A stretch of 64,000 bases of DNA from Planctomycetaceae bacterium. GTDB lineage: Bacteria > Planctomycetota > Planctomycetia > Planctomycetales > Planctomycetaceae. Position 1 is the first letter of the stretch. Each line of letters begins with the position of its first letter. This document shows, piece after piece, positions 1 through 64,000 of the stretch. The notes under the pieces are model-generated. The model was not told the origin of the DNA, ran no database searches, and saw nothing but the letters and a program-made list of their open reading frames with translations. The position numbers were made by a program, and so were the translations under genes. Where the stretch lies: assembly GCA_021732785.1 (NCBI GenBank), contig JAKFUG010000012.1, positions 186,001 through 250,000 of the forward strand, in the 5' to 3' direction.

Positions 1-961
1 GCGGTTTCACGCTGCTGGAAATCACTGCCAGAACGTGATCGTTCCGTTCGTTCTCGGTCACCTGCCGCAGCACATCGATCACCGCGGTAGGCACGCCCAG
101 CACATCGTCCGATTCCAGTTCGGCGAAGACGTCGAACGGGCGGCCATTTTGACCCGGTAGAGGACGATGCAGCAACTTCAGATAGGCCCGCACTGTCCGA
201 ATGACTTCGGCACTGAGGGGCCGCGACTGGTCCATTTGCCGACCGCTGAAGTCATCGGCCTGGACCACACTTTGCGCAATCGGAAACGCGCCGGTCAGCA
301 CACGGCCGAGGGAATTCACGAGTTCGCTTCCGGGCAAGGTTCGCAATCCCGGACCGTCTTCAATTTCATCGACGGCCTTACGAATGACGCGCGACGTAAT
401 CTCCAGCGATTCCATATCGAGCATCAAAGCCGCGACCCGGATGTTGTCGACTTCCTGATCCGACAGCCGAAGTTTTCGACCCACTTTTTCGGACAATTCC
501 GCCACGCGGCGCGCACGGAATTCCAGCCGCGGATTCACGGCTTGCAGGTAAGCACTGAGAACTTCCACGACACCCAGATAGGCTTCGCGGGCTTCGGCCC
601 CTTTGACGTGGCGATCATCGCTGAGGGTCCCGACGAACACCGCCGTCAGGCCCAGTACCGCCCCCCAGATGCAGAGTGTGAGTAACACCACCACGGGTTC
701 GGTCGACATCGCGAACGACCGGACGTCGGACATCACCACCACCGAGGCGGCGATTACGGAAAGAAAGGCGAGCGCACCGGCCCGATAACGCCCGAGAAAG
801 AACCCGGCGCAAACGACGGGCAAATAGAACAGGTTCAAGACGACGGCCTTGCTGGCGACCGTCATGCCCAGCACGCAGACCAGGCCCAGCGTGATCACCA
901 CCAGCATCCATTCCACGCGCCGACGATCGCGCCCTTGTTCGTCCGATTCCGTTGTTAACAT
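1..961 (-). CDS. Membrane protein with degenerate HD-GYP-like domain (3' end cut by window edge)
   Basis: The reading frame starts at an ATG at 961 and runs open off the left edge, so the C-terminus is missing (320 codons seen). Residues 18-110 contain about four hydrophobic segments, typical of a membrane sensor module. The rest aligns by eye with the HD-GYP fold of the next gene: the helix ending RRVAELSEKVGRKLRLSDQE is the usual N-terminal HD-GYP helix. The metal-binding residues are gone, however: the usual GH is FR, the HD pair is LD (ALMLDMESLEI), and the HHExxDGxGYP segment is not recognisable. I infer a non-catalytic paralogue that may sense or regulate. It lies 64 bp downstream of the intact HD-GYP gene on the same strand. 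Confidence 0.75.
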   Translation of the reverse strand, partial: MLTTESDEQGRDRRRVEWMLVVITLGLVCVLGMTVASKAVVLNLFYLPVVCAGFFLGRYRAGALAFLSVIAASVVVMSDVRSFAMSTEPVVVLLTLCIWGAVLGLTAVFVGTLSDDRHVKGAEAREAYLGVVEVLSAYLQAVNPRLEFRARRVAELSEKVGRKLRLSDQEVDNIRVAALMLDMESLEITSRVIRKAVDEIEDGPGLRTLPGSELVNSLGRVLTGAFPIAQSVVQADDFSGRQMDQSRPLSAEVIRTVRAYLKLLHRPLPGQNGRPFDVFAELESDDVLGVPTAVIDVLRQVTENERNDHVLAVISSSVKP

Positions 962-1025
962 AGCTGAACTCTCTCTTGTTCCTGGAAGCGTCAATCTGAT
1001 GTCCTGAGGTCGGGTTCATCCGCCC

Positions 1026-2093
1026 TCAGCCCGTTTTGACCAGCGACTTGGCATCGGAGACGGTTTCGTCCAACGTCGTCGAGAACAGGGCACGGTCTTC
1101 CTCGGGAGTGTCGATCTGATGCGACAATTCGCGCTGCCGGCCCGGCGGCCAGCTTCCCTTCGTGAGGGACTCCTTCTCGGCGTAAGTCGCACGGATGCGA
1201 TCGAACTCCGATTGAATCTGCAGGAAGACATCGACGATCCCGGGATCGAAGTGTTTACCGGCTTCCACGCGAATGATTTCCACACATTGTTCGTGGAGAA
1301 TCGGTTGCTTGTAGCAGCGTTCGACGGAAAGCGCGTCGTAGACGTCGGCGAGCGCAACGATGCGAGCCGAGAGCGGAATGGCGTTGCCGGACAGACCTTG
1401 CGGATAGCCGGTGCCATCCCATTTTTCGTGGTGCAGCAGGGCGATTTCCCGTGCGGTTTCCATGAAATTGGCTTGTCCGAGGCGGCTTTCGATTTGGGAG
1501 ATACATTCCGCGCCGATGCGAGCGTGTTCCTGCATGCGGCGGCGCTCGATCGGACTGAGTGAGCCCGGCTTCAGCAAAATCGAATCTTCGACGCCGACCT
1601 TGCCGATATCGTGCAGAGCCGAGCAAACACCGATGTCGCGAATGAACTGGGCGGAAATCAACGAGCGGAACCGCGGATCGCGGCGCATCGCTTGAGCCAG
1701 CCGCGTGCAATATGCGGAGATCCGTTCCAGGTGAAAGCCGGTGTCGGTATCGCGCGACTCCGCGAGTTTGGCCAGACCGAAGATGACGGCATCCCGCGTG
1801 CGGACCAGTTCGCCATTCAATTGGGATTGCTGGTGCTTGAAGTCGTGTTCCAGATCGGACTGCTTTTTGCCGTCGCTGAGGACGTACAGAATCAGCGAAA
1901 ACAATTGCAGCGAAGCGATCCAGACGAAGAGAATCGCCGTCGTCAGATACGCCGAATGAGCGCCCGCCGTTGCCGTCCCTGTCGACAACATCCGACAGGC
2001 CATCCACAGTCCAATCGCGAGCGCCAAAGCCTGGCAGCCGACAAGCCATCCCAGGGATCGCTTTCGTGGCAATTGAGACAGCAATCGGTGCAT
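1026..2093 (-). CDS. Membrane-anchored HD-GYP phosphodiesterase
   Basis: 355 aa. Two transmembrane helices lie near residues 15-35 and 45-70, followed by a charged linker and an HD-GYP domain (about 95-320). Visible motifs are TGFHLERI, the metal-binding ALHDIGKVGV, and HHEKWDGTGYPQGL followed by the ADVYDAL helix. HD-GYP proteins hydrolyse cyclic di-GMP (some act on cGAMP), so a role in second-messenger turnover at the inner membrane is likely. No receiver domain is present, so input probably comes through the membrane part. The gene is upstream of the degenerate paralogue with a short spacer, and the two are probably co-transcribed. The ATG at 2093 precedes the first hydrophobic segment. 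Confidence 0.88.
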   Translation of the reverse strand: MHRLLSQLPRKRSLGWLVGCQALALAIGLWMACRMLSTGTATAGAHSAYLTTAILFVWIASLQLFSLILYVLSDGKKQSDLEHDFKHQQSQLNGELVRTRDAVIFGLAKLAESRDTDTGFHLERISAYCTRLAQAMRRDPRFRSLISAQFIRDIGVCSALHDIGKVGVEDSILLKPGSLSPIERRRMQEHARIGAECISQIESRLGQANFMETAREIALLHHEKWDGTGYPQGLSGNAIPLSARIVALADVYDALSVERCYKQPILHEQCVEIIRVEAGKHFDPGIVDVFLQIQSEFDRIRATYAEKESLTKGSWPPGRQRELSHQIDTPEEDRALFSTTLDETVSDAKSLVKTG

Positions 2094-2470
2094 TCGTCAG
2101 CCCCACAAGAATTGCCGATCGGGGGCCCAACCGACCAGGGGAACTCCGGACAACCCTCAGAACCCTAGCTCACGTTTTTGACATCGCACGCCGGGGCCAG
2201 GGAATGTCGATTGGAGTCCGGGACGATTCGTCGCGCCTTGTGCAGTTCGGCGCGAACCTGCCTGCGATGCCCGCCGTTCCGTTCCTGCCGAGGAGAACCC
2301 GGGAATTCGCGAAAAACTGGGCAAAAATGCGGAAGACAAGCCTTCTCGACGGAATTTTCGGTTCGGGAGAACGGGCATCCTGTCCGAGGCGAGTCTTGAC
2401 AAACTGCCACCGCAGAGCAGAATGAGCCCGACTGCGGTCGCTGATTCATTCCCCTGACGGGTCACGAGCC
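2094..2470. other. Intergenic region, divergent promoters expected
   Basis: 377 bp between the divergent HD-GYP gene and the TIR-like gene. Short frames on both strands have no recognisable protein features and no good ribosome binding site. None of the repeat families of this window is present. It probably holds both promoters, but I cannot place boxes with confidence. Confidence 0.4.
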
Positions 2471-2953
2471 ATGAATATCTTCATCAGCCGGCCGACGAGT
2501 CTGCCGAAAGCGTTTGAGGCCGCTTACACCGAGTTCCATGCGTTTCTCAAAGAGGAAGGCATTGTCCCCCGGCGGCTGGGTTCGACCGACACTCCCTACG
2601 GATCGCCCTTGCAAGGCGTGATTGATCTGATGGGGGAATGCCAGGGTGCCATCATTCTTGGCTACCCGCAGATCGAGATGTTTCAGCACGTCCGCCGGAG
2701 CACGATTATCAAGGTCGATCCGGCCATGATGTTTCCAACCCCCTGGAACCAGATTGAAGGGGCACTTGCCTACGGAGCCAAGGTTCCGGTGCTGGTGGTG
2801 GCCCATCCCGAAGTCCACGGTGGCATCTTCGATCATGGCGTGACGGGAAATTACGTCCTCTCGTTGGACCTTTCGACCCTACGCTGGCATGAAGCCCTTG
2901 CTTTCCAGCAGGTGTATTCCCAATGGAAAAAGCTGCTGCAGATACCCAGGTGA
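2471..2953 (+). CDS. TIR / nucleoside deoxyribosyltransferase-like protein
   Basis: 160 aa, no signal peptide. It begins with a short beta strand, MNIFISRPTS, and has a GAIILGYPQ strand near residues 59-67. A glutamate at about residue 96 sits in NQIEGALAYGAKVPVLVV. That pattern (E, then G-A, then K-P-V before a strand) is the catalytic-glutamate region of the deoxyribosyltransferase/TIR-like fold, whose members cleave N-glycosidic bonds of nucleosides or NAD. The assignment is by fold pattern only and the substrate is unknown. It converges on sthA, with only 2 bp between stop codons. Confidence 0.6.
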   Translation: MNIFISRPTSLPKAFEAAYTEFHAFLKEEGIVPRRLGSTDTPYGSPLQGVIDLMGECQGAIILGYPQIEMFQHVRRSTIIKVDPAMMFPTPWNQIEGALAYGAKVPVLVVAHPEVHGGIFDHGVTGNYVLSLDLSTLRWHEALAFQQVYSQWKKLLQIPR

Positions 2954-2955
2954 AT

Positions 2956-4347
2956 TCATAGCAAGCGGTTATACCCGTTGAGGGCGGCAACGCGGTACGC
3001 TTCGGCCATCGTCGGGTAATTGAACGTCGTATTTACGAAGTACAACAGCGAATTGTGCGGCAGCGGCATCGCCATGACGGCTTGACCGATGTGGATAATT
3101 TCCGACGCATTCGCGCCGAAGCAGTGAATGCCGAGAATCTCCAACGTTTCGCGATGAAATAAGATCTTCAGCATGCCGACGGTACGGCCGGTGATCTGGG
3201 CCCGTGCCAGACTGCGAAAGTTCGTGTGACCGACTTCGTAGGGAATTTTGGCCTCGGTGAGTTCGCGCTCGTTTTTGCCGAGGGAGCTGATTTCGGGACT
3301 GGTGTAAATGCCCGTGGGAATCTCCAGCGTCGGTCGTGGGACGGCCGTGCCGAGAATGTGGCTCGATGCGTACCGTCCCTGGGAGTAAGCCGCACTCGCG
3401 AGCGCCGGCGGCCCAATGACATCGCCGACGGCATAAATGTGCGGTTGTGTGGTCTGAAAGTGTTCGTTCACCAGAATGTTGCCGCGGGAATCGGGCACAA
3501 TTCCGGTGGCTTCGAGATTCATGTTGTCCGAATTACCGGTTCGTCCCGCGGCCCACAGCAGAATATCCGTCTTGATTTGCTTGCCGGACTTGAGATGCAG
3601 CACGACGCCGTCGTCGCGCGGTTCGACGCGATCGCAATCCTCGCGATGCCGGATCACCACCCCGCGCTCCCGCAGGTGGTAACTAAGGGCATCGACGATT
3701 TCTTCATCGAGAAAATCGAGCAGCCGATCACGGTTGTTGATCAGGTTCACCTTCATTTCGAGGTTGCGGAACATCGATGCGTATTCGCAGCCGATGACCC
3801 CCGCCCCGTAAATGGTGATCGATTTCAGATCGAGATTGCATTGCAGAATCGTGTCGCTGTCGAAGACGCGCGGGTGCGTGAAATCGACATGGACCGGACG
3901 ATACGGCCGGGCACCGGTCGCGATGACGATGTGCTTGCCGCGAAGCTGGTGTTTGCCGCCGTCCTCCTGGCAGACTTCGACGGTATGCGCGTCAACAAAA
4001 CGGGCGGAACCCGTATGAATCGGGACGTCGTTGCGGTCGTAGAACGTGGTGCGCACGCGGACTTGCTGGTCGATGACCGACTTCGCCTTCTTTCGAAGAT
4101 CGGGCAGCATGAAATCGACCGTGATCCCTTTTTCCCGGAAGAGCGGATTCGAGTTCACTTCGGTGAGCTGAAAAATCGCATACCGCAGGGCTTTGCTGGG
4201 GATCGTCCCGCGGTGCGTGCAACTCCCGCCGATTTGAGTATCGCGTTCAATGACGGCGACGGTCCGGCCATGTTTGACGGCCTGCATCGCCGCTCCTTCG
4301 CCGCCCGGCCCGGTTCCGATGACCAACACATCGTATTCGCCGTCCAT
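2956..4347 (-). CDS. sthA: Soluble pyridine nucleotide transhydrogenase
   Basis: 463 aa from the ATG at 4347, preceded by a GGAG. The frame is open further upstream but without homology, and the family is about 465 aa. The FAD-binding [10 protein letters not shown] is at residues 11-20. [14 protein letters not shown] follows at 42-55: only the first of the two redox cysteines of the disulfide reductase family is kept and the second is threonine, which marks SthA rather than lipoamide or glutathione reductases. NAD(P)-binding and dimerisation domains follow. The enzyme is a cytosolic flavoprotein that exchanges reducing equivalents between NADPH and NAD+, usually to remove excess NADPH. Confidence 0.9.
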
Positions 4348-4649
4348 CCATCCACTCCGCAATGATCGCCGATCTCGTCTGCACAGTGTTGTAATCCCCG
4401 GACGGGCGGCTGACCACCCAATGGTGCGGAGCCCGACAATCCTGCGCAGAATTCCAGCAGAGACGCCGCTCAATCGGGCAGCGTTTTACTGTTGCTCGTC
4501 TAAAACAATGTGTTGACGATTCAAATGCGCTTACGCCACAGGCTAACTCTCAGGGTTTGCTGTATCCTTAGACAGAAAATCGCAGAAATGGTACGGCATC
4601 GGCTAGGATATTCGCCGGTCATTCCCTCCCTGTTAGCAAGAACGCATCC

Positions 4650-7409
4650 ATGAACGCCCCCGCGATTCTCCGTCAAGATGTGGAAACACTCAATTCGCTC
4701 CTCGAAGTCGTTCTCATCGAACAGGCAGGGACGGCATTTGCCCAACTGCTGAAACAAATTCGGCAACTCGCCCAGGAACGCCGCGTCGGCCTGCCCCACT
4801 CTGGAGAAAGACTGGCTCAGAAAATTCGCGATCTCGACGAGGCCGAAATTGCCATCGCGGTCCGGGCGCTCAGCGTCTCGTTCGATCTCGCCAATCTGGC
4901 TGAGGATTTGCAGCGGGTGCGGGTCCTGCGAGAACGGGAACGTTCCGCCGGGGAGCGCGGCCGGGCGGAATCGATTGGCGACGCGATTCGCATCCTGCAC
5001 GCCTCCGGGATGACCGCCGAGGCGATGCAGGACGCGATCTCCAAGCTCCGCATCGAACTTGTCTTCACAGCCCATCCGACGGAAGCCAAACGCCGCACCA
5101 CGCGCCGCATCTTGCGGGATTTACGGCAAGCGTTGCAGAACGACCAGCGTCCCGACCTGCTGCCCAGCGAACACGAGGAATTCGTCGACCGCCTCATGAG
5201 CGATCTCACGTTACTCTGGCAGGTGGATTCCATCCGCCCCCAGCGCCCGACCGTCATGAACGAAGTCGAACGCGGGTTGTTCTTCTTCGACGGGCTGTGG
5301 GAAGTTTTGCCCGCACTCCGCCGCGACATGCGGAACGCGCTGGCCATTGCGTATCCCGAAACGAACTTTCACATCCCGCCGTTCATCGTCTTCGGCTCGT
5401 GGATCGGCGGCGACCGCGACGGCAATCCGTTCGTCACCCACGAAGTCACCGGTCAGGCCCTCGAACTTCTCCGTCGCGCGGCGGTGGAACGTCACCTCGG
5501 CGTCTGTCGGAAGCTGGCCCAGTTGCTCGTCATGTCCGAGCGGCAGATCGACGTCGATCCCGTATTCCACAAGGCCCTGGATTCCGCGCTGCAGAAATCG
5601 TCTGGTATGCGGGGCGCGGTGGCGAGCATTGCGGAGGTCGAAGTCTATCGCCGCTGGTTGAAACTCATCGAAGTGAAACTGGAAGCGTCGCTCGCCGCTG
5701 CTGCCGGAACCGCCACCGAAGGCGTTGGTTATCGAACGGGGATGGAACTCGCCGCCGATGTCGAAAAACTGGCCGACAGCCTGCGGATGCACAAAGGCGA
5801 ACGGATTGTCGCGACGCACGTGGAAGCCTGGATCGATCAGATTGCCACGTTCGGATTGCAGTTTGCCGCGCTCGATGTCCGGCAGGATTCCCGCGTGCAT
5901 GTCGATGTGCTCGCCGAAGTTTTCAAACGGACCGGTCAATGCGCCGACTATGCCGCCGCCGACGAAGCCACCCGGCAGGCGCTGCTATCGACCCCGCCCA
6001 CAGCCGGCAGCGAGTTGATGCAACCGGGACTGTCCGATCAAGCCAAGGAAACATTGTCCCTCTTCAAATTGCTGGTGCGGATTGTCCGTTCCCACGGCAC
6101 CGGACGGTTGGGCGGCCACGTGATCAGCATGACTCATAAGCCGAGCGATGTCCTCGCCGTCTGGTGGATGTGGCAATGGGCCTGGAAAGCCACGCCGAGC
6201 GACGGCTCCCGCCCTGTGGCTTACCTGCCGATCGTGCCGCTGTTTGAAACCATCGATGACTTGCGAAACGGTCCCCAGATTCTCCACGACATGCTCAGCA
6301 TTCCCGCGTACCAGGCGTATCTGGCGACCAGCGGAATGGCTCAGCCCGAACAGATCGTCATGGTCGGTTATTCGGACAGCACGAAGGACGGCGGGTACCT
6401 CGCAGCGCAGTGGGGCCTGTTCCGCGTGCAGGATCAATTAGCGGAAGTCGCGGCCGAACACAATGTGCGACTGATCGTCTTCCACGGTCGCGGCGGCGCT
6501 TTGGGCCGTGGCGGTGGTCCGGCGGCCCGGGCGATCATGTCGCTGCCGCCGATGTCCGTCGGTGGTTCGCTCCGCATGACCGAACAGGGGGAAGTCCTCG
6601 CCGAACGGTACGACGATCCGCGCATTGCCGCCCGGCATCTCGAACAGGTGACCTGGGCCACGCTGCTGGTGTCGAACCGTCCGGAAGAATCCGCCCCGGT
6701 GGAATGGCGGGAATTGATGGACCATCTCGCCGAGCAGTCCTATTTGTACTACCGCAAATTGGTCCAGCACCCCGGCTTTCTGAATTACTTCGATCAGGCG
6801 ACACCGATCTCGGAAATCGAACGCCTGCCGATTGGTTCGCGTCCTTCCCGACGCCGTGAGCGGAAATCGTTGTCGGATCTGCGGGCCATTCCGTGGACGT
6901 TCGCGTGGACGCAAAGCCGGCAGTTCATCCCCGCATGGTACGGCTTGGGGACGGCGTTATGGGATCACGTGCAAGCCCACGGCAATGACTGGGGCCCGCT
7001 GCAAGCCATGTACGACCGCTGGCCATTGTTCGAGGCGGTCATCGACAACGCCATTCTCGCTTTGGCCAAAGCCGACCTCGGCATCGCCCAACGGTATGCC
7101 GATCTCGCCGCCGAGCGGGAAGACGGACAACAGGTCTGGCAATTGATTCAGGAAGAATTCCATCGCAGCCAGGCCGTGGTGCTGATGGTGACGCGGCAAC
7201 CGGCCCTGCTCGCGGGCACACCGTGGTTGCAGCAATCGATCCTCGAACGGAACCCATCGGTCGACCCGCTCAACCTGATCCAGATCGAACTCATCCGCCG
7301 CATGCGGACCGCGATGGAAGAAGGCAAAGAAGACGTCGCGGACCGACTGGGCCAACTCGTGCGGTTAACCATTCAGGGCGTGGCGTCGGGGTTGCGTACC
7401 ACGGGTTAG
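4650..7409 (+). CDS. ppc: Phosphoenolpyruvate carboxylase
   Basis: 919 aa, close to the usual 880-960. The catalytic histidine region FTAHPTEAKRRTTRR is at residues 139-153. GSWIGGDRDGNPFVT binds phosphoenolpyruvate, and the C-terminal part has GYSDSTKDGG and the flexible loop FHGRGGALGRGGGPA. The frame ends in the expected LTIQGVASGLRTTG, so the protein is complete. It carboxylates phosphoenolpyruvate with bicarbonate to oxaloacetate, an anaplerotic reaction. It is divergent from sthA across about 300 bp and looks monocistronic. The start at 4650 gives the standard N-terminus, although the ribosome binding site is weak. Confidence 0.96.
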   Translation: MNAPAILRQDVETLNSLLEVVLIEQAGTAFAQLLKQIRQLAQERRVGLPHSGERLAQKIRDLDEAEIAIAVRALSVSFDLANLAEDLQRVRVLRERERSAGERGRAESIGDAIRILHASGMTAEAMQDAISKLRIELVFTAHPTEAKRRTTRRILRDLRQALQNDQRPDLLPSEHEEFVDRLMSDLTLLWQVDSIRPQRPTVMNEVERGLFFFDGLWEVLPALRRDMRNALAIAYPETNFHIPPFIVFGSWIGGDRDGNPFVTHEVTGQALELLRRAAVERHLGVCRKLAQLLVMSERQIDVDPVFHKALDSALQKSSGMRGAVASIAEVEVYRRWLKLIEVKLEASLAAAAGTATEGVGYRTGMELAADVEKLADSLRMHKGERIVATHVEAWIDQIATFGLQFAALDVRQDSRVHVDVLAEVFKRTGQCADYAAADEATRQALLSTPPTAGSELMQPGLSDQAKETLSLFKLLVRIVRSHGTGRLGGHVISMTHKPSDVLAVWWMWQWAWKATPSDGSRPVAYLPIVPLFETIDDLRNGPQILHDMLSIPAYQAYLATSGMAQPEQIVMVGYSDSTKDGGYLAAQWGLFRVQDQLAEVAAEHNVRLIVFHGRGGALGRGGGPAARAIMSLPPMSVGGSLRMTEQGEVLAERYDDPRIAARHLEQVTWATLLVSNRPEESAPVEWRELMDHLAEQSYLYYRKLVQHPGFLNYFDQATPISEIERLPIGSRPSRRRERKSLSDLRAIPWTFAWTQSRQFIPAWYGLGTALWDHVQAHGNDWGPLQAMYDRWPLFEAVIDNAILALAKADLGIAQRYADLAAEREDGQQVWQLIQEEFHRSQAVVLMVTRQPALLAGTPWLQQSILERNPSVDPLNLIQIELIRRMRTAMEEGKEDVADRLGQLVRLTIQGVASGLRTTG

Positions 7410-7428
7410 TCCCCCCGGTGATTCGCTT

Positions 7429-7554
7429 GGGTGGCCCAGACGCCGTCGCAGGCGTCCGGGTCGCGCAGCGACAAGAGGCTTCAAAACCTCGCACTGACTC
7501 TGATACCTCTTGTGACTGCGTCACCCAGACGTCTGAACGACGTCTGGGGCACCC
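7429..7554. repeat. Palindromic intergenic repeat, family O
   Basis: Imperfect inverted repeat with ends GGGTGGCCCAGACG (7429-7442) and CGTCTGGGGCACCC (7541-7554), separated by about 100 bp. It lies between the convergent ppc and pgm genes and could act in transcription termination. Only copy in the window. Confidence 0.7.
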
Positions 7555-7635
7555 GTCGTTCTTTTCTGAATCACGCGGTGGGTTCAGCGCGGGGTGCGAA
7601 ACCGCACAGCGGGGATTGTGGTCGGGTCGAAGCGA

Positions 7636-9288
7636 TCACGGTTTCCCGGCGTTGAGGGCGGCGGTCACAATCTCTCTTGCTTCACACACAATACGGTCCA
7701 GGTGTGCGGCGTCGCGGGCGCTTTCCGCGTAGATTTTGTAGATGTTCTCGGTTCCCGATGGCCGGGCGGCGAACCAGCCGTGAGCCGTGACCACTTTCAG
7801 CCCGCCGATCGCCGCGTGGTTGCCGGGGGCGGCGGTGAGTTTCGCGGTGATCGGGTCCCCAGCGAGGGTCTCCGCTTTGACGGCGGCGGGGGACAGTTTT
7901 TTCAGCACGTCCTTCTCGGCGGGGGACGCGGGCTGATCGATCCGCGTGTAGTGCGGGGCACCGTACTTCGCCGCGAGTTCTTGATAATGCACGCCGGGAT
8001 CTTTCCCCGTCACGGCGGTGATCTCCGCGGCGAGCAGACAGAGAATCAAGCCGTCCTTGTCAGTGGACCAGACCGTGCCGTCGTGCCGCAGGAAACTGGC
8101 CCCGGCGCTTTCTTCACCACCGAAACCGAGCGTGCCGTTGTAGAGACCGTCGACGAACCATTTGAAACCGACGGGAACTTCATACACCTTGCGACCGAGG
8201 TCCGCGCCGACACGGTCAATCAGCGCACTGCTGACGAGTGTCTTGCCGATGGCGAGCGAAGCGGGCCATTTCGGCCGGTGCATGTAAAGATATCGGATCG
8301 CCACGGCGAGGTAATGGTTCGGGTTGAGCAACCCCAGCGACGGCGTGACAATGCCGTGCCGGTCGGCGTCGGGGTCCGTTCCAAAGGCGAGCGAGTATTG
8401 ATCCTTGAGTTTCACCAGCCCGGCCATCGCGCACGGACTGGAGCAATCCATGCGAATCTTGCCGTCGTGATCCACGGTCATGAAACCGAACTGCGGGTCG
8501 ACCTTGTTATTCACGACGGTGATATCGAGGCCGTAGCGCTCGGCGATGGGTTGCCAGTAGAGTCGGCTGGCACCACCGAGGGGATCAACGCCGAGGTGCA
8601 GCTTTGCCCCCTTCAGCGCGGGCATGTCGATGATCTGGTCCAACTCGTTCACGTAACCGGGAACGAAGTCTTTCTGCTGCGTCGTGGAATTCGTCAGCGC
8701 GCGTTCATACGGCATCCGCTTCACGGCCGCGTTGCCACTCTTCAGCAGTTCATTCGCCCGCTTTTGAATCACGCCGGTGGCATCGGTATCCGCGGGGCCA
8801 CCATTCGGCGGGTTGTATTTGAAGCCGCCGTCTTCGGGGGGATTGTGCGACGGTGTAATGATGATGCCGTCCGCGAGTTCCGTTTTGCGGCCGCGGTTGT
8901 GGTTGAGGATCGCATGCGAAATTACCGGCGTGGGCGTGACTTCATCGCCGCTTTGAATCAACGTCGCCACGCCATTCGCCGCGAGGACTTCGATCGCCGT
9001 GCGTTGTGCGGCGGACGACAGCGCATGCGTATCCTTGCCGAGATAGACCGGCCCCGTGTAGCCCTGCGCGATCCGATACTCGCAGATCGCCTGTGTGATC
9101 GCCGCGATGTGGGCTTCGGTGAACGTGGCGTCCCGCGAAGTGCCCCGGTGCCCGCTGGTCCCGAAGCTGACGGCCTGCGCGGGGTTCATCGGATCGGGCT
9201 TGCCGTCGTAATACGCCTGCTCCAGCTTGGCGACATCGATCAACATGGAAGCCGGCGCGGGTTGACCGGCGAGCGGATTGAGGGACAT
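7636..9288 (-). CDS. pgm: Phosphoglucomutase (alpha-D-glucose-specific)
   Basis: 550 aa, matching bacterial Pgm. Signature segments in order: [11 protein letters not shown] near the N-terminus, the phosphoserine loop [18 protein letters not shown], the magnesium site [10 protein letters not shown], the sugar-binding [11 protein letters not shown], and the phosphate-binding [13 protein letters not shown] near the end. It interconverts glucose 1-phosphate and glucose 6-phosphate and so feeds ADP-glucose synthesis by the glgC gene also in this window. The start at 9288 has AGAGG upstream. It lies 121 bp downstream of gpsA on the same strand, with repeat H between them. Confidence 0.96.
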
Positions 9289-9299
9289 GGAGAACCTCT

Positions 9300-9406
9300 A
9301 GTCTAGAGTCGAGAGTCGAGAGTCGAGAGTGGAGAGCCAGACAAAAGGTGCAACCGAATCGCGAGTCCCGTCTGGCTCTTGACTCTCGACTCTTCGCTCT
9401 CGACTA
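9300..9406. repeat. Inverted simple repeat, family H
   Basis: A left arm of tandem GAGAGTC units ending AGAGCCAGA and a right arm of GACTCTCGACTC units form an imperfect palindrome of about 107 bp. It fills nearly the whole spacer between gpsA and pgm. Similar half-copies are at 15073-15111 and 20056-20094. Confidence 0.75.
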
Positions 9407-9409
9407 TTT

Positions 9410-10405
9410 TTATTCCGCCCGCAACGGTCGCAGCATGAGCGAATGCGTCGCCGCGGCGGGGGACTTCCGTTCGAACAGGACGCGGTAGACTTCCGACGTG
9501 ATCGGCATCTCGATCCCTTCCTGTTCGGACACCTCGAAGACGCTTTTTGCTGTCGCGACCCCTTCGGCGACCGCGGCCATCGTGGCGAGAATCTGGTCGA
9601 GCGTTTCGCCCTTGCCGAGCCGCTCGCCGACGCTGCGGTTCCGGCCGTAGGGACTCACGCAAGTGGTGATCAAGTCGCCCATGCCGGCGAGACCGGTGAA
9701 CGTGCTGGCTTCCGCGCCGAAGCGGGTGCCGAAGCGGGTCATTTCCACCAGGCCGCGCGTCATCAGGGCCGACTTGGCGTTGTCGCCAAAGCCGAGGCCG
9801 TCTGAAATCCCCGCGGCAATGGCAATCACGTTTTTCAACGCGGCGGCCATTTCCACACCGATGAGATCCAGGTTCGTGTAAACCCGGAACCGCTCGGTGT
9901 TGAACATTTTCTGGACTTGCCGCGCGAGGCCCAAATCACCGCTGGCCGCGACCACGGTGGCGGGCAATCGTCGCGCGATTTCTTCCGCGTGGCTGGGACC
10001 GCTGAGCGCGACCACGGCCCGGCTGCCGAGCGCTTCCGTGATGATCTCGCTGGGACGCTGGAAGGTTTCGTTTTCCAGACCCTTGATGACGCTGACCACC
10101 GGGCGGTTGAGTGTCAGGTACCCGCGGATTTCGTTGAGTGTGGACCGCAGGAACTGGGTGGGAATCGCCGCGACGAGAAACGAAGCGCCATCCAGCGCTT
10201 GAGCCAGGTCGGCGGTCACCTGCACTTTGTCCGGCAGCCGCACTCCGGGAAGCAGGCGTTTGTTTTCGCGGGTGGATTGAATCTGCTCGGCGAAAGTGGG
10301 GTTGCGGGCCCAGATGGCGACTTCCTGATCGTCGTGCTCCGCCAGCAAAATCGAGCAAGCCGTTGCCATCGCGCCGCTGCCGAGAATCGTAATCTTCGTA
10401 CTCAT
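9410..10405 (-). CDS. gpsA: NAD(P)-dependent glycerol-3-phosphate dehydrogenase
   Basis: 331 aa, the usual GpsA length. The N-terminus ITILGSGAMATACSILLAEH is the Rossmann dinucleotide-binding loop. The middle has SVIKGLENETFQRPSEII and ALSGPSHAEEI, and the C-terminal domain has KNVIAIAAGISDGLGFGDN with the catalytic lysine, then TFTGLAGMGDLITTC. It reduces dihydroxyacetone phosphate to sn-glycerol 3-phosphate for phospholipid synthesis in the cytosol. It may share a transcript with pgm. Confidence 0.96.
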   Translation of the reverse strand: MSTKITILGSGAMATACSILLAEHDDQEVAIWARNPTFAEQIQSTRENKRLLPGVRLPDKVQVTADLAQALDGASFLVAAIPTQFLRSTLNEIRGYLTLNRPVVSVIKGLENETFQRPSEIITEALGSRAVVALSGPSHAEEIARRLPATVVAASGDLGLARQVQKMFNTERFRVYTNLDLIGVEMAAALKNVIAIAAGISDGLGFGDNAKSALMTRGLVEMTRFGTRFGAEASTFTGLAGMGDLITTCVSPYGRNRSVGERLGKGETLDQILATMAAVAEGVATAKSVFEVSEQEGIEMPITSEVYRVLFERKSPAAATHSLMLRPLRAE

Positions 10406-10513
10406 GAGAGTGGAAATTCTCCCGGAACGGGATCGGGAGAGAATCGTCGCGACTCCCTCCGCCCGGTTCTTGAACTAGGCTTCGTGTGGTTCATACCGCC
10501 AAGGAGTATCGTA

Positions 10514-10747
10514 ATGGAAACCGTTCTCGAACAGAACACTCGGGCTTTCGTCGACCGTCGCGGCAGCGTGGAAGGCGGGCATGGCGGCCCGGAACGTCGC
10601 CAGTTCCGTGCGACCCCCAACGTCGAACGTCCGGAAATTGCCGAGCTGGGCAACGCGATCGATCAATACAAGCTGGAACACCGCCGCCGGTTCATCACGT
10701 TCGAGGAATTGCACTCGGTGCTCACGCGGCTGGGGTACCACAAATAG
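10514..10747 (+). CDS. Small conserved-type protein of unknown function (77 aa)
   Basis: The start at 10514 is set by AAGGAG at 10501-10506. The frame is open far upstream, but that part is antisense to gpsA. The protein is soluble and charged (GGPERRQF, QYKLEHRRRFITFEELHSVLTRLGYHK). The C-terminal half looks like one folded helical unit of the kind that binds nucleic acid or protein, but I recognise no family. It is divergent from gpsA. The stop codon TAG is the first three bases of a repeat (TAGGGTGGAACGAGT) that also ends rlmB. Confidence 0.7.
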   Translation: METVLEQNTRAFVDRRGSVEGGHGGPERRQFRATPNVERPEIAELGNAIDQYKLEHRRRFITFEELHSVLTRLGYHK

Positions 10748-10787
10748 GGTGGAACGAGTCCGCAAGTTTCACCGCTTTGCAGTTGAA

Positions 10788-10931
10788 GCTCCAAATTCCA
10801 AGCTCCAAATTCCAAACAAGGGACAAATTCCAAGTTTCAAACGCAAAGGATGACATTGATGTCTTCCCTGCAATCGTTTGGAATTTGGAACTTGATGCTT
10901 GTTTGGAAGTTGGCATTTGGAATTTGGAGCT
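10788..10931. repeat. Inverted simple repeat, family K
   Basis: The left arm repeats the unit TCCAAATTCCAAG and the right arm repeats its complement (GGAATTTGGAACTT), forming a palindrome of about 144 bp that is more AT-rich than its surroundings. The rest of the 424-bp spacer to 11171 holds repeat A and no gene. A second copy is at 20107-20369. Confidence 0.8.
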
Positions 10932-11012
10932 TCTCGCATTGACTGTCGCCACCGCATGGAATGTCGCTGTGCGGTTTCGCGCCCCGCGTTGATTCAACGA
11001 GTGCTATAATCA

Positions 11013-11142
11013 CTCGTTCCCATGCTCTGCGTGGGAACGCCGGGTTTCGACGCTCTGCGTCGTCTTCGATGATTTAGTCTCTACGACGTGCGACGCGGAG
11101 CGTCTCGGCCGCGTGTTCCCACGCGGAGCATGGGAACAAGTT
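11013..11142. repeat. Palindromic repeat, family A
   Basis: Ends are CTCGTTCCCATGCTC and its inverse near 11120-11142. The inner pair is GACGCTCTGCGTC / GACGCGGAGCGTC. Each arm (GTTCCCACGC-GCGTGGGAAC) can fold alone as well as with the other arm. Other copies: 13198-13329, 15133-15183 (half) and 20127-20257. Confidence 0.85.
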
Positions 11143-11171
11143 GTGAACATTGGGATTTCCTTTGAATTTTG

Positions 11172-11738
11172 TCATTCGTCTCCGTCGAGACGATACATCA
11201 AGTCTGTTCGGGCGACGTACTTCACACCCGCAGTGACCACACTGCCTTCGTGAATGATGGGGTGTTGAAAGAGCAAGCCCATTCCGGTTTTGGGTTTAAT
11301 TGAGATCTCCGGTTCTGTCACGAACGTGGTGTTTCCTCCCTCAAATGCTTCATTGAGGTAGACGAGAAACGTGTAGAAACTCTGCTCGCACTCGCTGCGA
11401 TGAAAAGCACCATCCTTGTGCGGCGCGAATCGCATCCCAGGTTCATATCGATAGCAACGAAATCGTTCGTTGATGCCCACAAGTGACCGGCCGTGGATTT
11501 TCTTGGGCGCTTTATCTCGTATTCGATTGAGCAGCTTCTGTCCCAATTCTTCATCGTCGAAGATCACGCGATCATTGTTGCGCACATCAGTCTTCACTGC
11601 AACACCGGAGTAAGTATTGATCGTCGCCACTTCCGGCCCCAGCAATTCGATGCGAGTCACGAGTTCACTGCACTCGGAAGAGCTCAGCAAATTTGGCAAT
11701 TTGATGATGTACGGCTGCTCGCGATCAACTTCAAACAT
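11172..11738 (-). CDS. 2-oxoglutarate/Fe(II) oxygenase, prolyl 4-hydroxylase type
   Basis: 188 aa from the ATG at 11738; upstream in-frame starts lack homology and signals. The iron-binding HxD is at H107/D109 (RFAPHKDGAF) and the distal histidine at H163 (HPIIHEGSVV). K173 in GVKYVARTDL is in the place of the 2-oxoglutarate-binding basic residue, so the active site looks complete. A central LVYLNEAFEGGNTTF strand is typical of the P4Hc fold. No signal peptide, so the substrate is probably a cytosolic protein or small molecule. It is divergent from the Sm-like gene and next to RNA methyltransferases. A ribosome or translation-factor target is possible but only an inference. Confidence 0.8.
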   Translation of the reverse strand: MFEVDREQPYIIKLPNLLSSSECSELVTRIELLGPEVATINTYSGVAVKTDVRNNDRVIFDDEELGQKLLNRIRDKAPKKIHGRSLVGINERFRCYRYEPGMRFAPHKDGAFHRSECEQSFYTFLVYLNEAFEGGNTTFVTEPEISIKPKTGMGLLFQHPIIHEGSVVTAGVKYVARTDLMYRLDGDE

Positions 11739-11979
11739 TGTGTTTCCAAGTGAGATTGGATGTTGATGGACCGGCATTGAACGCCGTTGGTTTTTCGACG
11801 TCTTTGCTCGTAATTCTACCGGATATGGTCGTATTCTCAGAGTCTCAAAGAGAGCCAAGTCGACACGTTTTTCAGGCAATTTTCTGCCCTATTTCTTCAC
11901 TTGCCGACTGCTCTCCAACACCGGTGCAGTGTCGTCTACAATATCCTGTGATGGCTCGCTCAACGGGGGAGAAACAAGC

Positions 11980-12255
11980 ATGGCCGAACCAACCATCTGG
12001 GACGAATTCCGCGGGCAGGAAGTGGTGCTGGATGTCGTCAGCCAGTACGTGATCATCGGGACACTCGAACGGGTCGATACCCACTTCGCCACGCTGACCG
12101 ACGCCGATTGTCATGATCTCCGTGACAGTAAAACCACGCGCGACCTCTACGTGCTGCAAGCGCGACGGCACGGCGTCCGCCCCAATCGGCAAAGTCTGTC
12201 CGTCCGCCAGAACGAAATCGTCAGTCTGTCGCGGTTGGTGGATGTGATCGAGTAA
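11980..12255 (+). CDS. Small Sm-like (LSm/Hfq-fold) protein candidate
   Basis: 91 aa from the ATG at 11980, preceded by GGGGGAG. The pattern is that of an Sm fold: an N-terminal helix (IWDEFRG), then strands VVLDVVSQYVIIGTLERVD and HFATLTDADCHD, where the glycine and the following acidic turn resemble the Sm1 motif. A variable charged loop and a final strand pair, NEIVSLSRLVDVIE, resemble Sm2. Sm proteins form rings that bind RNA. I recognise no named family, so this is a fold-level inference. It is 158 bp upstream of rlmB on the same strand, with repeat B between them. Confidence 0.6.
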   Translation: MAEPTIWDEFRGQEVVLDVVSQYVIIGTLERVDTHFATLTDADCHDLRDSKTTRDLYVLQARRHGVRPNRQSLSVRQNEIVSLSRLVDVIE

Positions 12256-12275
12256 TCTCTTGAGATTCCTCATCC

Positions 12276-12344
12276 GTGTGCCACTGGCTCCGCCAGTGTC
12301 CTGGATTGCATCCATCAAAAACACTGGCAGAGCCAGTGGCACAC
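12276..12344. repeat. Palindromic repeat, family B
   Basis: Hairpin with arms GTGTGCCACTGGCTC and its inverse (AGAGCCAGTGGCACAC), loop of about 20 bp. Further copies at 29422-29508, 38617-38694 and 48538-48618. Between the Sm-like gene and rlmB. Confidence 0.9.
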
Positions 12345-12413
12345 ACGGGGATTTCGTATTGACCCCACAGCGATGGTCTCCCGGCGACTCGCCGGGGGCT
12401 AAGACGGTTTGCC

Positions 12414-13175
12414 ATGCCTCGCGAACGACAATCTCCGCGGAGTGTGAACCACAACCGAGCATGGTTATGGGGTCGGCACGCGGTTCTGGAAACTCTGCGG
12501 GCGGGGCGCTGGATTCCGTTGGAAGTTGCGCTGTCGCCGCGCTGTCCGGGCGATGTCGCTCAGGAAGTCTATCGATACACGCAAGAGCAAGCGGTTGCGT
12601 TGATCAAGGAAACGGACGCGGACCTCACCAAACGTTGCCGGTCGGAAGACCACCAAGGTCTTGCCGCCCGGTTGCCGGAGTTTCCGTATGCGGACTTCGA
12701 GGAAATCTGCGAAACCGCGAGCGTGTGGTTGGTGCTCGATCGCATTCACGATTCGCACAATTTCGGGGCGATGGTCCGCTCGGCGGTCGGCCTCGGCGTG
12801 GACGCGGTACTCGTCGGCGAGACGGAACAATCGGCGGTCAATCGCCAGGTGGTGCAAAGTTCCGCGGGGGCGGTGAATCTGCTGCCGATCGTGCGGGTTT
12901 CCAGCCTCGTGGAGACGATCCATGCTTTGCACGGCCGCGGCGTGAAAATCGTTGCGGCAACGGAAAAAGCCGAGCACACGATTTTCACCGCCGATTTGCG
13001 ACCACCGGTGGCGATCATCATCGGCAACGAAGGCCGCGGGGTCGACACAGCCTTGTTGGAGCGTTGCACGTTGCCAGTGCGGATTCCGATGGCCAATCAA
13101 CTCGGCTCGCTCAACGCCGCCGTGGCCGCGGGGATTGTGTGTTATGAAGTGCTGCGGCAGAAATCCGAGATGTAG
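12414..13175 (+). CDS. rlmB: 23S rRNA 2'-O-methyltransferase, RlmB type (SpoU family)
   Basis: 253 aa. The N-terminal substrate-binding part starts LWGRHAVLETLRAG, typical of RlmB/TrmH. The SPOUT catalytic domain (about 100-250) has the three SpoU motifs: LDRIHDSHNFGAMVRSA, IIIGNEGRGVD and IPMANQLGSLNAAVAAGI. It would methylate the ribose 2'-OH of a guanosine (G2251 in E. coli 23S rRNA) using SAM, as a knotted dimer. The next gene is a second SpoU paralogue. The stop TAG is the start of the TAGGGTGGAACGAGT repeat also seen at 10745. Confidence 0.88.
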   Translation: MPRERQSPRSVNHNRAWLWGRHAVLETLRAGRWIPLEVALSPRCPGDVAQEVYRYTQEQAVALIKETDADLTKRCRSEDHQGLAARLPEFPYADFEEICETASVWLVLDRIHDSHNFGAMVRSAVGLGVDAVLVGETEQSAVNRQVVQSSAGAVNLLPIVRVSSLVETIHALHGRGVKIVAATEKAEHTIFTADLRPPVAIIIGNEGRGVDTALLERCTLPVRIPMANQLGSLNAAVAAGIVCYEVLRQKSEM

Positions 13176-13197
13176 GGTGGAACGAGTTCGCGAGTTG

Positions 13198-13329
13198 AAC
13201 TCGTTCCCACGCTCCGCGTGGGAACGCCGGGTCGAGACGCTCTGCGTCGTCTTGGTCTAATGTTCAATCAGCGATTGCGACGCGGAGCGTCGCGGCCGTG
13301 TGTTCCCACGCAGAGCGTGGGAACAAGTT
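13198..13329. repeat. Palindromic repeat, family A
   Basis: Full-length copy with both arms between rlmB and the second SpoU gene. When translated it produces a false N-terminal extension (FPRRAWEQ) of the downstream frame. A short family L fragment (GAATTTCGGATTT, 13384-13413) follows immediately before the next start codon. Confidence 0.88.
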
Positions 13330-13419
13330 CGTCACACCCGCGTTTCGCTCAGCGAGTGCGCAGCTTATGATCTCGTCTTTCCTTCTGATTTCGACATTCG
13401 AATTTCGGATTTTCCCTCC

Positions 13420-14166
13420 ATGTCCCTGACGCTGAAAAACCCGCACAGTGTTCTCGCCGCTTTGGCTTGCCGGCCGCATGATGTACTCGAAGTGCGGTTG
13501 CCCCCGCATCGGCCTTCGGATGCGTGGTCGCAGGTCGGCGACATGGCCCGGACCGCGGGAATTCCGGTCCGCACCGAACTGGGCGAGTCCACCGGCGGAC
13601 GCTTCAACAAGCTCGAAAAACACGAACGGACCAGTGCCGCCTCGGCGACCATTCGCGAGCATGTGGAATCGCCCGTCGAGATGCAGTGGGCGAATTTGGA
13701 ACAACCGTTTGGCGTCTGGCTGGCTCTCGATTGTCTGCAAGACCCGCACAATGTCGGGGCCATTTTCCGCTCCGCCGCCTTTTTCGGCATCCGGGGGGTG
13801 ATCCTGACGAAAGACCGCTCGGCACCACTCACCGGCACCGCCTATGATGTCGCCTCCGGCGGAATGGAGCACGTTCCGTTCGCGCAGGTCACGAACCTGG
13901 CTGCGGCATTGAAGTCGGCAAAGGAAGCCGGACTGTGGATCCTCGGCAGTTCCGAACACGCCCCGCGCGATGTGCAGGAGATTCCCCGCGATCGCCACTG
14001 GTTACTCGTCATCGGCAATGAAGAACAGGGATTGCGGCGGCTGACACTCGACCTGTGCGATGATGTCTGCCGCATCGCGCCGCAAGGGGCGGTGGGATCG
14101 CTCAACGCCTCGGTTGCAGCGGGGGTCATGATGTCGATGCTGACACGCCCCGTCACAACTCCGTAA
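13420..14166 (+). CDS. SpoU/TrmH family RNA 2'-O-methyltransferase
   Basis: 248 aa from the ATG at 13420; upstream in-frame codons come from repeat DNA. The N-terminal domain (NPHSVLAALACRPHDVLEV) resembles the RlmB substrate-binding domain. The SPOUT part has LDCLQDPHNVGAIFRSA, VIGNEEQGLRRL and GSLNASVAAGVMM, so the SAM knot and catalytic arginine region are intact. The target nucleotide (tRNA or rRNA guanosine) cannot be told from sequence. It is a divergent paralogue of rlmB. The stop TAA abuts the hairpin at 14166-14233. Confidence 0.85.
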   Translation: MSLTLKNPHSVLAALACRPHDVLEVRLPPHRPSDAWSQVGDMARTAGIPVRTELGESTGGRFNKLEKHERTSAASATIREHVESPVEMQWANLEQPFGVWLALDCLQDPHNVGAIFRSAAFFGIRGVILTKDRSAPLTGTAYDVASGGMEHVPFAQVTNLAAALKSAKEAGLWILGSSEHAPRDVQEIPRDRHWLLVIGNEEQGLRRLTLDLCDDVCRIAPQGAVGSLNASVAAGVMMSMLTRPVTTP

Positions 14167-14233
14167 CAAGCCGGAAGCGCGAGCGCCCGGTTCTTCTCCG
14201 GAAAAGAACCGGGCGCTGGAGCTTCCGGCTTGT
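14166..14233. terminator. Large hairpin between convergent genes (repeat family F), possible two-way terminator
   Basis: The outer stem pairs ACAAGCCGGAAGC (14166-14178) with its exact complement at 14221-14233. The inner 14-bp stem pairs AGCGCCCGGTTCTT (14182-14195) with 14204-14217 around an 8-base loop. It sits between two convergent stop codons, which suits a bidirectional terminator, but there is no strong T-run. Confidence 0.7.
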
Positions 14234-14237
14234 AAAG

Positions 14238-15062
14238 TCACTCCACGGGCGGTTGCCAGTCACCCCAGTGCGAGAGGTATTCTGCATACGCGGGGATGGC
14301 CACGGACTGTTGTTCCAGCCACGTCTTTGTCTCGGTGACAAGCTGGTGTTCGGCTTCGACGGTCAGCTTGCCGAGGATCACCCGCGATCGCAGAAAGACA
14401 AAGTACGTGTCGAGGACATCGCATCGGCAGTAATCGTTGACCTTCTGCTTTTCCCCGGCGTCCCAATAATCCTGCACCTGCGAGCCATCCATTCCCGACT
14501 TGCCCGGCTTGCCGATGAGGTTTGCCAGCAAGTTCAACCCGCCGGTCAACTTGCCCGCGCCGAAGTTCGAGAGCAGATCGTATAGATCGAGATGGGCTTC
14601 GGAATTGTAGCGGTTGCGGGCCTGTTCAAAGCTGCGGGCTTCGACATTGAACCACGCGGGGACGGCATAACCGTAGCGAAACGCCGCCAATTCCAGCACC
14701 GGCAGGTCGTAACCGCGGCCGTTGAAGCTGACGAGCGTTGGCCGTCCGTAATGATTCCACCCGGTCCAGAAGAGCCGCGTGATGACGTGCGGCCGGTACA
14801 GCGGGGCATCGAGCGTGACCAGATCGAGCAGTCGGTAACTCGCATCCACCTTCGCCACCGCCACGGACGCCGGCAGGACAAACGTCGTCGGCAACACATC
14901 ACGGCCGACGTCGTCCATCAACTCCTTGCGATACCGCGCCGTCGCCGCTGATGCAGTGAGGCCATCGTCGGGATACCGCACTTTGGCGATGAGATCCCCA
15001 TCGGCGATCGATTCGATATCGAAGATGAGATAAGCCACTCCACCGCGGCGTTCGTCGGTCAT
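14238..15062 (-). CDS. Predicted 3'-5' exonuclease, PolB-like DEDD family
   Basis: 274 aa. The DEDD catalytic acids are visible: LIFDIES near residues 12-18 (ExoI), [19 protein letters not shown] (ExoII), and [17 protein letters not shown] with the last aspartates (ExoIII). [15 protein letters not shown] in the middle is also characteristic of this stand-alone PolB-exonuclease-like family. It would degrade single-stranded DNA or RNA from the 3' end with two metal ions; the physiological substrate is unknown. It is cytosolic and converges on the SpoU gene. Confidence 0.87.
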
Positions 15063-15072
15063 GGGGGATTCC

Positions 15073-15183
15073 GGAGAGAGTCGAGAGCGGAGGGTCGAGA
15101 GTCAAGAGCCAGAAAATTGATGAATGCGATTGAACTCGTTCCCATGCTCCGCGTGGGAACGCACGGCCGCGACGCTCTGCGTC
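15073..15183. repeat. Half-copies of repeat families H and A
   Basis: 15073-15111 is a single H arm (GAGAGTCGAGAGC... ending AGAGCCAGA). 15133-15183 is a single left arm of A (AACTCGTTCCCATGCTC... GACGCTCTGCGTC). Neither has its partner arm, so both look truncated. The rest of the spacer to 15277 shows no gene. Confidence 0.75.
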
Positions 15184-15277
15184 ACATTCGATTCACGAAG
15201 GAACCAGTTGGGAAGTTTTTCCTTCCGCTAAGCGGCAAGCGAGGAATGTTTGTTTTCCCTCCATTTTGCACTGTATT

Positions 15278-16351
15278 TCAGTGCGAATGATCGTGGTCGT
15301 GATCATGCCCCTCTTCGGAATGCACCGCCGGGGCGTGGGTGTGTTCGGGTTCGAGGAAACCAATCGCCCAGGCGGCGACCAACCCCGCGACCAAGGCGAG
15401 GGACAACCGGACACGGTCGTGCGAATGGAACTGCACTTCGGGCAGCAGATCACTCAGTGCAATGCAGACAAAAACACCCGCGGAAAAGGCGAGCGCCGTG
15501 CCGACAAAGAGGTTCTGCTGAGCCGACATCGACCGCAGGCCGAGATGAAACAGCACGATCCCGGCAGGCACCAGCATCGCATACGTCAAGTTGACGAAAT
15601 GCCGGGCCGCTTTCGACCATCCCGCGGCGGACATCAACGAGGTGATCGACAACGAATCCAGCGGCTTGTGCAAGGCGATGCCGAGGAAGGTGCCGATGCC
15701 GGGAAGCAACAACCCGGCCATGTGCCGCGTATCGGCTTCGACGTGAGCGGCGAGGGCCAGCCCGTCGGTGATGGTGTGCAGCGACAACCCAAATGTCACG
15801 CCCATCCAACTGGTGGCCTGCGGACGGGGGTGGTGCTCGTCCGCGGAATGATCGTGATCGTGCCGGTGATCATGGTCGTGGTCGTGTCCATGATCGTGTG
15901 AATGGTCATGAGCGTGATCGGCACCCGGGGCTTCTTCATCGAAGCTGTCATGATTGTGGAAGTGGAACATCCGCAGCATGAAGAACATCGACACGAGGCC
16001 GACGAGCATCCACATCATCGCCCAGTCGAGCGCGTGGGCCATGCCTGATTGATTCAGAATCACCACGGCATGCGGCAATTGATGGAGCATCCCGACGCCG
16101 AGCATCAGGCCGCCGATGAGGCTCATCATGATCTGCAACCGGGTGTGCGTCAGCCGTATCAAACCGGGGAGCAACCCGCCCATCACCGAAGCGGCAACGA
16201 CCAGCACGCAATACACCGTGAGCTGCACCCATGCCGTGTTCGCCTCTGGAACCGTGGCGTGGTCATCTGCCGCCGCTCCGCACAGGGTGACTAGTCCCGC
16301 CGCCGTTAACAGCCCGATGCACCAGACGGCCGGCCGTTGCATATCGCGCAT
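15278..16351 (-). CDS. ZIP family divalent metal transporter
   Basis: 357 aa from the ATG at 16351 (GGAGGAG upstream); an upstream frame extension is unsupported. A signal-like first helix is followed by helices around 35-60, 65-90 and 100-125. Next comes a long cytoplasmic loop very rich in HD repeats (about 155-190), then the ZIP core with GLSLHTITDGLALAAHVE and GIALHKPLDSLS, which carry the metal-binding histidines, and final helices. The C-terminus is a second His/Asp-rich tail. ZIP proteins import Zn2+ or related cations; the histidine stretches probably buffer or sense metal. Confidence 0.88.
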   Translation of the reverse strand: MRDMQRPAVWCIGLLTAAGLVTLCGAAADDHATVPEANTAWVQLTVYCVLVVAASVMGGLLPGLIRLTHTRLQIMMSLIGGLMLGVGMLHQLPHAVVILNQSGMAHALDWAMMWMLVGLVSMFFMLRMFHFHNHDSFDEEAPGADHAHDHSHDHGHDHDHDHRHDHDHSADEHHPRPQATSWMGVTFGLSLHTITDGLALAAHVEADTRHMAGLLLPGIGTFLGIALHKPLDSLSITSLMSAAGWSKAARHFVNLTYAMLVPAGIVLFHLGLRSMSAQQNLFVGTALAFSAGVFVCIALSDLLPEVQFHSHDRVRLSLALVAGLVAAWAIGFLEPEHTHAPAVHSEEGHDHDHDHSH

Positions 16352-16658
16352 CGCACGTGCTCCTCCACCCCGGTCCGACCGAACGCGGGCGGACACCGGG
16401 AAGGAACACAGTCTACCCAAGCGAAGCGCGAAGAGCGACCGTGACGTACTTGAATCGCGGATGCAATCAAATTGCGAGAAGAGACGCGCGGGGTCGGACA
16501 TCCCATCGAGTTCGATAACCTCTTGTCCGTTCGCAGGTTATGGACTTGAGAAACGCCTCGACAGCGCGATATAGTCCGGCTTCTCGGGTTGGACGCGCTC
16601 CTTCAGCCCGCCGTTACCGGCACCGGTCTGTCCCTGACTTCGATTTGAGAACCGCTTT

Positions 16659-17834
16659 ATGAATTATCCGCCGACCGCGTTCTGGCGTCGTTCTGTCGTG
16701 GCGATTTGTGCGGGACTCTGGCTGACGATTTCGTGCGGCGGATGTAATGGAACCAAAGCCGATCCCACCGAGATTGTCATCGGACACTACGGTTCCATGA
16801 CGGGTTCGGAGGCGACGTTCGGGGCCTCGACCGATAACGGCATCAAGCTCGCGGTCGAGGAAATCAACGCGGCCGGGGGCATCAACGGCAAGAAAGTCCG
16901 CCTGATCACCTATGACGATAAAGGCGATGCCCGCGAAGCCGGGACGGCGGTGACGCGGTTGGTCACGAAGGATCGCGTCGCGGCCGTGCTGGGGGAAGTC
17001 GCCTCCGGATTATCGCTCGCCGGGGCTCCGGTCTGTCAGGAAAATGGCGTCCCGATGATCACGCCTTCCTCGACAAACCCGAAGGTCACCAAAGTCGGTG
17101 ACATGATCTTCCGCGTCTGCTTCATCGATCCGTTTCAGGGTTCGGTCTGTGCCAAATTCGCTCGGGAATCGGAGAAGTTGAAAGCGTCCAAAGCCGCGAT
17201 TCTGACCGATCAGGCCTCGCCGTATTCGGTCGGCCTGCAGGAAGAATTCGAAAAGGCCTTCATCGCGCTCGGCGGGTCGGTTGTTTCAAAGCAAACGTAT
17301 CAGGCCGGTGATCAGGATTTTTCGGCCCAGTTGACCGCGATCCGCAGCAGCGAACCGGACGTGATCTTTGTCCCCGGGTATTACACCGATGTGGGCAACA
17401 TCGCGCTCCAAGCGAAGAAGCTCGGGCTCAACACGCCACTGCTCGGGGGCGACGGTTGGGATTCCTCCAAGCTGGGGGAAATCGGCGGCAAGGCTTTGGA
17501 CGGCTGTTTCTACTCGAATCACTACTCGCAACAGGATCCGAGCGAACGGGTACAGGACTTCATCAAGAAGTATTCCGCCAAGCATAAAGAGACACCGGAT
17601 GGTTTGGCCGCGCTGGGATATGACGCCGCCCGCATTCTGTTTGAAGCGATGGGCCGTGCGAAATCGCTCGGGGGTGCCGATCTTGCCGCGGAATTGGCGA
17701 AGACGAAAGACTTCGACGGCGTCACCGGCCGCATTTCCATCGACGCGGACCGCAACGCGGTGAAACCGGCGGTGATCCTCGAAATGAAAAACAGCCAGCC
17801 GGAATTCGTGACGACGATTCAACCGGGAACGTAA
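16659..17834 (+). CDS. livK: ABC transporter substrate-binding protein, branched-chain amino acid/urea type
   Basis: 391 aa. An N-terminal export signal with the hydrophobic core AICAGLWLTISC precedes a cysteine pair that may be a non-canonical lipobox. The mature part starts TEIVIGHYGSMTGSEATFG, typical of periplasmic-binding fold type I receptors, followed by AVEEINAAGGINGKKVRLI and DDKGDAREAG. It is the first gene of a five-gene importer operon (two permeases and two ATPases follow). Substrate may be leucine/isoleucine/valine, other amino acids, or urea; sequence alone does not decide. Confidence 0.88.
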   Translation: MNYPPTAFWRRSVVAICAGLWLTISCGGCNGTKADPTEIVIGHYGSMTGSEATFGASTDNGIKLAVEEINAAGGINGKKVRLITYDDKGDAREAGTAVTRLVTKDRVAAVLGEVASGLSLAGAPVCQENGVPMITPSSTNPKVTKVGDMIFRVCFIDPFQGSVCAKFARESEKLKASKAAILTDQASPYSVGLQEEFEKAFIALGGSVVSKQTYQAGDQDFSAQLTAIRSSEPDVIFVPGYYTDVGNIALQAKKLGLNTPLLGGDGWDSSKLGEIGGKALDGCFYSNHYSQQDPSERVQDFIKKYSAKHKETPDGLAALGYDAARILFEAMGRAKSLGGADLAAELAKTKDFDGVTGRISIDADRNAVKPAVILEMKNSQPEFVTTIQPGT

Positions 17835-17839
17835 GGCAA

Positions 17840-17990
17840 AAATCCGAATGTCGAAATCCGAAATTCGAAGGAAGCCGGAAATTCGAAATCTGAAACAGTA
17901 TTCGTGTGAAATCTGATTCTGATCGCGCTCCGTTTCTCCATTTAAAAATTCCGATTTCCTTCGGATTTCGTGCTTCGAATTTCGGATTTC
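17840..17990. repeat. Inverted simple repeat, family L
   Basis: The left arm has units like CCGAAATTCGAA and the right arm units like TTCGAATTTCGGATTTC, forming an imperfect palindrome that fills the livK-livH spacer up to the livH start. A fragment of this family is at 13384-13413. Confidence 0.75.
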
Positions 17991-17996
17991 TTCCTC

Positions 17997-18971
17997 GTGG
18001 CTGACTTCACGCAAACACTCATGACCGCCGTGGCGATTGGGAGCCTGTACGCACTGATCGCGCTCGGTTACACAATGGTCTATGGGATTTTGAAGTTCAT
18101 CAACTTCGCCCACAGCGACATTGTGGTCCTGGGAGCGTGGATCAGTTACACCACCTCGCGCTGGCTGCTTCCGTATTTCGGCGTGGATTTTTCAGTCTCA
18201 GCAGCCGATCGGCCGTTGCCGCCGTTGTGGATTGCTCCGGTGATTCTGATCATTTCGATGCTCACCTGTGGCATCATCGGATTCGTCATTGAGCGTCTCG
18301 CCTATCGCCCACTCCGGCGCGCGCCGCGTCTCAACGTGCTGATTACGGCAATCGGCGTTTCGCTGCTGCTTCAGAATCTCGGTCAATTGCATTTTCTGTT
18401 TGGAACCAGTCCGCAAACGATGCCGATCTTGTTGCCGAATTGGGAACTGGCATCCTTCACATTCGGATCGGGCGAATCTGCGAGCCGGGTCGTGATCAGT
18501 TTTGTCGACACGATGATTTTTGCAACCTCCGCAACATTGATGCTGGTGCTGGAATACCTGGTCTTCCGCACGAAACTCGGCACGGCGATGCGGGCGGTTT
18601 CATTCAATACCGATACCGCGGCACTCATGGGCATCCCTGTCGATCGCGTGATTTCGTTCACGTTCGTGCTCGGGTCGATGCTGGCGGCGGCCGCGGGATT
18701 TCTCCAGGTGATGAAATATCCCTTGAATCAGCCGGCTCACACCGTCTGGGTGCTGTTGGGTTTGAAAGCGTTCGTCGCCGCGGTGATTGGCGGCATCGGC
18801 AATGTGCGCGGAGCCGTGCTGGGGGGATTTGTGATCGCCTTTGTCGAACAGTTCGGCGCGTTCTATATCAGTTCGCAATACCGCGATGTGTACGTTTTCG
18901 CCTTGCTGATCGGCATCCTGTTGGTCAAGCCGACGGGGTTGCTGGGTTCGCCGTTGCGGGAGAAGGTGTGA
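17997..18971 (+). CDS. livH: ABC transporter permease, LivH type
   Basis: About 324 aa if GTG 17997 is the start; ATG 18021 would give MTAVAIGSLYALIALG and is also plausible. Further upstream the frame is repeat L. Eight or so hydrophobic helices. Family motifs are ALIALGYTMVYGILKFINFAHSD near the N-terminus and GLKAFVAAVIGGIGNVRGAVLGG near the C-terminus, the loop that contacts the ATPase. It forms the inner-membrane channel with LivM. Its stop overlaps the livM start by 4 bases. Confidence 0.9.
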   Translation: MADFTQTLMTAVAIGSLYALIALGYTMVYGILKFINFAHSDIVVLGAWISYTTSRWLLPYFGVDFSVSAADRPLPPLWIAPVILIISMLTCGIIGFVIERLAYRPLRRAPRLNVLITAIGVSLLLQNLGQLHFLFGTSPQTMPILLPNWELASFTFGSGESASRVVISFVDTMIFATSATLMLVLEYLVFRTKLGTAMRAVSFNTDTAALMGIPVDRVISFTFVLGSMLAAAAGFLQVMKYPLNQPAHTVWVLLGLKAFVAAVIGGIGNVRGAVLGGFVIAFVEQFGAFYISSQYRDVYVFALLIGILLVKPTGLLGSPLREKV

Positions 18972-20053
18972 GCACAACGCCCCCCGCAATGTTGCCTGCG
19001 ACGACACCGTTTCATCCCGTCGGACCGGTCGTCACGGCGATGCCGTTCGTGATTGGCATCGGAGCCGCCTTCGCGCTGCAAGCGGTGCTGCCGGGAATGG
19101 TGGGACCGTACTATTCCCGTGTGATTGGCGACATCGGCATTGCGATGATCCTCGCCGTGTCGCTGAACATCGTCAACGGTATGACGGGACAGTTCTCGAT
19201 CGGTCACGCGGGGTTCATGACCATCGGCGGTTACGCGGCGGGGATGATCACCTATTACGGATCGTTTTTCCTGTGGAACGGCGCTAGCGTCCACGGCGGC
19301 TTTCTCGGCTCGGGAGAATGGCTCTTTGCCGTGTCCTGTATCGTCGGCGGTCTTGTTGCGGCCTTGATGGGGTATGTCGTCGGGCTTCCCTCATTGCGAT
19401 TGCGTGGCGACTATCTCGCCATCGTGACGCTCGGCTTCGGCGAGATTCTTCGCGTGGTTCTGCAACAAACCAATAAAGTGCTCGATGACGCCGAGGCCAT
19501 TCGAACCGCGGGGTGGTCGCAATGGTTTCCACCACCGGTCGGTGCGGCGATCGGTTTTGCCGGCATCCCGAAATACACCAATCTCTTCTGGATTTACACG
19601 TTCGTCACCATCACCGTGGTCGTGGCCTATCGGCTCAAACAGTCGAGTCTCGGCCGCGCGATGATCTCCATCCGCGAAGACGAAATCGCCGCCCAGGCCA
19701 TGGGCGTGAACATTGCCCGCCAGAAGGTGCTGGCGTTCGTGATGGCGGCATTCTTCGCCGGAGTGGCGGGCGGATTGTTCGCCCACGAAAAAGGCGTGAT
19801 CATCAGCCCGAAGGACGCTGGTTTTCAGCGCTCGTTCGATTACGTCATCATGACCGTGCTTGGCGGCCGCGGGTCGATCACCGGTGTGATGCTCGCGGCC
19901 ACAATCCTGACGGCCTTGCCCGAACTCCTCCGCGACTTCGACCAATACCGCCTGATTGTCTTCGCGCTGCTCCTCATCGTCATGATGCTCGTCCGTCCGC
20001 AAGGCCTGTTCGGCATCCACGAAATCTGGCACTTCGGGAGGAAGCGGCGATGA
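18968..20053 (+). CDS. livM: ABC transporter permease, LivM type
   Basis: 361 aa starting at GTG 18968, which overlaps the livH stop as GTGA and so indicates translational coupling. The frame is open upstream but there it overlaps livH in another frame. About ten hydrophobic segments. Motifs: LAVSLNIVNGMTGQFSIGHAGF, LPSLRLRGDYLAIVTLGFGEI, and the ATPase-contact region AFFAGVAGGLFAHEKGVISP-like followed by TVLGGRGSITGV. Partner permease of LivH. Confidence 0.9.
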   Translation: MSTTPPAMLPATTPFHPVGPVVTAMPFVIGIGAAFALQAVLPGMVGPYYSRVIGDIGIAMILAVSLNIVNGMTGQFSIGHAGFMTIGGYAAGMITYYGSFFLWNGASVHGGFLGSGEWLFAVSCIVGGLVAALMGYVVGLPSLRLRGDYLAIVTLGFGEILRVVLQQTNKVLDDAEAIRTAGWSQWFPPPVGAAIGFAGIPKYTNLFWIYTFVTITVVVAYRLKQSSLGRAMISIREDEIAAQAMGVNIARQKVLAFVMAAFFAGVAGGLFAHEKGVIISPKDAGFQRSFDYVIMTVLGGRGSITGVMLAATILTALPELLRDFDQYRLIVFALLLIVMMLVRPQGLFGIHEIWHFGRKRR

Positions 20054-20055
20054 AG

Positions 20056-20369
20056 GGGAGTCGTGAGCGGAGAGTCGAGAGTCGAGAGCCAGAACGCCGC
20101 GGGGCGGAAATTCCAAGTTCCAAATTAACTCGTTCCCATGCTCCGCGTGGGAACGCACGGTCCCGACGCTCCGCGTCGAAGTCTTGCATGGTACATGCTC
20201 CTCGCGACGCAGAGCGTCGCAGCCCTGCGTTCCCACGCAGAGCGTGGGAACGAGTCGAAATTCCAAATTCCAAACGAAGAGGATGCAACTCGATGCGTTC
20301 CCTTTCTTCGTTTGGAATTTGGAATTTGGCCCTTGTTTGGAACTTGGAATTTGAAACTTGGAACTTCCT
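20056..20369. repeat. Composite of repeat families H, K and A inside the liv operon
   Basis: In order: a half copy of H (20056-20094), the left arm of K (20107-20126), a complete A element (20127-20257), then the rest of K (20258-20369), ending just before the livG ribosome binding site. This 334-bp livM-livG spacer contains no gene. Confidence 0.85.
20127..20257. mobile_element. Family A element inserted into repeat K with apparent 5-bp duplication
   Basis: 131 bp with inverted ends ACTCGTTCCC / GGGAACGAGT. It is flanked by AAATT at 20122-20126 and 20258-20262. Removing the element and one AAATT rebuilds an uninterrupted K arm (GTTCCAAATTCCAAATTCC). No coding capacity, so it would need a transposase supplied elsewhere. 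Confidence 0.7.
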
Positions 20370-20387
20370 CCTCAACAGGAGGTCCGC

Positions 20388-21158
20388 ATGAGTGCCATCG
20401 CTCTCCTCCACGTGCAGGACATCGGCATCTCCTTCGGCGGGTTGAAGGCGGTCCAGCAGTTTTCGTTGCGGCTGCCTTCCGGTGCGTTGTATGGGCTCAT
20501 CGGTCCGAACGGGGCGGGCAAGACGACGGTGTTCAACCTGCTCACCGGCGTCTATCAACCCGACAGCGGTTCCATGCGGCTCGCGGCGACTGATCTCATG
20601 GGCCGCAAACCGCACGAAATCACAGCGTCGGGAGTGGCCCGTACGTTTCAGAACATTCGACTGTTTCCCAATCTCACCGTTCTCGACAACGTGCGTCTCG
20701 CCGGACAACTGCGAAATCGCGTGGGTTTGTTTGGGACTCTGGCACGCACGGCGGGCTATCAACGACAGGAAGACGCGCTGACCCGCAAGGCGCTCGATCT
20801 GCTCGCCATCTTCGAGATGCAGGACCGGGCGCATGAACTCGCCGACAGCTTGAGCTACGGTCATCAGCGGCGGTTGGAAATCCTGCGGGCGTTGGCCACC
20901 GACCCCAAAGTGCTGCTGCTCGATGAACCGGCGGCGGGCCTCAATCCGCAGGAAAAACTCGCGCTGGCGAAATCGATCCGGGCCATCCGTGATCGCTTCC
21001 AGGTCGCGATCCTGCTCATCGAACACGACATGGGCCTCGTCATGGACATCTGCGAACGGATCGTCGTTCTCGACCACGGCGTGACGATCTGCGAAGGCCC
21101 GCCGAAACAGGTGCAGAATGATCCCAAAGTCATTGCGGCGTATTTGGGGGGAGGATAG
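20388..21158 (+). CDS. livG: ABC transporter ATP-binding protein, LivG type
   Basis: 256 aa from the ATG at 20388, with a strong AGGAGG just upstream. Walker A is GPNGAGKTT, then VARTFQNIRLFPNLTVLDNV (Q-loop, typical of LivG), the signature LSYGHQRRLEILRAL, Walker B LLLDEPAAGL, and LIEHDMGLVM with the switch histidine. Energises the LivHM channel from the cytoplasmic side. The stop TAG is the first three bases of repeat G. Confidence 0.93.
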   Translation: MSAIALLHVQDIGISFGGLKAVQQFSLRLPSGALYGLIGPNGAGKTTVFNLLTGVYQPDSGSMRLAATDLMGRKPHEITASGVARTFQNIRLFPNLTVLDNVRLAGQLRNRVGLFGTLARTAGYQRQEDALTRKALDLLAIFEMQDRAHELADSLSYGHQRRLEILRALATDPKVLLLDEPAAGLNPQEKLALAKSIRAIRDRFQVAILLIEHDMGLVMDICERIVVLDHGVTICEGPPKQVQNDPKVIAAYLGGG

Positions 21159-21268
21159 TTGTCCGTTGTTAGTTGTCAGTGGTGAAATGCAAATGCCACT
21201 GACCACGAACAACTGACAACTATCCACGGACAACTGACAACTAACAACTAACTACGGACCACTGACCA
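21156..21268. repeat. Inverted simple repeat, family G
   Basis: Units of the type TTAGTTGTCAGT and their inverse (ACTGACAACTA) fill exactly the space from the livG stop codon to the base before the livF ATG. No other spacer sequence and no clear ribosome binding site remain for livF. Confidence 0.85.
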
Positions 21269-21982
21269 ATGCCCCTCCTTTCCATCACCGATCTCTCCGT
21301 CAGCTACGGGTCCATTCAGGCCCTGCGGGGGATTTCGTTGCATGTGGACGAGGGCGAGATTGTCACGCTCATCGGGGGGAACGGGGCGGGAAAGTCGACA
21401 ACGCTGCGAACAATCAGCGGGCTACTGTCGCCGCGGTCCGGAACGATTGAATTTGATGGGCACATGATTCAAGGACAACCGCCCCACGGCATCGCCCAGA
21501 GCCGGTTGATTCACGTTCCCGAAGGCCGCGGGATTTTTGCGAATCTGACCGTCGAAGAAAACCTGCAACTCGGGGCGTATTTTCGGCACGACAAAGCCGC
21601 GATCCGAGCCGACCGCGAACGAGCGCTCACGCTGTTCCCCCGCGTTCACGAACGGTTGCAACAACAGGCCGGTACGCTCTCCGGCGGCGAGCAACAGATG
21701 CTCGCCATCGCCCGCGCGCTGCTGGCGCGACCGAAATTGCTCATGCTCGATGAACCGTCCCTCGGTCTCGCGCCGCAGATTGTGCAGACGATTTTCCAGG
21801 TGATCCGCGAGATCAATCAGGAAGGAACCACCATCCTGCTCGTCGAACAGAATGCCAGCATGGCGCTGCAGGTGGCCCACCGTGCGTATGTGCTGGAAGT
21901 GGGCAGCATCCAGATGGAAGGCGACGCGAAGCAACTCGCCGCCAGCGATGACGTCCGCAAAGCGTACCTCGGGGCACACTGA
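21269..21982 (+). CDS. livF: ABC transporter ATP-binding protein, LivF type
   Basis: 237 aa. Walker A GGNGAGKST, LIHVPEGRGIFANLTVEENL (the LivF-specific Q-loop region), signature LSGGEQQMLAIARALL, Walker B LMLDEPSLGLAP, and LVEQNASMAL. It is the second ATPase of the importer and last gene of the operon. The start is preceded by repeat G rather than a recognisable ribosome binding site, so translation may depend on coupling or a leaderless-like mode. Confidence 0.93.
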   Translation: MPLLSITDLSVSYGSIQALRGISLHVDEGEIVTLIGGNGAGKSTTLRTISGLLSPRSGTIEFDGHMIQGQPPHGIAQSRLIHVPEGRGIFANLTVEENLQLGAYFRHDKAAIRADRERALTLFPRVHERLQQQAGTLSGGEQQMLAIARALLARPKLLMLDEPSLGLAPQIVQTIFQVIREINQEGTTILLVEQNASMALQVAHRAYVLEVGSIQMEGDAKQLAASDDVRKAYLGAH

Positions 21983-21991
21983 AGCCACGCG

Positions 21992-23698
21992 TCACGCAGA
22001 GCGGTGTTTGCGCGGAATCAAAGCCAACGACAGCGCTGCCAGGGCGAGCACCGCCGCACCCAGTCCGAGCGCGGCGGAAGTCGCCGTCCAACCGCAGCGC
22101 TGCGCCCATCCCGAAAATTGCTGCCACAGGGGCGATGAAGTCGTCGCTGCGGGCGTTTCGGTGGCTGTGACCGTCACCAGCCCTTCGCGCTTCCAGACCG
22201 TGGGTGACTGGAGATCAACGTCCATCTCGTCAACGTCTTCCGGTGGAGGCGGGGCCACACCGACGGCTTCATCCGCGACGAACGGCAGAGTCTCTGACAT
22301 TTCGGAAGCGGCATTCGACCGGAAAGCCGTGGTGGCGACCGCATCCGCGGCATCGGTCGCCGGAATGTCATGCACCGTTCCCCCGGCCCGAGTCACGTGA
22401 GCCGATGCCGAATCGGTGGATTCCCAGCCATCCGTCTGCAGCGATGTGCTGCGAGAGATGCGGTGTTTGCGAACGACAGCGCCCGAACTGCTCCAGTCGG
22501 TTGCCACATGCAACCGTGCGGGAGCCACGTCTTTCGCGACTTTGGGTTCCGGGGCGATCTGCGGCGTTTCCCATTGCGGACTGGCGGGCAAGACCGTCAT
22601 TTCGACGAACGACGGTTCGTCCTGAGGCGGCAATGCCGGCGTTAACGGGGCCTCAATGCGGAGTGCCGGGATCGCACGTTTCACCGCGCTGGTTTCAAAC
22701 GCCGCTTCTGATGGCGACAACCGCGGCTCATGGTCGTTCGATGCGATCTCGACCGGTTCGGGGATTGCGGCGGGAGCATTCGCGATGAAGGCATCCGATC
22801 GCATCCAGTCGGGATCGGCGCTCTTGGTTTCGGTCGCGGCCGATTCTTCAATCGGGATCGTGAACTTCGAACGGGCACGCTTCTCTTCCGTGCGATCGCC
22901 GCCGACGATGTTCAGCGACGATTCGAGGCCGAGTTCTGTCGCAATGGGCGCTGCAGAATCGAAGGACCGCTTGAGCGCGACCGTGGGCTTCGGCGCGGGG
23001 TCAGCGATTTCAATCACGACCGATTCGGGGGCTTCCTCGGGGAAATACACCTCTTCTGCGAGCGGATCCGCTTTCGGCGCGGCAATGACTTTCGCCACCA
23101 CGGGCGCGGGAACGTCATCGTGGGCTGGACTCTGCGGTTGCCACGTTTCCACTCCGGGTTTGCGTGGCGGTTCCGGCATCACCACCGCCTTCGCGATGAC
23201 CACCGGCGGCGGCGGCACAACTTCGACCGGTTCTTCGACGGCCGGTTTCTCCATCGGGGGCGATACCACGCGAGTTTCCAGCGCACGGGAGACCACGGCG
23301 GGGGAGGGCGACGGGCGAAGAGCGAGCATTTCGCGATAAAGCTGATCGGCGGCGGCCGGGGAGCAATCGGGCGATCCTCCCAGCGTCGACGATGCTGCTT
23401 CCGCGATCTTTCTGGCTCGCTGCGATGTCTTGATCGCCGCGTCGATCTCTCCCGCCGCGGCTTCGCGCCGCGCCTGTTCCATCAATTTTTTGACGGTCAG
23501 AGCAAACCCCGTCGGCGGCGCGTCAACCGGAGCGGCGGGTTGGGGTTTGCGACCGAACCGCAACGGCCCGGATTGAGCGAAGAGAGCCTGCGGTTCCAAT
23601 GCCCAGCCACCGCAGGCGATCGAGAGGGCGGCGGCAGAGGCGCACTGCCGTGTCCAGCGGTTCCATGTCGAGCGACGGTTCGGGCGATTGGACGGCAT
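21992..23698 (-). CDS. Secreted, Pro/Ala-rich membrane-anchored protein of unknown function
   Basis: 568 aa from the ATG at 23698 (GAGG upstream). A signal peptide with a twin-arginine-free basic start leads to ALSIACGGWALEPQALFAQ. Residues about 60-130 (LTVKKLMEQARREAAAGEIDAAIKTSQRARKIAE) look like a TPR-like helical pair. The long middle is low-complexity, rich in Pro, Glu, Ala and Val, and probably unstructured. A single C-terminal helix (ALGLGAAVLALAALSLALIP) with a basic end gives an anchor. I recognise no family. It is likely an envelope protein spanning the periplasm, and is convergent with livF. Confidence 0.75.
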   Translation of the reverse strand: MPSNRPNRRSTWNRWTRQCASAAALSIACGGWALEPQALFAQSGPLRFGRKPQPAAPVDAPPTGFALTVKKLMEQARREAAAGEIDAAIKTSQRARKIAEAASSTLGGSPDCSPAAADQLYREMLALRPSPSPAVVSRALETRVVSPPMEKPAVEEPVEVVPPPPVVIAKAVVMPEPPRKPGVETWQPQSPAHDDVPAPVVAKVIAAPKADPLAEEVYFPEEAPESVVIEIADPAPKPTVALKRSFDSAAPIATELGLESSLNIVGGDRTEEKRARSKFTIPIEESAATETKSADPDWMRSDAFIANAPAAIPEPVEIASNDHEPRLSPSEAAFETSAVKRAIPALRIEAPLTPALPPQDEPSFVEMTVLPASPQWETPQIAPEPKVAKDVAPARLHVATDWSSSGAVVRKHRISRSTSLQTDGWESTDSASAHVTRAGGTVHDIPATDAADAVATTAFRSNAASEMSETLPFVADEAVGVAPPPPEDVDEMDVDLQSPTVWKREGLVTVTATETPAATTSSPLWQQFSGWAQRCGWTATSAALGLGAAVLALAALSLALIPRKHRSA

Positions 23699-23881
23699 AC
23701 ATCGTTCCTCAATGGAGGAACGACGCAACGCCAAAAGCGCGCGAACAGCCCCCCACGCTTCGATGTCGGCTGGGGTGATCGAATCGCTTCAACCGGTCCT
23801 GTCGGATCTGCCGATTCTAACGGCCGAAAATCGCACACAACCCGCAAAGTTTACGCAGTTTCCGGATCGTTCTGGATCCCT

Positions 23882-24898
23882 TCACGGTGTGGCTGCGGGA
23901 ATGCCCACCTGTTTGATTACGTGATCCAGAATCACGGGCAGAAAAATAATCGTGGAAATGTGATCGCCCGGCAGACGAAGATGGTGCTCGTCATCCAGAC
24001 CGGCGGCTTTCCGGAAAGCCAGCGCATTCGCCATCGGGACGACGGCATCCTGCTCCGCGGAATAGAGCCAGGTTTTCTGCGGATTGACCCGGCTGGCGAG
24101 CCGTGTGGGTTCGATGGTCCACATCAAATCGCGGAGTTTGTCCCCGGCATAACCGGCGTCCGCCAGCCGTTTGCTGAGTTCCGCGGCTTCGCGTTTCCCG
24201 CTCTGCATCAACCCGTACAAATCGCCGCCCGCCAGCATCACGAAAACGTGATCAAAACCGTGGTCGAGACCCGCGGTCGTCGCGGCGACGAATCCACCGA
24301 GACTCGTCCCCTGTAGCGAGATGCGTTGCGGATCGATTCCCGGCAAGAACGCGATGGCATCGCGCGCCCGCCGGACGTCGGCAATCGCCTGCCGCATCGC
24401 CAGCAGGAATTTTTCGCCGGTCGGCTTGGAACCGTCACGTCGTCGTAACCCATAGTTCGGCAGGTGAATGAGGAACGAGTGCATCCCTTTTTCCGCAAAC
24501 CGCCGGGCAAAGAGTTTTCCAACGGGCATGGCGGACCCCGATTCATGCACCACAATCATCGCCGGAAGGGGTTTCGCCGGGTCGGCCAGGGGCGGGCGAT
24601 GCCAGATCAGGGCGACCCGATCGTTGATTGCGTCCCCGGTGTCAATCGCCGACGGAAAGCGAATCACGGCATGATGATCGGCATCGGAAACGACCTCGAC
24701 GGTGACTTCAAACTCGACCGGTTTCCAACACAGCCCCTCCAAACACGCGCGGGCATCTTCGGTTTCGGCGGCTGGCCCCGCGAGCGTATCCCGAGCCGTG
24801 AATCGCTGCTCTTCGGCGAATAATCCCGAGGTGAGCAATACGGGCAGCGAGAACGCGAGGAAAATTTTGAGCCGACGAAATGGGTCTTTGATCATCAT
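23882..24898 (-). CDS. Secreted alpha/beta hydrolase
   Basis: 338 aa from the ATG at 24898, supported by GGGAG upstream; the frame further upstream is repeat DNA. Signal peptide: LKIFLAFSLPVLLTSGLFA. The fold has a VVHESG oxyanion-type strand, the nucleophile elbow QGTSLGGFVAA, an aspartate near the AEQDAVVP strand, and a final LPGDHIS with the catalytic histidine. Probably an esterase or peptidase-like hydrolase of the periplasm; substrate unknown. Confidence 0.8.
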   Translation of the reverse strand: MMIKDPFRRLKIFLAFSLPVLLTSGLFAEEQRFTARDTLAGPAAETEDARACLEGLCWKPVEFEVTVEVVSDADHHAVIRFPSAIDTGDAINDRVALIWHRPPLADPAKPLPAMIVVHESGSAMPVGKLFARRFAEKGMHSFLIHLPNYGLRRRDGSKPTGEKFLLAMRQAIADVRRARDAIAFLPGIDPQRISLQGTSLGGFVAATTAGLDHGFDHVFVMLAGGDLYGLMQSGKREAAELSKRLADAGYAGDKLRDLMWTIEPTRLASRVNPQKTWLYSAEQDAVVPMANALAFRKAAGLDDEHHLRLPGDHISTIIFLPVILDHVIKQVGIPAATP

Positions 24899-25504
24899 GC
24901 GATCTCCCGAATTCGGACGCTTTGAACCAAGACGTGGTGCCTGTTGTAACACGAAGCGCTCCGCAATCCGAGGATGTGGGTTCGAACTCCGGAGTCCCGA
25001 AGGGGCGTGATTCGACAGCCCAGCTCGACGGTCTTCCGGAGGGCTGGGTTGGTGATTCAAAATGCCATTAAGCCCCAACGGGGCGACACTCTTTCGACCC
25101 AAATTCGTTGCGCCCCGTTGGGGCTCGGCGATTGCATTTGATCCGCTGACTCAGGGCTGTGCGAAGACGCTCCGCCCTGGGCTATCGAATCACGCCCCCC
25201 TTCGGGGCTCAAGCCGGCTCCTCTGTAACATCGATTCGCAGATACACCCCAATCGCCGCAACTATTTTGTGGAGCGAGATTTGAGGGCCAACGTGCGGGT
25301 CACCGGGATACGGGTCGTCCCGCTGCATTCCAATGCCCGTTGCGACTAAAATGCTAAATTCCGTTTTCATACCGCGAAATCGTTTTGCAATTCAATTGCG
25401 ATATGCGTAGGATCCGCATCACACGCCAGATGCACAACGATCTCATTAACAGTTTTCCACATTCGTTGTCCGAAGGCGAACGTCCCCACGAAGAGGATTC
25501 CGCA
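24899..25504. repeat. Gene-free 606 bp with nested palindromes (family N)
   Basis: 24993-25210 holds at least two, possibly three, nested inverted pairs. The outer pair is CCCGAAGGGGCGTGATTCGA against TCGAATCACGCCCCCTTCGG, and the inner pair is AAGCCCCAACGGGGCG against CGCCCCGTTGGGGCT. A middle pair around GGGCTGGG / CCCTGGGC may exist. The remainder to 25504 contains the promoter region of the DUF1559 gene and AT-richer sequence around 25340-25400. No gene seen. Confidence 0.75.
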
Positions 25505-26398
25505 ATGCCCCGCCCCTCACCGTCCCGCGGTTTTACGCTGATCGAATTGCTGGTCGTGATCGCCATTATTGCGATCCTCATCGCCCTGTTGTTGCCCGCG
25601 GTGCAGCAGGCCCGCGAAGCCGCCCGGCGGACGCAGTGCCGCAATAATCTGAAGCAGATCGGATTGGCATTGCACAACTATCACGACATTTCCAACGCGC
25701 TGCCGCCTGGCTGGATCGGCGTCACGAACGGAGCCAACGACATCTATGGCGTCAACGGCTGGGGTTGGGCGTCGCGAATTCTGCCGCAGATTGATCAAGC
25801 CCCGCTTTATAACCAGATCAATTTCGGTGTGAAAATGGAATCCGCTGCCAACGCCACGCAGCGCGTCACACCCATTACGGCGTATCGCTGCCCGTCAGAC
25901 ACCGCCCCCGCTGCCGTCTGGACGATTCAGGACGATATGGGAACGAATCTCGTCGATCTCGCGGTGGGCAATTACGTCGGTGTCTTTGGCACCAGCGACA
26001 TTGATGATTGCGCCACCATGCCCAACAGCCTGTGTCGCGGTGAAGGGGCGTTCTATCAGAACAGCAAAGTCCTCTTCCGCGATTTCACCGATGGGCTCAG
26101 CAGTTCCATCATCGTCGGTGAGCACAAAAGCCGCCGCGATAACGGGTTCAACTGGACATCCACCTGGGCGGGCGTAGTGACGAACGGCGATGATGCCATC
26201 GTGCGGATTCTCGGGACCTGCGACCACACGCCGAATCATCCTTCCAACCACATTGATGATTTCAGCAGTCACCACGTCGGCGGAGCCCACTTCGTGATGG
26301 GCGACGGAGCCGTGCGATTCATCGGCACGAACATCGACCTGGGAGTCTACCAGCACCTCGCCACCCGCAGCGCCGGCGATATCGTCGGCGAGTTCTAA
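25505..26398 (+). CDS. DUF1559 prepilin-like protein
   Basis: 297 aa from the ATG at 25505. A short basic leader is followed by [18 protein letters not shown], the type IV pilin/pseudopilin methylation and helix motif (cleavage after G, mature N-terminal Phe), then [20 protein letters not shown], which defines the planctomycete DUF1559 family. The C-terminal globular part ends with HVGGAHFVMGDGAVRFIG, the family's H-X9-DG region. Such proteins are highly multiplied in planctomycetes; their role is unknown, though processing by a prepilin peptidase is expected. A second member is at 34053. Confidence 0.93.
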   Translation: MPRPSPSRGFTLIELLVVIAIIAILIALLLPAVQQAREAARRTQCRNNLKQIGLALHNYHDISNALPPGWIGVTNGANDIYGVNGWGWASRILPQIDQAPLYNQINFGVKMESAANATQRVTPITAYRCPSDTAPAAVWTIQDDMGTNLVDLAVGNYVGVFGTSDIDDCATMPNSLCRGEGAFYQNSKVLFRDFTDGLSSSIIVGEHKSRRDNGFNWTSTWAGVVTNGDDAIVRILGTCDHTPNHPSNHIDDFSSHHVGGAHFVMGDGAVRFIGTNIDLGVYQHLATRSAGDIVGEF

Positions 26399-26423
26399 AG
26401 GCGTCACTCGGATTGATGCAATA

Positions 26424-26510
26424 CAGTGCAAAGTGAGCAGTGCAAAGTGAAGGATGAGATCGCTCATACTCACTTTGCACTTTTCATTTTTCACTCTCCA
26501 CTTTGCACTC
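26424..26510. repeat. Inverted simple repeat, family J
   Basis: The arm with CAGTGCAAAGTGA units (26424-26450) is paired with ACTTTGCACTTTTC units (26471-26510). It lies between the DUF1559 gene and the next start codon. A fragment is at 41936-41975. Confidence 0.75.
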
Positions 26511-26626
26511 TCTTCACCGCGCCCAATCTGATCTTGTCGCGTTCTGCGGCATCCGCTACCGTCCCGCCCGAACCCCTTTTTCAATTCCATGTCGGTTTCT
26601 CCCCCACATCCGGGCCGGACGCAGTC

Positions 26627-28486
26627 ATGCGCGTTTTCAGAACGCTGGTGCTGTCGGTAGCCGTTGCGGGCATCTTTACCGGATGCTCGACAACCGGGAT
26701 GAGTTGGCGCGCTGCGATGGGGATGCCCGCGAAGGCCGACCCCGCCAAAATGGAAACCGCCGAAACGAAAGCGGCGCGCGACACCAAGTCGAAAGAGACC
26801 GTCGCTTCCACTGACAAGGCCAAAGAGAAGGACAAGCCCGCCGACACAGTCGCCGCTGCGGAAACAAAGCCGAACCCGTTCAAACCGTCGCGTGAAAAGC
26901 CCGCTGAAAGCACGGCCGCAAAAACGACGGAGACCAGCACTGCGAAACCGGTCGTGACAGCCAAGACTGCGACCGAAACCGGTGGCGTGAGCTGGTCGCC
27001 GGAGATCGTGCAACTCATCGGCGATGAACTCCGCGACGCCACTCCCGAAGAGCGCGCAGAATGGCACGAGAACCTGAAGCGTGTTGATCCGGCAGTCATT
27101 CCCGACATTCTGCGGGCCCGGCGGCTATCGCGACAGGTCACGGAAACGGCATCGAAAGCGATGGAGGAAACCGATCGCCGCTTCGTCGAGATCCCGGTGC
27201 GTCGCACGGAGGATCGCGAGTTGAATCCGCGACGTGAGAACCGGGCGCTCCCCAATCTCGAATCCGAAATTGCCAATCGCCAACGTGCGGCTGACCGCGT
27301 GCAACCGGTGGGCTTCACGAATCCCTCGGGCGAGAACCGCGTCACCCACGCCACCTATCAGGCCGCCGCCGATCAGCCGCAGCGCGTCGATTATGCGTCG
27401 AATCAAGTGCCCCCACGAACGGTCGCCGACACGCGTCCCGGCCCCGTCGTCTTGCAGGGTTATGTCGTCGATGATGGCGTGGCTCCGGGAACGGATGCGA
27501 GCCGAGCTTCCGCTGCGCAAATCGGCGGATCGTCACCCCCACGGAATTACGCTTCCGCTCAAACCGATCCGGGAAGCATTGCCTGGCCGCAGCCGTCCAG
27601 CAAACCCGTGGCGACCGGTCCCGGCGGACGGAGTTCATCCACATCCTCGTTACCATTCGGCACCGGCTTCGTGCAGAACGTGGTGGGCCTGGTCCCGAAC
27701 CGGGGCAACAGCACCGCCGCGGCGACGAATCCCCCGGCCATGCTCGCGCCGCCGATCACCCCTTCATTACCGTGGCGGGCGGAATTGGAACGGACCATCG
27801 CCGCGCTCGAGCAGGAAGTCGCCACGCTGAAACCGTCCTCCACTCCCGAAGCACAGAACGATTATCTCCGCAAGCATGTCGCGCTGCGACAACTCTATTT
27901 GCTCACCGATCGACAGGAACGGGCGCTGACCGCCATCCCCGGCATCGAACCCGCGGACCAGGAATTCTGGCAGCAGGTCTTCTGGGGCATGTCCAACTAC
28001 ATGGATGTGCAACACATCCCGCGTTCGCAAGATCGGGCTTCGCAAACGATCTCGCAGATGAGCACGGCGATTCGTCGTCTGCAGGAACAGGCCGATTTGC
28101 AGATTCGCAACGTGGCGTTCTGCCGCCAGATTCAATACTTCGGCAACTACGAACGTTTCCCGCGGGACGAATTCCGCCCCGGCCAGGAAGTGCTGCTGTA
28201 CGCCGAGGTGGAGAACTTCAAGAGCGAGCCGACCGCGGACGGGCAGTACCGCACGCTGTTGCGGTCAACCATCGAGATTCTCAGCCCCAACGGTGAACTG
28301 CGGAAGCAGATCGATTTCGCGGCGACGGAAGACCTCTGTCGCAACTACCGCCGCGACTACTTCCACAACTACCAGTTCATCATCCCCGAGCGGATCCCGT
28401 TGGGTCCGCACACGCTGAAGCTCACCGTCTTCGACGAACTCAGCGGCCGCATGGTGAGTTACACGACGAACTTCAACGTGCAGTGA
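26627..28486 (+). CDS. Predicted lipoprotein, low-complexity N-terminus, unknown C-terminal domain
   Basis: 619 aa from the ATG at 26627; the frame upstream includes repeat J. The leader VLSVAVAGIFTGC gives a lipobox-like cysteine at about residue 18. Residues 30-115 are Lys/Ala/Thr/Glu-rich and probably disordered. A helical region (ELERTIAALEQEVATLKPSS) starts a folded C-terminal part of about 230 residues, with LPWRAE, GMSNYMDVQHIPRSQDRASQ and a beta-rich end (GPHTLKLTVFDELSGRMVSY). I recognise no family. It is probably an envelope protein; the C-terminal beta part may bind a partner. Confidence 0.8.
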   Translation: MRVFRTLVLSVAVAGIFTGCSTTGMSWRAAMGMPAKADPAKMETAETKAARDTKSKETVASTDKAKEKDKPADTVAAAETKPNPFKPSREKPAESTAAKTTETSTAKPVVTAKTATETGGVSWSPEIVQLIGDELRDATPEERAEWHENLKRVDPAVIPDILRARRLSRQVTETASKAMEETDRRFVEIPVRRTEDRELNPRRENRALPNLESEIANRQRAADRVQPVGFTNPSGENRVTHATYQAAADQPQRVDYASNQVPPRTVADTRPGPVVLQGYVVDDGVAPGTDASRASAAQIGGSSPPRNYASAQTDPGSIAWPQPSSKPVATGPGGRSSSTSSLPFGTGFVQNVVGLVPNRGNSTAAATNPPAMLAPPITPSLPWRAELERTIAALEQEVATLKPSSTPEAQNDYLRKHVALRQLYLLTDRQERALTAIPGIEPADQEFWQQVFWGMSNYMDVQHIPRSQDRASQTISQMSTAIRRLQEQADLQIRNVAFCRQIQYFGNYERFPRDEFRPGQEVLLYAEVENFKSEPTADGQYRTLLRSTIEILSPNGELRKQIDFAATEDLCRNYRRDYFHNYQFIIPERIPLGPHTLKLTVFDELSGRMVSYTTNFNVQ

Positions 28487-28736
28487 TCACGACAAGTGGG
28501 GCGTGTCATGGTGTTGTGCGCGGGTCTCCCGACCCCGCATTCTTCGCGTTTGTCGAACGAAGATAGTGGGCATAGCCCGTCCTACAAGACTCGGCCCTTT
28601 CGCGAGGCAAAAGCGCAGTGATCCCTTGGCAAGGATTGCGTTCGGCCTTCATTTGCTGCAAATTATTCTCGTCGCGATTTGTTGAGATCAGGGTCATTCG
28701 GCGTACAGAGCGATCTTTCGCCTTGGGGAGTGCATC

Positions 28737-29339
28737 ATGCGAACGGTTCTCAGTCTCACTGTGGTGTTCGGCATCGTTGCCGGTTCGTCGGCGCAGGAGC
28801 CGCCGAAGCCAGCCCCACCAGAGCAACCCGCAGCGCCGGCCTACGCAGTCCCCAAACTGCCACTGCCGCCAAACCCTGGCAGTATGAATGTGGTGTCGTC
28901 GCAAGCGGTATCGGACAAGGGTAAGGTCTCCTTGTTTGTCATGAAAAATGAACCCGTGACGACCACGGAGGCGTTCACCTACATCGTGCAAGTGCCAAAT
29001 ACGGTTGTGGAGGACGACGGCAACGGCGGGAAGATAACAAAGACTGTGGTGAAGCCGGAGACGAAAACGGGCACCCGAGCCGTCACCAAATACGTCTCCG
29101 TCATGAAGCAGTATCCCGTTACAGGCAACGAAAAGCTCACTCTGACGGACGCCGCCGGAAAGAAGCTCAGCGATGACGAAGTGTTGAAAGCGTTGGAGAA
29201 GCCGGCGTTCATCTTCGAGTTCACGGACAAGCCGAACGCGGACTTTTTGAAAACGCTTCAGCCGGAAACCGTGGTTTTGGCATGGAAGCCTCTTCCGGTG
29301 GACCCCACGACCGCACCTTCCCCGCCGCCGAAACGGTAG
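28737..29339 (+). CDS. Small secreted protein of unknown function
   Basis: 200 aa with GGGGAG before the ATG. Signal peptide RTVLSLTVVFGIVAGSSAQ, a short proline-rich linker, then a compact domain (about 50-185) containing repeats of the form VKPETKTGTRAVTKYV and KKLSDDEVLKALEKPAFIFEF, ending in a Pro-rich tail. No cysteines in the mature part. I recognise no family. Upstream 28487-28736 holds fragments that look like further repeats but no gene. Confidence 0.7.
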   Translation: MRTVLSLTVVFGIVAGSSAQEPPKPAPPEQPAAPAYAVPKLPLPPNPGSMNVVSSQAVSDKGKVSLFVMKNEPVTTTEAFTYIVQVPNTVVEDDGNGGKITKTVVKPETKTGTRAVTKYVSVMKQYPVTGNEKLTLTDAAGKKLSDDEVLKALEKPAFIFEFTDKPNADFLKTLQPETVVLAWKPLPVDPTTAPSPPPKR

Positions 29340-29421
29340 GTTTTTCCTGAGGGTCGGCGCGAGTCGCTCCGAACTTAGCTCCAGATCAAAAGACACTCCG
29401 AATCAGACGCCGAGCCGTATT

Positions 29422-29508
29422 GTGTGCCACTGGCTCTGCCAGTGTTTTTGTCCGTGGTGGACCGGGTTCAAGCACACCAGAAAGACACTGGCAAGGCCAG
29501 TGGCACAC
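29422..29508. repeat. Palindromic repeat, family B
   Basis: Arms GTGTGCCACTGGCTC and its inverse with two mismatches, spacer about 45 bp. It lies in the 321-bp gap before the VOC gene, which has no other feature. Confidence 0.88.
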
Positions 29509-29660
29509 CGACGGGTGGCTGAGGCGAAGTCTTCGCCGCCCCGGAATGGCCGGCGTTGAAGATTTTTTCGGCCCTTGTCGAAATCGCGGTTCGCCATTCG
29601 ACTAGAAGTCACAGAGTCCGAATCTGTCACTGACTACCACCACCGAATAGGAGACCCGCC

Positions 29661-30071
29661 ATGACCAAGATGATTTTCGTCAACCTGCCTGTTGCGGACC
29701 TCGCCAAATCGATGGCGTTCTACACCGCCCTCGGGTTCAAGAACAATCCGGCGTTTACCGATGCGACGGCGGCGTGCATGATCTGGAGCGACGCGATTTA
29801 TGTCATGCTCCTCAGCCACGGCAAATGGAAGACCTTCACCGACCGGCCGATTTGTCCCAGCACTTCCAGTGAAGTCTCGCTGGCCCTCGCTTTGGAGAAT
29901 CGGGAGGCCGTGGATGCGATGCTCGCCACCGCCGCGAAGAATGGGGGGACCGCCGACATCAACCCGGTGCAGGATCACGGTTTCATGTACGGCCGCGATC
30001 TGCTCGATCTCGATGGTCACGTCTGGGGACCGTTCTGGATGGACCCGGCGGCAATTCCGTCCGATAAATGA
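29661..30071 (+). CDS. VOC (glyoxalase/bleomycin-resistance fold) protein
   Basis: 136 aa, AGGAGA before the ATG. It starts KMIFVNLPVADLAKSMAFYTALGF, the typical VOC beta-alpha opening, and ends with GRDLLDLDGHVWGPFWMD, where the D-D-H region carries a metal ligand in the family. Two paired beta-alpha-beta modules fit a single-chain half. It is close to the PhnB/lactoylglutathione lyase-like members of unknown substrate. Cytosolic. Confidence 0.85.
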   Translation: MTKMIFVNLPVADLAKSMAFYTALGFKNNPAFTDATAACMIWSDAIYVMLLSHGKWKTFTDRPICPSTSSEVSLALALENREAVDAMLATAAKNGGTADINPVQDHGFMYGRDLLDLDGHVWGPFWMDPAAIPSDK

Positions 30072-30113
30072 TCGAATCTTGCTGTGTGCGGGATCGCGAG
30101 CTCCGTGCACAGC

Positions 30114-30417
30114 AAAGTCGCCATCACGCCCCGCCGTGATGAGCGGCACGTTTCGGATCGCTGCGGTTTGAATGAATTCAGCTTCCGAACGGCCAACTTG
30201 ATCGCTCAAAGTTCATCCGCACATCACGCGGAGAGGCTGTGAGTTTTTCAAAAGTAGCCCTGTCGCTCCGCGACAGGAAAGCCGCGCGGTGGACGCGGTT
30301 TGCGACGTCCGGCCGTCTTGATCGGGCATCGCGTATTGTTTTCTCGGCTTTCGTGTCGCGGAGCGACAGGGCTACGATAAAATCACAACCTCGGAGCGTG
30401 ATGGCTACTTTAGGCCC
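30114..30417. repeat. Family D palindrome interrupted by a family C element
   Basis: The left arm of D (AAAGTCGCCATCACG...) begins at 30114. The right arm runs ACATCACGCGGAG to 30233 and resumes at 30397 as CGTGATGGCTACTTTA. The intact D copy at 43230-43326 reads straight through this point. The spacer of 338 bp contains no gene. Confidence 0.85.
30234..30391. mobile_element. 158-bp MITE-like element (family C) with 5-bp target duplication
   Basis: Ends are AGGCTGTGAGTTTT and, inverted, AGGTTGTGATTTTA. Inside are the palindromic arms GTAGCCCTGTCGCTCCGCGA and its inverse. CGGAG flanks it on both sides (30229-30233 and 30392-30396), and taking out the element plus one CGGAG restores the D repeat sequence exactly as found at 43230-43326. 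No coding capacity. Confidence 0.82.
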
Positions 30418-32437
30418 GCAGGGCCGCTTTCAGATTCGCTTCACACGCGGCGATGACGGCTTTCTGAGCGGCGTCGACTTCATCGCTGGTGAGCGTGCGG
30501 TCGGCGGCGCGGAAGGTCATTGAGACGACGTAGCTCTTTTTATCGTCGCCGAGTTGTTTGCCGCGGTATTGACCGCCGAACGAGACCGTTTCCAGCAACG
30601 GCCCGGCGGCTTGCCGGACGGTCGACTCCACCGCGGACCATTCGACGGGTTCGTCGAGAACGAAGTTCAGATCGCGGACCATTCCCGGATGTTCCGGCAG
30701 TTTCTCAGCACGCGGGACGAGATCGGCGATCGCTTCCAACAGCGCGAGATCGAGTTCCGCCACGCAGACGGCGTCCCGCAAATCGGCGGCGTCACTCGCG
30801 CTGCGGTCGAGTTCGCCCAGCCAACCCCACAGCTTGTCGTTCAGCCACACTTCGGCACCGCGGCCCGGTGTGAATTGGGCGATCGATGACGGTCGCACGG
30901 TGAGTTGTGCGTGCGGGTTGACCCGTTGAGCGAGCAACTGCACGACACCCTTCAGATCGAGATAGCCCCGGCCGGTCACCAACCCAATCCGCCACGGTTC
31001 CGACTGTTGTTCGGGCATCGACGGGTCGGCGTGCAGAAAGACCTTGGCGACTTCAAACAACTGGGCGGAGAAATTGCCCTGCCGTTCGTTCGCGCGGCGG
31101 GAGGCCAACAGGCTCGGTACCAGCGATTGCCGCAACTGGTTCTCGGCGCGACGCGACGAATGCTCGACCATCAGCGCCGGTTGCTCACCCTGCGGCTGGA
31201 ACCACTTGCGTTCGCCGTCTGAGGTGAACGACGATGTGATCGCCTCGAAATACCCCGCGGCGGTGAGCGTTTCGCCGATCCGTTCGACCACACGCTCCCG
31301 TAGTGATTTCGCGCTCGTGCATAACGGCACGGCAATGTCCGCAGGGAGTTTGTCGTAGCCGTAGAGCCGGGCGACTTCTTCGATCAGATCGATTTCGCGG
31401 GTCAGATCGCGGCGGTAACTCGGTGCAAGGAACCGGGCCGATTCACTGGTCAGCGAACCGATCAGCGTCAGTCCCAATTGCTGCAGGATCCGCACGGCGG
31501 CATCGACGGGGATGTCGATGCCGAGCACTTTGCGGAACCGTGCGAACCGTAGGGAAATCTCCGCGCCGGTCTTCGGCGGCGTCTGCCCGGCGGTGACAAG
31601 TCCGCTCAGGAGTTCACCCCCCGCGAGTTCCAGAATCAATTCGCAGCAGCGACGACTCGCCCACTCCGGGCCGTTCGGATCGAGCGCCCGTTCAAACCGA
31701 TACGACGACGGGCTATGCAGATCCAGTTTGCGTGCCGTGCTGCGAACCGACAGGGGTGCGAACGACGCGGCCTCAATCAACACGGTTTTCGTCGTCGATG
31801 AAATTTCGGTGTCGAACCCGCCCATCACCCCGGCAAGGGCGACCGGACGTTTGGCATCCGCGATCACACATTGATCGGTGGTGAGGGCGTACTCCTTCTG
31901 GTTGATCGCTTTCAGTTTCTCGCCCGCGGCAGCGCGACGGACGTTGATCTGTTTGCCATGGAGCTTGTCGTAATCGAACGCATGCAGCGGCTGCGCACAT
32001 TCGAGCATCACGTAGTTGGTGATGTCGACGACGTTGTTGATGGAGGCAATGCCGACGGTGGCCAATCGCGTCTGCATCCACGCCGGGCTGGGGCCGATCT
32101 TCACGCCGCGGATGACGCGCGCGGTGTAGTGCGGACACAAATCGGGGCACTCAATTTTCACCGACACCGCTTGGCTGGTCGGTTCCGCGCTCTCTTTAAC
32201 GGTCGCGGGCGGAACTTGCTGCGGACAGTCATACAGGGCCGCGACTTCCCGCGCGATACCGAGGTGGCCGAGACAATCGGGGCGGTTGCTCGTGACTTCG
32301 AGATCGATGACGACATCATCGCCGACGGGATGGAACTCTTCGAGGTTCAACCCGGACATCGTCAACCGATCGGAAACTTCGTCGACGGTGGCGTCCACGG
32401 GCACATATTGTCGCAACCAATCCCAACTCACCAGCAT
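30410..32437 (-). CDS. pheT: Phenylalanyl-tRNA synthetase beta subunit, short form
   Basis: 675 aa from the ATG at 32437, giving MLVSWDWLRQYVPVD; in-frame ATGs at 32446 and 32461 are alternatives. The common bacterial form is about 790-800 aa. Here the N-terminus goes from LTMSGLNLEEF directly to HPVGDDVVIDLEVTSNRPDC, so the EMAP-type OB-fold tRNA-binding insert normally near residues 40-150 is absent. B3/B4 and B5 domains, the catalytic-like core and the C-terminal ferredoxin-fold anticodon-binding domain (HPGMVRDLNFVLDEPVEWSA) are present. pheS is not next to it. Needed with PheS for aminoacylation of tRNA-Phe. Confidence 0.93.
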   Translation of the reverse strand: MLVSWDWLRQYVPVDATVDEVSDRLTMSGLNLEEFHPVGDDVVIDLEVTSNRPDCLGHLGIAREVAALYDCPQQVPPATVKESAEPTSQAVSVKIECPDLCPHYTARVIRGVKIGPSPAWMQTRLATVGIASINNVVDITNYVMLECAQPLHAFDYDKLHGKQINVRRAAAGEKLKAINQKEYALTTDQCVIADAKRPVALAGVMGGFDTEISSTTKTVLIEAASFAPLSVRSTARKLDLHSPSSYRFERALDPNGPEWASRRCCELILELAGGELLSGLVTAGQTPPKTGAEISLRFARFRKVLGIDIPVDAAVRILQQLGLTLIGSLTSESARFLAPSYRRDLTREIDLIEEVARLYGYDKLPADIAVPLCTSAKSLRERVVERIGETLTAAGYFEAITSSFTSDGERKWFQPQGEQPALMVEHSSRRAENQLRQSLVPSLLASRRANERQGNFSAQLFEVAKVFLHADPSMPEQQSEPWRIGLVTGRGYLDLKGVVQLLAQRVNPHAQLTVRPSSIAQFTPGRGAEVWLNDKLWGWLGELDRSASDAADLRDAVCVAELDLALLEAIADLVPRAEKLPEHPGMVRDLNFVLDEPVEWSAVESTVRQAAGPLLETVSFGGQYRGKQLGDDKKSYVVSMTFRAADRTLTSDEVDAAQKAVIAACEANLKAALRA

Positions 32438-32557
32438 CGCCGTCATTCCTGCAAGGGTCACTCATGCGAACCGACCAGTTTACGCGATCATTTGCAGCGC
32501 GAACAGCGACGCCCCGGTGATGCCCAGTGGGTGGCGGTTCAGTTGGAATGGGAAAAA

Positions 32558-32627
32558 GTCGGGGCAGGGGCCCCGACCTATGATTTGGGGACGTTCGATC
32601 TTCATCGGTCGGGGCCCCCGCCCCGAC
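32558..32627. repeat. Palindromic repeat, family M
   Basis: Arms GTCGGGGCAGGGGCCCCGAC and the inverse at 32607-32627 with a short spacer. It lies between the divergent pheT and the lipoprotein hydrolase gene. Confidence 0.8.
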
Positions 32628-32738
32628 TCTTCAATCTGACCCACAACCAAGGGTGCGAATTCCTCTCGACCCGACTCGGAAAACGTGCGATGCTGCGGGT
32701 GAGCCGATTTCCATGTTGACCGTTTCCGGTTGCTTCCC

Positions 32739-33689
32739 ATGTTCCGCTACCGGCTGCCATTGGCGTGTTTGTTGTCCTTCCCGGTCATCGCCGGTTGTGG
32801 ATGGACCGGCCGCCCGCCAGTGTTGTCGCCGCCGACAGTCACCGCGACGTCGGAGACTCCGGAGGCAGAATCGGAACCCGAAAAACCGGCAGCGAAACTC
32901 CGTTTAACCAAACTGCTGTCGAGTGCTTCTCCGGAAGTGAAACCGCGGCAATCGCTGGACGAGATGTTTCTGTTTCAGCCGATCAAGATTCCGCCGGAGC
33001 GCTCGCAATCCGCACCCTTGCCGTTTGAAGATGTCGAACTGACCGCGCGCGATGGTACCCGGTTGCGGGCCTGGTGGGTGGGGCATCCGCAACCACAGGC
33101 CGTGGTGCTGTATCTGCATGGAAACGGCGGCAACCTGTGGTACCTTCTGGATGGATTGCGCTGGCTCAATGAGACCGCCGAGTGCTCCGTCATGGCGGTC
33201 GATTATCGTGGTTACGGTGACAGTACAGGCACCCCCACCGTCGTGGGAGTCCTGCAGGATGTCCGCGCCGCACGCACCGAAGCGGCACGCCGCGGTGGTG
33301 TCGAGGAGACCGGCATCGTGTTGATGGGCCGTTCGCTGGGGGGAGCGTTGGCCATTCAATCCGCGCAGGAGACGCCGCCGCGGGGATTGATTCTGGAGAG
33401 CACGTTCACCACGTTGGAAGAGGTGGGCCGCGTGCATCTGGGTTCACTCGCCAAACTGGTGCCCAACGACCGCCTCGATTCACTGGCCGCCCTGTCGAGC
33501 TATTCCGGCCCGTTGTTGCACTCGCATGGATCCGCCGACCGCGTGATTCCTTATGAACACGGAGTGCGATTGCACGCCGTCGCCACCGGCCCGAAGCAGT
33601 TCATCCGCATCGAAGGGGGTGATCACAACGACCCTCCCACACGCGATTACCTCGCGGCGTTGCGAGAGTTTCTGCATACGCTGCCCTGA
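32739..33689 (+). CDS. Lipoprotein alpha/beta hydrolase
   Basis: 316 aa from the ATG at 32739. Leader RLPLACLLSFPVIAGC with lipobox VIAGC gives a lipid-anchored envelope protein. After a linker, the hydrolase domain (about 85-310) has VLYLHGNGGNLWYLL (oxyanion loop), the elbow LMGRSLGGALAIQ, the acidic strand LLHSHGSADRVIPYE, and the histidine in EGGDHNDPP. This is the BAAT/YfhR-like serine hydrolase group; substrate unknown. Confidence 0.85.
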   Translation: MFRYRLPLACLLSFPVIAGCGWTGRPPVLSPPTVTATSETPEAESEPEKPAAKLRLTKLLSSASPEVKPRQSLDEMFLFQPIKIPPERSQSAPLPFEDVELTARDGTRLRAWWVGHPQPQAVVLYLHGNGGNLWYLLDGLRWLNETAECSVMAVDYRGYGDSTGTPTVVGVLQDVRAARTEAARRGGVEETGIVLMGRSLGGALAIQSAQETPPRGLILESTFTTLEEVGRVHLGSLAKLVPNDRLDSLAALSSYSGPLLHSHGSADRVIPYEHGVRLHAVATGPKQFIRIEGGDHNDPPTRDYLAALREFLHTLP

Positions 33690-34052
33690 AACAGTGTTCA
33701 GACGCGAGGGTGTCGCGACCGCCGCGCGAAGTTCACCACGCTGCGGCAATCAGCGGCTCAATCGTGGCTTCGCCTGACGGAAATGGACCTGAACGAGCGT
33801 TTGAAAACGACGTCTGCGTGCCCGCTCGTTGTGCGGCATCGCCAGAGAAGTGCGCTTAGCCAGCGGCCGACTGGCGTTGTCCGGATTCATGAAAAGTGCA
33901 TGAATCGAGTGCGGCTTTTTATGTGCCTGGGATTTGGCACACCATCTGCTTGCGTGAAGAAAGTGATGACTTCCGGTCGTTGACGTATTCCTCGTCACCC
34001 GGAGCGGCCTTGGTTGTGGGCTTCATTTCTGATGTTCTCGAAGGAGTGTTCT
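33690..34052. other. Intergenic region upstream of second DUF1559 gene
   Basis: 363 bp. A hairpin GATTCATG-N7-CATGAATC lies near 33882-33905, followed by a short T-rich stretch (CGGCTTTTTATG), possibly a weak terminator for the hydrolase gene. The small frame 33783-33983 has no convincing features. The end carries AAGGAG (34041-34046), the ribosome binding site for the next gene. Confidence 0.45.
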
Positions 34053-35072
34053 ATGTCTCTCGTCATTCGCCGTCGCACGGCGTTTACGCTGATTGAATTG
34101 CTGGTGGTGATTGCCATCATCGCGATTCTGATTGCCCTGCTGCTGCCCGCCGTGCAGCAAGCGCGTGAAGCGGCTCGCCGGACGCAGTGTCGTAACAACT
34201 TCAAGCAGGTCGGTCTCGCGCTGCACAATTATCACGACAATTTCCGGATGTTCCCGCCGGCGATCATCGGTTCCGGACGGTGTAACCCGGCCTCGTACCC
34301 CGCGGAGTGCCCGGCGACACGGCCCGTGCTCAATACCACGGGGTTTGTGCTGTTGCTGCCGTACATCGATCAGGCGCCATTGTATAACCTGTACAACTTC
34401 AATGTGTCTTCGAGTATGTCGAGCCCCTATGCTCGACCACAAGCCGGAGGAGTGGCAACCAGCACCACGAATCAAGCGATCTATCAGCTCAAGCTCGCTG
34501 CGTATGGTTGCCCGTCCGATCCTGGGGCAATGGCGCTTTATAACAATGGTGCGAACACGGCGACGAACTTCTACGAAGCGAACAACGTCGCCCGCAGCAG
34601 CATGCTCTTTGCGTCGGGGAGTTTCACCGATTACGACCAATCGTACGGAGCCAACATTGCGAGCACCAACCTCGGTATGTTTGGAAATGACGGGGCAGCC
34701 ACCGTTGCACAGGTCACCGATGGATTGAGCAATACCATCGCCGTCGGCGAATCGCGCCAACTGGGCAAAACTTCGACGGCATATGGTCCGTATTGGGGGG
34801 CTGGTGTGCATACGTGTTGCCACGGTTACACACCCAACGCGTGCTACACGCTCAACGCGGCTTACAACTATCCCCCCTGTACCGCAGCCGCTCCCGTGGC
34901 CGGGACGGCCAAGCTGCAATACGCCTGGGGATTCGGCAGTACGCATGTGGGCGGCGGTCACTTTCTGCTTGGCGACGGCTCCGTCCGCTTTATTGGCGAA
35001 AACGTCGACTACGCACTCGTCTTCAATCCGCTGAACCGCATCAAAGACAATACGATCGTTGGCGAGTTCTAA
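34053..35072 (+). CDS. DUF1559 prepilin-like protein
   Basis: 339 aa, AAGGAG six bases before the ATG. The leader [19 protein letters not shown] shows the prepilin motif with alanine, not glycine, just before the mature phenylalanine; this departs from the usual G and may affect peptidase processing. It continues [20 protein letters not shown]. Four or more cysteines in the globular part ([14 protein letters not shown]) suggest a disulfide-bonded extracytoplasmic domain. It ends [20 protein letters not shown]. It precedes a small lipoprotein by 79 bp, a common pairing in planctomycetes. Confidence 0.93.
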
Positions 35073-35151
35073 CTGTCGGTCTGCCATTCAGGTCGCCCCG
35101 TCATCTCACGATGGCGGGGTCACTTTTCCCTCCAGCAACAAGGCGATAAGT

Positions 35152-35613
35152 ATGTTCGGACGGTTGGTTATGGTCGTCCTCGTGACGACGGCGACCGGAT
35201 GTGGTTCGAGTCAACCCGCCGGTCCGGCGTTAGTTCCCGCAGAAGGTGTTGTCACCTTCAAGGACAAGCCGTTAGTCGGTGCGACCGTTTTCTTCCACCC
35301 GGAAAACCGGGAAGGAGCGAGTTGCGGGGGCAATACCGATGAAACCGGGAAATTTAAATTGTGGACCAACGGCAAAGGGGGCGCTTCTCCCGGCCGGTAC
35401 CGCGTGACGGTGAGGTGCTACACCAAGAAGGATGGCAGCCCTTTGATCGTCACCGAAGCCGATCGCGCGAACGGAATCGACGAAGATCAACTGATTGCCG
35501 CCGGCCAGGCGAAGCTCGGCGTTCCTTTGAAATACCTGAACCGCGACACCACGACGCTCAATGCGGAGGTCTCGTCCACAGCGGGGACATCGATTGTTGT
35601 TGCAGTGAACTGA
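35152..35613 (+). CDS. Small lipoprotein with transthyretin/carboxypeptidase-regulatory-like domain
   Basis: 153 aa from the ATG at 35152. Leader RLVMVVLVTTATGC gives a lipobox (ATGC). The mature protein is one beta-sandwich-like domain starting AEGVVTFKDKPLVGATVFF, with NTDETGKFKLWTN and GRYRVTVRC strands, the pattern of the carboxypeptidase-regulatory/transthyretin-like fold. Such proteins follow DUF1559 genes in planctomycetes and are probably made with them. Function unknown. Confidence 0.85.
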   Translation: MFGRLVMVVLVTTATGCGSSQPAGPALVPAEGVVTFKDKPLVGATVFFHPENREGASCGGNTDETGKFKLWTNGKGGASPGRYRVTVRCYTKKDGSPLIVTEADRANGIDEDQLIAAGQAKLGVPLKYLNRDTTTLNAEVSSTAGTSIVVAVN

Positions 35614-35630
35614 GCAATCGTGGAATCTAA

Positions 35631-35667
35631 CACCCAGGGAGATTTCTCCGGGTGATTTCATTTTCCG
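35631..35667 (+). terminator. Probable rho-independent terminator
   Basis: CACCC-AG-GGAG-ATTT-CTCC-GGGTG stem with a two-base bulge (35631-35654), followed by ATTTCATTTTCC. It lies 18 bp after the lipoprotein stop codon and before the convergent slyX. Confidence 0.65.
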
Positions 35668-35678
35668 TCGTTTAAAAC

Positions 35679-35906
35679 TCAGTAATGGGGTGGGCGTTCG
35701 TTTTCCGGCGACCGCATTTCGGGATCTTCCCCGAGCACGTCCAAACGCTGCTCGAGCCGCTGCAAACGCACGGTTAACAGCCGCAATTCCCGTTGCAATT
35801 CGAGCGCGACGCCGTGCAGTTGCTCGAAATCGTACTGCATGTGCGCCAGTGCCGATTCAACCGCAATCAACCGGTCGGCGTGATTCCCGGGGGACAGTTC
35901 GGTCAT
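35679..35906 (-). CDS. slyX: SlyX family protein
   Basis: 75 aa from the ATG at 35906; the long upstream frame is not supported. Nearly all of it is a predicted coiled coil (RLIAVESALAHMQYDFEQLH, RLLTVRLQRLEQRLDVLGED). It ends in PPHY, the C-terminal signature of SlyX (E. coli SlyX also ends PPHY), and the length matches the usual about 72. Function of SlyX is not established; it is a small cytosolic coiled-coil protein. Confidence 0.88.
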   Translation of the reverse strand: MTELSPGNHADRLIAVESALAHMQYDFEQLHGVALELQRELRLLTVRLQRLEQRLDVLGEDPEMRSPENERPPHY

Positions 35907-35954
35907 TCGATTCTCTCTGGACGTCACGAAGCAGGGGGCGTTTTCGCCTGTTTG

Positions 35955-36027
35955 TGAGCGGCACGGCGCTAGCCGCCGGTTCTTCGATCCGACGCTACGG
36001 AACCGGCGGCTAGCGCCGTGCCGCTCA
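35955..36027. repeat. Palindromic repeat, family E
   Basis: Arms TGAGCGGCACGGCGCTAGCC and its inverse ending CCGCTCA, loop about 25 bp. A second copy at 60498-60599 ends the glgC gene. Confidence 0.9.
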
Positions 36028-36279
36028 GGGAGCGGCTGCATCATAACCGATTGCCTGTGCAGATCGCGCGCGGTGAACATTCCCGGTCCCAACGATCCCG
36101 CGCAATACACCACCCTTTCGCAGCAGTCGCATTGCACACAGCATGCGGACCGCCCGATGCCTCGTTGTGCGTCTTCTCTTTTGCACGACGGCTTCCGCTG
36201 GCCCTCGGCTTGACAGCGATTCGACAACAGAGAACGCTGTGTTGTGAAGTCGGTGTCATGGGGGCATGAGGCGAGCGGA

Positions 36280-36852
36280 ATGTCTCTGGCGTATTACAAA
36301 CGCTTTCGGATGGTGTTCGATCTCCAGCGGGCGATCATCGCGCCGCCGGTGTTGCCTGAGGGTTATGCGTGGACACCGTGGGAGCGCGGTCAGGAAGATC
36401 GTCACGCCTTGGTCAAGTTTCACAGCTTTCGCGATGAAATCGATGCCGAAGTCTTTGAGTGCCTGGGGGATTATCACGGCTGTTATCAGTTGATGAAGGA
36501 CATCGCCCTGCAACCGGGGTTCCTTCCCGAAGCGACATGGTTGATCACCGTTCCCGGCCCGGCGGGCTCGATGGGTTACGAAGACTGCGGCACCATTCAG
36601 GGCGTCACCGTCAGCGAGACCACCGGCTGTATCCAGAACGTCGGCATTGCACCGGCCCATCGCGGCCAAGGATTGGGGCGGGCGCTGGTGGAACGGTGTC
36701 TGATCGGCTTTCAGTCGGCGGGAATGAAACGCGTGACTTTGGAAGTGACCGCCACGAACACGGCCGCCGTCGAGTTGTACCGTCATGTCGGTTTTCAGGT
36801 GACGCGGACGCTGTTCCGTCAGATCGATCTGGAATACAGCGCGGTCTTGTGA
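36280..36852 (+). CDS. GNAT family N-acetyltransferase
   Basis: 190 aa from the ATG at 36280 (GAGGCGAG upstream). The acetyl-CoA pyrophosphate loop is in NVGIAPAHRGQGLGRALVER (motif A, Q/RxxGxG/A). LEVTATNTAAVELYRHVGF is motif B, with the tyrosine that usually acts as general acid. The N-terminal about 100 residues form a variable substrate-recognition half (PEGYAWTPWERGQEDRHALV). Substrate unknown. Cytosolic. Confidence 0.9.
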   Translation: MSLAYYKRFRMVFDLQRAIIAPPVLPEGYAWTPWERGQEDRHALVKFHSFRDEIDAEVFECLGDYHGCYQLMKDIALQPGFLPEATWLITVPGPAGSMGYEDCGTIQGVTVSETTGCIQNVGIAPAHRGQGLGRALVERCLIGFQSAGMKRVTLEVTATNTAAVELYRHVGFQVTRTLFRQIDLEYSAVL

Positions 36853-36933
36853 TTTCGACGGCGTGCGGAAATGATGATCGGTGTGCTGTCCATTATCCCC
36901 GCCGCCGATGATCCGTTGTGAAGGTGCTCTCTC

Positions 36934-37857
36934 ATGCCGCTCCGCATGCTCGCCGTCATTCTCATGGGCGTAGCGACGAACAGTTGGTCCGCCGAACCGG
37001 TTAAGAAAGTACTCTTCATCGGCTTGGACGGCACGCGCTGGGATGCGATTGAAGCCGCGAAGACCCCGAACATCGATGCCCTGATCGCCAAAGGAGCGCT
37101 CTCCGTCGGTACCGAGATCATTGCGCCGCGCGAAACGAAGGGGGATACCGTCAGCGGTCCCGGATGGTCCAATCTGTTGTGTGGGGTCTGGCCCGACAAG
37201 CATGGCACCATCGACAATTCTTTCAAAGGCATGAACTATGCCGCTTACCCGCATTTCTTTGCCCGCATCAAGGAAGCGAAACCCCAGTTGCTGACGGCAT
37301 CTTATTCCGATTGGGGGCCGATCCAGTCGAAGATCCTCAGTCACGCCGATGAGGTGGTGGCCGAGGATGCCCACGGTGCTGCGGCCTATGTGGATGCCGA
37401 TGCCCGGTTGGCAAAAGCCTGTGCGACCCATCTCCGTGAAAAGAACCCGGACGCGGTGATGTTGTACCTCGGCCAGGATGACGAGACCGGTCATGCCAAG
37501 GGATTTCATCCGAAAGTCCCCGAGTACATCGCCGCCATTGAGCGCGTCGACGGACTCATTGGCGAGGTCGTGGCGGCGATCCAGGCGCGACCGACCATCG
37601 CTGCTGAAGACTGGTTGATTCTCGTGGCGACCGATCACGGCGGGGCCGGAACCAATCACGGCGGCGGTCGCCAAAACCCGGATATCCGTCGAACTTTCCT
37701 GATCGTCAGCGGGCCATCCACCGTGCAGGGTAAAGTGGAAGAGCAGACCTATCAGGTGGATGTTGTGGCGACTGCACTGACGCATCTGGGGATCGCGCTG
37801 AAACCGGAATGGAAACTCGACGGCCGCGCGGTAGGATTGAAACCGGCGGCGAAATGA
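36934..37857 (+). CDS. Secreted alkaline phosphatase/phosphodiesterase superfamily protein
   Basis: 307 aa, AAGGTG before the ATG, signal peptide LAVILMGVATNSWSA. Metal site LFIGLDGTRWD at the start of the mature part. The nucleophile region is VSGPGWSNLLCGVWPDKHG (serine where many members have threonine). GQDDETGHAKGFHP carries the D-H pair and ATDHGGAGTNHGG the second metal site. The layout matches nucleotide pyrophosphatase/phosphodiesterase-like members of the superfamily. Substrate (phosphodiester or phosphonate) is not evident. Confidence 0.85.
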   Translation: MPLRMLAVILMGVATNSWSAEPVKKVLFIGLDGTRWDAIEAAKTPNIDALIAKGALSVGTEIIAPRETKGDTVSGPGWSNLLCGVWPDKHGTIDNSFKGMNYAAYPHFFARIKEAKPQLLTASYSDWGPIQSKILSHADEVVAEDAHGAAAYVDADARLAKACATHLREKNPDAVMLYLGQDDETGHAKGFHPKVPEYIAAIERVDGLIGEVVAAIQARPTIAAEDWLILVATDHGGAGTNHGGGRQNPDIRRTFLIVSGPSTVQGKVEEQTYQVDVVATALTHLGIALKPEWKLDGRAVGLKPAAK

Positions 37858-37908
37858 CGACCCGATTTCCCGGTCGCCGTTTTCCAGGTCCCTTGCGAGT
37901 GCGATTCC

Positions 37909-38589
37909 ATGCCGGTGCAGAATTCTCACAGGATGTTGGGGCGGTTGTTTCCGCGGGTGCGGGGGGATGCCGCAAAGCGCAAGCGTCTGTTGGTCGTCGC
38001 GCTGTGGATGTGGGTTTACGGGATGATCGCCCTCACCAGTGCCGGTGAGTTCAACGAGGTTCTTTCCATCGGCGATGCGGCTCCAGTGTGGAAAGACCTG
38101 CCTGGGACCGACGGCAAGACGCATTCACTGGCCGATCTGGCGAAAGCCGATGTTGTTGTGGTCGTGTTTACCTGCACGTCTTGCCCCACCGCGGTGGATT
38201 ACGAAGACCGCCTTCAGACGCTTACGAAGAAATACGCCAGCGAAAACGTGGCCGTCGTCGCGATTTCGGTGAACCGGGTCGACGCCGACAAACTGCCGGC
38301 GCTCACCAAACGAGTCGAGGAAAAGAAGTTCGCGTTCCCTTATCTGTATGACGAATCGCAGAAGATCGCGAAGGATTACGGTGCGATTTTCACGCCCGAG
38401 TTTTTCGTCCTGAATAAAGAGCGAAAAGTCGTTTACATGGGGGCGATGGACGACAGCACCGACGCCGCCGGCGTGAAGATTCGCTACGTCGAAGAGGCGA
38501 TCGTCGCCGCGAAAAAAGGCGAAAAGCCAACCGTTGCGGAAACCATCGCCCGCGGTTGCCGCGTCCGCTATGCCCGCGAACGGCGGTAA
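37909..38589 (+). CDS. Thioredoxin-fold redoxin, membrane or secreted
   Basis: 226 aa. A basic N-terminus and one hydrophobic segment (KRLLVVALWMWVYGMIALTSAG) form a signal or anchor; the first ATG is 37909, and a shorter start at 37933 is possible. The AhpC/TSA-like domain begins LSIGDAAPVWKDLPGTDGKT. The active-site segment is VVVVFTCTSCPTAVDYEDRL, a CxxCP motif. IFTPEFFVLNKERKVVYMGA carries the cis-Pro region. Likely a thiol-disulfide or peroxide reductase in the periplasm. Confidence 0.85.
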   Translation: MPVQNSHRMLGRLFPRVRGDAAKRKRLLVVALWMWVYGMIALTSAGEFNEVLSIGDAAPVWKDLPGTDGKTHSLADLAKADVVVVVFTCTSCPTAVDYEDRLQTLTKKYASENVAVVAISVNRVDADKLPALTKRVEEKKFAFPYLYDESQKIAKDYGAIFTPEFFVLNKERKVVYMGAMDDSTDAAGVKIRYVEEAIVAAKKGEKPTVAETIARGCRVRYARERR

Positions 38590-38616
38590 TGCCTGATTGC
38601 GTTTGGATTTTCCTTC

Positions 38617-38694
38617 GTGTGCCACTGGCTCTGCCAGTGCAATTCACGGGTTGCGTTCATTCGGGTAAAGACACTGGCAGAGCCAGTGGCACAC
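38617..38694. repeat. Palindromic repeat, family B
   Basis: Arms GTGTGCCACTGGCTCTGCCA and its exact inverse, spacer about 35 bp, between the redoxin gene and the 584-aa gene. Confidence 0.92.
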
Positions 38695-38845
38695 GGCGTT
38701 GAGCAGCGATCGCATCCCGCCTGCTTCCGGGCAGCCGGGGTGCGGCGTCTCTCATCAGAATCCTGAAACCCGTCTGAAACCAGCGGGGTATGTCGTGGCG
38801 GCGGGCGTTCGCCTGCGCTCTGATGGCACCTTGGGAGATCCCCCT

Positions 38846-40600
38846 ATGAACTTCGTCCGGTCGGCTCGTGTGGCGGTTTGGGTCGGATTCGCGTCGCTGG
38901 CGTGGTCCGCGGCGGGGTTCGCCGAAGAGGGTTCCCTCAGCGATCGGTTGCCCCCCGGTGCGATTGCCGTCGCGGAATGGGCGAATGCGGAAGCGCTCAT
39001 CGAGCGGGTGCAATCGTCGCCGATGTTCAAGGCCGCGTACGATTCCGAACCCTATCGCAAATGGGCGGAATCGGGCGATGGCCGTAAATTCCGCGGCGGG
39101 CGGGCCGTTCTCGAAGGGCAACTCGGCCTGAATCTCTGGGAAGCCAGCAAACGGGTCTTCGGCGACCGCGGCGTTCTCGCCGTTTATCCGCCCAGCGAAC
39201 CGGGCGGCAAACCCGAAGGCGTATTGCTGCTGCGTCTCGCCGACGACACCATCGGCGGCCATCTCAAATCTCGGTTGGAATCACTCGTCCCGCTTGCCAA
39301 CGACAAAATCAAATCGGAAACCATCGACGGAGCGTGGCTGTTGACTGCACCGGATGGCAATCGCACTTGGTTGAAGGACCGCTGGGTGGTCGGCGGGACG
39401 TCGCGCATTGTCGATGATGTGCGGCGGCGGCTGGTAGAACCGGTGAGCGATTCCCTGGCGAAAACGCTCGGTGCAAAACTTCCCGGTGCCCCGACGAAAT
39501 CGGACACCGCCCTGAATCTCGCCGTCGACACCGGCCGCATCCGCGAGTTGCTCGGGCAGTCCCGGATGATTCCCGCCAAGCTCGACAACCCGCTCGCCTC
39601 GCTGCTGTTCGGCGGACTGTCCGAGTACGCCGCGATCGGGAACGATGTCCTTGCTTCCTTGCAGATTCGCCCCGAAGGTTACGAATTGAAGGTGCGACTC
39701 GACGGCGATTCCGGGAAGATCGATGCCGCGCATAAGACGTTGCTGACATCACAGCCCCTCGTACAGACGGAGCTGTTGCCGACGGTGCCCCGCCGCCTGG
39801 CCACCGTGACGCTGGTCCGCGACTGGCCGGCATGGTATCGGCAACGGGACGCACTCCTCGAAGCGAAAGTCCTACCCGAATTCGACAAGTTTGAAACCGG
39901 CTTGGCGACGTTTCTGCCGGGGAAGGATTTCAGTCAGGACATTCTTTCGCTGATGTCCGGTCCGTTAACGCTGGTCTTCGCCGGGCAGACCTATCCGCAT
40001 CTGCCGCAGCCGCCGGGATTGCAATTGCCCGCGGGAGCCTTGGTGGTGTCGCTGACCGATGCCCAGCGTGGGGCGGACGTCTTCAATTTGTTCATTCAGA
40101 CGCTGACCTCGCTGACGAATCTCGAAGCCGCCAAGCAAATGCGGCAGCCGTGGCTGACCAGTGCCGAAACCTACAAAGGAGTGACGATCACCTACGCCCG
40201 GTATCTCGAAATCCCCAAGGGGCAGGCATTGCCGGCAATCTTCAACGCGCAACCAGCGTCCGCCGTGGTGGGGACGCAGTACATCGCCGCGTCGTCGGTG
40301 GAACTGTGCAAGGATTTGATCGACGCTTTGCAATCGACGCAGAAGACCGCGACGACTACAGCCGCGACGGTGCAGCGGAACTTTGAATTGATTCTTGCGC
40401 CCGAGACCGCCGCTCAACTGGTGAACGCCAATCATGCTTTGGTGGAAGCCCGCAGCGTGCAGGAAGGCAAATCGGCCGAGCAATCCAAGGCCGAGCGCGA
40501 ATTGCTGGAGAACGTTCTGCGAGCGCAGCAGCCGTTACGGTTGTCGACCGATGTGACCCCCACCGGGTTGACGCTCACGCTGCAAGGGGGTTGGCAATGA
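38846..40600 (+). CDS. Large secreted protein upstream of DUF1800 gene
   Basis: 584 aa from the ATG at 38846 with GGGAG upstream. Signal peptide: VAVWVGFASLAWSAAGFA. The mature part begins SLSDRLPPGAIAVAEWANAE, then alternates helices and strands; it resembles DUF3352-type secreted proteins of planctomycetes by overall layout (ALIERVQSSPMFKAAYDSEP, LASLLFGGLSEYAAIGNDVL). No catalytic motif is visible. Its stop codon overlaps the DUF1800 start (ATGA), so the two are translationally coupled and presumably act together. Confidence 0.78.
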   Translation: MNFVRSARVAVWVGFASLAWSAAGFAEEGSLSDRLPPGAIAVAEWANAEALIERVQSSPMFKAAYDSEPYRKWAESGDGRKFRGGRAVLEGQLGLNLWEASKRVFGDRGVLAVYPPSEPGGKPEGVLLLRLADDTIGGHLKSRLESLVPLANDKIKSETIDGAWLLTAPDGNRTWLKDRWVVGGTSRIVDDVRRRLVEPVSDSLAKTLGAKLPGAPTKSDTALNLAVDTGRIRELLGQSRMIPAKLDNPLASLLFGGLSEYAAIGNDVLASLQIRPEGYELKVRLDGDSGKIDAAHKTLLTSQPLVQTELLPTVPRRLATVTLVRDWPAWYRQRDALLEAKVLPEFDKFETGLATFLPGKDFSQDILSLMSGPLTLVFAGQTYPHLPQPPGLQLPAGALVVSLTDAQRGADVFNLFIQTLTSLTNLEAAKQMRQPWLTSAETYKGVTITYARYLEIPKGQALPAIFNAQPASAVVGTQYIAASSVELCKDLIDALQSTQKTATTTAATVQRNFELILAPETAAQLVNANHALVEARSVQEGKSAEQSKAERELLENVLRAQQPLRLSTDVTPTGLTLTLQGGWQ

Positions 40601-41844
40601 TCGCGTTCGATGCCCCCGCGGCGGCGCATCTGCTGCGGCGTTTGCAGTTCGGCGTCACACCGGCGGAAATCCAGCGGGCCGTGGGTGACGGATTGGAGGC
40701 CACGCTCGACCGGTTGTTCACGCCGCAGCCGGAATCGCAGGAGTTCACCGAATCGCAAGCCGCCTTGCGGGACGCCGCGGTTGCCACGGCGAGCATTCAG
40801 GATTTGAAGGCGTGGTGGCTGCACCGCATGGCGGGGACGGCGAACCCGGTGACCGAGAAGATCACGCTCTTCTGGCACAACCACTTTGCCACGTCGTACA
40901 ACAAAGTTCTCTCGGTCCCGATGATGACCGAGCAGAACGACCTGTTTCGTACTCTCGGCGGCGGTTCGTTCCGCCAATTGCTGACCACCGTGGCCCGCGA
41001 TCCCGCGATGCTGGTGTGGCTCGACGGCAACGCCAACCGCAAACGGCATCCGAACGAAAATTTCGCCCGCGAGGTGATGGAACTCTTCGCGCTCGGTCTC
41101 GGCAACTACACCGAGCACGATATCCAGGAAGCCGCCCGCGCGTTTTCCGGCTGGCATCTGCGGGAAGGCCGCTTCTGGTTCAACGACTCGCAACACGACA
41201 CCAGCAACAAGACCGTCTTCGGCAAAACCGGGAACTTCGCGGGCCAGGCGATCATCGATCTGTGTCTCGATCACCCGGCGTGCCCGAAGTTTCTCGCGTT
41301 CAAATTGCTGCGGACCTTTGTGATGCCCGAACCGACAACGGAAGCGATCGCGCGCGTTGCCGCCCAATTTGTGAAGCATGATCTTGCGTTCGCTCCGGTG
41401 TTGAAAGAAGTCTGCCGGACGCCGGAGTTCTACAGTGCCGAGGTCCGCGGGACGATCATCAAGTCGCCGATCGAACTGATCCTCGGCACATTGCGGTCGT
41501 TGTGCGAACGGATTCACTGGCCCGCCGTGCGCGATCTTGCCGCTCAACTCGGACAGGACGTGTTCGCCCCGCCGTCGGTGAAGGGCTGGGACGGTGGTCG
41601 CCAATGGATTCACGCGACCGCGTGGATTCAACGCTGGAATTTCCTGAGTGACGTCACCGGCAGCGACCGCTACGGCAGCCTCCGCAGCGATGTGCGGGAA
41701 GCGATTCTTCAACATCCGCATGACTGGCTGACGGCGTTGTTCTCGGCTCCGTTATCGGACATCGCCAAAGAGGCGTTGATCAAAGCGGGTGCAGCAGATC
41801 GCTTGCCGTTGGCGCTATCGTTGCCGGAATATCAGTTGATGTAG
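40597..41844 (+). CDS. DUF1800 family protein
   Basis: 415 aa from the ATG at 40597, which overlaps the previous stop by 4 bases. Family hallmarks: AAHLLRRLQFGVTPAEIQRA, TEKITLFWHNHFATS, NENFAREVMELFALGLGNYT, IQEAARAFSGWH and PPSVKGWDGGRQWI. Biochemical role unknown. DUF1800 genes are nearly always next to DUF1501 genes, and one follows here after 155 bp. No signal peptide on this one. Confidence 0.93.
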   Translation: MIAFDAPAAAHLLRRLQFGVTPAEIQRAVGDGLEATLDRLFTPQPESQEFTESQAALRDAAVATASIQDLKAWWLHRMAGTANPVTEKITLFWHNHFATSYNKVLSVPMMTEQNDLFRTLGGGSFRQLLTTVARDPAMLVWLDGNANRKRHPNENFAREVMELFALGLGNYTEHDIQEAARAFSGWHLREGRFWFNDSQHDTSNKTVFGKTGNFAGQAIIDLCLDHPACPKFLAFKLLRTFVMPEPTTEAIARVAAQFVKHDLAFAPVLKEVCRTPEFYSAEVRGTIIKSPIELILGTLRSLCERIHWPAVRDLAAQLGQDVFAPPSVKGWDGGRQWIHATAWIQRWNFLSDVTGSDRYGSLRSDVREAILQHPHDWLTALFSAPLSDIAKEALIKAGAADRLPLALSLPEYQLM

Positions 41845-41975
41845 AGCTAAGAGTTGATGGCCAAGGGCTAAGGGACAGAGAAGAAAACGCATCCCCGCTG
41901 CGAAGAAGCAGCCGGGATGCGATGTCTCTCTCTCCATTTTGCACTTTGCATTTTTCACGGGTCACTTTGCACTGC
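41843..41975. repeat. Repeat fragments I and J around a hairpin
   Basis: 41843-41880 is a half copy of I (AGAGCTAAGAG... AAGGGCTAAGGGACAGA). 41888-41921 is a hairpin CGCATCCC-C-GCTGC with loop GAAGAA and the complementary arm. 41936-41975 is a fragment of J (TTTGCACTTTGCATTTTTCA). The spacer leads into the GGGAG before the DUF1501 gene. Confidence 0.7.
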
Positions 41976-41999
41976 CTTTCCCGAATGGGAGCGTGAGCC

Positions 42000-43217
42000 A
42001 TGTCCACAAACCGTCGTGATTTTCTGAAACTCCTCGGCACGGCTGGCGTTGTGTCGCTCGCGGGGCCGGCACCGTCGATGTGGTCCAGCGCGCTCGGTGC
42101 AGAAGCCAAAAAGGGCGAACGCGTCCTCGTGCTGATCCAGATGGCGGGGGGCAATGACGGCCTGAACACGGTCGTTCCTTACGCTGACGACGCGTACCTC
42201 AAGGCCCGGCCGGCGCTCGCCATCGGCAAGGGAGCCGCGCTGAAGCTGAACGACACGTTGGGGCTGCATCCGGCGATGTCCGGCTTCCGCGATCTGTGGG
42301 AGGCGAACCGTCTCGCGATCGTGCAGGGGGTCGGTTATCCCAAGCCCGACCGGTCGCATTTTCGCTCAATGGATATCTGGCAGGCGGCCCACTTCAGCGA
42401 ACGCATCCCCACCGGTTGGGTGGGACGCATGCTCGACCAGACGGTCGCGCAATCCGGCGGGGCGTGGGAAGCCGCGTGCATCGGGCTCGACAAGCTGCCG
42501 TTGACGTGCCTCGGCGAGCGCGTCGTCCCCCCGACGATTCAACGACTCGAGGAATTCCGGCTGACAGCTTCCGGTCGAGACGCGGCCCCCGTCAGCACCG
42601 CGGCATGGAAACAGGTCGCCGCTTCGACGGGCGGCGGCAGCGAGATCGATTTCCTCCGCCGCTCGGCCACCTCGGCGGTCTCCAACGCGGAGCGCCTGGC
42701 GAGCCTCTCGAAAACCTACCGGTCGGCGACGCCGTATCCCTCCACACGACTGGCCGAGCGACTGAAACTCGTCGCGCAGATGATCTCCGCCGATCTGCCC
42801 GCACGGGTCTATTTCGTTAATCTCGACGGCTTCGACACACACTCCCAACAACTGCCCGGCCATGCGGCGTTGCTGGGGGAACTGTCCGGTGCGGTCTCGG
42901 CGTTCTTCGCGGACCTCGATGAAAAAGGCCGCGGCAACGAGGTGATGTTAACGACCTTCTCGGAGTTCGGCCGCCGTCTCGCCGAGAATGGCAGCCTCGG
43001 CACCGACCACGGCGCGGCATCGGTCTTGTTCTCTGTCACGCCCGCCGGCAAGGGCGGACTCTACGGGAAAGCACCGAGCCTGACCGATCTCGACGATGGC
43101 GACCCGAAGTTCACCACCGACTTCCGCCGGGTCTACGCGACGCTGCTCGAACGCTGGTTAGAGCGGCCGTCACAACCGGTGCTCGGCGAAGCGTTCGCGC
43201 CGCTGGATTTTGCGTGA
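42000..43217 (+). CDS. DUF1501 family protein, Tat-exported
   Basis: 405 aa, GGGAG before the ATG. The N-terminus STNRRDFLKLLGTAGVVSLA is a twin-arginine signal. The mature domain starts RVLVLIQMAGGNDGLNTVVP, then GYPKPDRSHFRSMDIWQAAH, and ends with VMLTTFSEFGRRLAENGSLG and DHGAA, the metal-binding-like residues shared with the alkaline phosphatase superfamily. The pair with DUF1800 is widespread in planctomycetes and other bacteria; the substrate is not known. Confidence 0.94.
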   Translation: MSTNRRDFLKLLGTAGVVSLAGPAPSMWSSALGAEAKKGERVLVLIQMAGGNDGLNTVVPYADDAYLKARPALAIGKGAALKLNDTLGLHPAMSGFRDLWEANRLAIVQGVGYPKPDRSHFRSMDIWQAAHFSERIPTGWVGRMLDQTVAQSGGAWEAACIGLDKLPLTCLGERVVPPTIQRLEEFRLTASGRDAAPVSTAAWKQVAASTGGGSEIDFLRRSATSAVSNAERLASLSKTYRSATPYPSTRLAERLKLVAQMISADLPARVYFVNLDGFDTHSQQLPGHAALLGELSGAVSAFFADLDEKGRGNEVMLTTFSEFGRRLAENGSLGTDHGAASVLFSVTPAGKGGLYGKAPSLTDLDDGDPKFTTDFRRVYATLLERWLERPSQPVLGEAFAPLDFA

Positions 43218-43229
43218 ACGAATACATCC

Positions 43230-43326
43230 AAAGTAGCCATCACGCTCCGCGTGATGTGCGGATGAACCCACAGTGTGGACCGAGCGATGCGTTCCGCACA
43301 TCACGCGGAGCGTGATGGCTACTTTG
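43230..43326. repeat. Palindromic repeat, family D (intact copy)
   Basis: Arms AAAGTAGCCATCACGCTCCG and its inverse ending TGATGGCTACTTTG; inner ends GATGTGCGG / CCGCACATC. This is the uninterrupted reference for the split copy at 30114-30417. Confidence 0.92.
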
Positions 43327-43348
43327 AAACGCGATCGATCGCCACTCA

Positions 43349-44368
43349 TCAATTCGCCAGCAGATCCTCCGGCTTTACGCCCTTCTTGTGACCGCCGAAT
43401 TTGAACGGCAGCGGTTCGTACTTGCCCACGATTTCGACGTTTGACTTCGTGGGGATCTTGTCTTCCATGCCAAGCGCCCAGTAACAGGCGTTGATGATCA
43501 TTCGCCGCGTCCCTTCGGTGACCAGATCGGTGGAGGCCCCCATCGTGGTCGTGAAAACCCGGCCGGTTTGACCGTTCGCCCCCTTGTAGGTTTTGGTCCA
43601 GGCGATCGGCATCATCGGGTCATTCTTCGCCCCGGCGATCGGCTTGTCGTCTTTTTTCATGCCTTCCAGCACGGCCCCCAGCACCAGCGGCTGGCTGTCG
43701 CCCGGCAATGGGAGGCGGACACCGTAGACATCGGACGGCCCCCAGATGTCGCCCGGTTCGATGCCCTTCAGAATGGGGTGGCTTTCCTGACCGGCGACCA
43801 CAATGCCGCGCTGGCTTTGCGAGCCGTGGTTGCCGTGATGGCTGATCCACGTTTCGCCGAGAATCTGGCGACCGAAGCCCTGTTCGTAGCCTTCGACTTT
43901 GCTCTGCCAGTGATATTTGGCGAATTTCTCGCTCTTCGGATTGTTGAAGGCGTGGGTCGCTGTTCGCAGGCCGATGATCGGCTTGCCGCTGTCCACGTAA
44001 TCGGCGATGTGCTGCATCTGCTCATCGGGCAGTTCCCGAAAGCGGGTCGCGATCACCATCAGGTCGGCGGTTTTGAGGGCTTCCAGACCGGGGATGTTGT
44101 CCCGCTTTTCGGGGTCGATTTCGCCAGTGGTCGGATTGATCGCAAACAACACGGTGCATTGGAAACCGTGATGCGTGGCCAGAATCTTGCCCAATTGTGT
44201 CAGCGCTTCTTCCGAGCGGTACTCTTCGTCGCCACTGATGAGGACGACCTGTTTGCCTTTCCCCGGCCCTTCGGTCCCTTCGAGAACAATCCACGGACCG
44301 GCCGCGGTCGTCACCGCACATGCCGCCCATGTGCAAAGGAATGCGGCAGAAATCCAGAAGCGTGGCAT
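43349..44368 (-). CDS. ThuA-like domain protein, secreted
   Basis: 339 aa. Signal peptide WISAAFLCTWAACAVTTAAG. The ThuA/class I amidotransferase-like fold follows: GKQVVLISGDEEYRSEEALTQ, ATRFRELPDEQMQHIADYVD, GKPIIGLRTATHAF and ILGETWISHHGNHG. The C-terminal part has FTTTMGASTDLVTEGTRRM. These proteins are linked to sugar utilisation in rhizobia and are numerous in planctomycetes; the reaction is not known. Confidence 0.9.
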   Translation of the reverse strand: MPRFWISAAFLCTWAACAVTTAAGPWIVLEGTEGPGKGKQVVLISGDEEYRSEEALTQLGKILATHHGFQCTVLFAINPTTGEIDPEKRDNIPGLEALKTADLMVIATRFRELPDEQMQHIADYVDSGKPIIGLRTATHAFNNPKSEKFAKYHWQSKVEGYEQGFGRQILGETWISHHGNHGSQSQRGIVVAGQESHPILKGIEPGDIWGPSDVYGVRLPLPGDSQPLVLGAVLEGMKKDDKPIAGAKNDPMMPIAWTKTYKGANGQTGRVFTTTMGASTDLVTEGTRRMIINACYWALGMEDKIPTKSNVEIVGKYEPLPFKFGGHKKGVKPEDLLAN

Positions 44369-44952
44369 GGAAAGTTGTCCTGATCGGGGTGTGTGTCATT
44401 GCGAAGGGTCCATCAGGAGAATGCTAAACCAGCGTCCTCGTCAGGTGAAGGGTGAGCGTCGGAAGAGGCCTCCCTTATGTTTTGTCGGCAGTTGCATCTT
44501 CGTTCAGGAACGAGTGCATTTGTGGCTCGTCTGTGCGCTCAGTCATCAGCGAACATCCACATCATTTATAGTCAGATAAAGTCCGAAGAGGACCAATGGC
44601 TTGATGGAAAACCCTTCATTTCGTGGAAAAGTGTATCTTCAGGTGGGATTTCTTTCAAAGACATTTCAATAACTGTCAATCTAAGAGGGCAGATTGCTTC
44701 ACTGCGCAAGAGGGCGATCAGGCAGGCAATCGTTCCGACAATCCGATTCGGGGGCACCGAGGCCCGACGAAATCGCTGTGGGCGATCACTTCGTACGCCG
44801 CGGTCGCGGCTGAGGCGGACTGGAACAGGCATTTTCGGGCTGCAATTTCGTGTGCGGAAAATCTTCTTGTTGCAAAACGAATCCTTCCGTTTCGTCTTGA
44901 ATCAGTGGAATCCGGTCACGGCGAAGTTTCACTCGAACAGACTGCGCACCTC
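44369..44952. other. Gene-free 584 bp with low-GC core
   Basis: No protein frame here is convincing. About 44570-44740 is visibly AT-richer than the surroundings (for example TTTATAGTCAGATAAAG at 44567-44583). No repeat family of this window is present and I recognise no known structural RNA. It could be a promoter region, an unrecognised RNA, or remnant foreign DNA. Confidence 0.4.
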
Positions 44953-45207
44953 ATGTTGATGCCTGAATGCGACCCGATCCCCTGCCCGCAGTGTCGGACT
45001 CCGATTCGGATGACGCTGCCAGGGATGCTGCGCGCGCAGGATCTGGGTGTCGCCGTCGAATGCCCGGAATGTGGCGGAGCGTGGTTGTTTACGATGCGGC
45101 CCGTTCCGCTGTTTGGACCGCTGAATTCCCCCAAGCGCCAACGCGGTCGGTCCCGTGCATTACCCGATGATCAAGTGGACGATGCCGATCGCAGCGAGCG
45201 CGATTGA
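44953..45207 (+). CDS. Small zinc-ribbon protein
   Basis: 84 aa if ATG 44953 is used; 44959 is an equal alternative, and the frame is open further upstream without support. It contains CPQC and CPEC knuckles 24 residues apart (IPCPQCRTPI, VAVECPECGGAW), a treble/zinc-ribbon-like pattern, then a hydrophobic strand and an acidic Arg/Asp tail (DDQVDDADRSERD). No clear ribosome binding site, so the start is uncertain. Function unknown. Confidence 0.5.
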   Translation: MLMPECDPIPCPQCRTPIRMTLPGMLRAQDLGVAVECPECGGAWLFTMRPVPLFGPLNSPKRQRGRSRALPDDQVDDADRSERD

Positions 45208-45247
45208 ATGGAAAAATGCCGGCGAGGATGCGGATTTATTTTCGCCC

Positions 45248-46312
45248 TTACTCGATCGCTCTGCCCATCGTCTTCAGTAAGGCTGCCGATCGTTTGAGCG
45301 CTCTCGATTCGGGAAAGCGCTGTTCGGCTTCGAGGGCGAGGTATCGCGCCGCGGCAGAGTCGCCGGCGGCTTGCATCGCTTCGGCCGCACGAACCTGCCC
45401 CCAGGCCGCGAGCCCCCGATGCTCGGCATGACGGAGTGGTAGCCACATCCATTCGGCCGCGGCTTTTAGGGCATCCTGCTGCTGCAGGGCGGCTTGTCCC
45501 ATCAGCACGTGGGCCCCGGCTCGCAGCGACGGCGGGAGATCGGCTGCGAGCGCTTCCCACCGCCTCAGTTCGCTGGCGGTCACCGCGTGCGTGGTTAATC
45601 GCACACGCCAGAGTTGCATTTGTGCCAGGCGTTGCCGTGTGGGATCGGCATCCGAGGCCAAGGCCTGCAGGGCGGCTTCCGCGTCGGGGTTGCGACGGCC
45701 ATTCCGTTCCAGATTCCAACTGGCGGCGATCAATGTCGCCAACGGTGTACCGATGGCCTGAAACGCACGCGTTTCCGCTTCCGTGGGCGGCGGAACGGCC
45801 TCGGTATCCCAAACGAGGGGGATGAGCCCCCAGTCCATCGAATGCGGATCGGACTCGATGATCGACACGAACCGAATGGCTGCCCGACGGAGGTCGTCTT
45901 CAAACAACGCACATCGCACGAGCCCGGCGAGCAACTCCCGACGGACCCACGGACGCTCTTCGTTCTCCAGGGCGAGTTGGAATTGTTCTTCGGCCTCGCG
46001 GATTTTCCCCGCGGCGAGCAACTCCCGACCGCGCGTGTGGGCTTCCAGATAATGGGTTTCCACACGAACAACGTCGGCGATGGGAATGATCCGCTCGGCG
46101 GCAGTGGGGCCCGTTCGCAGTGTCAGCGTTTCGCCGGTGTAATCGATGACCATGCCGCGCGTCGGCAATTGAACGCTCGATGTGGCAGAGCGGAGATAGA
46201 CGATGTCTTCCGCACGGCCATTCCCGGCGAGCAGCCCTGCGCTCGCTGCGAACAGCACGAGGCGACATCGCCAAAGACTACGGCTTGGTCTGCAAGGCGA
46301 GTTGCTGCACAT
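45248..46312 (-). CDS. Secreted TPR-like helical repeat protein
   Basis: 354 aa from the ATG at 46312, which lies inside the end of the VWA gene (35-base overlap). Signal peptide LWRCRLVLFAASAGLLAGNGRA. A short beta part (IVYLRS, TLTLRTGPTAAERIIPIADV) precedes helical repeats of TPR type from about residue 90 on (GRELLAAGKIREAEEQFQLA, AAEAMQAAGDSAAARYLALE). It likely works with the VWA protein in the periplasm or at the membrane as a scaffold. I recognise no specific family. Confidence 0.78.
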   Translation of the reverse strand: MCSNSPCRPSRSLWRCRLVLFAASAGLLAGNGRAEDIVYLRSATSSVQLPTRGMVIDYTGETLTLRTGPTAAERIIPIADVVRVETHYLEAHTRGRELLAAGKIREAEEQFQLALENEERPWVRRELLAGLVRCALFEDDLRRAAIRFVSIIESDPHSMDWGLIPLVWDTEAVPPPTEAETRAFQAIGTPLATLIAASWNLERNGRRNPDAEAALQALASDADPTRQRLAQMQLWRVRLTTHAVTASELRRWEALAADLPPSLRAGAHVLMGQAALQQQDALKAAAEWMWLPLRHAEHRGLAAWGQVRAAEAMQAAGDSAAARYLALEAEQRFPESRALKRSAALLKTMGRAIE

Positions 46313-47399
46313 TGTGATACCGATAGGTGCCGCCATTTTGCCGCGCCAGCTTCGTGAGGAAGTTTTCGAGGCCCAGGTTGTTGCCCTTGCCGAACTCGAT
46401 GGTGTGAATCCGCGTGTGGCCCTGATTCAGGCGGGCAATCTCCGCCAATTCGCCTGCCGTGAGTTGCGGCTCGGCGGCATCGGTCAGAAAGAACATCACC
46501 TCGGGAACCAGTTTGAGCCCCATTTTGATCGCGGGGATGTGATCGGTTCCGGAGTCCGGTTCCGTTTGCGTGATGTATTGCCGGGCCAGTGATTTGTTCC
46601 GTTCGGTGGCATTCAATAGACCGTTTTTCTGAGGCCCGAACGGTTGAAACAGCCGCGGTTCGCGATTGTAAAAAATGATCTGAAACTGCTGTTGTTCGTT
46701 GAGCGTCTGCAATGCGGCCATGAGTGCGGCTTTCGCGGAGGCCATCGCGTTGGAATCCATCATGCTCGCCGAGCAATCGATCACGAAAACGACGCGGCTG
46801 CCGTGGTCTTTGACTCCGAAGAAGGCCGTTCCCGGTGCGCCGGCACCGCCGCTTCCTTCGGCACCGAGACCATCACCACCGCGGCCACCGGGAGCGTTAT
46901 TGGTTCCATTGCGACCGACGATACCCCCTTCCACCGCGCCGCGCGCATTCGGCAAACCACTGGAGGGCAGTGGGATGCCTGATCCCACACCAAACGAAGG
47001 ACGAGGAACTGTCGTCAACGTTTCGGCATCGGCCTGCGGTGTCTGCAACGGTGCCGAAGCCGGAAGTGTGAGATTCAGCGACGATCCGTTTGGTCCACCG
47101 ATGGGGTTTTCATCGACGACGGTATCGACGACATTGGTCCCGCCGGCTCCGGGCCCGCCCTGGCCGGCCCCCGGTCGCGAAACGCCGAACGTCACAAACG
47201 GCATATCCGAAAAGCCGGCCGGACCGCGTTGCGGCGTACGAATCGCCCACAGCAAGGCACCGACAATCGCCAGATGCAGGGTGAGCGAAATCAGCCAACT
47301 CGATGAAAACCAGCCGCGCTGCGGGGCCTCTATTCGCACCGTCTCTGCAAACGCGGGCAGCGTCACAGTTCTGCGCGGTGATGTTGTCCGCCCGGCCAT
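46278..47399 (-). CDS. Membrane-anchored von Willebrand factor A domain protein
   Basis: 373 aa. One transmembrane helix (SLTLHLAIVGALLWAI, about 38-55) is followed by a long Gly/Pro/Asn-rich linker (about 60-200) and a C-terminal VWA domain. The MIDAS motif DCSASM is in VVFVIDCSASMMDSNAMASA; SGTDHIPAIKMGL and FFLTDAAEP supply the other metal-site residues. The domain is extracytoplasmic if the helix is a signal anchor. It overlaps the TPR gene, so the products probably interact. N-in topology resembles the TonB/GspL-like linker design. Confidence 0.85.
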   Translation of the reverse strand: MAGRTTSPRRTVTLPAFAETVRIEAPQRGWFSSSWLISLTLHLAIVGALLWAIRTPQRGPAGFSDMPFVTFGVSRPGAGQGGPGAGGTNVVDTVVDENPIGGPNGSSLNLTLPASAPLQTPQADAETLTTVPRPSFGVGSGIPLPSSGLPNARGAVEGGIVGRNGTNNAPGGRGGDGLGAEGSGGAGAPGTAFFGVKDHGSRVVFVIDCSASMMDSNAMASAKAALMAALQTLNEQQQFQIIFYNREPRLFQPFGPQKNGLLNATERNKSLARQYITQTEPDSGTDHIPAIKMGLKLVPEVMFFLTDAAEPQLTAGELAEIARLNQGHTRIHTIEFGKGNNLGLENFLTKLARQNGGTYRYHNVQQLALQTKP

Positions 47400-47528
47400 G
47401 CGATGGGTCCTGGTTTTCGCAACACTCTACTGTAGGTGATCTTGCCGTTCCGGGTCAATTGGCAGTTTTCGACGTTATACTGCGGACCGGAACGGAAGCC
47501 TCATTACGAACCCGTTTGGAGGAACAGC

Positions 47529-48521
47529 ATGTCACGCATCCTGTTGGGACTTTGCCTTGTCGCCGGTCACGTCTCGTCGCTGAGGGCCGCGGAGGCCCCC
47601 GCCAAGCCGACGGCGGAGCAAAAAGAAGGGATTGTCACGCTTTCGTGCGCCAGCGAAGGGGTGATGATCCGGTACACGATTGATGGGTCCGATGCCGGGC
47701 CGAAATCGGGGCCGTATCTCGCACCGATTGCGCTTCCTTCCGGGGGTGTCATCAAAGCGCGGGCTTTCACCGCCGATCGCAAAACCGGCAGCGAACTCCT
47801 CGAACTCAAAGTCAATCCCCAGTCCGATGCGCCGAAATTGCCCAGCACCTTGGTCCCCTGCACGCAGGATCGCGATTTTCCCACTTACGACTGGGCCGTC
47901 CGGCACGCGGCGGTCACGAAGCTGATTCAGGAACGGCAGCCGGAATTGGTCTTCATCGGCGATTCCATCACGCAGATGTTCGGCGGTGAGCCCCATGATC
48001 GTGGTCAGCCGGGCACCGCGATTTGGGATAAGCACTATGGGCACCGCAAGGTCGGCAATCTCGGTTATGGTTACGATTACCTCGAAAACACGCTGTGGCG
48101 ATTGCAGCATGGCGAACTCGACGGCGCGAAAGCCAAAGTGGTCGTCGTACACATCGGCACGAACAATGCGCACAAAAATTCCGCGGTCGACATCGTCGCC
48201 GGGATTCTGGCAATTCTGCACGAAATCAACCGCAGTCAACCCGAGGCAAAAATCATCCTGATGGGAATCTTCCCGCGCGGTCCGAAACCCGATGCGACTC
48301 GCGAAAAGCTGGCGGCGATCAACAAGCAGTTGGCGGGACTCGACGGAAAAGAGAATGTCCACTTCGTCGACATCACCCCCCAGTTCCTGACATCGGAGGG
48401 ACTCATCACTCGGGAAATCATGGGAGATTACCTGCATCCGTCCGCCGCGGGCTACAAAATCTGGGCGGAAGCCATCGAACCGATCATCGCCGAGACTCTT
48501 GGTGACGCGCCGGTGAAGTAA
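47529..48521 (+). CDS. Secreted SGNH/GDSL esterase with N-terminal beta domain
   Basis: 330 aa, GGAGGAAC before the ATG at 47529. Signal peptide ILLGLCLVAGHVSSLRAA. Residues about 30-100 form a beta domain like the chitobiase/beta-hexosaminidase C-terminal module (GVMIRYTIDGSDAGPKSGPY). The SGNH core follows: LVFIGDSITQMFGGE (Ser), LGYGYDYLENTLWRL (Gly), VVHIGTNNAHKN (Asn), and DYLHPSAAGYKIWAEAIEP (Asp/His). Closest in pattern to the platelet-activating-factor acetylhydrolase IB-like group. Probably removes acyl groups from a sugar or lipid. Confidence 0.88.
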   Translation: MSRILLGLCLVAGHVSSLRAAEAPAKPTAEQKEGIVTLSCASEGVMIRYTIDGSDAGPKSGPYLAPIALPSGGVIKARAFTADRKTGSELLELKVNPQSDAPKLPSTLVPCTQDRDFPTYDWAVRHAAVTKLIQERQPELVFIGDSITQMFGGEPHDRGQPGTAIWDKHYGHRKVGNLGYGYDYLENTLWRLQHGELDGAKAKVVVVHIGTNNAHKNSAVDIVAGILAILHEINRSQPEAKIILMGIFPRGPKPDATREKLAAINKQLAGLDGKENVHFVDITPQFLTSEGLITREIMGDYLHPSAAGYKIWAEAIEPIIAETLGDAPVK

Positions 48522-48537
48522 CGATTTCAACTTGTCC

Positions 48538-48618
48538 GTGTGCCACTGGCTCTGCCAGTGTTCTTTTATTGATCGTTGACATCGTTTCTCAAAGACACTG
48601 GCAGAGCCAGTGGCACAC
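48538..48618. repeat. Palindromic repeat, family B
   Basis: Exact inverted arms GTGTGCCACTGGCTCTGCCA and inverse, between the SGNH esterase and the next hydrolase gene; the right arm ends 11 bases before the next start codon. Confidence 0.93.
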
Positions 48619-48628
48619 GGGGCAAATC

Positions 48629-49486
48629 ATGACGTCGTGGCTCGTGTCATTCGCCGCGGTGTTGTTGGCTGCGGACACACCGGAATTGCCGGATGTGCGG
48701 AGTACCCCCGCGGATCTGGTGACCCCGCTGATGCTCCGTGCGGAACCGGCGGCCGGGCGACGCGTGCGCGGCGTGCTGCCGGGATATGAAGTCACCGCGG
48801 TTTATCACACGCTGTATTTGCCCACGGATTGGCAACCCGGCGGCAAGTATCCCGTCATCGTGGAGTACCCCGGCAACGGGAACTATCGCAACGCCTTCGG
48901 CGATGTCTCCGACGGGATGCCCGAAGGGTGCCAACTTGGTTACGGCCTCACCGGTGGCCGCGGGGCGATCTGGATTTGCCTGCCGTTCGTGCAGGGAACC
49001 GGCGACGAACGGGTCAACGCGGTGACTTGGTGGGGCGACATTGCTGAAACCAAGCGTTACTGTCACGCCGCCGTGGATTTGGTCTGCACGCAGTTCGGCG
49101 GCGATCGTCAGCGAGTCGTCCTGGCCGGCTTTTCGCGCGGGGCAATCGCCGGCAATTTCATCGGCCTGCACGATGACGAAATCGCCAAACTCTGGGCGGG
49201 ATTCTTCCTCTTCAGTCACTACGATGGCGTGCGCAACTGGCCCTACGCAAAATCCGACCGCGAGGCGGCGCTGGTACGACTGAAACGCCTGGGGACGCGT
49301 CCGCAATTCATCGCGCACGAAGGCAACGTCGACGCGATCCGCGATTATCTCACGTCCACCGGCATCTCAGGAAGGTGGACGTTTCAAGCGGTGCCGTATC
49401 GCAACCATTCCCCCGAGTGGCTGCACCGCGACAACCCGGCCCGTAACGCAGCGCGGAAGTGGTGGACGGAAAGCATCGACCAATAA
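48629..49486 (+). CDS. Secreted alpha/beta hydrolase
   Basis: 285 aa from the ATG at 48629; the frame upstream is repeat B. Signal-like start SWLVSFAAVLLAADTPEL. Fold marks: KYPVIVEYPGNGNY (oxyanion loop), RVVLAGFSRGAIAGNFIG (nucleophile serine), AHEGNVDAI near the acid position, and YRNHSPEWL with the histidine. Likely an esterase in the periplasm. No ribosome binding site beyond GGGGCAAA, so the start is a best guess. Confidence 0.78.
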   Translation: MTSWLVSFAAVLLAADTPELPDVRSTPADLVTPLMLRAEPAAGRRVRGVLPGYEVTAVYHTLYLPTDWQPGGKYPVIVEYPGNGNYRNAFGDVSDGMPEGCQLGYGLTGGRGAIWICLPFVQGTGDERVNAVTWWGDIAETKRYCHAAVDLVCTQFGGDRQRVVLAGFSRGAIAGNFIGLHDDEIAKLWAGFFLFSHYDGVRNWPYAKSDREAALVRLKRLGTRPQFIAHEGNVDAIRDYLTSTGISGRWTFQAVPYRNHSPEWLHRDNPARNAARKWWTESIDQ

Positions 49487-49495
49487 TCGCCGTTG

Positions 49496-52400
49496 CTACG
49501 GCACCGTCACGCCATTGATCAGGAAGTTGCCCGTAATCGATCCCGAGGGAATGGAGAACGGCGTCACGGCCCCGTTCACAATGTTATTGGACGCGCTGTA
49601 CAGCGACAGGATGCCATTGACCGAGGTGAAGATCACACCGCGATCAACCGCCTGGCTTGTGGACAGCATTTGAATGGAGTTGGCGTCAAGCTGGACCCGC
49701 GATCCGGAGCCTGTGCCATCGAACAGAATCCCGGTTGCCGCACCGCCGTTGTCGGTAATGGTGTTGCCCGCCAGCCAGACATCGGCCGCTCCCGCGAGCG
49801 CGAACTCCATCCCCAGTCCAGCGGTTCCGTTGAACGTGACGGTGTTGCTTTGGTACTGCAGGTTCGCCGTAGACCCCGCCGTGGATTTGATCCCCACGCC
49901 GCCGGAACTGCTGAAGGTGAAGGTATTCGAGGTGGCCGTGGCGGTCAGTTTGTCGGTGGACGACGCATCCACGAGTTGCACGCCGGTCATGTTGGCACCG
50001 GTCAGCGTGAAGGTGTTCCCGGAGATTGCGGTGGTGGTGGGACCGTTCCATTGTCCGAGCACGGCGGATGTGCCGCCGCGATTGGCCGTGATGATGTTGT
50101 TCTGAATGCCGATGCTCAGCGACGACCCATTCGCGGGGGCCGCATTCCCGTAGAAGATGGCCGTGCCGTTGTTGTCGACGATGGTGTTGCTGTAGACCTG
50201 CGACTGGTAGGTTCCGAGCGTGTCGGCTTGAATGCGAATAGTTCCTTCACCGATCGCTCCGTTATTGCTGAGCAAGGAACCGTTGATTCCCAGCAGCGAA
50301 TCGTTCATCGAATCGACCGCGTAGTGCGTGCTCTGTTGAATTCGCAGCGAATCCAGGACGAGCAGATCCGTTCCGGTGGACGAGACGCCGGTTCCATTCG
50401 TGAACAGATCCATGTTGCGCACATTAACCGAACCGGCGTTCTGCAGGATGATGCCGTTCACCGTGTTTTGAATCACCCCGCCCGAACTGAGCTGAACAGT
50501 ACCCGCACCAGCGACCAGGAAACTGCCGGTGGATTCGGCAATCCGAATGCCGAACGGACCACCGTTCGCGCTCACGCTGGTGAGCACAATCGTGGTGTCG
50601 GAACTTTCGATGTTCACGGCGGGTGCTCCCACCGCGACAACCGTTCCCGAACCGATCACGAGCGAATCGGCACCGATGGCCGCGAGTCCCTGTCCGCTGT
50701 TGACGCTCAGGTCGAGGGCGGTCAAGGTCGTGATTCCGGTGGTATGCGCGATTTCGACCGCATTCGCTGTGGATGTTGAGGTCACGTTCAAATCCGCGGC
50801 GGTCAGAGCCACATTCGAATCATGTTGACGGAAGCCGCGGGCCAGTGGCGTGGTGATGGTGGTCGTGCCGGTCAAATTGATCGTGCCGGTCCCATCGCCC
50901 CCGCTGATATCCACCGCGTCGCCGCCGCTGTGCGTGATGGTCAGATCTTTGATGTCGAGTGTTCCGCGGATGTTCTCGGCGACCAACCCGCGGGCTAAGC
51001 CGTTGGTGATTGCCAGATCATTCAGTGCGACCGTGCCGCCGGTGGTGTTTCGGACCGTGACGGCGTCCCCATTGATGTTATTGAACGTACCATTCATCGT
51101 GATATTCGCGGTGCCGCCGTCGATCATCAGCCCGCGGCCGGGGGTGGAATTGAATGTCAGGTCCGTCAGCGCGATCTCGCCCGTGCTGTTTTTCAGACTC
51201 ACACCATCCCCCGAGAGGTCGGAGAAGGTCACGTTGCTGACGGTGGCACCACTCACGCCGGTCCCGACGATTCCGTTGCCGAGGATGTGATCGATGGAGA
51301 AGCCGGAGAACGTGGAATTGTTGGCGAGGATCACCGCATCGCCGTTGACGCCGGTAATCCGTGGGGAAGCGGTTCCGGCCAGGCTGGAGGTGGGCAGTTC
51401 CATCGCGCCGTGGATGCTGTCCATCAGCGTTTGATGAGCCCCTTCCCCGATGACGTAGTTCCCATTGGCGAGGGAAATCTGTTCGTGCAGGACGGTGCCC
51501 GAGTGGACATACACCACGTCGCCGCCCGCCGCGAGGGCTTGGGCCACGCTCCCATACGGGTTGTCGACGGAACCGTCACCGGCCGCGCTGCCGTTCGCGG
51601 ACACATGCTCGATGACGTACGCCTGCCCCGTGCGCGGGTTGATGGCCCGCGCGTTCTGGTCGACCGTATTCGTTCGTTGCACGACGACGTTGTAATTGCG
51701 TTCGACATAGCGGAACGGTGAGGGGGTGTTGCGTCGCCACTTGAAATTCGGATGATTACGGCCGAACGGATATTCGAGCGAGATCCCGACCATCACGTTG
51801 CTGCCGAAGGTCTTGTCGTTCGTATACAGCACCTGCGTTGTGACGGCGTTGTTCAGCGCGAGTTCCACGCGGGCTTTGACCCCGTTGATGTTTTTTCCGC
51901 TGTCGCCGAAGTTGTAACCGCCGACGAAACCTCGCAGGCGGTCATCCGGTCCGTAAAAGCCGACCGGAATCGCATAGCCCAGTTCGTAATCCGCGCCGCG
52001 GAGCGCCTGCCCGCTTTGTACGTTCGACCCGAACAGCAGTTGATTGCCGACGAAATGGGCGCCGAAGGCCTGCGAGTTGAAGGTCTGTGACGTGGTTCCG
52101 ACCGGCAAATAGACGTTCGACCGCGCCTCGAAGCGATGGACCAGGGCTTCGAAACTCAGGCCCACCTGCTGGAAGACCTGGCTGGTGGTGTCGTCGGCGT
52201 CATACCACGCGCTGGCACCGTACCATCCGTGAGTGATGTCCGACAGGTAACGATATCCCACCCCGGCATTCCCGCCGAACTTGGCACTGTTCGAGGCAAA
52301 CCCGCGGACATCGGCGAAGAAAAAATGATCTTCAAACAGCACATACGGCATCACTTCGAGCGGCGTAATCGAATCCGTCCGGCCGAACGTGGGCAACGCC

Positions 52401-52684
52401 AGATGGCTGACACGGCCGAGCATTCCCGGTCCATCTTCCACCTTGGCACGCCGTGACTTGGACTTGCTGCGCGTCGCCGGACGCGGTGTGGGTGCCACTT
52501 CCTCGATTTCGTCGGCAGAAGAATCCTCGTCATCGGCCCGGCATACCGTGCTGCCGCAATTCAGCGCGGTCAACGCGAAACAGAAAACAACGAGACTCCA
52601 ACGGCCTGCTTTCGCCGCAGGAAAATTCGCATGACGATCCGCGATTGGCCGTCGTAACGGAGCAAACAAGCTCGTCGAAAACAT
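49496..52684 (-). CDS. Inverse autotransporter (intimin-type barrel) with beta-helix passenger
   Basis: 1062 aa from the ATG at 52684 with AAGGA upstream; the frame continues upstream without signal features. Signal peptide SLVVFCFALTALNCGSTVCRA, then an acidic/basic linker. Residues about 85-330 are alternating amphipathic strands typical of the inverse autotransporter barrel (GNAGVGYRYLSDITHGWYGA, FEARSNVYLPVG, VMVGISLEYPFGRN). After RTGQAYVIEHVSANGSAAGD begins a pectin-lyase-type region (DNPYGSVAQALAAGGDVVYV) and a long beta-helix of short NN/GDGV-rich coils to the end. The barrel would sit in the outer membrane with the helix outside; an adhesive or surface role is an inference. Confidence 0.85.
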   Translation of the reverse strand: MFSTSLFAPLRRPIADRHANFPAAKAGRWSLVVFCFALTALNCGSTVCRADDEDSSADEIEEVAPTPRPATRSKSKSRRAKVEDGPGMLGRVSHLALPTFGRTDSITPLEVMPYVLFEDHFFFADVRGFASNSAKFGGNAGVGYRYLSDITHGWYGASAWYDADDTTSQVFQQVGLSFEALVHRFEARSNVYLPVGTTSQTFNSQAFGAHFVGNQLLFGSNVQSGQALRGADYELGYAIPVGFYGPDDRLRGFVGGYNFGDSGKNINGVKARVELALNNAVTTQVLYTNDKTFGSNVMVGISLEYPFGRNHPNFKWRRNTPSPFRYVERNYNVVVQRTNTVDQNARAINPRTGQAYVIEHVSANGSAAGDGSVDNPYGSVAQALAAGGDVVYVHSGTVLHEQISLANGNYVIGEGAHQTLMDSIHGAMELPTSSLAGTASPRITGVNGDAVILANNSTFSGFSIDHILGNGIVGTGVSGATVSNVTFSDLSGDGVSLKNSTGEIALTDLTFNSTPGRGLMIDGGTANITMNGTFNNINGDAVTVRNTTGGTVALNDLAITNGLARGLVAENIRGTLDIKDLTITHSGGDAVDISGGDGTGTINLTGTTTITTPLARGFRQHDSNVALTAADLNVTSTSTANAVEIAHTTGITTLTALDLSVNSGQGLAAIGADSLVIGSGTVVAVGAPAVNIESSDTTIVLTSVSANGGPFGIRIAESTGSFLVAGAGTVQLSSGGVIQNTVNGIILQNAGSVNVRNMDLFTNGTGVSSTGTDLLVLDSLRIQQSTHYAVDSMNDSLLGINGSLLSNNGAIGEGTIRIQADTLGTYQSQVYSNTIVDNNGTAIFYGNAAPANGSSLSIGIQNNIITANRGGTSAVLGQWNGPTTTAISGNTFTLTGANMTGVQLVDASSTDKLTATATSNTFTFSSSGGVGIKSTAGSTANLQYQSNTVTFNGTAGLGMEFALAGAADVWLAGNTITDNGGAATGILFDGTGSGSRVQLDANSIQMLSTSQAVDRGVIFTSVNGILSLYSASNNIVNGAVTPFSIPSGSITGNFLINGVTVP

Positions 52685-52990
52685 AGTCGAATTCCTTCGA
52701 GCACTTCCCCAGGAAGAGCGAAGCGCACGAACCCTTGCAGGCACGTCGGAACCGACGACCTGTGCGGGATGAGAAGGGATGGGGATCGGGATGCGATGGT
52801 GATAGGTGAAAGCACCATCATCGTCAATCGCGATTGCCCCCGCACATCGCTTGCAAGACCGCAAGCCATTCGCATTCAGGACGTTATGAAGACCTGAATT
52901 CCATATGAAGATATGGTGTGGCGGGATTTCCTTGCCGCCGGATCGCGGAGGTTCGGGAAGAGACCCAACCATCAGAATGACTGGGCTTCC

Positions 52991-54892
52991 TTAGGCCTTC
53001 GGGATGAAATGGGCGGCGTAGCTGCGGATCTGTGTGCCGTTCAGGACGTGGAACACGCGCAGTTGTTGAATCAATTCCTGGCTGAACCGGCTGATCGGAA
53101 TGTGAACGATCTTCTTGCCGTAGCGCTTCGCGAGTTGCCGCCAGCCTAAACCCGGGGGTTGGGCACTCATCAGCGCGACGTGCTTTTCGCGGGCATGGAA
53201 ACACGCCGCGGCGAGCAACCGTTCCTCCAGCGTATCGGCGAAATCGAACCGCGGGTCCCGCCAGACATCCGGCACCGGTCGTGGCGGGAAGAGGAACATC
53301 GATCCGCCATACGTCGCCTGACCGATGCCCGGGCCAACGAAGTTCTGCTGGAAATCGGTGGCAAACAGCGCGAGGGTCGATTCATCGTGATGCTCGGCAT
53401 GCCAGGTGACCCGCCACGGATAATCGCGCGGGTCGGCCGGACTGTCGAACAGCATGATCACGCAATCGAGACTCCCTTTCGCCGGCGGCATCACCTTCAC
53501 GTAGAGATCGCCGGTGTGCCAGTTGCGGAGTGTCTCGCGGATATCGAGGCCGTCTTTCAAACTCGTCGAAAACTTTTCACTGCGGGCCAGATCGTTGCCG
53601 AGCAGCGCAAGCGCCGTGTCTTTGACGTGCGTGCGGAACTTCTCAATCGCCACGTCTTCCGGCGGCCAACTGCACTGCCGGAACGGGTTCCACCGCATCT
53701 GCCATTTCATCTGGTCGAGCTTCGCCGGCGGCGGCTTCAGTTGAATCGTCCGCCATGTGACCAGTGGCCCCGGCAACCGGCTCTTCAAATGGACGACATC
53801 CCCATCCGGCAACCGGCATTTATGCACGCTGCACTTCACCATCGGAAACGGCACAAATTCCGTCGTGGAGTAATCGCGCGCGGTTTCCGCGAGCGATTGC
53901 GCGAACTGATCGCCCACCGTCTGCTGTGCGGCGACCATCAGCGTGTAGAAATCCGGCGTCATCCGCCGTTCGATGAGAGACAGATTCCGTACATATTGAA
54001 AGTACGACTGCATCAACTTTGGCGAAATCTTGCGGGCCCGTTTGCCCAGCACCGATTGATAATGCGCACGCGCCGCGAGCAGCAGCAACTTCACGCCGTC
54101 CACCGAAAGATTGTCGTCCTGTTCGAGTTCCGCCCGCGCGAGTTCGTACTGCGCGGTGATGAACGGCAACTCGCCGAGCATGAAGATGGACGTGTGCGGA
54201 TCGACGGCGAATGTCTGCGGTTCCTCCACGTTTTCATCGCGGGCCCGCAACCGATGTTGTTCCGTGTACGCCTCGCGAATCCACGGCCATTCCATTAACG
54301 AACAGACGAACAAAATCTTTTCGTAACGCTGTTCGAGTTGCCGCAGTTGATGCGCCATGTGGACGGCACGGTCCTGCGGTTGATCGCCGGGTAAGCGGGG
54401 AATCGAGGGCAACACTGCCGCCGCGAATTTCTCCGCGGCGACTTGCTTCAAGGCGTACGGATCGGGCAGCACCGCCGAGTAGCTGTCGAAGTGCGCGGTT
54501 TCCAGATCGATAAACGCTCGCGGCATCCGTTCCTGGATCGCAAGCCGTAATGCGGCGATCACCGGCTGGCAGGGATCAATCGGGACATAACTCGCCGCGC
54601 GGTTCTCGCTGTCGTCATCATCGTCTTCGTCACTGGTTTCGCCGGACCAGTCCTGTGGCGGCAGCCACCGCGGTTCCTCCTGCATGACCAGTGACAGCCC
54701 CGGCAGGAAGCCGACCGCGTTCTCCACCGCCGTTTGAAACGACGGCGGCAACGGGACCGCGAGACAATCGAACGGTTCTTCCAGCATCCGCCGCCGGACC
54801 TCGACCGCAAAATCGCCGCTGCCATGAATCACCGGCAGGCACGTGATGCGTTCGCTGAACCTGAGCACATTCGCGATGTTTTCGTCCGTCAC
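52991..54892 (-). CDS. Large protein of unknown function
   Basis: 633 aa from GTG 54892, chosen because GAGGTGA lies just upstream; TTG 54940 is the longest option and has no ribosome site. No signal peptide. The start (RFSERITCLPVIHGSGDFAV, CLAVPLPPSFQTAVENA) vaguely recalls the first strands of TraB/ChaN/DUF5682-like proteins (an H-G-S turn and a P-rich strand), but this is weak. An acidic linker (TSDEDDDDDSENR) follows, then a long helical middle and an alpha/beta C-terminus (HIPISRFSQELIQQL). I do not recognise the family. Upstream of the autotransporter on the same strand, spacing 306 bp. Confidence 0.7.
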   Translation of the reverse strand: MTDENIANVLRFSERITCLPVIHGSGDFAVEVRRRMLEEPFDCLAVPLPPSFQTAVENAVGFLPGLSLVMQEEPRWLPPQDWSGETSDEDDDDDSENRAASYVPIDPCQPVIAALRLAIQERMPRAFIDLETAHFDSYSAVLPDPYALKQVAAEKFAAAVLPSIPRLPGDQPQDRAVHMAHQLRQLEQRYEKILFVCSLMEWPWIREAYTEQHRLRARDENVEEPQTFAVDPHTSIFMLGELPFITAQYELARAELEQDDNLSVDGVKLLLLAARAHYQSVLGKRARKISPKLMQSYFQYVRNLSLIERRMTPDFYTLMVAAQQTVGDQFAQSLAETARDYSTTEFVPFPMVKCSVHKCRLPDGDVVHLKSRLPGPLVTWRTIQLKPPPAKLDQMKWQMRWNPFRQCSWPPEDVAIEKFRTHVKDTALALLGNDLARSEKFSTSLKDGLDIRETLRNWHTGDLYVKVMPPAKGSLDCVIMLFDSPADPRDYPWRVTWHAEHHDESTLALFATDFQQNFVGPGIGQATYGGSMFLFPPRPVPDVWRDPRFDFADTLEERLLAAACFHAREKHVALMSAQPPGLGWRQLAKRYGKKIVHIPISRFSQELIQQLRVFHVLNGTQIRSYAAHFIPKA

Positions 54893-55121
54893 CGTTTCAC
54901 CTCGTGCCACCAGTATGGCACGTACGATAGTCGGCCGCAAAGCGCCGCGATCATGATGTGATGCGTCACGGCTTCATCCGCGGAGCAGTGCCGAGCGCTT
55001 CCCGAAGCAATCAAAGCCGTGGCACAACCCTGACACTTTCCACGGTCGAGTTTCAATCATCTCGCCGAGTGGTACGCTGAGGAAGTCGTTTCTTTCGGCA
55101 ATCATCCCCTCGGCGTTTCAC

Positions 55122-55622
55122 ATGTCTGTCCCACACCCAGCGGCTCCGTTCCCCACCGATGAAGAACCATCCCGCTGTCGGATGTGCGAAACCGCGCTAC
55201 CCCCCGCGGCGGTGAAATGTCCGCGCTGCGGCATGCTGATTCGTACCGCGCCATCGGACACAACGGAGGTCCACGCGCGCGACGTGGTGCTGGCGGTCAT
55301 CATGGCTGTGATTGCGATTGTCGGAACGGTGCCGATGACATATCCCATGTTGAAAGCCATCGCGACGTCCCAGGCGACTTCCACGATCGGCGTCGAGATC
55401 GTGCTGGTCGGCATTTGGAACGGGATCATTTTGGGTATCCCCGTCGTGCAATTGGCTCGCCGTTGGTACCTCCGCGTTCGCAAAGGCGACTTCGATCACG
55501 GTTGGGTCTGGCGCGACTACTGGCGTCTACAGGTGATGGCGCTGTCTCCCATCTGGTTCTGCGTCGCGTACATCGTAGTAACAAGAGATTATTACTGGTT
55601 CGTCGCGCTGATGAACCGCTAA
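55122..55622 (+). CDS. Zinc-ribbon membrane protein of unknown function
   Basis: 166 aa. The N-terminal about 45 residues carry CRMCETALPPAAVKCPRCG, a zinc-ribbon. Two hydrophobic segments (VVLAVIMAVIAIVGTVPMTY, VEIVLVGIWNGIILGIPVV) and a third near the C-terminus (LSPIWFCVAYIVV) follow. Zn-ribbon plus TM helices is common in planctomycete proteins of unknown role. No operon partner. Confidence 0.75.
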   Translation: MSVPHPAAPFPTDEEPSRCRMCETALPPAAVKCPRCGMLIRTAPSDTTEVHARDVVLAVIMAVIAIVGTVPMTYPMLKAIATSQATSTIGVEIVLVGIWNGIILGIPVVQLARRWYLRVRKGDFDHGWVWRDYWRLQVMALSPIWFCVAYIVVTRDYYWFVALMNR

Positions 55623-55677
55623 TCGAACGTCCGTCGCAAGCGCCCCTCCCCGCTTCGTGAAATCCCCACGCACGGAA

Positions 55678-56655
55678 TCAATCACTCAACGGGTCTGCGT
55701 CGCTCTCCAGGGCTTCATCGAGACTCACCGCGCCGAGGGCCGCCTGCTTTTGTTGATAGCGTGCCAACCGATTCGCAATGCGGGCTTCATCGACGGGAGC
55801 ATCGACTTCCACGAGTGACAATCCACACGCCGGAGCGGTATCACCGGCGAGGCGGCGATCGCCGGTTTCGAGGATGCGGCGGAGGTCGTCGGTCGTCCAA
55901 TGTCCGCGGCCGACGTGGACTAGCGTGCCGACGATCGTGCGGACCATGTTGTAAAGAAATCCGTCCGCGACGATATCGAAGCCGAGAAACTCGGGCTTCA
56001 TGGAATCGTCGGGCACGATCTTCGACGGTTGTTTTTGCTCGCGATGCAGCGGGACAATGGTCTGTACCGTCGATTCCGCAGCCACATCGACCGCCGTGTG
56101 ACTCCACGGTTGCCACGCGGATGTCCGCCAGAATCGCGCTTCCTGAATGGTGCGGACGCTGGATTCCGTGTTCGGCCATTTGGATTCGAAACAACGGAAG
56201 TCGTGCGTGCCGACCAGCACATTCGCCGCCGCTTGCATCGCCGCGTCATCGAGCGCCCAGCGGACGAACCACGTCAAGTTTCGCAGTGCGGGCCAGGGCG
56301 ACCGGGCGTTGTGAATGATGTAGCGATACCGCTTGCGGATGGAATCAAACCGGGCGCTGTAACCGTACGGATGTTCCGCCGCACCGCGGATCACAATGTC
56401 GTCCGGCAGGATGCCGCGCAATCCGAGTTGAAACCCCAGCGGTGGAATCTCGGTGGCCGTGTGAAAGCTGACGAGTTGTCCGAGTGCATGCACGCCGGCA
56501 TCCGTTCGTCCGGCCGCTGTGACACGGATGGTCTCCCCGGTGAACTTCGCCAGGGCGGCTTCCAAGGTTTCCTGTAACGAAACCCCGTTCGCCTGCCATT
56601 GCCAGCCGCAATAATTCGTTCCGTCGTAGGCCACCGTCAAACAAATCGTGCGCAT
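55678..56655 (-). CDS. truA: tRNA pseudouridine synthase A
   Basis: 325 aa, slightly longer than the usual 260-270 because of inserts in the second half and a tail. TVAYDGTNYCGWQWQ at the N-terminus, VTAAGRTDAGVHALGQ with the catalytic aspartate, YRYIIHNARSPWPAL, THDFRCFESKWPNTE and DGFLYNMVRTIVGTLVHVG define TruA. It makes pseudouridine at positions 38-40 of the tRNA anticodon stem. The extra about 40 residues lie around 195-230 (EQKQPSKIVPDD). Confidence 0.95.
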   Translation of the reverse strand: MRTICLTVAYDGTNYCGWQWQANGVSLQETLEAALAKFTGETIRVTAAGRTDAGVHALGQLVSFHTATEIPPLGFQLGLRGILPDDIVIRGAAEHPYGYSARFDSIRKRYRYIIHNARSPWPALRNLTWFVRWALDDAAMQAAANVLVGTHDFRCFESKWPNTESSVRTIQEARFWRTSAWQPWSHTAVDVAAESTVQTIVPLHREQKQPSKIVPDDSMKPEFLGFDIVADGFLYNMVRTIVGTLVHVGRGHWTTDDLRRILETGDRRLAGDTAPACGLSLVEVDAPVDEARIANRLARYQQKQAALGAVSLDEALESDADPLSD

Positions 56656-56709
56656 CGACCGAAACTCATCCCTTCACCCAATGCCGTCCCGCAGACACCA
56701 AAATACAAC

Positions 56710-56739
56710 AACGCCCGCGGGTCTTCACCCGCGGGCGTT
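56710..56739 (-). terminator. Rho-independent terminator
   Basis: Perfect 13-bp stem AACGCCCGCGGGT with loop CTTC (top strand) and the complementary arm. On the minus strand it is followed by GTTGTATTTTGG. It lies downstream of the Tyr-rich gene and upstream of truA, so it would separate their transcription. Confidence 0.82.
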
Positions 56740-56778
56740 ATCTTTCCCCTGCCGGCATCGATACGAGATTGGCTGAAA

Positions 56779-56860
56779 GTTAAGAGCTAAGGGCTAAGGG
56801 ACAGAAAAACGACGTCGATCCCGTTTCTGTCCCTCAGCTCTTAGCCCTCAGCCCTCAGCC
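56779..56860. repeat. Inverted simple repeat, family I
   Basis: The left arm GTTAAGAGCTAAGGGCTAAG ending GGGACAGAAA pairs with TTTCTGTCCCTCAGCTCTTA and following units. Half copy at 41843-41880. Confidence 0.82.
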
Positions 56861-56867
56861 GTGTTCT

Positions 56868-57152
56868 TTAAAACACGTCGAGAATGAAGTGATGGCCTTT
56901 GTAGTACGGCTTGGCGGTCGGGTAGAAGTTGTACCAGTCTTTGTTGTAGACGGGGATCTGCCGTTCGACTGGATACCGATAGTACAAATTGTTGTACTCT
57001 TGCGGCGGCGTGTAATTGTGCGGATAGTACACGTACGGATAGTTGTAGAACCGATTCCAGTCGGAGGGCTGGCCTTCACCAGCGGCCTGAGCCGAGGAGC
57101 CGGCGCACATCACAATGCCTGCCACCAGCAGGGCCCACAGCGTTCCCTTCAT
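56868..57152 (-). CDS. Small tyrosine-rich secreted protein
   Basis: 94 aa, GAGGAG before the ATG. Signal peptide TLWALLVAGIVMCAGSSAQA. The mature about 70 residues contain some 15 tyrosines (FYNYPYVYYPHNYTPP, NLYYRYPVERQIPVYNKDWY) and end KPYYKGHHFILDVF. From memory, similar short Tyr-rich proteins occur in other planctomycetes, sometimes labelled calmodulin-binding; I see no calmodulin-like site here. Function unknown; an envelope structural role is possible. It has its own terminator. Confidence 0.8.
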   Translation of the reverse strand: MKGTLWALLVAGIVMCAGSSAQAAGEGQPSDWNRFYNYPYVYYPHNYTPPQEYNNLYYRYPVERQIPVYNKDWYNFYPTAKPYYKGHHFILDVF

Positions 57153-57400
57153 CCCCGATCTCCTCGACGCACCGTCTTTCGGCGCGTAACCTGCGAAATA
57201 TCCAAGAGTTGCGCCGCTAGATGCGACGGCCTGACTCTCGGCAGACAGCTTTACATGCTTCGTTGATCGGCTTCATGACAGGCGCTGCATCACAAAAAAC
57301 CGTCAGAATCGCTATCGTCGGCACAATCGGTCTTGTCGGCTGGAAGTCGTGGCGCGAGAAGTTCCGGTGTTTGTAGTCAGAGCGCTGTCGGAGTTCATGG

Positions 57401-58567
57401 ATGATCTATCGATTGCTGATTCTCGCAGGTTGGATTTGTTTTTCAATTGCCTCATGTGCGATTGGTGCGGAACCAGAACTTCCCGTCATCACCGCGGCAC
57501 AGGTACGGCCGCATGTCGAGACACTGGCCGGGCCGGAGTATCGCGGGCGGCGGGGGCCGGATGCGTTTCGCGCGGCGCAATATCTCGTGGCCCGATTTCG
57601 TGAAATGAAACTGAAGCCGCTATTCCCGGAAGATCGGTTCGACCAACGCATTCCCGGCGACGCTGACAAGGAAGAGGGAGCCCACATCGTTGGCGTGAAT
57701 GTCGGCGGCTGGATCGAGGGGAGTGACCCTGTGCTGAAGGACGAATACATCGTGATCGGCGTCCATCACGATCACCTCGGCGTCCGCGAAGGTGAAATCT
57801 ACGCCGGGGCCGACGACAACGCCACCGGGGTGGCCATGATGCTCGAAGTCGCACGGGCGATTGCGTCGCTGCCGACGGCACCAAAGCGGAGTGTGGTCTT
57901 CATCGGCTTTGATCTCGAAGAACACCTGTTGTGGGGATCACGCTGGTTCGTGGCTCATCCGCCGTGGCCGTTGACGAAGGTCAAATTGTTCATGACGGCG
58001 GACATGATCGGCCGCGCGCTCGGCGATTTGCCGCTCCCGGTCGTGTTCGTGATGGGGAGCGAACATTCCCCGACGATACGTGAGACGCTCGATCGATCTG
58101 TACGGCCGAAGGAAGTCGAAATCGCACGGCTCGGCAGCGATCTCGTCGGCACGCGGAGTGATTACGGTCCGTTCCGTGATCGGCAGATTCCGTTCCTGTT
58201 TTTCTCGACGGGGCAGCATCCCGATTATCATTCGCCGAACGATATCCCGGCGAAAGTGAACTACGAAAAGGTCGCGCAGGTCACGAATCTTGCGGCCCGG
58301 ATTACGCAATCGGTGGCCGACGCCGCGGAGGCCCCGATGTGGACTAGCGATGTCGCGTTGACACTCGACGAGCCGCGGGCACTGGAACGGATCACCACGC
58401 TGTTGCTCGAAACGGATGCCGCCAAACCGTTGACCGATGTGCAACGCTACATGGTGAGCACCGTCCGCAATCGCACCCGCCGGATTCTCGAAAAAGGGGC
58501 CATGACCGCCGACGATCGGACATGGCTTACGCGGATGTCGCAGTTGATGTTGCTATCGGTGTTCTAA
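57401..58567 (+). CDS. Secreted M28-family zinc aminopeptidase
   Basis: 388 aa. Signal peptide LLILAGWICFSIASCAIG. Zinc ligands and catalytic acids appear in order: IGVHHDHLGVR (H), GADDNATGVAMMLEVARA (D), GFDLEEHLLWGSRWF (E-E), FMTADMIGR (D), and GQHPDYHSPNDIPAKV (H). This is the M28 peptidase arrangement. The C-terminal about 70 residues are helical. It would trim N-terminal residues from peptides in the periplasm. Repeat C starts at the base after the first T of its stop codon. Confidence 0.9.
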   Translation: MIYRLLILAGWICFSIASCAIGAEPELPVITAAQVRPHVETLAGPEYRGRRGPDAFRAAQYLVARFREMKLKPLFPEDRFDQRIPGDADKEEGAHIVGVNVGGWIEGSDPVLKDEYIVIGVHHDHLGVREGEIYAGADDNATGVAMMLEVARAIASLPTAPKRSVVFIGFDLEEHLLWGSRWFVAHPPWPLTKVKLFMTADMIGRALGDLPLPVVFVMGSEHSPTIRETLDRSVRPKEVEIARLGSDLVGTRSDYGPFRDRQIPFLFFSTGQHPDYHSPNDIPAKVNYEKVAQVTNLAARITQSVADAAEAPMWTSDVALTLDEPRALERITTLLLETDAAKPLTDVQRYMVSTVRNRTRRILEKGAMTADDRTWLTRMSQLMLLSVF

Positions 58568-58660
58568 AAGTAGCCCTGCCGCTCCGCGACAGGATCGCCG
58601 GTTTATCGCCAGGGCGGCTTGTCCATTGGCTTTCCTGTCGCGGAGCGACAGGGCTACTTT
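58566..58660. repeat. Palindromic repeat, family C
   Basis: Arms AAAAGTAGCCCTGCCGCTCC and inverse (GGAGCGACAGGGCTACTTT) with a 40-bp core. Unlike the 30234 copy, it lacks the outer AGGYTGTGA ends, so its borders are not defined. Confidence 0.88.
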
Positions 58661-58686
58661 GGGGCTTTGCGAAAATCGTCAACCAG

Positions 58687-60480
58687 ATGGACAACATCAT
58701 GAAACTTCGCGGGTGGTGGATCAGCACGGTCATTTGTCTGGGGGTCTGTCCCATGTCCGTCTCAGCACAGGATGCGAATGCCCGCTTTGCGGCATTATCG
58801 AAGCGCTTCCTCGACGAGTACCCCGCACTGTCGCCGGTGAATGCCACCGGCCTGGGCGATCATCGTTATGACAGTTTGGTCGATGATGTGAGTGACGCCG
58901 GTCGCGCGAAGGAACGGGAGTTCTATCACGCATGGCTCGTCGACCTGGCGAAAATTGATCGCACTCAACTGAATCGCGACAATCAGACCGATCACGTTCT
59001 GTTGACGCGCAAGCTGCAGAATGATCTGTGGTTTCTCGATGAGTTGAAAGAGTGGGAGTGGAACCCGATTGCGTACACGCAACTGGCTGGCGGGGCGATT
59101 TACGGCCTGATGGCCCGCGAGTTCGCCCCGATTGAACAACGTTTGCAGCGCGTGACCGACCGGCTTGAAAAATTTCCGCGGATGTATGAACAGATCCGGG
59201 CGACTTTGAAACCCGCGCGCGTGCCGACGGTGCATGCCGAGACGGCCATCAAACAGAACCGCGGGGTGCTCAGCACGCTCGACAACATGGTCCGGCCCGA
59301 ACGGATGAAGTTGTCCGAAGCCGAGCGGCAACGGCTCGACAAGGCGATGGAAGTTGCCACCGCGGCGGTCGAACAACAACAGCAGTGGCTCGAAAAAGAA
59401 CTGTTACCGAATGCGAAAGGCGATCATCGGCTCGGCGCGAAACTGTACGATGAAAAACTGCGCCGCGTGCTGGATTCGCCGTTATCGCGGCAGGAACTTA
59501 AGCAGCGGGCCGAGTTTGAACTGCAGCGCGTGCGTACGGAAATGTACGCCCTCGCGGTGAAAGCACTAACGAAGAAGACACCGGGCTTCACGGCTCCCGC
59601 AGAGCCGACACCCGAGCAGAAGCAATCCACGATTGCGGCCGCATTGGAGTTGGCGTACGCCGAAGTCCCGCCCCGCGATGGCGTGGTCCCCGCGGCGGAA
59701 AAATCATTGACGATCACCACGGCGTTCGTGAAGGAACGCGATCTGATGACGCTTCCGCCCGATCCGTTGAAGATCATCGTCATGCCGGAATTTCAGCGCG
59801 GCGTATCCGTCGCCTACTGCGATTCGCCGGGAGCGCTCGAAGTTGGTCAACAGACGTTTTATGCCGTCGCGCCGTTGCCGGCGGATTGGACCGACCAGCA
59901 ATGTGCATCATTCCTGCGGGAATACAATCTGCGGTCGATTCATAACCTCACGGTGCATGAAGCGATGCCGGGGCACTTCGTGCAACTGGCGATTTCCAAC
60001 CGGCATTCGTCACGACTGCGCTCGCTGCTGTCATCCGGCACGTTTGTTGAGGGTTGGGCGTGCTACACCGAACAGATGCTGTCCGAGGAAGGATTCATGA
60101 AAGATGACCCACTGATGCGGCTGGTCACGTTGAAGTGGTGCTTGCGGACGATCGCGAACACCTTGCTCGACCAGTCGGTGCACGTGGATGGCATCCGCCG
60201 CGAAGACGCCATGCGGTTGATGACGCAAGAGGCGTTTCAGGAAGAGCGCGAAGCCGCCGGGAAATGGATTCGGGCACAAGTCACGTCGGCGCAACTTTCG
60301 ACGTACTTCGTCGGTTACCAGGACCATCGCGATTTGCGGAACGCTGTGGAGAAAACGTGGGGACCGAAGTTCACGCTGAAAAAATATCACGACGCCGTGG
60401 TCTCGCATGGTTCGCCCCCGGCGCGGTATGTGCGGGCATTAGTGCTGGAGGAATCCGTGCCCGCCGATGATGCGCGGTGA
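58687..60480 (+). CDS. DUF885 family metallopeptidase-like protein, secreted
   Basis: 597 aa from ATG 58687; ATG 58699 gives the more usual signal start KLRGWWISTVICLGVCPMSV. The mature part is mostly helical, with an HExxxGH motif in LTVHEAMPGHFVQLAISNRH (about residue 425) and a downstream glutamate region GWACYTEQMLSEEGF; both are hallmarks of DUF885, a zinc peptidase-like family. QTFYAVAPLPADWTDQQ is also typical. Likely a carboxypeptidase-like enzyme in the periplasm, together with the M28 enzyme upstream. Confidence 0.9.
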   Translation: MDNIMKLRGWWISTVICLGVCPMSVSAQDANARFAALSKRFLDEYPALSPVNATGLGDHRYDSLVDDVSDAGRAKEREFYHAWLVDLAKIDRTQLNRDNQTDHVLLTRKLQNDLWFLDELKEWEWNPIAYTQLAGGAIYGLMAREFAPIEQRLQRVTDRLEKFPRMYEQIRATLKPARVPTVHAETAIKQNRGVLSTLDNMVRPERMKLSEAERQRLDKAMEVATAAVEQQQQWLEKELLPNAKGDHRLGAKLYDEKLRRVLDSPLSRQELKQRAEFELQRVRTEMYALAVKALTKKTPGFTAPAEPTPEQKQSTIAAALELAYAEVPPRDGVVPAAEKSLTITTAFVKERDLMTLPPDPLKIIVMPEFQRGVSVAYCDSPGALEVGQQTFYAVAPLPADWTDQQCASFLREYNLRSIHNLTVHEAMPGHFVQLAISNRHSSRLRSLLSSGTFVEGWACYTEQMLSEEGFMKDDPLMRLVTLKWCLRTIANTLLDQSVHVDGIRREDAMRLMTQEAFQEEREAAGKWIRAQVTSAQLSTYFVGYQDHRDLRNAVEKTWGPKFTLKKYHDAVVSHGSPPARYVRALVLEESVPADDAR

Positions 60481-60497
60481 TTTGCATTCCTTGTCCC

Positions 60498-60599
60498 TGA
60501 GCGGCACGGCGCTCGCCGCCGGTGTGTGCGGAGTTCCACGCCTCGGCTGGATAATGCGATCCTCAGACAATTCACCGGCGGCGAGCGCCGTGCCGCTCA
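60498..60599. repeat. Palindromic repeat, family E, supplying the glgC stop codon
   Basis: Arms TGAGCGGCACGGCGCTCGCC and inverse with a spacer of about 60 bp. The right end read on the minus strand begins TGAGCGG, and its first three bases are the stop codon of glgC. Confidence 0.9.
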
Positions 60600-61820
60600 C
60601 GGAAAGCGATACCCTTTCGGCACGACGACGACGCCTTTTTCGGAGACGGTGAAACCGAGCGCTCGATCCGCATCGGCGTCGAAACCAATCTGCGTTCCGG
60701 GGGGAATCTGCACGCCTTTGTCGATGATACAGCGCTGGAGTTGCGCGCCGGGGCCGACACGCACGCCTTCAAAGAGAATCGCGTTCTCCACATGCGCGCC
60801 GTCTTCCACCACACTGCGGGCAGACAGGATCGAGTGCTTGACGCTTCCGCCGGAGATGATCGTTCCGGCACCGAGAATCGAGTTGGACAATTCGCCCTGA
60901 GCGCCGGACGTTCCGGGCACCATCCGCGCGGGCGGGTTCTGGCCATGATACGTCCGAATGGCCCAGTCGTCCTGGTAAAGATCCAATGGCGGCACCGGCA
61001 GCAACAAATCCATGTTGGCTTCGTAGTACGCGTCGATCGTGCCGACGTCTTTCCAGTAACGGTCTTGTGTCACCCGGCCCGCTTTGCCGCCAAAGCGATA
61101 AGCGGCGACGCGACCTTCACCAATCAGCTTCGGTAGAATATTCTTGCCAAAATCGTGACTGGAATGCGGGTCTTCGTGATCGGCTTCGAGTTCACGGCAC
61201 AGCACATCGAGTGAAAAGACGTAGATCCCCATCGACGCCAGTGCCTGATCCGGACGGTCCGGCATCGGTTTGGGGTGCTGCGGCTTTTCCTGGAACTCGA
61301 CCACGCGGTTACGCTCATCGACGGCCATCACGCCAAACTCGCTGGCTTCGTCGAGGGGGACTTCCATGCAGGCGACGGTGGCGGCGGCTTTGGATTTCGC
61401 GTGCGTCTTCAGCATCGCCAGGTAGTCCATCCGGTAAATGTGATCGCCGGAGAGAATCAGCACGAACTTCGCCCCGCTTCGTTCGAGCAGGTAGACGTTC
61501 TGATAGATCGCGTCTGCCGTTCCGGAATACCACGAATCCCCGGTCCGCATTTGTGGCGGCACCACGGTGATGTATTCGCGAATTTCCGGATTGAAGATCG
61601 ACCAGCCATCGCGGAGATGTTTCTGCAACGAATGCGACTTGTACTGCGTCAGCACCAGAATCCGCCGAGCCCCGGAGTGGAGGCAATTGCTCAAAGTGAA
61701 GTCAATGATGCGATATTTTCCGGCGAACGGAACGGCTGGTTTGGCCCGGTCGGCGGTTAATGGATGGAGCCGGGAGCCAACGCCGCCGGCGAGAAGGACC
61801 GTAAGTGTGTGAGAGAACAT
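60597..61820 (-). CDS. glgC: Glucose-1-phosphate adenylyltransferase
   Basis: 407 aa from the ATG at 61820. Starts [20 protein letters not shown] (nucleotide-binding loop), then [36 protein letters not shown], and [19 protein letters not shown] with the catalytic aspartate. [13 protein letters not shown] and the left-handed beta-helix C-terminal domain ([20 protein letters not shown]) complete it. It makes ADP-glucose from glucose 1-phosphate and ATP, the committed step of glycogen synthesis, using the product of Pgm. No ribosome binding site is clear at 61820. Confidence 0.95.
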
Positions 61821-62252
61821 ACAGTTGTGAGCGCTTTGCAGGCAGTGTGTGTAGAAAGTGGGCGAATCCGCACGCCCGCATGAGCGGTTGACCTCTGCAA
61901 GTTCGATTCCATCCCATCTCATCGCCGTAGATTTTCGAGGCCATGCCACAAATCGAGGCATGGATGTCATTGGAAAGTGAAGTCCCCGAGATTCGCTGAC
62001 ACGCCGGTGATGACTCGCGGGTATGTTCTCCGGACAAAGCCGAAATCAATTCGCCGGATTTAAGCAGGATCGACGCAAACCGATTGCTAATCAGCCTGTT
62101 CCGTCACCGCCCTTTCGAGGATGTCATTCCGGAATCGCGCCACAAGTCTGGTCCGAAAGTCGGGAAATCTGTTACACTCGGATTCTGGCGACCCGTCGGC
62201 GTGCGGCGTGGAAGACTCTGCTGGTTTGCCCCTTCAGGAAAGAAGTGGATTG
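61821..62252. other. Intergenic region between divergent glgC and membrane protein gene
   Basis: 432 bp without a supported gene. A small hairpin CCATGCC-N9-GGCATGG lies at 61941-61963. Frames that cover it are N-terminal extensions of the flanking genes without family support. Promoters for both genes are expected here. Confidence 0.4.
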
Positions 62253-63134
62253 ATGTCCGTTCCTCCGCCTGCTGAACGTCGCCGCCCGTGGGAGGAAAAA
62301 AACGTCCTCGTCGCCGGGGTGCTGGCCTATCTGATTCCCGGTTTCGGGCACTTCTATCAAGGCCGGATCTTCAAGGGGCTGATTTACTTCGTGTGCATCC
62401 TCGGTGCCTATTTCGGGGGTATGCGGCTGGGCGAAGGGGCCGTGGTCTATCAGGCACCGATTCGCGGCAACTGGAAAAAAGTCTCGTTGCAGTACGTCGC
62501 ACAGGTGGGGGTCGGTTTGCCTTCTCTGGTGGCGTTGTATCAATCGAAGCGGTCCGACTCCCCGCTGAATAAAGATCAGTTTGATTTAACGGAGCCTCTT
62601 TCCGCGCCGTTTACCGGCCAGTTGATGGCCTCCAGCCCGACGCGGGACGAAGTGGCCGGGGTGCTCGTCGGTCGCGTGGAATTGAGCACCTCGCGGGAGG
62701 GATCATTGCCCGAAACACGAGGCGTCTTCCGTGGTACGAAGGATGGGCAACCGGTTGAGTTAGAACTCTCCGGGGGGCTCAAGCTCGATCGGCCGGTCAG
62801 CGGCGGCTATCAGCGCGGGCTGGAATGCCACGTCGTGCATTCGCCGGATCAGCATCCCAACGAGACGTTCCATATCCGCGGTTCGATTCCGCGCTCGTTT
62901 TTCGACGCCTTCAATTCGCCGCCCGATCCGGTCCTCATTCAGGACTTGCACGGGAGGCTCGGGAAGTATTACGACCTCGCGATTGCGTTTACGCTCATCG
63001 CGGGATTTCTGAACGTGCTCGCAATCTGGGACGCCATCGAAGGCCCGGCATACGGTTTTGGTGACGAGCAACCGCCCGCCCCGAATCCTGCTCCGGAGCG
63101 CACCGATGCTCCAGTCGCGGTTGCGGCCAAGTAA
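62253..63134 (+). CDS. Planctomycete-type membrane protein (DUF6677-like)
   Basis: 293 aa from the ATG at 62253. Begins EEKNVLVAGVLAYLIPGFGH then FYQGRIFKGLIYFVCILG, two N-terminal membrane segments with the GxGHFYxG pattern also found in TM2-like proteins. A soluble middle part (about 100-220) follows. A final helix (AIAFTLIAGFLNVLAIWDAI) and a Pro/Ala-rich tail end the protein. I believe it matches the family labelled DUF6677 but cannot confirm. Function unknown. The next gene starts 29 bp downstream. Confidence 0.75.
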   Translation: MSVPPPAERRRPWEEKNVLVAGVLAYLIPGFGHFYQGRIFKGLIYFVCILGAYFGGMRLGEGAVVYQAPIRGNWKKVSLQYVAQVGVGLPSLVALYQSKRSDSPLNKDQFDLTEPLSAPFTGQLMASSPTRDEVAGVLVGRVELSTSREGSLPETRGVFRGTKDGQPVELELSGGLKLDRPVSGGYQRGLECHVVHSPDQHPNETFHIRGSIPRSFFDAFNSPPDPVLIQDLHGRLGKYYDLAIAFTLIAGFLNVLAIWDAIEGPAYGFGDEQPPAPNPAPERTDAPVAVAAK

Positions 63135-63163
63135 TTCACTCACGGTTCACGAGGATTGCCAAG

Positions 63164-63370
63164 ATGATGGGGACCGTGCTTGCCCTCGCCGATTTGACGG
63201 TGACGTGGTATCTGATGCCACTCGCGGCGATCATCAGCCTGGTCTACAGTGCCAGCCGTTATGAATTGCCGGAGCGGATTCTCAAGCGGGCCGCGCGGTT
63301 GTTCGCCACGATTATCGGCGCGATGGCCGCGGTGTTCGCCGTGCTGTGGTTCTTTTCCGTCGGGTTGTAG
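63164..63370 (+). CDS. Small two-helix membrane protein
   Basis: 68 aa, GAGGA before the ATG. Two hydrophobic helices (WYLMPLAAIISLVYSASRYE, ATIIGAMAAVFAVLWFFSVG) flank a basic amphipathic stretch (PERILKRAARLF). It follows the DUF6677-like gene closely and they may be co-transcribed. The stop TAG is part of the family C repeat. Function unknown. Confidence 0.75.
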   Translation: MMGTVLALADLTVTWYLMPLAAIISLVYSASRYELPERILKRAARLFATIIGAMAAVFAVLWFFSVGL

Positions 63371-63598
63371 CCCTGTCGCTCCGCGACAGGAAAGCCGATA
63401 AACATGCGGCGTCGTACTTTCACTCGGCTCATACCGATCCTAACAATGAACAGCGCGTTGAGTGGAATCCGCTCATCACGCGGAGCGTGATGGCTACTAT
63501 GGTGGCCATCACGCTCCGCGTGATGAGCGGCACGTTTCAAAACGCGCGGATGATTCCTGGAATACGTATTACCTGTCGTGGAGCGACAGGGCTACTTT
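63367..63598. repeat. Family C pair enclosing a family D palindrome
   Basis: The left C arm (GTAGCCCTGTCGCTCCGCGA) is at 63367-63390 and the right arm (GTCGTGGAGCGACAGGGCTA) ends at 63598. Between them, two D arms lie back to back in inverted order (63471-63537, CTCATCACGCGGAGCGTGAT then GGCCATCACGCTCCGCGTGA). The outer C ends provide TAG stop codons to both flanking convergent genes. Confidence 0.85.
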
Positions 63599-64000
63599 GC
63601 GTTGTTCCACCAGTCGTTCAAGTCCGCGGGCCACGGTGAGGTGAACTCCATTCGCTGTTGCGTCGCCGGGTGAATGAATGCCAGAAACGCGGCGTGCAGT
63701 GCCAATCGCGGGGGCGGATTTCGTTCGGCGGCCGGTGGTCCGTATTCGCGATCACCACACACCGGGAAGCCGAGTTCCGACAGATGAATGCGGATCTGGT
63801 GCGTCCGCCCGGTTTCGAGCCGGCACTCGACTTTGGTGAAACCGCCGCGAGTTTCCAGCGGCCGCACATGCGTCACCGCGGGGACACCGTGACGCCCATC
63901 GGGACTCGACCCCCGATGGCCATCCCCCCGGTCGCGCACGAGGTGTGAACGAACCGTCGTTGTCGGGGGACATCCGGCAACAATCGCGTGGTAGACCCGC
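63592..64000 (-). CDS. RluA-type 23S rRNA/tRNA pseudouridine synthase (5' part missing)
   Basis: The frame is open to the right edge; about 135 C-terminal residues are visible. It reads RVYHAIVAG at the edge, then VECRLETGRTHQIRIHLSEL and GFPVCGDREYGPP, and ends RLALHAAFLAFIHPATQQRM. These are the RluA-family C-terminal motifs. The catalytic aspartate (in the family's HRLD motif) lies beyond the window. The target uridine cannot be assigned. The stop TAG comes from repeat C. Confidence 0.9.
   Translation of the reverse strand, partial: RVYHAIVAGCPPTTTVRSHLVRDRGDGHRGSSPDGRHGVPAVTHVRPLETRGGFTKVECRLETGRTHQIRIHLSELGFPVCGDREYGPPAAERNPPPRLALHAAFLAFIHPATQQRMEFTSPWPADLNDWWNNAK

Follow-up and report, generated by a model that had tools for sequence, protein, structure and literature searches.

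The 91-residue protein encoded at 11980-12255 on the plus strand of the window (the whole 64,000-nucleotide stretch of planctomycete DNA analyzed here) is a stand-alone, single-copy member of a new Sm-fold family, which is conserved across Planctomycetota and separate from Hfq. A preliminary description of this DNA had proposed that the protein is Sm-like and that it belongs with four flanking genes to an RNA-handling neighborhood; its call on the fold was correct, but the proposed cluster does not hold up. The best explanation offered by our analysis, held tentatively, is that this Sm-fold protein may bind RNA on its L4 face, beside neighbors that are incidental.

A conserved family without annotation

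A check of the open reading frames found all five genes where the preliminary description had placed them, and the 91-residue protein indeed belongs to no family in Pfam, NCBIfam, or PHROG; literature searches likewise returned no description of it. Of 59 related genomes, 46 carry the family as a single copy with an open frame, indicating that it represents a real, conserved gene. Because it is missing from the remaining 13, it is not indispensable. Searching the contigs of GTDB species with the most conserved peptide yielded 150 confirmed relatives, and the 80 that are listed are Planctomycetota by title, save one titled only "bacterium." A phylum-wide scan with the family profile, which detects the window type and a sister type together, was positive in 91 of 199 genomes.

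All 100 window-type relatives examined are acidic (pI 4.6-6.8) and consist of a single domain of no more than 115 residues; fusion partners in long open frames were thus discounted. Membership in a defense system was rejected on the lack of a PADLOC match, and a phage link on the lack of a PHROG match. A viral fold search with the protein returned mostly uncharacterized Sm-like proteins.

Predicted fold

AlphaFold2 modeling of a single chain with 28 family sequences (pLDDT 94.0, pTM 0.83) gave the order H6-9, E14-19, E23-32, E36-46, H54-64, E70-76, and E80-85, that is, the short N-terminal helix and five-stranded bent β-barrel that define the Sm/LSm fold, with an extra helix (54-64) that separates strand 3 from strand 4. 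Fold searches against the PDB with Foldseek and VIA-align retrieved Sm/LSm-fold chains throughout the top 50 of each listing. The leading matches were all archaeal or eukaryotic and included archaeal SmAP1, LSm1-8, spliceosomal Sm proteins, the LSm subunit of NatC, Edc3, and LSM14; the best VIA-align match had a Z score of 10.2 and an rmsd of 2.8 over 73 aligned residues. No Hfq chain was present among the best 50 matches listed in either search, which does not speak against a similarity to Hfq.

Several sequence matches point in the same direction. LSM (PF01423) was weakly matched by 18 of 101 members (best E 1.2e-4), as was the archaeal "small nuclear ribonucleoprotein" model PRK00737 by nine (best 4e-4). 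In a PDB sequence search, six of the eight best matches were LSm2 chains, again weak, with LSm2 and 1ycy at the top (E ~0.05). The window protein itself did not match PF01423, and none of the 59 genomes exceeded the cut-off of that model (23.4 bits). Each of these hints is weak alone; combined with the predicted fold, they leave little doubt about the Sm topology of the family.

Conserved residues cluster on loop L4

Conservation is concentrated in codons 43-70 (12106-12189, plus strand), which cover the end of strand 3, loop L4, the inserted helix, and the start of strand 4. Among 101 sequences, D18, G27, D43, Y57, and R70 are invariant, H45, D46, G65, N69, and D88 are almost invariant, and position 55 is Glu in 98 and Asp in three, with the near-invariant residues clustering on L4 and its extra helix. 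Positions 43-49 carry 3.68 bits, whereas L3 (33-36, 1.74 bits) and L5 (76-79, 1.91 bits) are among the lowest in the protein (p ~0.008 by column resampling).

The canonical uridine pocket, composed of a His or aromatic residue and Asn from Sm1 and an Arg from Sm2, is not retained. The L3 segment is variable and lacks Asn, the Sm1 Asn being gapped out in the alignment to LSm2; position 76 is Arg in 65 of the 101 sequences, and the RG pair is absent. In archaeal Sm proteins, the pocket residues His37, Asn39, and Arg63 are conserved together with Asp35 and Lys22 (PMC10221803), and loop L4 is variable (PMC4500138). Because L4 is conserved in the present family and the L3/L5 pocket positions are variable, we infer that the working face is on the L4 side. 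An RNA ligand stays plausible there, since the L4/distal face of Hfq binds A-rich RNA (PMC4500138).

Gene neighborhood

The domain names given in the preliminary description were all recovered. Divergent from the Sm gene lies a 2OG-Fe(II) oxygenase gene (11172-11738, minus strand; PF13640, 2.1e-10), whose likely start is the ATG at 11738 (188 residues), not a TTG giving 235 residues. Two SpoU methyltransferase genes on the plus strand (12414-13175 and 13420-14166) match PF00588 at 2.5e-37 and 6.2e-36; the former is of the RlmB type, passing the TIGR00186 cut-off of 160.15 bits with 168 bits, and the latter falls below it with 154.8 bits. The last gene (14238-15062, minus strand) encodes a predicted DEDD-type 3'-5' exonuclease (PF10108, PolB-exonuclease-like, 2.8e-53). 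Two consecutive SpoU genes had been considered unusual; yet the other SpoU gene adjoins in 12 of the 21 family genomes with a strong orthologue of the second, in most cases without the Sm gene.

The neighborhood was examined in 80 named loci by tblastn of the window genes and by clustering of open reading frames. Gene order breaks up rapidly. In the nearest sister genome, a member of the same genus (locus L031), the part that can be aligned to the window comprises gpsA, the Sm gene, and both SpoU genes; the alignment stops after the second SpoU gene, and only ~235 bp are found where the window has the oxygenase. A second locus from this genus (L032) has none of the set besides the Sm gene, and elsewhere even the four retained in L031 separate. 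By tblastn, the SpoU pair adjoins the Sm gene only in L031, and in L044 and L058 it is found ~4.5 kb upstream; L049 has a weak RlmB-like match nearby, and gpsA is near the Sm gene only in L031 and L110. The oxygenase, the exonuclease, and a ZIP gene are near it in none of the 80 loci, L031 included. The commonest neighbor by clustering occurred in 12 of the 80 loci and varied in its position, and neither method revealed a widely recurring flanking gene family.

The genes for the oxygenase, the SpoU enzymes, and the exonuclease next to the Sm gene are therefore incidental neighbors. That the five genes form a single RNA-processing unit, as originally proposed, is suggested by their adjacency in this genome, by the order kept in L031, and by the upstream SpoU pairs of L044 and L058. 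Most loci, however, have no gene of the set near the Sm gene, the genes occupy mixed strands, and a dispersed repeat separates the Sm gene from the SpoU genes; together with the absence of the oxygenase and exonuclease from all 80 loci, this refutes a conserved unit and makes the proposal extremely improbable.

In 10 loci (L059, L060, L061, L062, L072, L076, L082, L092, L096, and L108), the Sm-like gene is preceded by a divergently oriented gene that we named RNase D-like from its sequence. These loci are all of the Gemmata/Isosphaera type, and some have intervening genes; the linkage was judged too weak to serve as a mechanism.

Downstream of the Sm gene and ahead of the first SpoU gene lies a strongly folding palindrome with GTGTGCCACTGGC ends (12276-12344). 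The genome carries 125 copies of its end 13-mer on each strand, so the palindrome is a dispersed repeat that lies outside the Sm system, and the hairpin 3' of the Sm gene was rejected as a specific RNA or terminator. Further copies of the element are found in the window at 29422-29508, 38617-38694, and 48538-48618. A second intergenic repeat, consisting of GTTCCCACGC..GCGTGGGAAC palindromes that are often paired at ~100 bp spacing, is located at 11016-11137, 13203-13324, 15138-15160, and 20132-20251.

A sister subfamily linked to bacilliredoxin

The family profile also draws in a sister Sm-like subfamily from other classes of Planctomycetota (L122-L141). The two types are homologous over 87 columns (hhalign probability 99.1%, 28% identity), and the sister is likewise predicted to adopt the Sm fold (pLDDT 89.6). 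It forms a separate monophyletic clade (support 0.987) with MGTFH and ELHGIT motifs of its own, and R70 and N69, near-invariant in the window type, are not so in the sister.

The sister also differs in being linked in operons to the PF06491 bacilliredoxin. Among 57 genomes with a strong sister match, 56 carry PF06491, and in 38 the bacilliredoxin gene lies directly upstream on the same strand (Fisher p = 1.4e-23, a value that ignores shared ancestry and is thus overstated). Fusions of the sister protein to an A-type Fe-S carrier occur in two loci (L123 and L125). A FeS_assembly_P gene is located upstream of the sister gene in L122, and two or three tandem sister-type genes adjoin the bacilliredoxin gene in L141 and in genomes G080, G104, G143, G160, G176, G191, and G246. 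PF06491 was found in none of the 59 class relatives of the window genome and in 20 of 63 window-type genomes, compared with 92 of 199 across the phylum; both Sm types occur together in seven genomes. These ties to bacilliredoxin and an Fe-S carrier are the strongest reason why RNA binding cannot be assumed from the fold.

Possible functions

RNA binding by the 91-residue protein is a credible possibility, albeit one that stops short of being probable. As other Sm proteins do, the protein would assemble via strands 4 and 5, and it would leave the canonical L3/L5 uridine pocket unused; the site would instead lie on the opposite, L4 side, where D43, H45, D46, R48, R/K54, E55, Y57, N69, and R70 may surround the extra helix. 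Its ligand would most likely be RNA (mRNA or small RNA), bound much as the Hfq distal face binds A-rich RNA. The Sm fold, the weak LSM, PRK00737, and LSm2 matches, the absence of Hfq, the single copy, the conserved segment 43-70, the 10 loci with a divergent RNase D-like gene, and the Hfq precedent for binding on the L4 face (PMC4500138) all support this proposal. Against it stand the loss or variability of the uridine-specifying residues of archaeal Sm proteins (His37, Asn39, and Arg63; PMC10221803), the acidity of all 100 relatives, a linkage to RNA genes that is not family-wide, the redox and Fe-S associations of the sister, and the 13 of 59 relatives lacking the gene. Acidity was not accepted as proof against RNA binding, as archaeal Lsm proteins span pI 3.75-9.75 (PMC10221803).

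The same acidity and missing uridine pocket would also suit an Sm-fold adaptor or ligand binder that acts not on RNA but in thiol redox or Fe-S chemistry, like the sister subfamily, with the window type of Planctomycetia serving a different redox partner instead of bacilliredoxin. Such a role is possible but doubtful. The homology and shared fold of a sister encoded directly downstream of PF06491, its fusions to an Fe-S carrier, and fold matches to LSm chains of protein complexes (NatC subunit 6ygb, Edc3 6am0, and LSM14 6f9w) argue for it; however, bacilliredoxin was found in none of the 59 class members, the window type is neither associated with it nor accompanied by a redox neighbor, and R70 and N69 are nearly invariant in this type but not in the sister. 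A third reading is that the protein is a monomeric or dimeric small β-barrel of Sm topology that builds no ring, its conserved L4 residues only stapling the inserted helix to the barrel. The AlphaFold2 model is of a single chain, and the polar residues grouped closely about the helix (D43, H45, D46, E55, Y57, N69, and R70) could be a structural network; yet side chains conserved family-wide, including H45 and Y57, seem to exceed what a helix staple usually needs, and we regard this reading as improbable.

A 2023 review gives Hfq as the bacterial member of the Sm superfamily (PMC10221803); as a conserved, unannotated, non-Hfq Sm fold in a phylum where Hfq is essentially missing, the present family is a concrete candidate for small-RNA handling in planctomycetes. 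For this phylum, no low-molecular-weight thiol has reportedly been documented or predicted (PMC6282198), and the bacilliredoxin-linked sister gives a first genetic entry point to its thiol redox. More speculatively, and on balance rather unlikely, Planctomycetota may possess their own Sm lineage, nearer in fold to archaeal and eukaryotic LSm proteins, with two ancient paralogues: a general RNA-binding ring whose face has moved to L4 and a bacilliredoxin-coupled form.

Comparison with known Sm-fold proteins

DUF6897/MM0924 was considered as a possible home for the family. PF21838 was matched by 11 of 101 members (best 5.1e-6) and NF041655 by 10 (best 1.4e-4), and one distant member (L084) exceeds the PF21838 cut-off (24.5 vs 23.9 bits). 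The case for membership is weak: the window protein has no such match, and PF21838 was found in 0 of 40 relatives in a genome scan with a Methanosarcina genome as positive control. Moreover, the 58 positions of PF21838 lack the helix region of the 91-residue family.

With Hfq (PF17209), the protein shares the Sm superfamily fold, a bacterial host, and a length of ~90 residues, but it has no Hfq-like Sm2 motif and carries a helix between strands 3 and 4. The Hfq model was silent in all 59 relatives, the window's own genome included, while five control genomes were positive, and Hfq membership was therefore rejected. Across 199 phylum genomes, one Hfq-type domain scored above the cut-off and three more fell below it; the single hit is in a basic protein of 367 residues (L117, 1372-2475, minus strand), which has an Hfq-like segment close to its C-terminus.

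The closest resemblance is to archaeal SmAP and eukaryotic LSm proteins (PF01423, PRK00737, and LSm2), which supply both the best fold matches and the weak sequence matches. The order helix-β1-β2-β3-β4-β5 is common to them, as is an Sm1-like pattern of V-V-x-D, G-x-L, and an Asp in L3. The planctomycete family differs in its extra L4 helix, in the missing Sm1 Asn, and in not keeping the Sm2 RG. Its conserved L4 and variable L3 and L5 are the reverse of the pattern seen in archaeal SmAPs (PMC4500138).
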